A DNA stretch of 34,489 nt, from contig JALVPF010000318.1 in NCBI GenBank assembly GCA_027031935.1, positions 1-34,489 on the forward strand. The letters run 5' to 3'. This document shows positions 1 to 34,489 of this stretch, one piece after another. Each line of letters opens with the position of its first letter. Within the stretch, counting starts at the first letter, position 1. Position numbers and translations under genes: made by a program. The notes under the pieces are model-generated. The model was given only the letters and a program-made list of their open reading frames with translations. It was not told the DNA's origin and searched no databases. The stretch is from Myxococcales bacterium. Lineage in GTDB: Bacteria > Myxococcota > B64-G9.

Positions 1-651
1 GGACGTGACATCGTAAGGGGCCCCAAGGTGTTTTTGTTCGATGAGCCCCTTTCAAACCTGGACGCAAAGCTGAGGGTTCAGATGAGGGCCGAGATCGCCA
101 AGCTGCACCGACGGATAAAAAAGACCATAATATACGTGACTCATGATCAGGTCGAGGCCATGACACTGGCGGATCGCATCGTGATCCTCGAAGGTGGAAA
201 AATTCAGCAGGTGGGAACTCCTCTGGATACTTACGAGCATCCGCGCAACCGCTTCGTGGCCGGGTTTATCGGCAGTCCCTCCATGAATTTTTTACACTGC
301 GAGCTGATCCCTGGCCCGGCTCTGAAGGGGGAAGGCTTTTTGCTCGACCTGCCCGAAGTGCACCATGGTGCAGTGAAAGGCCGGGAAGGTAATGTAACAC
401 TTGGCCTTCGACCCAATCACTTCAGAATCGTCAGCGATAAGGGTGATGCCAAAGCTGCCCTCAGCGCCGAGGTGGAGGTCGTCGAACCCATGGGGTCCGA
501 GACCATACTTTATGCGAGGCTTGGGGGAACCCTGATGAATATTAGAGAGGAGTCAGCTACGACACTGGCGGTGGGAGATCCCGTGTCTCTAGTGCCCTTG
601 TTGGAGCATGCTCATCTTTTTGATGCAGAGACGGGAGAGGCGATATTCTGA
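1..651 (+). CDS. ABC transporter ATP-binding protein, MalK/UgpC-like (5' end truncated by window)
   Basis: Frame is open from base 1 (GRDIVRGPKVFLFDEPLSNLDAKLRVQMRAEI): Walker B and D-loop of MalK-type ATPases, H-loop YVTHDQVEAMTLADRI, C-terminal TOBE-like region. Confidence 0.93.
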   Translation, partial: GRDIVRGPKVFLFDEPLSNLDAKLRVQMRAEIAKLHRRIKKTIIYVTHDQVEAMTLADRIVILEGGKIQQVGTPLDTYEHPRNRFVAGFIGSPSMNFLHCELIPGPALKGEGFLLDLPEVHHGAVKGREGNVTLGLRPNHFRIVSDKGDAKAALSAEVEVVEPMGSETILYARLGGTLMNIREESATTLAVGDPVSLVPLLEHAHLFDAETGEAIF

Positions 652-2900
652 TGACAGGAAAGCGACGGTGCATATCCCGCATCAGGTGGGCCATTTTTGG
701 GGTTTTGTTTTTATGCAGCGGATTGTCCAATGCAGCACCGCAGAAGGTCACCCTGTGGCACTCCTATAGAGGAAAAGAACGTGCAGCGCTGGAGCAGACC
801 GTCGCTGATTTGAACTCCAGCCATGCAGACTTTCAGATTGAACTCACTTTTCTGCCATACAGCGCATACCTGAACAAGATCAACGCAAGTGTTCCAAGGG
901 GTAATGGCCCTGATTTGTTTATCGCAGCTCACGATCGCATTGGAGGGTGGGCCGATTCCGGGATCATCTCTCCCGTAGAGGGCCTTTTACCTGAAAAGAC
1001 CAGGGAGAGATTTTTTTCAAAGACCATAGAGCCTTTGGTCTATAAACGAAAACTATACGGGCTACCCACCGCCTTCAAATCCACTGCTCTTTTTTACAAC
1101 AGGGCGATGATCAAGCAAGCGCCAGTGGACACGGACCAGATGTTGACCCTGGCGCGAAAGTGGACCTCCGGCGGAGATGATAGTCAGGCAAGCTATGGTC
1201 TTGTATGGAACCATTCGGACCCCTACATCCATGCTTGCTGGCTGTTTGGATTCAAGGGCCAGATTTTCGACTCCCACGGCGAGCTTCACCTGGATTCCAA
1301 AGGCAATATCAAGTCGGTGGAATTTGTTCGCAAGCTGGTAGCCTCTGGCTTCCTGCCAAAGGACGTGGATCCGGTCAAGGTAACCACCCTGTTCAACTCG
1401 GGGCGTGCGGCAATGGTCATAAACGGGCCATGGTTCAGAGCGGAGATTTCAAAAGACATAGACTATGGAGTTGCCTTGCTTCCCCAGGTCAGCTCCAGCG
1501 GTATCAGAGCCAGGCCCTTCGTGGGAACGGAGGCTGTCTTGTTGTCCGCAAAAGCTCATGATGCCGGGATGGCTGTCAGGGTGATGGATTTGCTTACCTC
1601 TGACGAGGCGGCTGGCGTGAGGATGCGCAAGGGACTGCAGCCAGTGGCCAATGTCTCTCTCTATGGCCAGCAGAAGGATGCAGCGGATCCTGCGTTGGGC
1701 ATATTTCGGCAACAGTTGAAATATGCGGTCCCCATGAGTTCGAGTCCCGAGATGTCCCTGGTGTGGGAACCCTTGAAGATGGCGCTGGACGAAGCTATCG
1801 CGGGCAGGGCTTCTGCCGCACAGGCATTGGGTGAAGCACAGCGAAAGGCATCACTCAGGATAAAGCAGTACAGACAAGGCGCAAACCTCAAGGCGGATAC
1901 CGGTGGACAGGAGCAGTTGCTGCAAGCGGTGTTCTGGGGTGTCACCGGTGCAGTGCTGGTCATGTTGATATTCGTGGCTGTGTTTTTCAAGCGCTTCAAG
2001 TCCATGCTCAAGGAGGCCTGGAGACAGCGAACGGCATATGGATACATAGGGCCTGCCATGTTGGCCATTGGGCTGCTGGTGTTCGTTCCTTTTGTCGTGG
2101 GCCTCGGCCTGGGTTTTTTTCGATACTACCAGGGTGAGTATTTTTATGTGGGGGGACAGAATTTCGTGGATATTCTTTCCTCCCGCGAATACTCCATCAC
2201 GGATTCTTTCAGCTTTTATTACAAGTTATTCATAACCATCTTGTGGACCGGCCTGAACGTGTTCATCCATTTGGCTATAGGATTGGGACTTGCCCTGCTT
2301 CTCAAGGATCCCCTGCTGAAGATGAAGGGCTTGTACCGGGTGTTGTTGATCATTCCCTGGGCCGTGCCCAATTACATAACTGCAATAATCTGGCGAGGGA
2401 TGTTCGATGCTGACGACGGGGTGGTAAACCACCTTCTGGGCATAGAGGGCTTTTCCTGGTGGCAACATACGTCCACTGCCTTTATTGCCAATCTGGTGGC
2501 AAACTGCTGGCTTGGCTTTCCTTTCATGATGGTCATCAGTCTCGGCGCGCTTCAGTCAATCCCCAAAGAACTCTACGACGCTGCTGATGTGGATGGCGCT
2601 ACGGGGTGGCAGAAGTTCCGGCGAATAACCCTGCCCTTGCTCAAACCAGCCCTGTTTCCGGCGATTATCCTGGGGTCCATCTGGACCTTCAACATGTTCA
2701 ATATCATCTACCTGGTCAGCCGTGGCGCTCCGAACGGCGGGACCGATATTCTGGTCATAGAGGCTTTCAGGTGGGCTTTTGAAAGGGGGGACAGGTACGG
2801 TTATGCGGCAGCATATTCCACTCTGATCTTTGTGATTCTCTTTCTGTACACAATCGTTACAAACAGAATTTCAAAGGCTACGGAAGGGGCGTTTGACTGA
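651..2900 (+). CDS. Fusion of extracellular solute-binding protein (MalE-like) and ABC permease (MalF-like)
   Basis: 749 aa. Signal-like N-terminus, then SBP family 1 sequence (VTLWHSYRGKERAALEQ, PDLFIAAHDRIGGWADSGII, AAMVINGPWF), then TM segments with permease EAA-like loop (LYDAADVDGATGWQKFRRITLPLLKPAL). Overlaps the upstream stop. Confidence 0.9.
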   Translation: MTGKRRCISRIRWAIFGVLFLCSGLSNAAPQKVTLWHSYRGKERAALEQTVADLNSSHADFQIELTFLPYSAYLNKINASVPRGNGPDLFIAAHDRIGGWADSGIISPVEGLLPEKTRERFFSKTIEPLVYKRKLYGLPTAFKSTALFYNRAMIKQAPVDTDQMLTLARKWTSGGDDSQASYGLVWNHSDPYIHACWLFGFKGQIFDSHGELHLDSKGNIKSVEFVRKLVASGFLPKDVDPVKVTTLFNSGRAAMVINGPWFRAEISKDIDYGVALLPQVSSSGIRARPFVGTEAVLLSAKAHDAGMAVRVMDLLTSDEAAGVRMRKGLQPVANVSLYGQQKDAADPALGIFRQQLKYAVPMSSSPEMSLVWEPLKMALDEAIAGRASAAQALGEAQRKASLRIKQYRQGANLKADTGGQEQLLQAVFWGVTGAVLVMLIFVAVFFKRFKSMLKEAWRQRTAYGYIGPAMLAIGLLVFVPFVVGLGLGFFRYYQGEYFYVGGQNFVDILSSREYSITDSFSFYYKLFITILWTGLNVFIHLAIGLGLALLLKDPLLKMKGLYRVLLIIPWAVPNYITAIIWRGMFDADDGVVNHLLGIEGFSWWQHTSTAFIANLVANCWLGFPFMMVISLGALQSIPKELYDAADVDGATGWQKFRRITLPLLKPALFPAIILGSIWTFNMFNIIYLVSRGAPNGGTDILVIEAFRWAFERGDRYGYAAAYSTLIFVILFLYTIVTNRISKATEGAFD

Positions 2901-4102
2901 TGGCCATCAGGGGATCAAAATCCAGAGCAAGAATGATAGCCAAGCACCTGTTTCTCATCATCTTCTGCATATCCATTCTTTTTCCCGTGGCAAAGGTGTT
3001 TCAGATCGCCCTTCAGGATCGGCAAAGCTTTGACACCTCTTTGCTCCCTGTCCCTAATCCTGATTTGTTCACCTTTGACAATTTCAAGTACGTAGTGACC
3101 CGCTCCAAGAAGAAGGGCTTGGGACCTGAACTGAACGAACAGGAGGTGGGTCGGCTGGCCTCCTTGCTCTCTGGCATCAAAAAGCCTGTCCATGATGTGC
3201 CTTCTGATGACTCCCCCGGTTCCATGAACACATGGTCCCCTAAGCCTGCCTTGTTGGCTCCTTTGAAAGAAAAGCGCTGCCTGTCTTGTCACTATTTGGG
3301 GTCTTTGGGTCGCAAGGATGGCCTGGGTGGTGATCTGGCATGGGCCTCCGGTCGCTCCCGCGGGATGTTGGCAAGATGGCTTTCAACTCCTACACCCGCT
3401 TTAGCTCGCGAACTGGGCATCAGCGATAATCCCACGGGCTTGATGAGCACGGAAAATGTGTGGCTGTTCGGGCACCAACTCTTCAATTCCGTCATAGTAT
3501 CTTTGGTGACCACCTTGCTCGGAGTGTTCCTCGCCTGCACCGCGGCTTATGCTTTCAGCCGCTTTCGCTTTCCAGGGCGCAGGGCTGGCTTGTTGAGCTT
3601 TTTGGTCATACAGATGTTTCCTGGAACCATGATGATGATTCCACTGTACCTGCTCATCGACAAGCTGGGCTTGCTCGATCAGCTTCTGGGCCTCATCCTC
3701 GTGTATTCCACGACCTCGGTGCCCTTTTGCGTATGGACCCTGAAGGGATACTTCGATACCATCCCCAGGGAACTGGAGGAATCGGCCATAGTGGATGGCG
3801 CCAGCAGGTTCAGGATATTCTGGTCCATAATCATACCCCTGGCCAGACCGGCCATTGCAGTGACAGCCTTGTTCTCCTTCATGACGGCATGGAACGAGTT
3901 TATTCTTGCCGCCACTTTCATGAACGATGAGACCGCCACAACGCTGCCCGTGATGTTGAATGGCTTTGTGTCAGAGACCAACGTGGAATGGGGCCACTTC
4001 GCTGCGGGGGCCATAATCGTATCCATTCCTGTGGTCGCGCTGTTTTTTGCCCTTCAACGTCACCTGGTGGGTGGACTTACTGCAGGTGGCGTAAAAGGTT
4101 AG
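2900..4102 (+). CDS. ABC sugar permease, MalG-like, with ~119-aa periplasmic-loop insertion containing CxxCH
   Basis: 400 aa. EAA loop ELEESAIVDGASRFRIFWSIIIPLARPA, AYAFSRFRFPGRRAG. Insertion between NFKYVVTRS and WLFGHQLFNSVIVS contains CLSCH. Confidence 0.9.
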   Translation: MAIRGSKSRARMIAKHLFLIIFCISILFPVAKVFQIALQDRQSFDTSLLPVPNPDLFTFDNFKYVVTRSKKKGLGPELNEQEVGRLASLLSGIKKPVHDVPSDDSPGSMNTWSPKPALLAPLKEKRCLSCHYLGSLGRKDGLGGDLAWASGRSRGMLARWLSTPTPALARELGISDNPTGLMSTENVWLFGHQLFNSVIVSLVTTLLGVFLACTAAYAFSRFRFPGRRAGLLSFLVIQMFPGTMMMIPLYLLIDKLGLLDQLLGLILVYSTTSVPFCVWTLKGYFDTIPRELEESAIVDGASRFRIFWSIIIPLARPAIAVTALFSFMTAWNEFILAATFMNDETATTLPVMLNGFVSETNVEWGHFAAGAIIVSIPVVALFFALQRHLVGGLTAGGVKG

Positions 4103-4126
4103 CATGAGCTTTCGGGAGGAACATTC

Positions 4127-5467
4127 ATGAGAAATCCTTTTGGATTGGATAGACCGGATATACTGGATCTGGCACCACCTCAGCCCAGAAACGTGGACGA
4201 GACCGGATTGACCCTGGGTTTTTTAACAGACTTGTCCATCAAGTTTCTGTATTACGCCGGGGTGATGTCCGGGGTGCAGATAGCGGATGAGCTGGGCTTA
4301 CCATTTACAGGGGTGGTTGAGGAGGTAATTCATTTTATAGCAGAGGAACGTCTGGTGGAGATGAAGGGAGGAAAGGGCTTTGGAAGAGCATCTTTTTCCT
4401 ACACCTTGACCGAGAGAGGTAGAGAGGTCGCCAGGGAGGCGGTTCGTCGTTCATCTTACACCGGAAAGGCTCCAGTTCCCCTGGAGCAGTATTCTTCACT
4501 GATTCGTTTGCAGATGCAGGACATACCATTTATCACCAAGGATGATCTGATTCGGCATTTCAAGGGGCTCGTGTTACCAGACGATTTTTTCGAACGTATC
4601 GGTCCGGCTGTAAATTCCAGTCGTTCGCTTTTCTTGTATGGTCCCCCGGGAAACGGCAAGACCACCGTGGCTGAGATGATTGCCGATTTGCTTGCAGGCG
4701 AGGTGTTCGTGCCCCATGCAATCGAGATAGACAGTCAGGTCATCAAGGTCTTCGATCCCCTCAACCATAAACCCATAGACCTGGATCGCAGGGTGCAACC
4801 ACCTCCCATGCGTGGAATCAAGACACCGGTCAAGAGAAAGGCGGGACCTGAGTTCGACAGGCGTTGGATGTTGTCCAAGAGACCATCGGTCATGGTGGGC
4901 GGCGAACTGACCCTGGAGACTCTGGACCTGATTTACAACCCGAATACACAGTTTTACGAGGCTCCTTTTCAGATCAAGGCAAACGGTGGCATGTTGCTCA
5001 TCGATGACTTTGGCCGCCAGAGAGTCCACCCTACGGATCTGTTGAATCGGTGGATCGTTCCCTTGGAAAAGCATATCGATTTTCTCACCCTGCATACAGG
5101 GAAGAAGTTCGAGATTCCTTTTGACCAGTTGATCATTTTCGCCACCAACCTGGACCCGAAGGAACTGGTGGACGAGGCTTTTCTCAGGCGAATCAAATAT
5201 AAGATCGAGGTTACCAACCCGACCGAAAGGGAGTACAAGGAAATTTTTAAGGGAGCATGTGTAGCAAAGGGGATCAGGTATTCTGAGGACGCACTGAGAT
5301 ATATTTTTGATACCTATTACAGAAAGAACGACATGGAAATGCGCTCGTGTCATCCAAGAGACATCATATCCCTGCTTGGCGATGTTGCCAGATTCCGGTC
5401 GGTAAAAGCCCAGTTGACCAAGGATCTCATAGATCAGGCATGTGAATCTTTCTTTGTAACGATGTAA
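4127..5467 (+). CDS. AAA-family ATPase with N-terminal winged-helix-like region
   Basis: Walker A GPPGNGKTTVAE, Walker B-like GGMLLIDDFG, sensor IIFATNLDP, arginine region FLRRIKYKIEV. 25 bp after the permease stop, same strand. Confidence 0.85.
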   Translation: MRNPFGLDRPDILDLAPPQPRNVDETGLTLGFLTDLSIKFLYYAGVMSGVQIADELGLPFTGVVEEVIHFIAEERLVEMKGGKGFGRASFSYTLTERGREVAREAVRRSSYTGKAPVPLEQYSSLIRLQMQDIPFITKDDLIRHFKGLVLPDDFFERIGPAVNSSRSLFLYGPPGNGKTTVAEMIADLLAGEVFVPHAIEIDSQVIKVFDPLNHKPIDLDRRVQPPPMRGIKTPVKRKAGPEFDRRWMLSKRPSVMVGGELTLETLDLIYNPNTQFYEAPFQIKANGGMLLIDDFGRQRVHPTDLLNRWIVPLEKHIDFLTLHTGKKFEIPFDQLIIFATNLDPKELVDEAFLRRIKYKIEVTNPTEREYKEIFKGACVAKGIRYSEDALRYIFDTYYRKNDMEMRSCHPRDIISLLGDVARFRSVKAQLTKDLIDQACESFFVTM

Positions 5468-5492
5468 CTCTCTGTTTGTTCAGAGTTTTTTT
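5466..5492 (+). terminator. Candidate rho-independent terminator after AAA gene
   Basis: aactctctgtttgttcagagttttttt: AACTCT/AGAGTT inverted repeat followed by a T run. Short, AT-rich stem. Confidence 0.45.
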
Positions 5493-5590
5493 GCGATAAT
5501 TTGACTTTTGCCCATATTTATGTTAGGCCTCGGCAGCTTTTGTGGTGGCTTTTTGTGTGTTCTTTGTAGTGCCAGAGTGAAACGAGGGAG

Positions 5591-6337
5591 TTGGTGGTGC
5601 GTACAGTCTACTTTGACATTGATGACAAGACCGAAGACCTTAAACGCAATCTTAAAAAAAACAAGGATTTGGCAAAGGACTTCGACGAGAGGTTCGAGGT
5701 CTCATGGATTTTTCATGAGAACGCATTGGAAGGTACGGTCCTGGATGTTTTCGATCTCAAGGCAGCCCTTGATCATGTGGCCTCCAATGACGGTGTCCTC
5801 ATTCCAGTGTATCAACGCATTAGGAATCATAAAAACGCAATCGATAAAATCAAGCAGACCGCCGTCGATTCCAATCGAGCCCCAACTCTGTCCCTGATCA
5901 AGAACCTGCACCAGATTCTTTCTTTTGGCCTGTCAAATCAGGGTGCTGGCGTATATCGCAAGGATATTCCCATTCACAGGACTTATTTCCACGAAATATC
6001 GTCACCTAGCAAGATAGCCACCGAGATGGACAAGTTGCTTAAAAAGATAAAGTCCGCAGCTTTCCGACAGCATCATCCCATCCTTCAGGCAGCAGAGGTC
6101 CATTACGAGTTCATGAACATCTTTCCCTTTGATTCAGATTCCGGAAAGGTAGCTCGCTTGCTCATGAACCTGTTTGTCATACGAGCCGGGTACATGCCCG
6201 TGATCATTCCTCACGTGGAACGTCAGCGATATTATGATGCGCTGCGATTGGGATCTTCGGATGTGCACTCTCTTATAGTCGATTGTCTCCAGCATCAACT
6301 GGATCAATCACTGAAATACTTCCAGGAGTTGGAATAA
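5591..6337 (+). CDS. Fic-domain protein with degenerate Fic motif (probable TTG start)
   Basis: 248 aa. FHENALEGTVLD resembles the HSNAIEGNTLT inhibitory-helix region of Fic proteins. NIFPFDSDSGKVARLLMNLFVIRAGYMPVII aligns with the HPFxxGNGRxxR region. Confidence 0.8.
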   Translation: MVVRTVYFDIDDKTEDLKRNLKKNKDLAKDFDERFEVSWIFHENALEGTVLDVFDLKAALDHVASNDGVLIPVYQRIRNHKNAIDKIKQTAVDSNRAPTLSLIKNLHQILSFGLSNQGAGVYRKDIPIHRTYFHEISSPSKIATEMDKLLKKIKSAAFRQHHPILQAAEVHYEFMNIFPFDSDSGKVARLLMNLFVIRAGYMPVIIPHVERQRYYDALRLGSSDVHSLIVDCLQHQLDQSLKYFQELE

Positions 6338-6340
6338 CAT

Positions 6341-6362
6341 AGCGCCCGTGCTCAGGGTGCTT
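6341..6362. terminator. Possible bidirectional hairpin between convergent genes
   Basis: agcgccc-gtgctca-gggtgct stem with one G-T wobble, lying between two convergent stop codons. No strong T tract. Confidence 0.3.
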
Positions 6363-6385
6363 CAGTGAAATTTTATGAACCTGGA

Positions 6386-8239
6386 TCAAGGTGCTCCTTG
6401 CATGTGTTGCAGGGCTCTCTGGAACATCTTCATAGTGGCTGGATCCAGACCCTGGACCTTGTAGTTGTGAAAGCCCTTCATCTGAGTTGCCTGCTTCATC
6501 AGTTGACCCATGGCCTGGTTCATGTCTGCAAGCCCAATGTCTTCATCACCATGTTTCTGTTCGATCCATCTTTTATAGAGTTTTCTGACAAGCTTGGGCC
6601 TTGCAGATGCTGTGGCAAGGGTATTTACCAGGTCTTTGGGAGTAGCCTGACGAAATGAGTAACGTCTCACATAAATCTTCAATACCTTGAAGAAGTTCTT
6701 ACGTCCCAGTTTCATTCTGAGCTTGTGAAAGAAAAAAGCAGCTTTGCCGTAAATGATGGCAGAGTACTGAAGCTGGTTCTTATAGCTTCCGGTAGGCAGG
6801 TTGGCCGGAGCGTCCGGGCCTCCCATGGCCCGCATCAACTGGTAGGGAACGACCAACTGCGTCTGGAATTGTTCGGTCGCTGCCCTGGAGTCATGTTTTG
6901 CTTCAAAATAAAGCACAGCCGAGTAGTTTGCCAGGGCTTCATCCAGAAATGGATGCAAGTTGGAATCCGAACCCACAAGTCCATTGAACCATTGATGGGC
7001 TATTTCGTGTGCCAGGACAAATTCGTGAGTATGGGTTGAGTTCATTAGCGCCCCAGCCATACCCATTCGTGAATTGGTGGAACGCGCTGTCTCTATTCCC
7101 ATGGCAACCGTTACCATTCCCGGGTACTCGATGCCACCAGCACCACCCAAAAGCGGTGCCTCAACCACGTCCAGTTCAGGGTATGGATAAGGGCTGAAAA
7201 GCCTGGAATAGGTGTCCACCGCGTCGGCTATGATCTTCAGGGTGCTCGTCACACCGGATTCATGTTCCGGTAGATAGATGTAGCGGATGGTAGTTCCAGA
7301 GATTTTCTTTTGGGCAATCTGGTACCGGGTGGAAATCTGCATGGCGAAATTTCTGATGGCAGTACCGATGAAAAAGTATTCTTTTGCAGCCTGTGGTCCT
7401 GAACCCAGGGGATTGCTCCCCACCTGAATTCCTGATGTTGCACAGACAGCTTTTTGAGGAACTGTTACCTTCAGCTGGTAATTTGCTGCCTGAAAGTTGG
7501 ACATGTCCCCCATTCCCGATGGCTCGGTGGTGTCCCACCTGCCATTGCTGCGCGAGGCAAGCACGGGATAGAAATAACCAAGGTTGAAAATGCCGCCGGT
7601 GTGTCCCAGGACTCCATAACCGGAAGGAGCCTGCTTTCCAAATACCTGCTGGATCATGTCGTTGGGAGTTACCACTCCTCCGGGGACCATGGCCTTGCCT
7701 GGAAGAGCAGGGATCTTCAGGCGGTAGTCCATGCGTATCAGGACACGGTGGCCAGCCTGCAATGATTCCGGCAGTACAATGCGATAAACAGTCGGGCTGA
7801 CTTTTTGAATGTTGGACCTGACATTGTTTACCATGCTTTGTTCGATCACCATGTTTGGACCACCACGAACGCAAAGGGATGGTGAGTTGGCCATGGTGCG
7901 AAATACAATGTCCGAGATTGGTTTTTTTGAGACATTCTTGTAATTGATCTGTTCGCTTACTGACGCTTCGGCAGAGAGCATGTCAAGGTCAACTTCTATC
8001 TGGTACAGGGGAAGGTCGCCCAGGTTCCTCAGCCCTGGCCGATATTTTGTGGCTCGGTATTTTTTGGACAAGCCCTGTATGAAGGGTTTGGTGTCGTAAG
8101 GTGACGGCTCGGTGTCCATGACGAGGGAAGGAAGCTTGCTGACCGGAGCCTTTGCTTGCAGAGTAGATGTAAGAAACAGGATGCAGATGAAGAAAGATAG
8201 GAGTGATTTCGTGTTCAAGGTACCCCCTTTGCTGACCAT
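6386..8239 (-). CDS. Secreted M1-family (gluzincin) aminopeptidase-like metallopeptidase
   Basis: HEIAHQWFNGLVGSDSNLHPFLDEALANY (HExxHx18E), GGIEYPGMV exopeptidase-like motif (M1 consensus GxMEN), N-terminal signal-like segment. A TTG at about 8218 preceded by AAAGGGGG may be the true start. Confidence 0.88.
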   Translation of the reverse strand: MVSKGGTLNTKSLLSFFICILFLTSTLQAKAPVSKLPSLVMDTEPSPYDTKPFIQGLSKKYRATKYRPGLRNLGDLPLYQIEVDLDMLSAEASVSEQINYKNVSKKPISDIVFRTMANSPSLCVRGGPNMVIEQSMVNNVRSNIQKVSPTVYRIVLPESLQAGHRVLIRMDYRLKIPALPGKAMVPGGVVTPNDMIQQVFGKQAPSGYGVLGHTGGIFNLGYFYPVLASRSNGRWDTTEPSGMGDMSNFQAANYQLKVTVPQKAVCATSGIQVGSNPLGSGPQAAKEYFFIGTAIRNFAMQISTRYQIAQKKISGTTIRYIYLPEHESGVTSTLKIIADAVDTYSRLFSPYPYPELDVVEAPLLGGAGGIEYPGMVTVAMGIETARSTNSRMGMAGALMNSTHTHEFVLAHEIAHQWFNGLVGSDSNLHPFLDEALANYSAVLYFEAKHDSRAATEQFQTQLVVPYQLMRAMGGPDAPANLPTGSYKNQLQYSAIIYGKAAFFFHKLRMKLGRKNFFKVLKIYVRRYSFRQATPKDLVNTLATASARPKLVRKLYKRWIEQKHGDEDIGLADMNQAMGQLMKQATQMKGFHNYKVQGLDPATMKMFQRALQHMQGAP

Positions 8240-8319
8240 GTAGATAGATTATTATTCAGGCTGGTACAATTACAATCGGTAGATCGGCCGCAAGGTTTTG
8301 GGCATCCATGTGCTTGGTT

Positions 8320-10290
8320 TCAGGAGAAGTCGAGTTCTTCCACTGCTTTTTCTATGGTGTCTTGCAACGTTTCGATTTGTTCGGAGATGGAATCCACTTC
8401 TTTTCTCAATTTCTCCAGTTGTTCTTCTTCTATGCCCAGTTTTGTAACATATTTTTGCCGTAGCTTTGCTTCTTCACTGGATGTCCCTAAGGCCTTCAAA
8501 TTTTCACGCAGTCGCGCCTGGCCATCTTCCACACGCTGGATTTTTTCTTCCAGTTTGTCCCTCTTTTCTGACAGACGAGAGATGGACTCGGCCATTTCTG
8601 CAATTGATTCCAGTTGATCTTTAATGCTGTCGGCAATGAGACCCTGTTTTGCCAAGGATTCTATCTCGTAAAAGGAAATACCAGGTATGTGAACAGACTC
8701 TGTTTCGTGGGCAATCTCCGTGACCTCAAGGTCTATTTTTTCATGGGCTGAGACCTGTATCTTGAATCTCCAGAAGTTGTCCGTTATCTCTTCCGGTTCC
8801 ATTGTGTCCAGGCGCGAGTCATAGGTGAATCTGTGGTCCACGTATGTTGTCATGGCCCTGTCCAGACCAGAATGAAAATGGTAGGTGGTCTTGAGAAGAT
8901 TGCGGTAGTGTTTATAGATGTACTGGGAGTGCTTGCTTACCCGGGTGTAATTTTCCCTATGGGTGATCCTGTCTTTTGATACCTTGATTCCCAACTCCAC
9001 GGAGTAAGGTGTAATACGTTTTTCATCTTTGCGCATGGTGTCGAGCATGGCCTCTCCGACGTACGAGTCACCCTCGAACACTGTCACTGGGCCGCCTTCC
9101 AGGGTAAGACCAGTGGTGTTCTTTATCCTGAAGGCAGTCATGGGATTTTTTTCTCTGACTTCCTCGTTGTAGATAGCGACCCTTTCCACGTCCGTGTCCT
9201 TTTGCAGTATTGGGACGAGAGCCGATCGTCCTGATGCCACGTCCACCGGGTGGGTAATCTCGTAGGCGAACAGGTCACCCACTTCCTGGGTCCTGGTGTG
9301 GACCTGGGTTGACTTTCGGGCCAGCTTGGCCATGGGAGCAGGAGGAGGCGCTGCCGCTGCCGGTGCCATTCTCTTGGCCCTTGCTGCGGATCTCATGGGC
9401 ATTTGCTCTGCCATCTCCTCGGGGTACTGCTCTCCCATCATGTCCATGGAGTCCAGGCTTGCCTCAAGCACCGGTGGCGCAACCGCAGCTTCTTCTTCTA
9501 CTTCTATCACTGGGCGCTGCCGGTATCTTGGAGTGTAGAGATCGTGGATGAAGGAAATTGGAAGACCCGCCACGAGAGAAAGAGAGACTTGCTTCCAATC
9601 GTCTTCGGTGGTGTTGTCCACGAGGGCCCAACCCTGCAGCAGGGCCTTGTCTTCGGGAGAGCCCGGCAGAACGATACGGTATGAAGTCTTCCACACAGGG
9701 GCCTCAATAACATAGGAGATACTCACTTTTCGCATGCCGTCACCAACGGCTTGTATGCTCAAGCGTTTTCTGTCTTTGCGCAGACCCGAGAACAAAATGT
9801 CCAGCAGTGTGCGAAGGTCTTTCTTGATGGTGTCGTCTTCAAAGGTCAACTCGGAGATTTCCAAAAGGGGTATGCGGACGAGCTTAGCGTCATCGGACAG
9901 TATGGCGAGATGGGGCTCTGTGAGCATGCCGTTGGCCCCTGTGCGCTTGACCTCCTCTATGCCAACGATGGAGCCGGAGATGGAAGAGGAGCCCTGGGCA
10001 ACAGATACAGTTGCACCTTTGAGTTGGTCGAGGAAAGCTGAGATGGCGCTCTTGGGTGGAATTTCCATGCTGAGTTCTGCCAGCCTGCGATCCAGGGGCT
10101 CTTCGCTGTCGTAGGAAAGTGCCGCAAATGATCCTCCCCCGTAGTCCAGGGCAGTCAGGCTCTTGAGCACGTCGTTCATCTGTGCAGCCTTGAATCCAAG
10201 TTCGATCATGTCTCTTCCGTCTACCATTCCTGTTCTCTGAAAATATCCAACCCCGTGTTTGAACAGCACGACTCTTGTAATGGGAAGCAT
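8320..10290 (-). CDS. DUF4139-like protein with C-terminal coiled coil
   Basis: 656 aa. MLPITRVVLFKHGVGYFQRTG start, ISYVIEAPVWKTSYRIVLP core motif (typical of DUF4139 proteins), Met/Ala/Pro-rich central linker, Glu/Lys-rich heptad C-terminus. Confidence 0.6.
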   Translation of the reverse strand: MLPITRVVLFKHGVGYFQRTGMVDGRDMIELGFKAAQMNDVLKSLTALDYGGGSFAALSYDSEEPLDRRLAELSMEIPPKSAISAFLDQLKGATVSVAQGSSSISGSIVGIEEVKRTGANGMLTEPHLAILSDDAKLVRIPLLEISELTFEDDTIKKDLRTLLDILFSGLRKDRKRLSIQAVGDGMRKVSISYVIEAPVWKTSYRIVLPGSPEDKALLQGWALVDNTTEDDWKQVSLSLVAGLPISFIHDLYTPRYRQRPVIEVEEEAAVAPPVLEASLDSMDMMGEQYPEEMAEQMPMRSAARAKRMAPAAAAPPPAPMAKLARKSTQVHTRTQEVGDLFAYEITHPVDVASGRSALVPILQKDTDVERVAIYNEEVREKNPMTAFRIKNTTGLTLEGGPVTVFEGDSYVGEAMLDTMRKDEKRITPYSVELGIKVSKDRITHRENYTRVSKHSQYIYKHYRNLLKTTYHFHSGLDRAMTTYVDHRFTYDSRLDTMEPEEITDNFWRFKIQVSAHEKIDLEVTEIAHETESVHIPGISFYEIESLAKQGLIADSIKDQLESIAEMAESISRLSEKRDKLEEKIQRVEDGQARLRENLKALGTSSEEAKLRQKYVTKLGIEEEQLEKLRKEVDSISEQIETLQDTIEKAVEELDFS

Positions 10291-10365
10291 GATTTTCTCC
10301 CTCTTGTGTGAAGTTGACGGGTGAATAAGTACGAATTAATACCTTTTACCGGTACTTGCGTCAAA

Positions 10366-11031
10366 TCATGTGTACTGGCGCAAGGTTCCATCGACAATTT
10401 CAATGCATTGGGCATCAAGCCTTTGTGCTAGGGTGCGAATGTGGGTTGCCATCATTACGCTCGTGCCACCTTGTACCAGTTGTCCGATGGCCGCAAGGAC
10501 CCTGTCCCTTGCAGAATCATCCAGACTGGCGGTGACTTCATCCAGCAACAGGGCCTTGGGGCGCAGGGCGATGGCGCGAGCCAGGGCCACCAGCTTTCTT
10601 TCGCCCCCTGATAATTCCTGGGCGTTTCTTTTTTCCAGGTCAGCTATTGCCAGCATGGAGATGGCCTCTGCTACCCTCTCATTCCTTTCGTTTTTGGCAA
10701 CTCCATGCAGCTTGAGACCGTGGATGATGTTGGAGCGGGCATCTGTCCCGAACAGATACGGATCCTGCAGTACTATGGCAAGCTGTCGTCGACTGGCCCG
10801 CGAAGCAGGGGCTCGTCCCTTGTGAAACGGTCTGCCGAACATGGAGATTTCGCCGGCTGCCAAGTCCATGAGCCCTGCTGTGGCAAGCAGCAAAGTGCTT
10901 TTGCCTGCACCGTTGTCTCCCAGCACCACCGTGACCTGATTTGGAGGAACGACAAGAGATGGGATTTGCAGCACCTTTTTGCCCCCCCTTTTGACCTCCA
11001 CGTCGTGGGCCTGGATGAACGGGGCAGTCAT
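10366..11031 (-). CDS. tupC: ABC transporter ATP-binding protein, tungstate-type
   Basis: GDNGAGKSTLLLATAGL, ELSGGERKLVALARAIALRPKALLLDEVTASLD. Overlaps tupB stop/start. Confidence 0.8.
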   Translation of the reverse strand: MTAPFIQAHDVEVKRGGKKVLQIPSLVVPPNQVTVVLGDNGAGKSTLLLATAGLMDLAAGEISMFGRPFHKGRAPASRASRRQLAIVLQDPYLFGTDARSNIIHGLKLHGVAKNERNERVAEAISMLAIADLEKRNAQELSGGERKLVALARAIALRPKALLLDEVTASLDDSARDRVLAAIGQLVQGGTSVMMATHIRTLAQRLDAQCIEIVDGTLRQYT

Positions 11032-11723
11032 GATAGGCTGTTCCTTCGAAAGTTCCAGGTTCCCACCAGAAGGTTTAGTCCCAGGGCAACCACCAGGAGC
11101 ACTATCCCCAGAGCGACTCCCAGGGCAAACTCTCCCTTGCCCGTCTCGAAGGCTATTCCAGTGGTGATGGTTCTTGTCTGGCCGCGTATGTTTCCTCCCA
11201 CCATCATGGAGATTCCTACCTCTGAAAAGACTCTTCCGAATCCCGCTGCGATGGCGGCTGCAAGTGCTGAACGGTTTTCCGATGCAACGCTTAGAGCTGC
11301 GCGCATTCTGCTGCCTCCCAATCCCAGAACAGTCTGAACTATACGAGGATCAGAGCGCTCTACTGCAGCGGAACAAAAGCCCACCATTATGGGAAAGGCC
11401 AAGAGAACCTGGCCGATTATCATGGCGCCTTGCGTGTAGAGAAGATCCAGCTCACCAAGGGGACCCCGCCTGCTTAGCAGGGCGTATATCAGCAGGCCGA
11501 TTAGAACCGTCGGTATGGCCATCATGGTATTGGTGAACGTGACGAGATAGCGCCTGAAGCGAAAGCGGCCAAGTCCAAGAAAAAGCCCTGCGGGCATGGC
11601 CAACACGGCTGCGATGGCAGTGGAGACCAGCGATACGAATACTGACACCTTTATGGGACTCCATACGCCGGGGTCCATGCTAAACAGCATGGAAAATGCG
11701 TCGCTGAATCCTTCGCTGATCAT
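11028..11723 (-). CDS. tupB: ABC transporter permease, tungstate-type
   Basis: SEVGISMMVGGNIRGQTRTITTGIAFETGKGEFALGVALGIVLL matches the TupB permease pattern. Confidence 0.85.
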   Translation of the reverse strand: MISEGFSDAFSMLFSMDPGVWSPIKVSVFVSLVSTAIAAVLAMPAGLFLGLGRFRFRRYLVTFTNTMMAIPTVLIGLLIYALLSRRGPLGELDLLYTQGAMIIGQVLLAFPIMVGFCSAAVERSDPRIVQTVLGLGGSRMRAALSVASENRSALAAAIAAGFGRVFSEVGISMMVGGNIRGQTRTITTGIAFETGKGEFALGVALGIVLLVVALGLNLLVGTWNFRRNSLS

Positions 11724-12574
11724 TGTGCCTTGAATACGTCAGGGTAAAAGAGAGGTTCTTTGGATCCCTTGCGGTATTGCCCGATGAGTTTCTGACATTC
11801 AGGTGAGGTGAGCCATGCACCGAAGGCCATGGCCTCTACAAATCGTGTTTCTGTATGGCGGGCCGGGTTGACCGCCATGAAACTATAGGGGTTGTGAAGA
11901 AGGGGGTCGCCCTGGACCATGATTTTCAACTCCACATCCTTGGCTGCGGTGATATATGTGGCCTTGTCCAGCAGGGAGTATGCTCGTTTCTCATTTGCCG
12001 TGTTGAGATTCAACCTCTGTCCCTGGCCTGACTCCATGTACCAGTCACCTGACGGTGAAAGACCAGCAGCTTTCCAGAAGCGAAGCTCTGCCTTGTGAGT
12101 CCCAGACTGGTCTCCCCTTGAGAGGAATTTCGATTGCTTGGTGTAGATGGCCTTGAGCGCGCTGACGATATCCCTGCCCTTGGTCCCGGCAGGGTCTGAG
12201 GGCGGCCCCACCAAAACGAAGTCATTGTGCATGACGTTCATGTGCATGACTCCGAACCCTGCGTCCATGAAGGCCTTTTCAGCTACGTGATCGTGGACGA
12301 AGACCGCGTCCACGTCACCATTTTCAGCCAGCTTCAACGCATGGCCTGTTCCCACGGCCAGGACTTTCACCTTTATGCCCGTGCGTTTTTCAAACGGTGG
12401 CAGAATGTAGTCGAGCAATCCCGTGTTTTGGACCGAGGTGGTCGATGACAATTTCAGTGTTCGACCCTGGCATGGACACAGAGCTTTTTTTTCAGCGCAG
12501 CCTGCAAGACTGTATAAGACCAACAAGAAGGCCAAAAAAGGGGACGGAGGTATTGTTTTTAAAAATTTTTTCAT
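11720..12574 (-). CDS. tupA: Tungstate-binding lipoprotein
   Basis: Lipobox SLAGC; STTSVQNTGLLDYILPPFEKRTGIKVKVLAVGTGHALKLAENGDVDAVFVHD...NDFVLVGP typical of TupA. Confidence 0.87.
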   Translation of the reverse strand: MKKFLKTIPPSPFLAFLLVLYSLAGCAEKKALCPCQGRTLKLSSTTSVQNTGLLDYILPPFEKRTGIKVKVLAVGTGHALKLAENGDVDAVFVHDHVAEKAFMDAGFGVMHMNVMHNDFVLVGPPSDPAGTKGRDIVSALKAIYTKQSKFLSRGDQSGTHKAELRFWKAAGLSPSGDWYMESGQGQRLNLNTANEKRAYSLLDKATYITAAKDVELKIMVQGDPLLHNPYSFMAVNPARHTETRFVEAMAFGAWLTSPECQKLIGQYRKGSKEPLFYPDVFKAQ

Positions 12575-12642
12575 GGTGAACAGTGAAATAATTCATTTTA
12601 TCGGGAATATGCAAGGAAAAAATAACCAAAAATGACAAAAAA

Positions 12643-13428
12643 TTACTTCCCCTTGTGTATATCCAGGGCCATGAGGGCAGCACCCAGGGCGCCTATGATT
12701 TGCGGTTCTTCTGGAAGTTCCACGGCTTGGCCCAGGGCTTCTGCAAGAAAGGCCCGTATGGCCGGAGAGCGGGCAACCCCTCCTGAGAGCATGAAGGGTT
12801 TTGGTGGATGTAGCGAATGCGCCATGGCCGCCACTCGTAACACCAGAGATCTTGCAAGGCCTCTGACTATGTGATCCACGGGTTTGCCCTTGGCCAGCAG
12901 GCCGACTATCTCCGACTCTGCAAACACCGCACATGTGGAAGTGATTTTTACTTCTGATGCTGCTTCCAGGGCGGTTTTACCCATGAGTTCGATGGGAATT
13001 TTCAATCTGTTTGCAGAGACCTCCAGAAATCTTCCGGTGCCGGCCGCGCATTTGTCGTTCATCGTGAAATTGAGCACTGCGCCTGTGTCGCTAATGACGA
13101 TGACCTTCGAGTCCTGCCCTCCTATGTCGATGAGTGTGCCCCCATGGCCCATCTCGTGAAAGATCCCCTTTGCATGGCAGCTTATCTCGGTCACAGCGCG
13201 GGTCGAGCGTTTTGCGAGTTTCCGTCCATATCCAGTGGCAACTATAGACACACGGTGGTATTCGCCTCCGGTGATCCCATCCAGTAAGCGTCCGGCCTGT
13301 TTTTCGGTATAAGGATCTGTGTCCTCTATGATTTTTTGAAGGACTTTTCCCTCTTCGTCCAGGGCAATCACCTTGGTAAAGGCAGAGCCAAGGTCTATTC
13401 CTACAGCGACAGGTAATTTGTTGCTCAT
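12643..13428 (-). CDS. BadF/BadG/BcrA/BcrD/HgdC-type ATPase (2-hydroxyacyl-CoA dehydratase activator)
   Basis: GIDLGSAFTKVIALD, ATGYGRKLAKRS, EISCHAKGIFHE, LIDIGGQDSKVI, NDKCAAGTGRFLEVSANRL. Confidence 0.93.
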   Translation of the reverse strand: MSNKLPVAVGIDLGSAFTKVIALDEEGKVLQKIIEDTDPYTEKQAGRLLDGITGGEYHRVSIVATGYGRKLAKRSTRAVTEISCHAKGIFHEMGHGGTLIDIGGQDSKVIVISDTGAVLNFTMNDKCAAGTGRFLEVSANRLKIPIELMGKTALEAASEVKITSTCAVFAESEIVGLLAKGKPVDHIVRGLARSLVLRVAAMAHSLHPPKPFMLSGGVARSPAIRAFLAEALGQAVELPEEPQIIGALGAALMALDIHKGK

Positions 13429-14750
13429 ACGCCAAGTACCTCGAAAAATGCCTGTAGCCTGTTCTCGCTCTGCTCCCAGGATAGAACTCTGGAATCGTTG
13501 TGGTCAGCCTCCAGCAGCAGTGCAGGTATTCCCAGTTGTTTCAAAAGAATGCTCTGTTGATCCATCTGACCGATGGAATAAGGTTTGCAGGACCGATCGG
13601 AATGCAGAAGCACCCCGTCAACCTCGTAATCTTCAATCATGGTCTTCATGGTTTGAAGTTTCTGTCCGGTGCCGCGATTGAGGATAGGGTGTATGTAACA
13701 CTTGGCCATGGACTCGATGGGGTGATGTGGATCTATCAGGTCGGCGAGTTCTCCCCATGCGTTGGTGTAGGTCGAGGCGACCAGCGCCACTCCCCTTGAA
13801 GCCAAGAGGTTCCCAAACTTGCGAACAACGAACCATATGGGGAGATTGTCCCACAAGACCCGTTTTTTCTCTTCCTTCAGTGCACCTGTTCCATTTTTGA
13901 TTCTGGCTTCCAGTTCTGCAAGTAAAGCTCTGTAATAATCAACAGTTGCCTGATCTCCTCGCATCTCCACTATGGGTGCCATGTGGATGAACTCGTCAAA
14001 AGCCAAAAAGGGTGCTGGCCTGGCTCGTCCTGTGTGCATGATTCTGTTCCAAAGGTCCACGGCATCGTGGCTCAATTCGGTCACATGCCTCAAGCGCTTT
14101 GGTTCCATGGATACGCCGGCAACTTTTTCCGCAGTCTCGATGGCGTATTGTATCTGCTTCTCCACAAAATCAAGGGCATGTTCAGGAGCTTTGGAGTACA
14201 GAAAAGGTGTATCGATGAGAATGAGAGGAACCTTGAATTGCTGTGCCAGCACCTGGTACCAGTACAGCACCGTCTGGCAGATGTTGGTACAGCATACCAG
14301 CAGGTCGGGCTTTGGAAGTTTTCCCACAGGTGTCTTGCCGGAAAGAATGGTTCCTATGTCTGTCCTGGCATAAGAACATATGTCCCGTGACCAGCCTGCA
14401 TGTTCGGCAACCTTGCATTTTTCATCTCCGACCCTGCGGATTCCGCAAACCGCACCGTGGTTTTCCGGATAGATGAGGTAATAGCCCAAGGCCTTCAAAA
14501 ATTCTATGGGCGCTCCAGATGTTACCCATGCGACTTTTTGAGTGCCGGTAATCCAGCGTCCTTTCAGGTAGTGGCGGCTGATGAGTTCCTTCAGCCATGC
14601 GGAGGTAACTGGAGGAGGATTCAGGTGTTCGTGATGCCACCATCCCTGCCTGTTCATGGTCATCTGGGCTTTGATGCGCTGGATGCGCAGTGCACCATGA
14701 CCCAAAAGGCTTACGTTCAGATGATACATCAGGGAATCGCGCAGGCTCAT
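13425..14750 (-). CDS. 2-hydroxyacyl-CoA dehydratase / benzoyl-CoA reductase-family subunit
   Basis: KVAWVTSGAPIEFLKALGYYLIYPENHGAVCG, CSYARTDIG, LPKPDLLVCCTNICQTVLYWYQVLA, DGVLLHSDRSCKPYSIGQ. Confidence 0.9.
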   Translation of the reverse strand: MSLRDSLMYHLNVSLLGHGALRIQRIKAQMTMNRQGWWHHEHLNPPPVTSAWLKELISRHYLKGRWITGTQKVAWVTSGAPIEFLKALGYYLIYPENHGAVCGIRRVGDEKCKVAEHAGWSRDICSYARTDIGTILSGKTPVGKLPKPDLLVCCTNICQTVLYWYQVLAQQFKVPLILIDTPFLYSKAPEHALDFVEKQIQYAIETAEKVAGVSMEPKRLRHVTELSHDAVDLWNRIMHTGRARPAPFLAFDEFIHMAPIVEMRGDQATVDYYRALLAELEARIKNGTGALKEEKKRVLWDNLPIWFVVRKFGNLLASRGVALVASTYTNAWGELADLIDPHHPIESMAKCYIHPILNRGTGQKLQTMKTMIEDYEVDGVLLHSDRSCKPYSIGQMDQQSILLKQLGIPALLLEADHNDSRVLSWEQSENRLQAFFEVLGV

Positions 14751-15841
14751 GTCAATGACTCCGCAAAAGCCTCCAGCCTGGTCTGAACCTGCGCTGAAGC
14801 TGGCTCCGAGATATCCACTTCGAGCAATAGAGTTCGTATTCCCGCCAATTCGAGACCTCGGGACAACTGAGGCAAATAGAAAAGTTCAGGTTCGCAGAAC
14901 TTCACGGACCAGAACACAACACCTTGCGCCTGTTTATTTCTGGTCAGGTCCAGAAGATGGGCAAGTCTCGCCTCTACGCTGCTGCCCAAGGCCGAGTCTG
15001 GAGGTGCGCCCAGAATGGACCTGGCCATCCTCACGTAGGGATCTGCATCATCTGTCTCTGGATAGATTCTTCTTCCTATGCAGGCGGTGTCATCCCATAC
15101 GACGGTCAATCCAGCATCATCCATCACGGATAGAAGTTCGGCTGGTTCCGGGACAAGTCCACTTATGACAAGTTTGTGCGAACAATCGGTCCTGTTGTCC
15201 TGCTGCATGGATTCGAGTGTGTCCCTTGCGAGCTTTTCGAATTTTTCAGCTGCAACATATTGCCTGGTGCGCATGAGTTCATAGAACTGCCGGTTGGACA
15301 TGGGAATCCTGATCCTGTTGTTCAACACGGCTTCCATGGCCGAATCAGCCTTCTGTTCGTTGTCGATGAAGGAATGGAGCATTTTTTCCGAAGGCCTTTT
15401 GCCTGTGATCTTCGCAAGGCTCTTGTCCAGTGCCATAAGTTCCCGCGCAAAAAATTCCACGTCCATCTCACGTCGTCCGCGCGGCACGTATAGCGTGAGC
15501 ACCGGTGTTTTTGGCTGAATGAAATCAAGAAACACAGAACCAAGGCCCTGGAGCGAATCGCACGAATGGGGCACGATTATGGCCCTGGCCTTTTCCAGTC
15601 CTCCATCGAGGGCAAAGGAAAGTCCACATCGTACCACAGAGCAGGTGTAGGCCTGCAAATGAGCGTCTGCAGACGTGGTGCTGTATTGGGAAGGTCCCCA
15701 GAGTTCCACCGGCATCAGGTCGTGAGCCCGCAGCAGAGCCCTGTGATAATGAATGGGATACACTGCGACGAAATCCTGGCCGGAGCTTTGATAATCACTT
15801 AGCACTTCTTTTCTGGAAGGTATGTTCAATGGGTCCGACAT
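14747..15841 (-). CDS. 2-hydroxyacyl-CoA dehydratase / benzoyl-CoA reductase-family subunit (second)
   Basis: TCSVVRCGLSFALDG, IIVPHSCDSLQGLGSVF, WDDTACIGRRIYPE, GVVFWSVKFCEPELFYLPQL. ATGA overlap with the next gene. Confidence 0.88.
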   Translation of the reverse strand: MSDPLNIPSRKEVLSDYQSSGQDFVAVYPIHYHRALLRAHDLMPVELWGPSQYSTTSADAHLQAYTCSVVRCGLSFALDGGLEKARAIIVPHSCDSLQGLGSVFLDFIQPKTPVLTLYVPRGRREMDVEFFARELMALDKSLAKITGKRPSEKMLHSFIDNEQKADSAMEAVLNNRIRIPMSNRQFYELMRTRQYVAAEKFEKLARDTLESMQQDNRTDCSHKLVISGLVPEPAELLSVMDDAGLTVVWDDTACIGRRIYPETDDADPYVRMARSILGAPPDSALGSSVEARLAHLLDLTRNKQAQGVVFWSVKFCEPELFYLPQLSRGLELAGIRTLLLEVDISEPASAQVQTRLEAFAESLT

Positions 15842-15939
15842 GGGGACTAACTTACGGGAATTGGGTTACCTTGGTCAATAACTGAGCGCAAATACCATGT
15901 TACTGGAAGAAAGAGCACGAATCATGTTAGACATGGTCC

Positions 15940-18162
15940 ATGAAACCAGCAACCAGCCTGATAAATGGTCTGAAGCCGTTTTTTTTACTGGACCTGATCT
16001 TTGTCTTTTTCTCTGCCTGCTCTGGTACGCCTGGCCAGGAAACTGATGGAGGGACAGACGGAGCGGATCAATGGAAGGCTTCGGTGTATTACGAAGACGA
16101 AGCCTATGTGCAGGAGCGTTCCACCGAACTTGGCGCCCTGGAGGATGTCACGTCTTTGGCTGTAGATCACCAGGGGCTTGTCCATGCCGCAGGTTCATTT
16201 GGAATCGTCGTATGGGATGGCCAGGCCTGGATCCAGGTAGAGTCAAAGATCGAAGGAAGGGTTTTTCATGTGGCCTTCGACGATGATGGAACGATGGGAG
16301 TGGCAGCGGAGGGTGGGGTCTCGGTGGGAGATGAAATCATCGCTTTACCGGCAGGGCTCGAGGCTAGGTACGTCTCGTCCAGGGCAGCAGGAGGCTGGTG
16401 GATTGCTGGTCAAGGTTTTGGTGCCTGGTGGGATGCCGGGGAACATGTCTTACATACATTGGATGAATTGGCCGGCAAGGATGTGCGTTGTATCGTGGAC
16501 CTTGGGATGGACAGCTGGCTTGCTGCCACATCCCATGGCGTGGTGGGTAAGAACTCGACCTGGACGGCCTCTGATGGTCTTGGCTCTGATGATGTCCGCA
16601 CTTTGCTCGTAAGCCATGACGGCACCGTATGGGCCGGCACCTCAGAATCGATGGCGAAGCTGCCACCTGGAGAGGACAAATGGATTGCCTTTACCGGGCT
16701 TGAGGGCCTGCATCATGGAGATATCCTGAATTTGAGCTTGACCGGATCCGGGGACATTCTGACGAGCACTTCTTCCGGTGCTTCGGTATACGCGCCTGAC
16801 GGCAGCCGTCGTTATTACCTCGGAAGAAAATGGCTGCCGTCCAACGAGGTCAGGGATATGCTGCGCCTTTCGGACGGCGCGCTCGTGTTTGCTACATCTT
16901 CCGGTGTAAGCAGGATAGATCCTGTCTCCATGACCCTCGAGGACAGGGCAGGCGTTTATGATCAAATAGTGCAGGAGCGCCACGTGAGATTGCCCGGCTT
17001 TACCTCCACCCAATGCCCTCTGTCCGTGCCAGGTGATGTCAGCAGTTATTATCAGATTGACGATGACAATGATGGTCAGTGGACGGAAATGTACCTCGCA
17101 TCACAGTGCTTTCGCTATGCGGTAACCGGCTCTGTAGAAGCCCGCAAGAATGCCCGAACTGCTGCATACGCCATGATCGAACTACTCAAGGTGCCTGGCA
17201 TGGGCGGATTTTTTGCACGTTCCATTGTTCCTCCTGAAGAATGTGAAGCAAAGCAGGCGGCAGGTGCAGGGGAGTGGCATCTTAGTCCTGACGGAAAATG
17301 GTGCTGGAAAGGAGACACCTCTTCCGACGAGTTCGTAGGGCATGTCTTCGGGCTGTCTTTGTTCTACGACCTGGTGGCAGACGAGCAGGAGAAGGCGGAC
17401 ACGGCGCAGGCCTTTGGCGAAATGCTTGGCTATATAGTGGATAACGGATTCACCATGCCGGACGTGGATGGAAAGCCCACCACCCACGGGCATTTCGATC
17501 CGGAGTGGATGGAGACAGACCTCAGCGCCATGTTTGGGGACGCGGGTTTGAATTCAGCCATGATCCTCGGTGGGCTGAAGGCAGCTTATCACATGACCCA
17601 CGAGCAGCGTTTCATGGACGCTTTTCATGAGCTGGCCAATGAGCATAACTACAAGGATTACGTAAGCCGCATCGAAGAAATCAACACTGCCTGGCATACC
17701 AATCACGATTCGGAGGAGATGAGTTTTTTGGCCATGTTCACTCTTATAAGATACGAAGAAGACCCGGAGTTACTCAAGCTCTGGCTGAAAGGGGCGCAAT
17801 ATCTTTGGGAGGTGCAGAGGCCGGAGAGAAACCCTGAGTTCAACTTCATGTACGCTGCCATGGCAAAGACCGATGAATACGATCTGAATGAGGCTATTAC
17901 AACCCTGCAGAAGGTCCCCTTTGATCTGGTCATCTGGGGGGTGGACAACTCCCATCGACTGGACCTGGACATAGATCCATACCCCGATCGTGCAGGAAAC
18001 CTGCAAAACAAGTTCGTGCTTCCCTATGACGAACGTGAGGTCATGCGCTGGTCTGAAAATCCCTACAGGCTGATCCAACCGGGCGAGGGCAAATCCGAGT
18101 CTGCGGGTACCTTCTGGTTGCTTCCATACTGGATGGGACGTTACTACGGTATAATAAGGTGA
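15940..18162 (+). CDS. Putative lipoprotein: propeller-like repeats plus C-terminal helical-barrel-like domain
   Basis: 740 aa. Signal with FFSACSG lipobox-like site; repeated S/LLVSHDGTVWAGTS-type strands; C-terminal half with DDDNDGQWTE acidic motif and helix-rich sequence. Confidence 0.65.
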   Translation: MKPATSLINGLKPFFLLDLIFVFFSACSGTPGQETDGGTDGADQWKASVYYEDEAYVQERSTELGALEDVTSLAVDHQGLVHAAGSFGIVVWDGQAWIQVESKIEGRVFHVAFDDDGTMGVAAEGGVSVGDEIIALPAGLEARYVSSRAAGGWWIAGQGFGAWWDAGEHVLHTLDELAGKDVRCIVDLGMDSWLAATSHGVVGKNSTWTASDGLGSDDVRTLLVSHDGTVWAGTSESMAKLPPGEDKWIAFTGLEGLHHGDILNLSLTGSGDILTSTSSGASVYAPDGSRRYYLGRKWLPSNEVRDMLRLSDGALVFATSSGVSRIDPVSMTLEDRAGVYDQIVQERHVRLPGFTSTQCPLSVPGDVSSYYQIDDDNDGQWTEMYLASQCFRYAVTGSVEARKNARTAAYAMIELLKVPGMGGFFARSIVPPEECEAKQAAGAGEWHLSPDGKWCWKGDTSSDEFVGHVFGLSLFYDLVADEQEKADTAQAFGEMLGYIVDNGFTMPDVDGKPTTHGHFDPEWMETDLSAMFGDAGLNSAMILGGLKAAYHMTHEQRFMDAFHELANEHNYKDYVSRIEEINTAWHTNHDSEEMSFLAMFTLIRYEEDPELLKLWLKGAQYLWEVQRPERNPEFNFMYAAMAKTDEYDLNEAITTLQKVPFDLVIWGVDNSHRLDLDIDPYPDRAGNLQNKFVLPYDEREVMRWSENPYRLIQPGEGKSESAGTFWLLPYWMGRYYGIIR

Positions 18163-18171
18163 TTCCCTGAA

Positions 18172-18196
18172 GCCCTGATTTCCCACCTCGCTTGCG
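18172..18196 (+). repeat. 25-bp noncoding repeat, copy 1
   Basis: gccctgatttcccacctcgcttgcg, identical to 32760-32784. Confidence 0.85.
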
Positions 18197-18199
18197 ATC

Positions 18200-19657
18200 T
18201 CATATGCCCATGCCGTGGACGGCTGGTGCCTGTTCGGCAAATCTGGGCTTTGGCTTTGGTGAAGATCTGAGACCATGCTTGCGCAGGAGTCTGTGCAGGC
18301 TCTGTCGGTGTATGCCTGCGGCCTTGGCCGCCTCGGTAACATTTTCCTCGTGACGCTTCAGCAGGGCCATGAGGTATTCCTTTTCAAACAGTTCCTTGGC
18401 TGAAGCGATGGGAATATCTCCATCCAGGCATGCCTGTGTACTCTTGGGCATCTTGTCCGCCTGTATGGCAGCAGTGGCGAGCAGACTCTCGCGTTGAATC
18501 ACCTTGTCATCCGCCAATCTTGCCACCCTCTCTATCACGTTTCTCAACTCTCTGACGTTTCCTGGCCAGGTGTGATTGAGGAGCAGCCTCATGGCACTTT
18601 CGTCAAGGTGACGTTCATCTCCGGTCAGTTCGTCCAGAAAAGCCCTGGCTAGGTGTGGGATATCATCTTTTCTTTCTCGCAGGGCAGGTATGGCAAGCTC
18701 GATCACGTTCAATCGAAAATACAGGTCCTCACGAAAGTGCTTGGCGGCTACTTCTGCTTTCAGGTTTCTGTTGGTGGCAGCGATGATGCGAACGTCCACC
18801 TTCACGTCGTCGGGACTTCCCACGGGGCGCACTTGCTTGCTCTCTATGACTCTCAGCAGCTTTGTCTGCATGGGAGGAAGGAGTTCACCTATCTCGTCCA
18901 GAAAGACCGTACCGCCATCAGCCTGCTGGAATGCGCCAGGTTGGGTGGACAATGCACCGGTAAAAGCACCCTTTACGTGACCGAAAAGCTCAGACTCCAT
19001 GAGGTTTGGCGGGATAGTGGAGCAGTCCACCACCTGGAAAGCTTCCTTGCTCCTGTGGCTGAATCGATGTATTTGCTCTGCCAGCAGGCCTTTGCCCGTA
19101 CCGGTCTCCCCTGTTATGAGCAATGTGGAGTCGTTACTCACGACTCGTTCCACCAACCTGAAAAGGGCCCTCATTCGCACACTGTGACCCAACATGGCAC
19201 CAAAGGACGTGTTGGAACTCAGTGGCACCTCCACCCTGTCCTTCAGCGGCTGGTACAAAATGACAACATCGCCCAACCTCAGACGCGCTCTCGGGTGAAG
19301 GAGTGCGTCCATCACCCAGGTGCCATCGAGCTGCACACCATTGGTGGAATCCAGGTCCCTGATTCTGTGTCCTGCTTCGGTCGCAACAATCTCTAAGTGA
19401 TAGCGCGAAATGGTTTCGTGTTCGATGATGAGATCATTGTCAGGAGCAGAACCCACTCTTGTGCGTTCCCTGTCGATTATGAACTCCTTTCCCACCTCCG
19501 GACCTTGCTCCACCACCAGCTTGAATTTTCTGAAGGTTATGCTTTGCTGGTCTCCCCTGTATGCTACCTGCAGGGTTTTTCTCGACGCAAAACCAAGAGA
19601 TGGGGATTCGCAGGTTCCCTTGTCCATTTCGAGCCAATTTCCCATTTTTTCATCCAT
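18200..19657 (-). CDS. Sigma54-dependent transcriptional activator with N-terminal FHA domain
   Basis: FHA: RTRVGSAPDNDLIIEHETISRYHLEIV...DLDSTNGVQLDG. AAA+: GETGTGKGLLAEQIH, ESELFGHVKGAFTGA. Fis-type HTH: VTEAAKAAGIHRQSLHRLLRKHGL. Confidence 0.93.
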   Translation of the reverse strand: MDEKMGNWLEMDKGTCESPSLGFASRKTLQVAYRGDQQSITFRKFKLVVEQGPEVGKEFIIDRERTRVGSAPDNDLIIEHETISRYHLEIVATEAGHRIRDLDSTNGVQLDGTWVMDALLHPRARLRLGDVVILYQPLKDRVEVPLSSNTSFGAMLGHSVRMRALFRLVERVVSNDSTLLITGETGTGKGLLAEQIHRFSHRSKEAFQVVDCSTIPPNLMESELFGHVKGAFTGALSTQPGAFQQADGGTVFLDEIGELLPPMQTKLLRVIESKQVRPVGSPDDVKVDVRIIAATNRNLKAEVAAKHFREDLYFRLNVIELAIPALRERKDDIPHLARAFLDELTGDERHLDESAMRLLLNHTWPGNVRELRNVIERVARLADDKVIQRESLLATAAIQADKMPKSTQACLDGDIPIASAKELFEKEYLMALLKRHEENVTEAAKAAGIHRQSLHRLLRKHGLRSSPKPKPRFAEQAPAVHGMGI

Positions 19658-19707
19658 GACAAAATCCTGCCTTTCCGGTGGGGTTTTGAGTCCACAGTTT
19701 TGATATT

Positions 19708-19723
19708 AGCAAAAAGTGGGCCG
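19708..19723 (-). promoter_or_regulatory. Candidate sigma54 (-24/-12) promoter for the FHA-sigma54 activator gene
   Basis: Minus strand cGGCccacttttTGCt: GG-N10-GC spacing and TTGCT -12 element, about 50 bp upstream of the ATG at 19657. Confidence 0.55.
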
Positions 19724-19841
19724 CGTGAATGAATTGCGCTAACCAATTGAAAATAAGGAATATTAGTGAATCAAGGGGATGGGATGACGGTTTTTACTGT
19801 CGCATTTGGGCGTCATGGGAAGCAAAGTTGTTACATGCAAA

Positions 19842-21302
19842 TCAGCTTCTGAATAATACCTGCTCGCGTCTGAACCACCATGCGGCAAACCAGAGCAGCA
19901 GACCGGCAACCACGGCGGTGGAGATGAAGATAAGAGCCATGTGGGCCCAATGCTGATCCAGGTTGCCCGTGAAAATCTCCTTCAGGGCCAGGGAGACATT
20001 GACGATGGGAATGGAGGCCGTCATCCAGTCCAGCTTGACCCCTGGTAGGATCGACACCAGTGCCGGCAAGATGATGATCATCTGCAAGGGGCTGGCGTAG
20101 GCCTGGCCTTCCTTGAAACTCTTGGCAAAAATGGACAGGGCCAAGAGCAGAGCAGAGAATATGCAGGAGATTGGTATTATCATGACGATGGCAGTTATGG
20201 CCTCTGTTGCTGAAAAGGAAAATGCTTCACCCGAAAGGACCGAGAGGTCCGACAAAAAACCCGCCTGCAGGGATATGGCCAGGGAGACTGTTGCAAGCAG
20301 GGATGAGACCAGTGCTGCCGTTAGTACGACACCAAATTTGCCCAACACCAGTGACAATCTGCTGACCGGTGCCACCAGCAGGGTTTCCAAGGTACCTCGC
20401 TCCTTCTCTCCTGCACCAAGGTCTATGGCTGGATAGAGTGCACCTAGGAATGAGAAGATCAGGATCATGTATGGCAAAAACTGCGACATGAGTTTTACCA
20501 GCAAGCCGGGACCGGGAAGACGCTCGGCGCGAATTTCGATGGGAGCGGCGAAGCCCTCAGGTAGACCATGTGCCTTTATTCTTTCTATGGCCATGCGTTT
20601 ACTCATGGATTTGAATATTCTCTTGAGTCCCTTGAGCGCCATGGTGGAGCGGTCCGATGTCTCCAGGTAGCGGATGGTGATGCGTGTAGTGTCCTCATCC
20701 TTGATTTTTTTCATGCTGTCTTTGGGGATCTCCACCACTGCGGCTATCTCGTCTGTACGAACGGCGTTCAAAAGAACATCTTTATAATCATCATCGTCCG
20801 GACTCAGGTCAGGGTGCCTGTCCAGCTTTGTTATGATTCTAAAATTGGGAGGAAAGGCCTGCGTTGCAATATTGGATGCGGTAGCATCGAAATCCCGTGC
20901 GTTTACGGAGTCCATCACCTTTCCGATGAATTCCTTTGGGTCCACGTTCTTTTTTTTCAAAAGGCGCACAAAAGCCTCTTTTCCTTCTCCCTTGACCAGG
21001 GCCAGTTCTTTCTCGCCCAGACCATATTGTTCGAGCACCTTTGCCAGGCGATTGCCGGCTTTTTCCGGGTTGGATCTTTGGCGCAACTCATCGACGAGTT
21101 TTGGATCGTGCTGCTGACCAAGCACGAGTACATCCACCTTCTCCTTTGCAAGCTTTTCCAGAAAGTGGGTCATGGCGCCGCTCGTGATCCACATCAGCAC
21201 CGGGATGGACAGGGTTGGGATGACCAGCATGAACAGCAGAGTCCTTCTGTCCCTCATTACATCGAGGAGTTCTTTTCTGAAGACCGTCCACGCCGAATTC
21301 AT
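19842..21302 (-). CDS. ABC-2 type exporter permease, NatB-like
   Basis: N-terminal TVFRKELLDVMRDRRTLLFMLVIPTLSIPVLM; multiple C-terminal TMs with GAGEKERGTLETLLVAPVSRLSLVLGKF. Confidence 0.85.
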   Translation of the reverse strand: MNSAWTVFRKELLDVMRDRRTLLFMLVIPTLSIPVLMWITSGAMTHFLEKLAKEKVDVLVLGQQHDPKLVDELRQRSNPEKAGNRLAKVLEQYGLGEKELALVKGEGKEAFVRLLKKKNVDPKEFIGKVMDSVNARDFDATASNIATQAFPPNFRIITKLDRHPDLSPDDDDYKDVLLNAVRTDEIAAVVEIPKDSMKKIKDEDTTRITIRYLETSDRSTMALKGLKRIFKSMSKRMAIERIKAHGLPEGFAAPIEIRAERLPGPGLLVKLMSQFLPYMILIFSFLGALYPAIDLGAGEKERGTLETLLVAPVSRLSLVLGKFGVVLTAALVSSLLATVSLAISLQAGFLSDLSVLSGEAFSFSATEAITAIVMIIPISCIFSALLLALSIFAKSFKEGQAYASPLQMIIILPALVSILPGVKLDWMTASIPIVNVSLALKEIFTGNLDQHWAHMALIFISTAVVAGLLLWFAAWWFRREQVLFRS

Positions 21303-22093
21303 GATTTTGCCTCCACAATTTTTACGAATGCATCTTCTACGCGACCGGAATCAGTGTATGACTTCAGATCCTCTATGGGCTCGCATGCCAGCAGTTTTCC
21401 ATTGTGAATAAGCCCAACCCTGTCGCAGAGCTTGTCCACTTCGTCCATGATGTGAGTGGAGAAGATTACGCATTTTTTTTCAATGCGGCACTGACGTACA
21501 AAATCCACTATGGTTCTGGATGTAAGGACATCGAGGCCGGCGGTTGGTTCATCGAATATCATCACCTGCGGATCGTGCAAGACGGTACGGACTATTGATA
21601 CCTTCTGTTTCATGCCGGTAGACAGCTTGTCGCACCTGGTGTCTGCGAACTCGTTCATGTCGAACAGCTCAAAGAGTACTTTCATGCGCTTTTCGATCTT
21701 GTCAGGGTGCATACGGTTGAGCTTTCCGAAGTAGACTACCATCTCCCTTGCCGTCAATCTCCCATAGAGGCTGGTGGCCGTGGACATGAAACCTATGTTG
21801 CGTCGCACCTCGGTGCCCTGTCGTGTGACCGAAAATCCGCAAACGCTTGCATCGCCAGAGGTGGGTTTGAGCATGGTGGATAGCATCCTGAGGGTTGTGG
21901 TCTTGCCTGCACCGTTGATGCCAAGCAAACCGAATACTTCGCCAGGGTGAGCTTCAAAACTCACATCGTCCACTGCCCTTACTTGGCCCCGTTTTTTATC
22001 CTTGAAAATCTTTACGAGACCTTCAGCCTTGACCCCTGTATCTCCAAGTCCAGGATCGTCGCCCACGTGATACTCCTCTCGTTGATGCATCAT
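21299..22093 (-). CDS. ABC transporter ATP-binding protein, NatA-like
   Basis: [62 protein letters not shown]. Confidence 0.9.
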
Positions 22094-22270
22094 ATACGAT
22101 GCAGTAGCTTATACTGCGGCACACGTTGCCTCTAGTTCGGGTGCTTGTCAATATTAAGCATGTGTCGAAAATTTATGAAGTTGCAGCATCTTCGTAGGCC
22201 CTCGGCAGACGCAGCTGCCCGTAGCTTCGAGCTTGCCAAGAAGCCAAGGGTTATCGAACAGGATTTCCCA

Positions 22271-22333
22271 GATCGCTTGTGAGGTCACGAAGTTGCAAGT
22301 GATCATCCGCAGTCATGGATTCGCCGCTTCGAG
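22271..22333 (+). repeat. Diverged dispersed repeat, copy A (intergenic)
   Basis: 63 bp aligns without gaps to the reverse complement of 32829-32891 with 14 mismatches by hand count (about 78% identity). Confidence 0.7.
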
Positions 22334-22391
22334 TTTTATATATTCAGGACGGTTCAGCAGGGCAGGCGGTAAAAGCACTATCCGCAACTGC

Positions 22392-23780
22392 TCAAGCAGA
22401 TTTTGCCTCGGCGCTTTCCAGAAATGACAGGACCTTGGAGGCGGCCGCTGAACCCTGGGCAACCGTGTCAGGAATATCTTTGGGACCCGAGCATCCTCCG
22501 GCAATGAATATACCGTTGTTGCCGGTGGAAACAGGAGAAAACTTTTCGCTCTTTTCGATAAAAAAGCCATCTTCGTTACGAGCCAGGCCAAGCAACTGTG
22601 CCACATCTCCCGAGTCAGCTCTTGATTCGAAAGCAGGGGTAAGCACAACCATGTCCACGGGAACCCTCACCATATCCCCCATCAGTGTATCCTCTGCGAT
22701 CACCACCAACTGTTCGTCCGAGAGTTCCTCGGGCAGCATGTCAGGGGCCACCAGGTGTTTGAAATGTTCACCGCTCCAGACTTGGGCAGCCTTGCCTCTG
22801 ATGAACTTGACGCCCTCGTGTTGAAGACGCTTGTAAAATTCTTCGTATCCTTTTCCAAAGCATCTCATGTCGATATAAAAATTGAAGACCTGACACCCTT
22901 CGACCTTTTCCTTGATGAGGTGGGCGTATTTCAGCGCGTACATGCAACACACGCGTGAACAGTAACGGTGATAGTTCTCATCCCTGCTGCCGGTGCAATG
23001 CAGTATGGCCACTGATTTTGGTGACCTGCCGTCTTTTGTCTGCACCGCTCCCCCGGTTGGGCCTGCTGCGTTGTTGAGTCTTTCGAACTCCAGGGCCGAG
23101 TAGACCTCCGGGTATTTCCCATATCCCAGCTGAGGGATGAGAGACGGGTCCATGGCCTGGAAACCGGTGGTCACAACGACGGCCGATACCTTGTATTTTT
23201 CCGTCCGAGCCTTTTGTTCGAAATCGATGGCTCCTGGTTCACAAACCTTTACGCAAACCCCACATCGTCTTTTGCCACCGGGCTTCTTTGGGGGCTTGAA
23301 CCATGCACAACGCTTGGCGTCAATTACCGGCTTGTTGGGCACGGCCTGGGGAAAGGGCATGTAGATCGCTTTTCGTTTTGCCAAGCCCTGGTCGAATTCA
23401 CTCAAGGTGCGATAGGGGCATTTTTCCATGCATAAGCCACAACCCGTGCATTTATCATGGTCCACAAAGGCTGCTTTTCTGCGAACCGTCACCTCGTATG
23501 CTCCAGGCCCACCTTGAATGTTTTCCACCTCTGAATAGGTCATGAGGTTGATATTCGGATGGGAACCCACGGTGGTCATCTTGGGAGTCAAGATGCAGGC
23601 GGAACAATCCAGGGTTGGAAATGTCTTGTCGAACATGGCCATGTGTCCGCCAATGGTGGGTTCTCGTTCGACCAGGTGAACGGTGATCCCCGTCTCAGCC
23701 AGATCCAGCGAGGTCTGAATGCCTGCGATTCCTCCGCCGATTACCAGCACTGCCTGATCGTTGGCCTTGTGCTCAGCCAT
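22392..23780 (-). CDS. hdrA: HdrA-like flavin/FeS subunit (heterodisulfide reductase A family)
   Basis: GGGIAGIQTSLDLAETGITVHLVEREPTIGGHMAMFDKTFPTLDCSACILTPKM; KCTGCGLCMEKCP; CGVCVKVCEPGAIDF; CTGSRDENYHRYCSRVCCMYALKYAHLIKE. Confidence 0.9.
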   Translation of the reverse strand: MAEHKANDQAVLVIGGGIAGIQTSLDLAETGITVHLVEREPTIGGHMAMFDKTFPTLDCSACILTPKMTTVGSHPNINLMTYSEVENIQGGPGAYEVTVRRKAAFVDHDKCTGCGLCMEKCPYRTLSEFDQGLAKRKAIYMPFPQAVPNKPVIDAKRCAWFKPPKKPGGKRRCGVCVKVCEPGAIDFEQKARTEKYKVSAVVVTTGFQAMDPSLIPQLGYGKYPEVYSALEFERLNNAAGPTGGAVQTKDGRSPKSVAILHCTGSRDENYHRYCSRVCCMYALKYAHLIKEKVEGCQVFNFYIDMRCFGKGYEEFYKRLQHEGVKFIRGKAAQVWSGEHFKHLVAPDMLPEELSDEQLVVIAEDTLMGDMVRVPVDMVVLTPAFESRADSGDVAQLLGLARNEDGFFIEKSEKFSPVSTGNNGIFIAGGCSGPKDIPDTVAQGSAAASKVLSFLESAEAKSA

Positions 23781-23795
23781 GGCGTCTCCTCTCTT

Positions 23796-24944
23796 TCAAC
23801 CCAGCGCCTCGGCCACCAACTCGGTCAGGTCGCGGATCACAATCTCGTCTTCCTTGTTGAGGTTCAGCCTGCTGTCTTCCAGCATGTTGATGCAGTAAGG
23901 ACAAGAGGTCGCCAGCACCTTGGCGCCTACCGACTGAGCTTCTGGAATTCTAAGGTCGCTGAATCGCTTGCCGAACTCTGTCTCCATCCACATCCTTCCA
24001 CCGCCGCCACCACAGCAGAGGGATGATTCCCTGATACGGTGCATTTCGACGAATTCTATTCCCGGCAGAGCCTTGAGCACATCTCGGGGTTCGTCAAAAA
24101 TGTTGTTGTGCCTGCCCAGATAGCAAGGATCATGGTACGTCACCGTTGTCTCTATGGGCTTTGTCAGCTTCAAGCGGTCGTCCCTGAGCAGTTCTGCGAG
24201 CAATTGCGACATGTGTGTGACTTGTATGGACACATCGAACTCAGGATACTCGTTTTTGAAAGTGTGATAACAATGAGGAGAAAGGGCCAATATCTTGGTG
24301 ACCCCATTTTCCTTGAAGATATTGCCGTTGCTTTCCACCAGGGATCCAAATAGCTCTTCATCGCCTATCTTGCGGACGGACTCTCCGCAACAGCTCTCTT
24401 TATTGCCGAGCACACCGGCCTTTATCCCTGCCGCCTTTAGTATCTTCGCTGTCGCTTCCACCAGTTTTCGCGAACGGGGATCATAGGATGGCATGCAGCA
24501 GGCAAACAGCAGGTACTCATGCTTGTCCTTGTCGAAAGGTTCGAATCCCAGATCTTGGGCCCACTTGTTGCGATCTTGTCTCTTGCCGTTCCATGGGTTC
24601 CCATCGGACTTGACGCTCCCCAACGCGCCTCTGAGAGTCTGCGGGATCAGCCCCGTCTCTCCAATCATCATCCTTATGGACCTGACCAGATCCAGAATGT
24701 TCACTCCCCGCGGGCATCTCACCTCACAGGTTCTGCAGGTGGTGCATTTCCAGAGGTCCTCACCCTCGTAACCCTCCAGGCCCAGTTGAGCCAGGTGGAT
24801 GAGCTTACGGATGTTGAGGGGATCTACATATCCCCAGGGGCAAGAGCCGGTGCAGGTGGCACATTGATAACACAGATTCAGATCTGTACCGCCTACCTCT
24901 TCGATAGCGTCGGCTACTTCGATGAACGGTGTGACCACTTCCAT
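23796..24944 (-). CDS. HdrCB/HdrD-like iron-sulfur protein (two 4Fe-4S motifs plus two CCG domains)
   Basis: CYQCATCTGSCP, CTTCRTCEVRCP, LLFACCMPSYD...ESCCGE, DPCYLGRHN...SLCCGGGGGRMW. Confidence 0.9.
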   Translation of the reverse strand: MEVVTPFIEVADAIEEVGGTDLNLCYQCATCTGSCPWGYVDPLNIRKLIHLAQLGLEGYEGEDLWKCTTCRTCEVRCPRGVNILDLVRSIRMMIGETGLIPQTLRGALGSVKSDGNPWNGKRQDRNKWAQDLGFEPFDKDKHEYLLFACCMPSYDPRSRKLVEATAKILKAAGIKAGVLGNKESCCGESVRKIGDEELFGSLVESNGNIFKENGVTKILALSPHCYHTFKNEYPEFDVSIQVTHMSQLLAELLRDDRLKLTKPIETTVTYHDPCYLGRHNNIFDEPRDVLKALPGIEFVEMHRIRESSLCCGGGGGRMWMETEFGKRFSDLRIPEAQSVGAKVLATSCPYCINMLEDSRLNLNKEDEIVIRDLTELVAEALG

Positions 24945-25008
24945 CGTCCCAGTTCTCCTTGCAGCAGGTTGTACATGGACTCAACATAGAAATTATCCAT
25001 GTAATTTT

Positions 25009-25050
25009 ATTGCCTTACGACTACAACATGCCTTCCGGCAAGTAAGGCTC
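25009..25050. repeat. Intergenic inverted repeat
   Basis: attGCCTTAC ... GTAAGGCtcaat with nested gccttccggc, between the HdrCB-like and DUF6600-like genes. Confidence 0.4.
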
Positions 25051-25168
25051 AATTTACTGGGAGGGGGGTGTGGTAGTCAACCATTTTTATTAGCCCCTGG
25101 TTTCTCGTTTCGCATGAACTCACTGTCTCGAAATTATCTGCCAATCATCCCCAAATCAGGGTCACCTA

Positions 25169-26542
25169 CTATCTGTGCCGTCTGTGCGATGCACTCGACG
25201 ATGAGCTGTGCGATGAGTGAGAGCGGGATGATGATCGTGAGTATGAACGCCTTGGATGGAACGAGCTTTTGCTCCTGGTGGGTGTGGATTTGGACGGCTT
25301 ATAGGATTTTGACGAAGACTTGACTGGTTTATAAACCGTATGGTTCGGTGAAGATCGTTTGGGCATTGTCTTCACGGTGGGTCTCCTGGTCATGGTCGGA
25401 GACATTCTATGCTTGTCTGGTGCTGGCATCTTGTGCATGACAGGTGCAGTATTCCTGAAGGTGGGATGATTCCCGGTAGTCACTGTATTGCTTGTGCCAT
25501 AAGGACCAGGCCGGGGACGGGTTGGAGTTATGGTGGCACCTGGCTTTGTCGTTGGATACCGGTTTTCCTGCACAGGAGCGAATGTATCTCGATCTTTTGG
25601 CAAGGCATGGGGCTTGATGGGCGTGTCTGTCCTGTTGGGGATTATGCCAAGGTCCACCGACCGTCTATGGGATGAGGTCATGCGTCCGGCCGCTTTTCGT
25701 GTCAGGTGCGGTCTGAACACCCGAAGGGTGTTGCCCGAGAGCCCAAGCTTTGTAGCGTTCGGTCGGATTCTTTTCAATTTTCTCAGACTGCGGGGTGCGG
25801 TGTTTTCCAGCTTTCTGACCACGATTTTCCTGCGGGTGACCTTCTGCACCATGTCGTGCGATGGACCTCTGACGCAGACACCGCTGGCACTATCCCTGCA
25901 ACGCTTTGGAAAGTAAGTGTGCTTGAAGACATCCCTTGACTGTCTGCGAGGAATGTAATGGTGGTTGGGGTAAGGATCACAAAAGTGACCCCAATCAACG
26001 AATGTCCAATATGAGTAATACACCGGATAGTATGCCCATCCGTACCACGGATCATACCCGGCCAGAAGAGGAGACCATCCAATATACATGTCCGAGTATC
26101 TCCACATCACCCAGGCAGGGGCCCATGTCCGCCCTGGTACCCAGACCCAACCCATTTGTTCAATCCAGGCCCACCTGCCATAGTGGAACGCAGCCCAACC
26201 CCATGGGTAGTAGGATGACCAGGTCCAGCCGTAATCCGTGTATACCCACTGACCATAGGTGTATGGCCTCCAATTGGCTGAGACTCCCACCGGTTTCCAG
26301 ACCCAACCAAATTCTGGTGTCCAGATCCAGTCTCCATATGGCGCCAGTTGGTCAAAAAAATAGTTTTCATCGATTTCAGGTGTGGCCCCCGGACCCTCTC
26401 CCTGGTCAACCCATTGTTCATCCTGGTAAGTGTCACCCTCGCTTGCTCCCTCGTCCTGCCACTGTGCTTTGAGAGAGGTGCTGGTGAACATCAGCATGCT
26501 GATGCCAAGGATTATGGCGGGTATTTGTCTTGTATGTACCAT
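25169..26542 (-). CDS. DUF6600/YXWGXW-like exported protein with basic Ser/Arg/His-rich tail
   Basis: FFDQLAPYGDWIWTPEFGWVWKPVGVSANWRPYTYGQWVYTDYGWTWSSYYPWGWAAFHYGRWAWIEQMGWVWVPGRTWAPAWVMWR. ATG at 26542 has AGGAGG 6 nt upstream; the ORF-track start at 26593 is less likely. Confidence 0.82.
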   Translation of the reverse strand: MVHTRQIPAIILGISMLMFTSTSLKAQWQDEGASEGDTYQDEQWVDQGEGPGATPEIDENYFFDQLAPYGDWIWTPEFGWVWKPVGVSANWRPYTYGQWVYTDYGWTWSSYYPWGWAAFHYGRWAWIEQMGWVWVPGRTWAPAWVMWRYSDMYIGWSPLLAGYDPWYGWAYYPVYYSYWTFVDWGHFCDPYPNHHYIPRRQSRDVFKHTYFPKRCRDSASGVCVRGPSHDMVQKVTRRKIVVRKLENTAPRSLRKLKRIRPNATKLGLSGNTLRVFRPHLTRKAAGRMTSSHRRSVDLGIIPNRTDTPIKPHALPKDRDTFAPVQENRYPTTKPGATITPTRPRPGPYGTSNTVTTGNHPTFRNTAPVMHKMPAPDKHRMSPTMTRRPTVKTMPKRSSPNHTVYKPVKSSSKSYKPSKSTPTRSKSSFHPRRSYSRSSSRSHSSHSSSSSASHRRHR

Positions 26543-26581
26543 GGCAGACCTCCTTTGTTGCCAATTCACTCTGCAAAATAA

Positions 26582-26597
26582 AGCAATATTCATGCCG
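26582..26597 (-). promoter_or_regulatory. Candidate sigma54 (-24/-12) promoter for the DUF6600-like gene
   Basis: Minus strand cGGCAtGaataTTGCT against TGGCACGnnnnTTGCW: exact GG-N10-GC spacing; predicted start about 30 nt before the ATG, with AGGAGG in between. Confidence 0.72.
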
Positions 26598-26678
26598 TGG
26601 TTTTATTTTTGTGATTACCTTGTTTTATCAATGAGATACGCAAATGCCCGTCAATGTGAATCCCCCGGCGAATTCCAA

Positions 26679-26694
26679 AAGGGAATAAGCCCTT
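26679..26694. promoter_or_regulatory. Inverted repeat AAGGG-N6-CCCTT, candidate activator site or terminator
   Basis: Minus strand aagggcttattccctt, about 85-95 bp upstream of the sigma54 promoter and just after the activator gene stop. Confidence 0.4.
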
Positions 26695-26718
26695 GATTCC
26701 AGATCAGCAGCATGGTGA

Positions 26719-29454
26719 TCATTCGTCATATTTTTTCAACTTTCGCCAAAGGGTGTTGTATCCGATGCCAAGCTGGGATGCTGTTGCCTTTTTGTTTCCA
26801 TTGTTCTGCCTAAGGACTTTGAGGATGTATGTTCGTTCCAACTCCGCCAGCGTCATGCCTTGAGTCAGGGCTTGTCCAATAACGGGTGCATCCTGTTCCT
26901 GTTCGGTCAGTTGAAAGTCATCCAGGCGAAGTTCTGTGTCCCTCGAACGAATTATGGCTCGTTCAACCGCATTTTCAAGTTCACGCACGTTTCCTGGCCA
27001 TGAGTAGTTGAGAAGGAATTCCTCTGCATCAGGTGAAATCCTGGTGATGTGTTTGTCCTCCTTGTCCGTAAACCTGGCCAGGAAGAAGCGGGCGAGGGGC
27101 AATATGTCGTCCTTTCGTTCTTTCAGTGCGGGTATCCTGATGGTGATTACGTTCAGGCGGTGGAAGAGATCCTCCCTGAATGAACCCTCCTTTATACAGC
27201 GCTGCAGATCCTGGTTGGTGGATGCAATGATTCTGACATCGACCTTGATCACATTGCTGGATCCCAGAGGTACAAGCTCTCCTTCCTGAAGGGTGCGCAA
27301 GAGCATCTTTTGCATTTCCAGACTCATGTCACCCACCTCGTCGAGGAGCAAGGTGCCACCATCGGCAGCCACGAAGAGCCCCTTCCTGGACCCGGTAGCA
27401 CCGGTAAAAGCGCCTTTTTCGTGACCGAAAAGCTCGCTTGCCAGCAGGTTGTCATCAAATGCAGCGCAGTTGACCTTTACAAATTTCTTGTCCCTGCGCG
27501 GGCTGTTGCGATGTATGGCCTCTGCCACCAATTCCTTTCCCGTGCCGTTGTCACCAAGTATAAGGACTGTAGCCGAGGAGTTGGCAACTCGTATGATCTC
27601 CTGCTGCACCTGCTTCATCTCATCGCTTACGCAAACCATGTTGGCAAAAGAAGCTCGTTCGATTTCTTTCTGTAGCTGGGCCAGTTCCTGTTCCAGTTTT
27701 CGTTGTTTTGCCTTTTGTGCTTCTATCAGTTGTTGTTGTGCACTCTTGAGTTCCTTGTTTCTGAACTCCAGCTGTTCGATAGTACTTTTAAGGCTTTCGG
27801 TCATGTCGTGAAAGGACTGGGCAAGATTTCCTATTTCATCATTCCCGGTTACTGGAATCGGTGTGTCAAGCTGCCCGGAGCCTATCCGCCTCGCTGCCTC
27901 ACTCAGGGCTCGTACAGGCCGCATGATGCCTCTTGCTGTGAATATGGCCAGGAAGAAAAGTATGAACACGGTGGTCAACAGTGGCCAGAAGATGGAACGA
28001 CGCATCTGAGTGATCTTCTGTCCGATGCTGGAGTTCATCTTCCTCAGCAGCTCTATGAACTTGTCAACCCTGGTGCCAAGCATCACTCCGCCAAAAATGC
28101 CGTATTTGGCAAAGGGTCCGGTGTCATAGAAAATGGGGCTGTAGACTCTGGTCCTCAGCACACCTGCCAGGTTGTTCGTTGTGGCAATCCCAGTGTGGCC
28201 CTTTCTCGTCTCCAAAACCACAGCATGATAGCCCTGGCCCATTTTCCAGTCCAGGTACTGGAGATTTACAGCCCGTTGTCCTACCAGCGCCTGAGCAGCG
28301 GTGGTCTTTTCCGTATATGCGGGGATCATTTTCCCTGTGTGATCGACACCTCTGATGTTCCAGAGCTTTGGGTGAGTGATGATCCATCCATCATCATCGA
28401 ACAGATAGGTATAATCCGCGTCCCGGTAGCCGGCAAAAACCGTAGCGTTTTTTTCCATGGCCTTTACATGTTGGGTAAACTGCAGCAGGTGCATATGATC
28501 GAGTGCGAGACTGACTACACCAATCACCTTGCCGTCGCTGTCTGAGATTGTCTTGGCAAACCTTATCACTCCATCGTAGCGTTGGCCCTCAACCACGTCT
28601 TCCGGTGCAAGCCTCTTGATGAGTTCACGAAGCTCCAACTCGGTCGCCTGTATTTTTTCGGCAGTCAGATGCCCGGGATCTTCTACGAGTATTCGAGATT
28701 TTTCCCCAGGCTGCCTGTATACAAGCATGTGGCCTGTACCCTCATGAAAATCACTCACATACTTTACGGCTCCTGCTGCTCTGAGCATTTCATAAAGCAG
28801 GTACCGATAGATTCGTTTGGTTTCGGTGTCGGTGTTTTTCAGACTTTGTATGATCTTGTCCAGACCCAACTGCTGGACCTTGTTTACATGAAAGCCATTG
28901 AGGTGTGATACGTATATCTTTCCAGGTTTTTTCATCGCTTCGTTGAAATATTTTTCATTTTTATATGTGGTGTTTTCTGGTTTGCTCACATCCCGAAGCT
29001 TTTCCTTTGGCACAGGACTGCCTCTGACGATGAGGATTTGTTCTTTTCCCGTGGTATCTATGAAACTCAGTTCCTTGTATTCCGGTGCCTCCTCTGTTTG
29101 CTCCAGCATACGCTCATTGGTGCCGGTTCGTATCCATACTTTCAGTTTGTGCGTATCCGAGAATTTCGTGTAAGCCTCTCGTGTCCTTGGAAGCCTGGAC
29201 AAGTCCTGCAAGTCTTTTTCACATGAATGCAGCAATGAGCTTACTTCGGAAGCGATGTCAGCAGCTCTCAGTTCATAGGTGCGGGCAGTATGGTCCGCCA
29301 GTTCTCTCAATTTTTGCAATTGAGCCTGAACGAACCACTCCACTCCTGTCATGGGCAATACGGAAAGCGCTACAAAGGCCAGGAGCAGTTTCCATAGCAA
29401 TGATGACCTGGATCTGGGTGTTGCTTGATCCTTGCTGTCCTTTGCCTTTTGCAT
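26719..29454 (-). CDS. Membrane-anchored sensor: periplasmic domain, HAMP, sigma54 AAA+ and Fis-type HTH
   Basis: TM1 [24 protein letters not shown], long periplasmic-type sensor, TM2 [28 protein letters not shown], coiled coil, [31 protein letters not shown]-terminal [22 protein letters not shown]. Likely start MQKAKDSK at 29454 (ORF track gives 29553). Confidence 0.88.
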
Positions 29455-29473
29455 CTTCAGGTTCTCTTGTAGC

Positions 29474-31105
29474 TCAGGATTGCTCTGTGCCGGTTGGTAG
29501 TTTGATGGTAAACGTCGTTCCCTGACCTGGTTTTGATTGCAAATGGATCTCACCCCGGTGGTGCTCTATAATACGCGACACTATACTGAGGCCCAAACCT
29601 ATGCCCTTGCCTGCGGATTTGGTGGTATAAAATGGCTCGAATATGTGCTCTGCATCCTTTGGGGAAATTCCTGTGCCCGTATCTGCTATGACCATGACAA
29701 TATTGTCCCCTTCAACTCGAGTGGACAGTGTCAGTTCGCCTCCTCCTTCCATGGCGTGGCAAGCGTTGGTCACAAGGTTGATGATGAGCTGAAGAACCTG
29801 AGTGCGGTTGGCCAAAAGCATGGGCAGATCCTCTGTGAGTTCTGCCCGAACGATCACTTCATGTTGGCTGATGGTATGTTCACAGAAGCTCAGGCCTTGG
29901 GCCACAAGCTCGTTGAGCTGAAGCATCTCGGGTTCTTCGGAAGAGGGACGACCATAGGATACCAGGTCTCTGGTGAGCTTTTGGATGCGTGCGGCTCCTT
30001 CCTGTACCTTCTCCATCTTGGCAATATCCGCAGGGTCGGCATCCTCAGCCTTCATCTTTTTGGTCAAATATTCTGCATAAACGGAGATTGATGTCAGGGG
30101 ATTGTTCAGTTCGTGAACCACACCGGCAGCCAATTTTCCAAGAGATGCCATTTTTTCTGCTTCCATGACCTGAATCTCGAGATCTCGAACCTCGGTCATG
30201 TCCTGTCCAACCAGGATGAGGCTGTCTATTTCTCCAGCTCTGTCCTTGAGAGTGGAGAGATGGAAGACGATCTGAACCATTTCGCCATTGCGGTTCCTCA
30301 TTCGAGTCTCGACTCCGGTTATGGAGCCCTTGGTGTTGAAGCATGCAGAAATTTGTTCGGCCAGTTGATCCTGCTCATCGGATGGTACCCACAGGAACAG
30401 GTCCGTGCCAAGTGTCTGATCCTTGGGAAAGCCCAGCAGGTTTTCCATGGCCTTGTTGAACACAAGGATTTGCCTGTTTATGTCTGTGACAATTATCAGG
30501 GCGTTGGCCTGTTCGAGGATGTCTGCAAGATAGTCCTTCAAGTATGCTGTCTCTTCAAGGAGACGCTGGTTGCGAAGCCCCATGGCCAACTGGTTTGCCA
30601 GGGATATGAGAAGAACTTCGTCATCGTCACCAAGGGGGGCGTCTGCATGGGCTTCGAGATGGATTATCCCGAACAGCTGTTCGTCAGCCACAAGAGGCAC
30701 CAGGATCGAGTGGCTGGAATTTTCAAAAAGACTGGGAGGATCGTCAAAAACCTGTATGGATCCAGCATTTAAAATATTTTCTGGCAGAGATGTCTTGAAC
30801 ATGGATTTTCGTGTAAGGTGCAATGTGCCCACAGCACCAGGGCGGATGGGACCGTTGTAGTCAAGCAGTGTCGGTGTGTTTGTCTTTGGGTCAGAGAGCT
30901 GGACCAGATAGTACGCCTGTCCGAACAGGGTCTGGAGCCCTTCGACAATCATGGTAAGAACTTTTTCCTGGTTAGTGTGAAGTCCAATGCCCTTGCCGAG
31001 GTTCATGAACACTTTCTGGACTTTTCTGGCATGCTTTAGTTGGGCAAGGGCATTTCTAAGGCGTTCGTTTGCCTCGCTTATGGGGTCGTAGCTTTGGTAA
31101 GCCAT
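29474..31105 (-). CDS. Sensor histidine kinase, GAF-PAS-HisKA-HATPase
   Basis: GAF-like N-terminus, PAS-like [32 protein letters not shown]-box [21 protein letters not shown]-box [10 protein letters not shown]-boxes [35 protein letters not shown]. Confidence 0.93.
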
Positions 31106-31110
31106 TTTAG

Positions 31111-32709
31111 CTACTCCGGCTCTGACGATTTGTCCAGGTCGACAATTCGTTGCCCCCCAACATAAGATTTGGTTTCATATTTCGTAATCCGTCCGATTTT
31201 TCGAACTATATCCGCCATGCGTTCCGCCTCGGAGATTATTGTGTCGATTATCCTTGTAATCGTGTCATCATCACCAATCTTGCGCTTGGCCATCTCTGCA
31301 TAGCCAAGGACAGATGTCAGGGGTTGGTTGAGTTCGTGAGCGGTGGCCCCTGCCAATTCGGCGATTACCGCTTGCTGCTCTGTTTGCATGAGCTTTTCCT
31401 GCGCCTGGCTCAGTTTTCGTTCAATTCTCAACCGGTCACGCAGATCGGTGAATATTCCAGCTGTCGCAACCTCCTCACCTTGCTCTGTCACAGACCATGC
31501 AGTAATGAGCACCGGGATCACTTCACCACTCTTGGACAGAATTTCCTTTCTCGTGGAAGTCAATCTTCCTGTGCCGCCGTTGCGATCTTCTCGCAGCATC
31601 TGCATGACCTCATGGGCGACACCAGGAGGATAAAAACTGGCGATGTTCATTTTCCCGATGACTTCTTCTGCCTTGTAAGCAGTAAGCCTTTCAGCCCCCT
31701 TGTTGAAAAGTATAATGGAGCCCTTGATGTCAGCGGCGATGATAGCGTCGACTCATGAATAGATCATCGCCTCGATGAACTGCTTTGTCTTGCGAAGCTC
31801 GTTTGCAGTGTCAACGTTTCGAAGAGCCAGGGCGATGGAAGCTGCCACTGCTGATGCGAAGAACATGTCTTTTTCGGATAGTTCATGTCCAAATCGAGCA
31901 GAACGCATGAATAAGACAGCCTCTATCTTTTCGTCGCTTAAGACAGGGAAAAGGGCGATGGACCCTATTCCCTTGGACTCGAATATGGGCAGGATGTCAT
32001 GTAGCATGGGGTGTTCTTCTACCCTGTTTACCACCAAGGGGCGTTTGGTGTTTATTACCTCCTGTATTTCGGGATACTTGGAAAGGTTCAAGGTTATACC
32101 ATGAACCGAAGCCTCTTCGCTGCTAGCCAAGACCTCTGCCGTGCCGCTTTGAGGATAGAGCCTCATGACAGCACACCTGTCAACCTTCAGGACCTCCGCC
32201 GTCCTTGCTGCCACCAGGTGCAGCAACTGTGCGAGGTCAATTGATGAAGCAAGCATTCGTGTCAGGGCAAGGAGGGCTTCGTGATCGTCAGTGTTCCATT
32301 TGCCGGAAAAGGTGGTTTTGGATTTTCTTATGCGTGAGCGTAAGCGTATGTCCAACTCATTCTTGTCAAAAGGTTTCAGGATGTAGTCGTCAGCACCGGC
32401 GTTGAACGCTTCTTCAAATCGCCCGGGGTCTTTACTCACGGTCAGGATCAGGACGGGAATGTGTGTGGTAGACGAATCTGATTTCACCGCCCGGCAGATT
32501 CCAAGACCATCCATGTCTGGAAGCGAAAGATCCAGCAGCAGGGCATCCGGAGAGGCGTCCTTGAGAGCAGCTAAAGCACTCTTGCCGTCTGGAGCGGTGA
32601 GCACATCATAGGTGTTAGTGTCCAGGCAAGCCTCGATGTATTCACGAGCGTCTGGATTATCATCCACTACCAGTACAGAAAACCTTTGGTTTTGCGTGTC
32701 TTGGGTCAC
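31111..32709 (-). pseudogene. REC-GAF-PAS-HisKA signalling protein interrupted by one in-frame TGA (31753-31755); ORFs 31753-32883 and 31111-31650 are its parts
   Basis: Same reading frame: ...FIEAMIYS*VDAIIAADIKGSIILFNKGAERLTAYKAEEVIGKMNIASFYPPG... REC: VLVVDDNPDAREYIEACL...DALLLDLSLPDMDG...LKPFDKNEL; likely GTG start at 32709. Confidence 0.75.
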
Positions 32710-32759
32710 GGTCAGAAATGTATCATAGGCTACGATAAGCGGGCAAGATTTCCTGTTTG

Positions 32760-32784
32760 GCCCTGATTTCCCACCTCGCTTGCG
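32760..32784 (+). repeat. 25-bp noncoding repeat, copy 2
   Basis: gccctgatttcccacctcgcttgcg, identical to 18172-18196. Confidence 0.85.
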
Positions 32785-32828
32785 CTCTTTGTGGCTATGC
32801 TGCGGACTCTTTTTCGGTAAGGTAAGGC

Positions 32829-32891
32829 CTCGACGTGGGCAATCCACGACTGCGGACGATTCCTCGCATCTGTGTGACTTCACAAGTGATC
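32829..32891 (-). repeat. Diverged dispersed repeat, copy B
   Basis: Reverse complement aligns to 22271-22333; lies about 45 bp from the 25-bp repeat copy. Confidence 0.7.
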
Positions 32892-32938
32892 CGAAATCTG
32901 ATTCTAAAAGGTTGGAGATTTTGACCCTGATGAATCCC

Positions 32939-32967
32939 TTGACGCCATAAGTAGAGGTGAGTATTGT
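32939..32967 (+). promoter_or_regulatory. Candidate sigma70-type promoter for the MopE-like lipoprotein
   Basis: TTGACG-N17-TATTGT, about 50 bp upstream of the RBS GGAGG and ATG at 33020. Confidence 0.5.
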
Positions 32968-33019
32968 CTATGGGATCCCTGATTATCGGAAGGCCAAAGA
33001 GTCTTGTGGAGGAGGCAAC

Positions 33020-34489
33020 ATGCGAGCTTGTTATATATTGATGCTATCGGCCATTATCACCACCTTGGGTTCTTCGTGTTCGGATGAATGCAAGCCGACA
33101 GCGGAGGTCTGCGACAATTTGGATAACGATTGCAACGGCCTGGTGGATGATGGATTGCAGCGGGTTTGCAATACGGACTGTGGTAGTGGCATGGAGGTTT
33201 GTGAATCCGGCGCGTGGGTGAAATGCAGTGCACCTGAGCCGGGTGTAGAGGTCTGTAACGGCAAAGACGATGACTGTGATGGCTGTTTCGATGAGAAACC
33301 CGGTGAGGATTGTGCACCCCTTGAGCAACCTTGCTCTACGGATTGCGGTTCAGGAACGGAATACTGTTATATGGGAACCTGGAAGGATTGTACGGCCAAG
33401 CAACCCAAGGAAGAGACATGCAACGGGCTCGATGACGACTGTGACGGCAAGACTGACGAAGACCTGGATACCGATGCTGATGATGATGGTCATTATTCCC
33501 TGGAGTCATGTTCCACTCCTAACGACGATTGTGATGATTCCGATCCGGATAAACATCCCGGTCATGCCGAAGACTGTGATGGCCAGGACAACGACTGTGA
33601 CCAGATGATAGATGAGGGTTGTTCTTGCACTCCTCCCGACAGCCAGCCGTGCGGGTCAGATGTCGGTGTCTGCACCCTTGGGCATCACGATTGCCAGCAG
33701 GATGGAACCTGGGGACCATGCCTGGATGACAATGATCAGGAGGTGGTGCTTCCTGGTGCTTTGGCCGAGGCCTGTGACGGGGAGGACAATGATTGTGATG
33801 GGGATACGGACGAGGGCAACCCTGAGGGCGGTGGTCAGTGTGGCACGGACGAGGGTGTGTGCCAGACTGGTGTCTATGTTTGCGAGGACGGTAATCTCAA
33901 TTGCAATGGAGGGGTGGAACCCGGCCAGGAGATCTGCAACGGTCCGGAGGCGCTGGACGATGACTGCGATGGGTTGACCGACGAGGGTTTGGATGCTGAC
34001 AACTGGGAGACAAATGACACTTGCGCCATGTCCAGGGCCATCAGTCCGCTGGACGATGATCAAAACAGCATACTGGTCGTGACAAAGACCCTTTATAGAT
34101 ATGAAGACGACCAGTTCAAGAAAGATTCAGATTGGTTCTGCGCAAACGCAGTGGAGGCCTCCAGTTCGTTTTGTGCTCCAGGAGATCCCCAGTGCATGTT
34201 GCTGACCTTGCGTCTGGACGTGCCCCCTGGTGAGGATTACACCAGATGGAAAGCCTGCATCTATGACCATGGTGCTTCCGGAGACTCAAATGCCTGTACT
34301 GAAAACTGTGGTTCTGAACTGGTGGCGCTTTGCACGGATCCAGAGACAGACTGGAACGGAACCTTTTACCAGATGACTGTGCAATGGGCTGGCATCTGTA
34401 TGTACTCTGACAGCAGATATTTGGCAGTTGAGGTCACCTCGACAAACGATGATGACATCATCTCTCAGTGTCAGCCCTATGTGCTGACC
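33020..34489 (+). CDS. MopE-like Cys-rich repeat lipoprotein (3' end outside window)
   Basis: Frame open from ATG 33020 to the window end (490 codons), absent from the ORF track because unterminated. Lipobox-like LGSSC; repeats EVCDNLDNDCNGLVDDG, EVCNGKDDDCDGCFDEK, ETCNGLDDDCDGKTDED, EDCDGQDNDCDQMIDEG, EACDGEDNDCDGDTDEG, EICNGPEALDDDCDGLTDEG. Confidence 0.88.
   Translation, partial: MRACYILMLSAIITTLGSSCSDECKPTAEVCDNLDNDCNGLVDDGLQRVCNTDCGSGMEVCESGAWVKCSAPEPGVEVCNGKDDDCDGCFDEKPGEDCAPLEQPCSTDCGSGTEYCYMGTWKDCTAKQPKEETCNGLDDDCDGKTDEDLDTDADDDGHYSLESCSTPNDDCDDSDPDKHPGHAEDCDGQDNDCDQMIDEGCSCTPPDSQPCGSDVGVCTLGHHDCQQDGTWGPCLDDNDQEVVLPGALAEACDGEDNDCDGDTDEGNPEGGGQCGTDEGVCQTGVYVCEDGNLNCNGGVEPGQEICNGPEALDDDCDGLTDEGLDADNWETNDTCAMSRAISPLDDDQNSILVVTKTLYRYEDDQFKKDSDWFCANAVEASSSFCAPGDPQCMLLTLRLDVPPGEDYTRWKACIYDHGASGDSNACTENCGSELVALCTDPETDWNGTFYQMTVQWAGICMYSDSRYLAVEVTSTNDDDIISQCQPYVLT

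What the first reader, a model, noticed from the sequence alone, without database searches (positions are those of the whole stretch)
5591..6337. Pseudo-Fic protein: catalytic His and key GNGR residues replaced
Seen: the aligned motif reads IFPFDSDSGKVAR (6119-6157) against canonical HPFxxGNGRxxR. His becomes Phe, Gly-Asn becomes Asp-Ser and Arg becomes Lys, while the inhibitory-helix-like HENALEGT region is kept. Known: the motif His is required for Fic AMP/phosphate/UMP transfer. Inference: a non-catalytic or repurposed Fic fold, possibly a regulator or substrate-binding partner of the adjacent AAA ATPase.
Basis: partly seen in the sequence, partly recalled or inferred. Interest (0 to 1): 0.62.

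Follow-up and report, generated by a model that had tools for sequence, protein, structure and literature searches.

The report
Core myxobacterial Fic without catalytic histidine
Almost every bacterium sampled in this phylum keeps one copy of a protein built like the Fic enzymes that tag other proteins with AMP, but this copy lost the tagging residues long ago and is still preserved by selection, so it probably does an unknown, non-AMPylating job.

Summary
The ORF (most likely 5597-6337, GTG start) has the Fic fold: PF02661 50.8 bits, AlphaFold pLDDT 93.9, Foldseek TM 0.86-0.89 to human FICD. Its motif is FPFDSDSGKVAR in place of HPFx[D/E]GNGRxxR. It is not local decay. An ortholog, nearly always single-copy, occurs in 175 of 195 genomes of the phylum (Myxococcota by record titles) and in three further GTDB phyla. 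In 107 orthologs examined, His is replaced in 106, the loop Asn in nearly all, and the inhibitory-motif Ser by Asp/Glu in 107. The inhibitory Glu/Asp and second motif Arg are kept in 107. They form one group, split from 27 canonical Fics at 100/100 support. dN/dS is about 0.06-0.33.

The AAA link holds only in part. A MoxR-like AAA gene lies directly upstream in 78 of 82 genomes where both were placed (six families), but many genomes keep the Fic without it and 0 of 51 outside-phylum genomes have it.

Best reading: an ancient pseudo-Fic, locked against nucleotide transfer, acting by binding; partner unknown. A repurposed enzyme, as with AvrB, is not excluded. Degenerate Fic proteins are known; a phylum-core family of them was not found in the literature searched.

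The parts
6119..6157 (+). degenerate Fic active-site loop IFPFDSDSGKVAR (F176 P177 F178 ... G183 K184 ... R187 in protein numbering)
5714..5737 (+). inhibitory-helix motif HENALEGT (H40 E41 ... E45 G46); canonical Ser replaced by acid, inhibitory Glu kept
5957..6001 (+). flap region RKDIPIHRTYFHEIS (R121, P125, H127, R128, Y130, H132), conserved in a family-specific way
5501..5529 (+). promoter-like element TTGACT-N17-TAGGCC upstream of the Fic gene; weak in the window itself, but the same arrangement scores well above shuffles in six of seven close relatives
5470..5492 (+). terminator-like hairpin plus T run just after the AAA stop codon
4127..5467 (+). AAA ATPase (MoxR-like, with N-terminal winged-helix-like region), adjacent gene conserved in part of the phylum

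Best explanation
A vertically kept, single-copy pseudo-Fic of the class II type (inhibitory helix N-terminal to the Fic core). Shown by sequence: it lost the catalytic base (His), the loop Asn, usually the first Gly and often the metal acid. It kept the residues of the auto-inhibitory salt bridge (inhibitory Glu/Asp45 and motif Arg187) and has a second acid in the inhibitory helix (Asp/Glu41 for Ser). Inferred: the pocket cannot do His-dependent AMP transfer, and the domain acts as a locked binding module (scaffold, adaptor or allosteric regulator) through its flap and outer surface. In six families of the phylum it may work beside the neighbouring MoxR-like AAA ATPase, but its original role does not need that ATPase. 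The partner is unknown.
For: Fold. Near-universal, nearly always single-copy presence, 175/195 genomes, 141/149 of the high-quality ones. Motif loss in 106/107 orthologs against 27/27 His in canonical Fics. E/D at 41 in 107/107 (canonical S/T/G), E/D at 45 in 107/107, R187 in 107/107. One group with 100/100 support on a long branch (1.48). Purifying selection, dN/dS 0.055-0.33 in pairs with unsaturated dS. Most invariant residues that are also common in canonical Fics (R121, G183, R187, Y212, G46, R209) are fold residues; of the family-specific flap residues only Y130 stays near-invariant outside the phylum, which argues against a new universal catalytic centre. Precedent: BepC acts with its catalytic His mutated (PMC7842913).
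Against: No binding partner, phenotype or biochemistry is known. Loss of the usual catalytic residues does not exclude other chemistry: AvrB lacks the motif and is a rhamnosyltransferase (PMC10866546). A residue set that is strongly conserved inside the phylum (H127, R128, Y130, H132, R209, Q210) could be an active site. No atomic coordinates were available to test residue distances, so the salt bridge is inferred from FICD.
Confidence: 0.6

Rival explanations
1. A repurposed transferase: the Fic fold keeps a working pocket with new catalytic residues (flap H127/R128/Y130/H132, acid 41, K184) and uses a different cosubstrate, as AvrB does.
For: Family-specific conserved polar residues in the flap (H127 65/66, R128 61/66, Y130 66/66, H132 66/66 inside the phylum); retained G183, R187 and the R-Q-x-Y-Y stretch that aligns with FICD R-S-D-Y-Y.
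Against: H127, R128 and H132 are replaced in part of the outside-phylum orthologs (kept in 31, 31 and 33 of 41) and K184 varies to R/M/T/V; acid 41 and E45 next to R187 would oppose binding of a phosphate donor.
Confidence: 0.25
2. A dedicated partner or regulator of the adjacent MoxR-like AAA ATPase: the two form one chaperone-like machine.
For: AAA gene directly upstream on the same strand in 78 of 82 genomes where both were located, in six families; the AAA is strongly conserved (mean column identity 76%) with intact P-loop and GGMLLIDDFGR.
Against: Fic is present without this AAA in many families of the phylum and in 51 of 51 outside-phylum genomes tested; unlinked in two genomes; separate promoter-like element in the window's family. 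An apparent joint absence in two genomes turned out to be uninformative: in G112 the flanking ilvE region is missing as well, in G173 the locus lies at a contig end.
Confidence: 0.2
3. Residual AMPylation or deAMPylation without the motif His, so that it is still an ordinary Fic enzyme.
For: Some His mutants of Fic proteins keep traces of activity (IbpA, cited in PMC4454073); the inhibitory Glu, which FICD uses for deAMPylation (own knowledge), is kept.
Against: His, Asn, first Gly and the first Arg are changed together; the metal acid is K/R in 30 of 41 outside-phylum orthologs.
Confidence: 0.06
4. A decaying pseudogene or sequencing error.
For: Active-site residues lost.
Against: 107 orthologs share the change, frames are open apart from isolated breaks, dN/dS is well under 1.
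Confidence: 0.01

Closest known systems
Human FICD / class II Fic proteins (SoFic, BtFic)
   Same: Fold (TM 0.86-0.89), N-terminal inhibitory helix with E45 aligned to FICD E234, and R187 aligned to FICD R374 (residue numbers of FICD from memory)
   Different: Catalytic His, Asn, first Gly and metal acid gone; inhibitory Ser/Thr replaced by acid; no TPR domain
Bartonella effector FIC domains with broken motifs (Bep8 PFxxGNE; BepC)
   Same: Fic domains kept after losing AMP transfer; BepC works with its His mutated (PMC8401265, PMC7842913)
   Different: Injected host-directed effectors in one genus; here a conserved chromosomal core gene
Doc clade D2 (His to Gln, PMC4454073)
   Same: A clade of Fic/Doc proteins lacking the catalytic His
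   Different: Doc-like, motif otherwise kept as Qx[FY]x[DE][GV]NKR; 45 sequences, no core-gene distribution described
AvrB (PMC10866546)
   Same: Fido fold without the Fic motif
   Different: A plant-directed effector with rhamnosyltransferase activity; no sequence link tested here

Membership tests
Fic domain superfamily (PF02661) | Significant match to the family profile and Fic fold | tested here: met
   50.8 bits against cut-off 24; Foldseek FICD TM 0.86-0.89
Canonical Fic AMP transferases | HPFx[D/E]GNGRxxR motif with catalytic His | tested here: not met
   FPFDSDSGKVAR in the window; His in 1 of 107 orthologs
Canonical Fic AMP transferases | AMP transfer to a protein target | not testable with these tools
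   needs purified protein
Class II (inhibitory helix N-terminal) Fic proteins | [S/T]xxxE[G/N] helix N-terminal to the core | tested here: inconclusive
   helix, Glu and Gly kept at HENALEGT, but the Ser/Thr is Asp/Glu in 107/107
Fic toxin-antitoxin modules (FicTA, Doc/Phd) | small antitoxin gene beside the Fic gene | tested here: inconclusive
   recurrent neighbours are ilvE, AAA, DHH phosphoesterase, nfo, ribA; no recurring antitoxin-like cluster was seen, but only ORFs of 100 aa or more were clustered, and antitoxins can be shorter
AAA-Fic two-component machine (proposed) | obligate co-occurrence of the two genes | tested here: not met

The most novel reading that the evidence does not exclude
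A phylum-wide core Fido-fold protein with its own conserved non-AMPylating role: either a new transferase chemistry centred on the rebuilt flap, or a housekeeping pseudo-Fic that regulates a basic myxobacterial process.
Probability: 0.35. Interest if true: 0.75.

Novelty: new variant of a known kind. Interest (0 to 1): 0.55.

Why it matters
Fic proteins are usually thought of as toxins, effectors or stress regulators with patchy occurrence. A single-copy Fic-fold protein present in about 90% of the sampled genomes of a phylum, with its catalytic machinery lost before the group diversified, suggests a housekeeping role for a Fic fold without AMPylation. Profile-based annotation assigns it to the Fic family, which suggests the wrong function. 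Myxococcus xanthus is genetically tractable, so the question can be tested directly.

Tried and rejected
Co-loss of AAA and Fic in G112 and G173 looked like evidence for coupling; a DNA search showed that in G112 the flanking ilvE region is also unmatched and that in G173 the locus runs into a contig end, so this was dropped. A metal or catalytic centre from H40/H127/H132 was considered; H127 and H132 are not always kept outside the phylum and no coordinates were available to measure distances. The AAA model was too poor for a fold search (pLDDT 49.6). PDB sequence matches of the AAA cover only the region around its P-loop. PADLOC hits (PDC-S04, SoFic, IetA) reflect general Fic and P-loop similarity, not a shown defence system. 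The surroundings of the second AAA paralog gave no clue. BFVD matches are viral Fic proteins at TM about 0.6. Literature searches for Fic with myxobacteria, Myxococcus or Anaeromyxobacter found nothing relevant. The only scan of genome contigs was a single-sequence search that found only close relatives.

Full report
WHAT IS THERE. The window encodes a 246-aa protein at 5597-6337 (+). It matches Pfam Fic (PF02661, 50.8 bits, cut-off 24) and FICD structures by sequence (E 2e-16). An AlphaFold model from 66 orthologs has mean pLDDT 93.9 and pTM 0.91, and its best PDB matches are human FICD at TM 0.86-0.89 and about 24% identity. So it is a Fic fold of the kind with the inhibitory helix before the core. 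No NCBIfam model reaches its cut-off.

THE MOTIF. In protein numbering the active-site loop reads F176 P F D S D S G183 K V A R187 against HPFx[D/E]GNGRxxR. The inhibitory motif reads H40 E41 N A L E45 G46.

NOT LOCAL DECAY. A profile search found an ortholog in 175 of 195 genomes of the phylum at E <= 1e-30 (one match per genome except one genome with two), and in 141 of 149 high-quality genomes. Outside the phylum it is found in 5 of 5 genomes of one GTDB phylum, in 68 of 189 sampled genomes of another at E <= 1e-35, and split over two contig ends in the single genome held of a third; not every one of the 68 was inspected for its motif. One of these genomes is a 10,327,335-base single contig, which from memory fits Sandaracinus, so the second phylum is probably the former Polyangia; this was not confirmed.

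RESIDUES. Counts over 66 phylum orthologs, 41 outside-phylum orthologs and 27 canonical Fics: position 176 is F/Y in all 66 and mostly Y/F/M/W in the 41 (one His, L152, among Tyr-bearing relatives), and His in 27/27 canonical. Position 182 is S/T/N/A in the 66 and S/T/P in the 41, and Asn in 27/27. Position 41 is Glu/Asp in 107/107, and S/T/G in the canonical set. E/D45 is kept in 107/107, R187 in 107/107, G183 in 105/107. The metal-binding acid position (180) is mostly E/D in the phylum but K/R in 30 of 41 outside. Family-specific flap residues are H127, R128, Y130 and H132; only Y130 stays near-invariant outside the phylum. The canonical comparison set is small and was drawn from hits to the pseudo-Fic profile plus one Fic (L001) of the window's own genome.

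HISTORY AND SELECTION. In an 81-row maximum-likelihood tree all pseudo-Fics lie on one side of a branch with 100/100 support and length 1.48; the canonical Fics lie on the other. The simplest reading is one ancient loss. Pairs of close orthologs give dN/dS 0.055 to 0.33 where dS is not saturated. The protein is under purifying selection.

NEIGHBOURS. The upstream AAA ATPase (4127-5467) has an intact P-loop and Walker B region. In 82 genomes where both genes were located, it lies directly upstream of the Fic gene on the same strand in 78, in GTDB families f1, f8, f27, f28, f29 and f31; two are unlinked (G008, G093) and two lie on separate contigs near contig ends (G116, G132). Elsewhere the Fic gene directly follows an aminotransferase class IV (ilvE-like) gene in about 20 loci, and is followed by a DHH phosphoesterase (15), an endonuclease IV-like gene (10), GTP cyclohydrolase II (9) or a TPR protein (6). 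These are mostly housekeeping genes and do not name a function. None of 51 outside-phylum genomes with the Fic protein has the AAA at E <= 1e-50 (no positive control was among those genomes, but the AAA is readily found inside the phylum). In the window's family the Fic gene has its own TTGAC[AT]-N17-TA promoter-like element 67-112 bases upstream of the start, also in L010 and L042 where the AAA is not adjacent; in the window itself it is weak and was not picked out by the script. A terminator-like hairpin follows the AAA stop in the window (5470-5485). So the pair looks like a conserved neighbourhood rather than one transcription unit.

HOW IT MOST LIKELY WORKS. Shown: fold (predicted with high confidence), residue losses and retentions, distribution, single grouping, selection. 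Inferred from Fic biochemistry (motif roles as in PMC8401265): His is the base, Asn holds the loop, the first Gly is needed sterically, D/E binds Mg, the two Arg coordinate the beta and gamma phosphates. With most of these lost and two acids in the inhibitory helix, AMP transfer is very unlikely and the domain is probably held in the inhibited state. The most likely role is binding. A new activity, as in AvrB (PMC10866546), remains possible. The AAA may be a partner in some lineages, but not the original one.

WHAT IS KNOWN. Fic-fold proteins with broken motifs have been described: Doc clade D2 with His to Gln (PMC4454073), Bep groups with glutamate at the second Gly (PMC8401265), and BepC, whose effect survives His mutation (PMC7842913). 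No paper in the library searched describes a myxobacterial pseudo-Fic, but the library holds open-licence papers only. This is therefore a new family-level variant of a known kind: a degenerate Fic that is a core gene.

LIMITS. No coordinates of the model could be read, so no distances were measured. The number of truly independent sequences is smaller than 107. Function is inference throughout.

Noticed in passing
window 2900-4102: MalG-type ABC permease with an extra-membrane insert carrying a heme-c motif (CxxCH) followed by a PTG[AL]M-like Met, conserved in L005, L006, L008 and L041: a cytochrome-c-like domain inside a sugar-type ABC importer.
   Followed up: partly
window 651-2900: Natural fusion of a solute-binding protein (PF01547) with a MalF-type permease (PF00528).
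   Followed up: partly
L058 8787-9611, L086 7004-7825 and other f8 orthologs: An insert of about 20-25 charged residues just before the flap (e.g. RARMERRERTEKELAKERDR) splits profile matches into halves.
   Followed up: no
L152: The only ortholog seen with His at the catalytic position (QIHPFARHSGKLARLLMN), without the GNGR part.
   Followed up: no
L070 and L071, between AAA and Fic: The AAA-Fic gap of about 1 kb holds a gene with a HE[LA]GHALA motif, likely an M50-type membrane protease.
   Followed up: no
window 8320-10290: 655-aa protein with coiled coil and only a sub-threshold DUF4139 match, next to an M1 peptidase gene.
   Followed up: no
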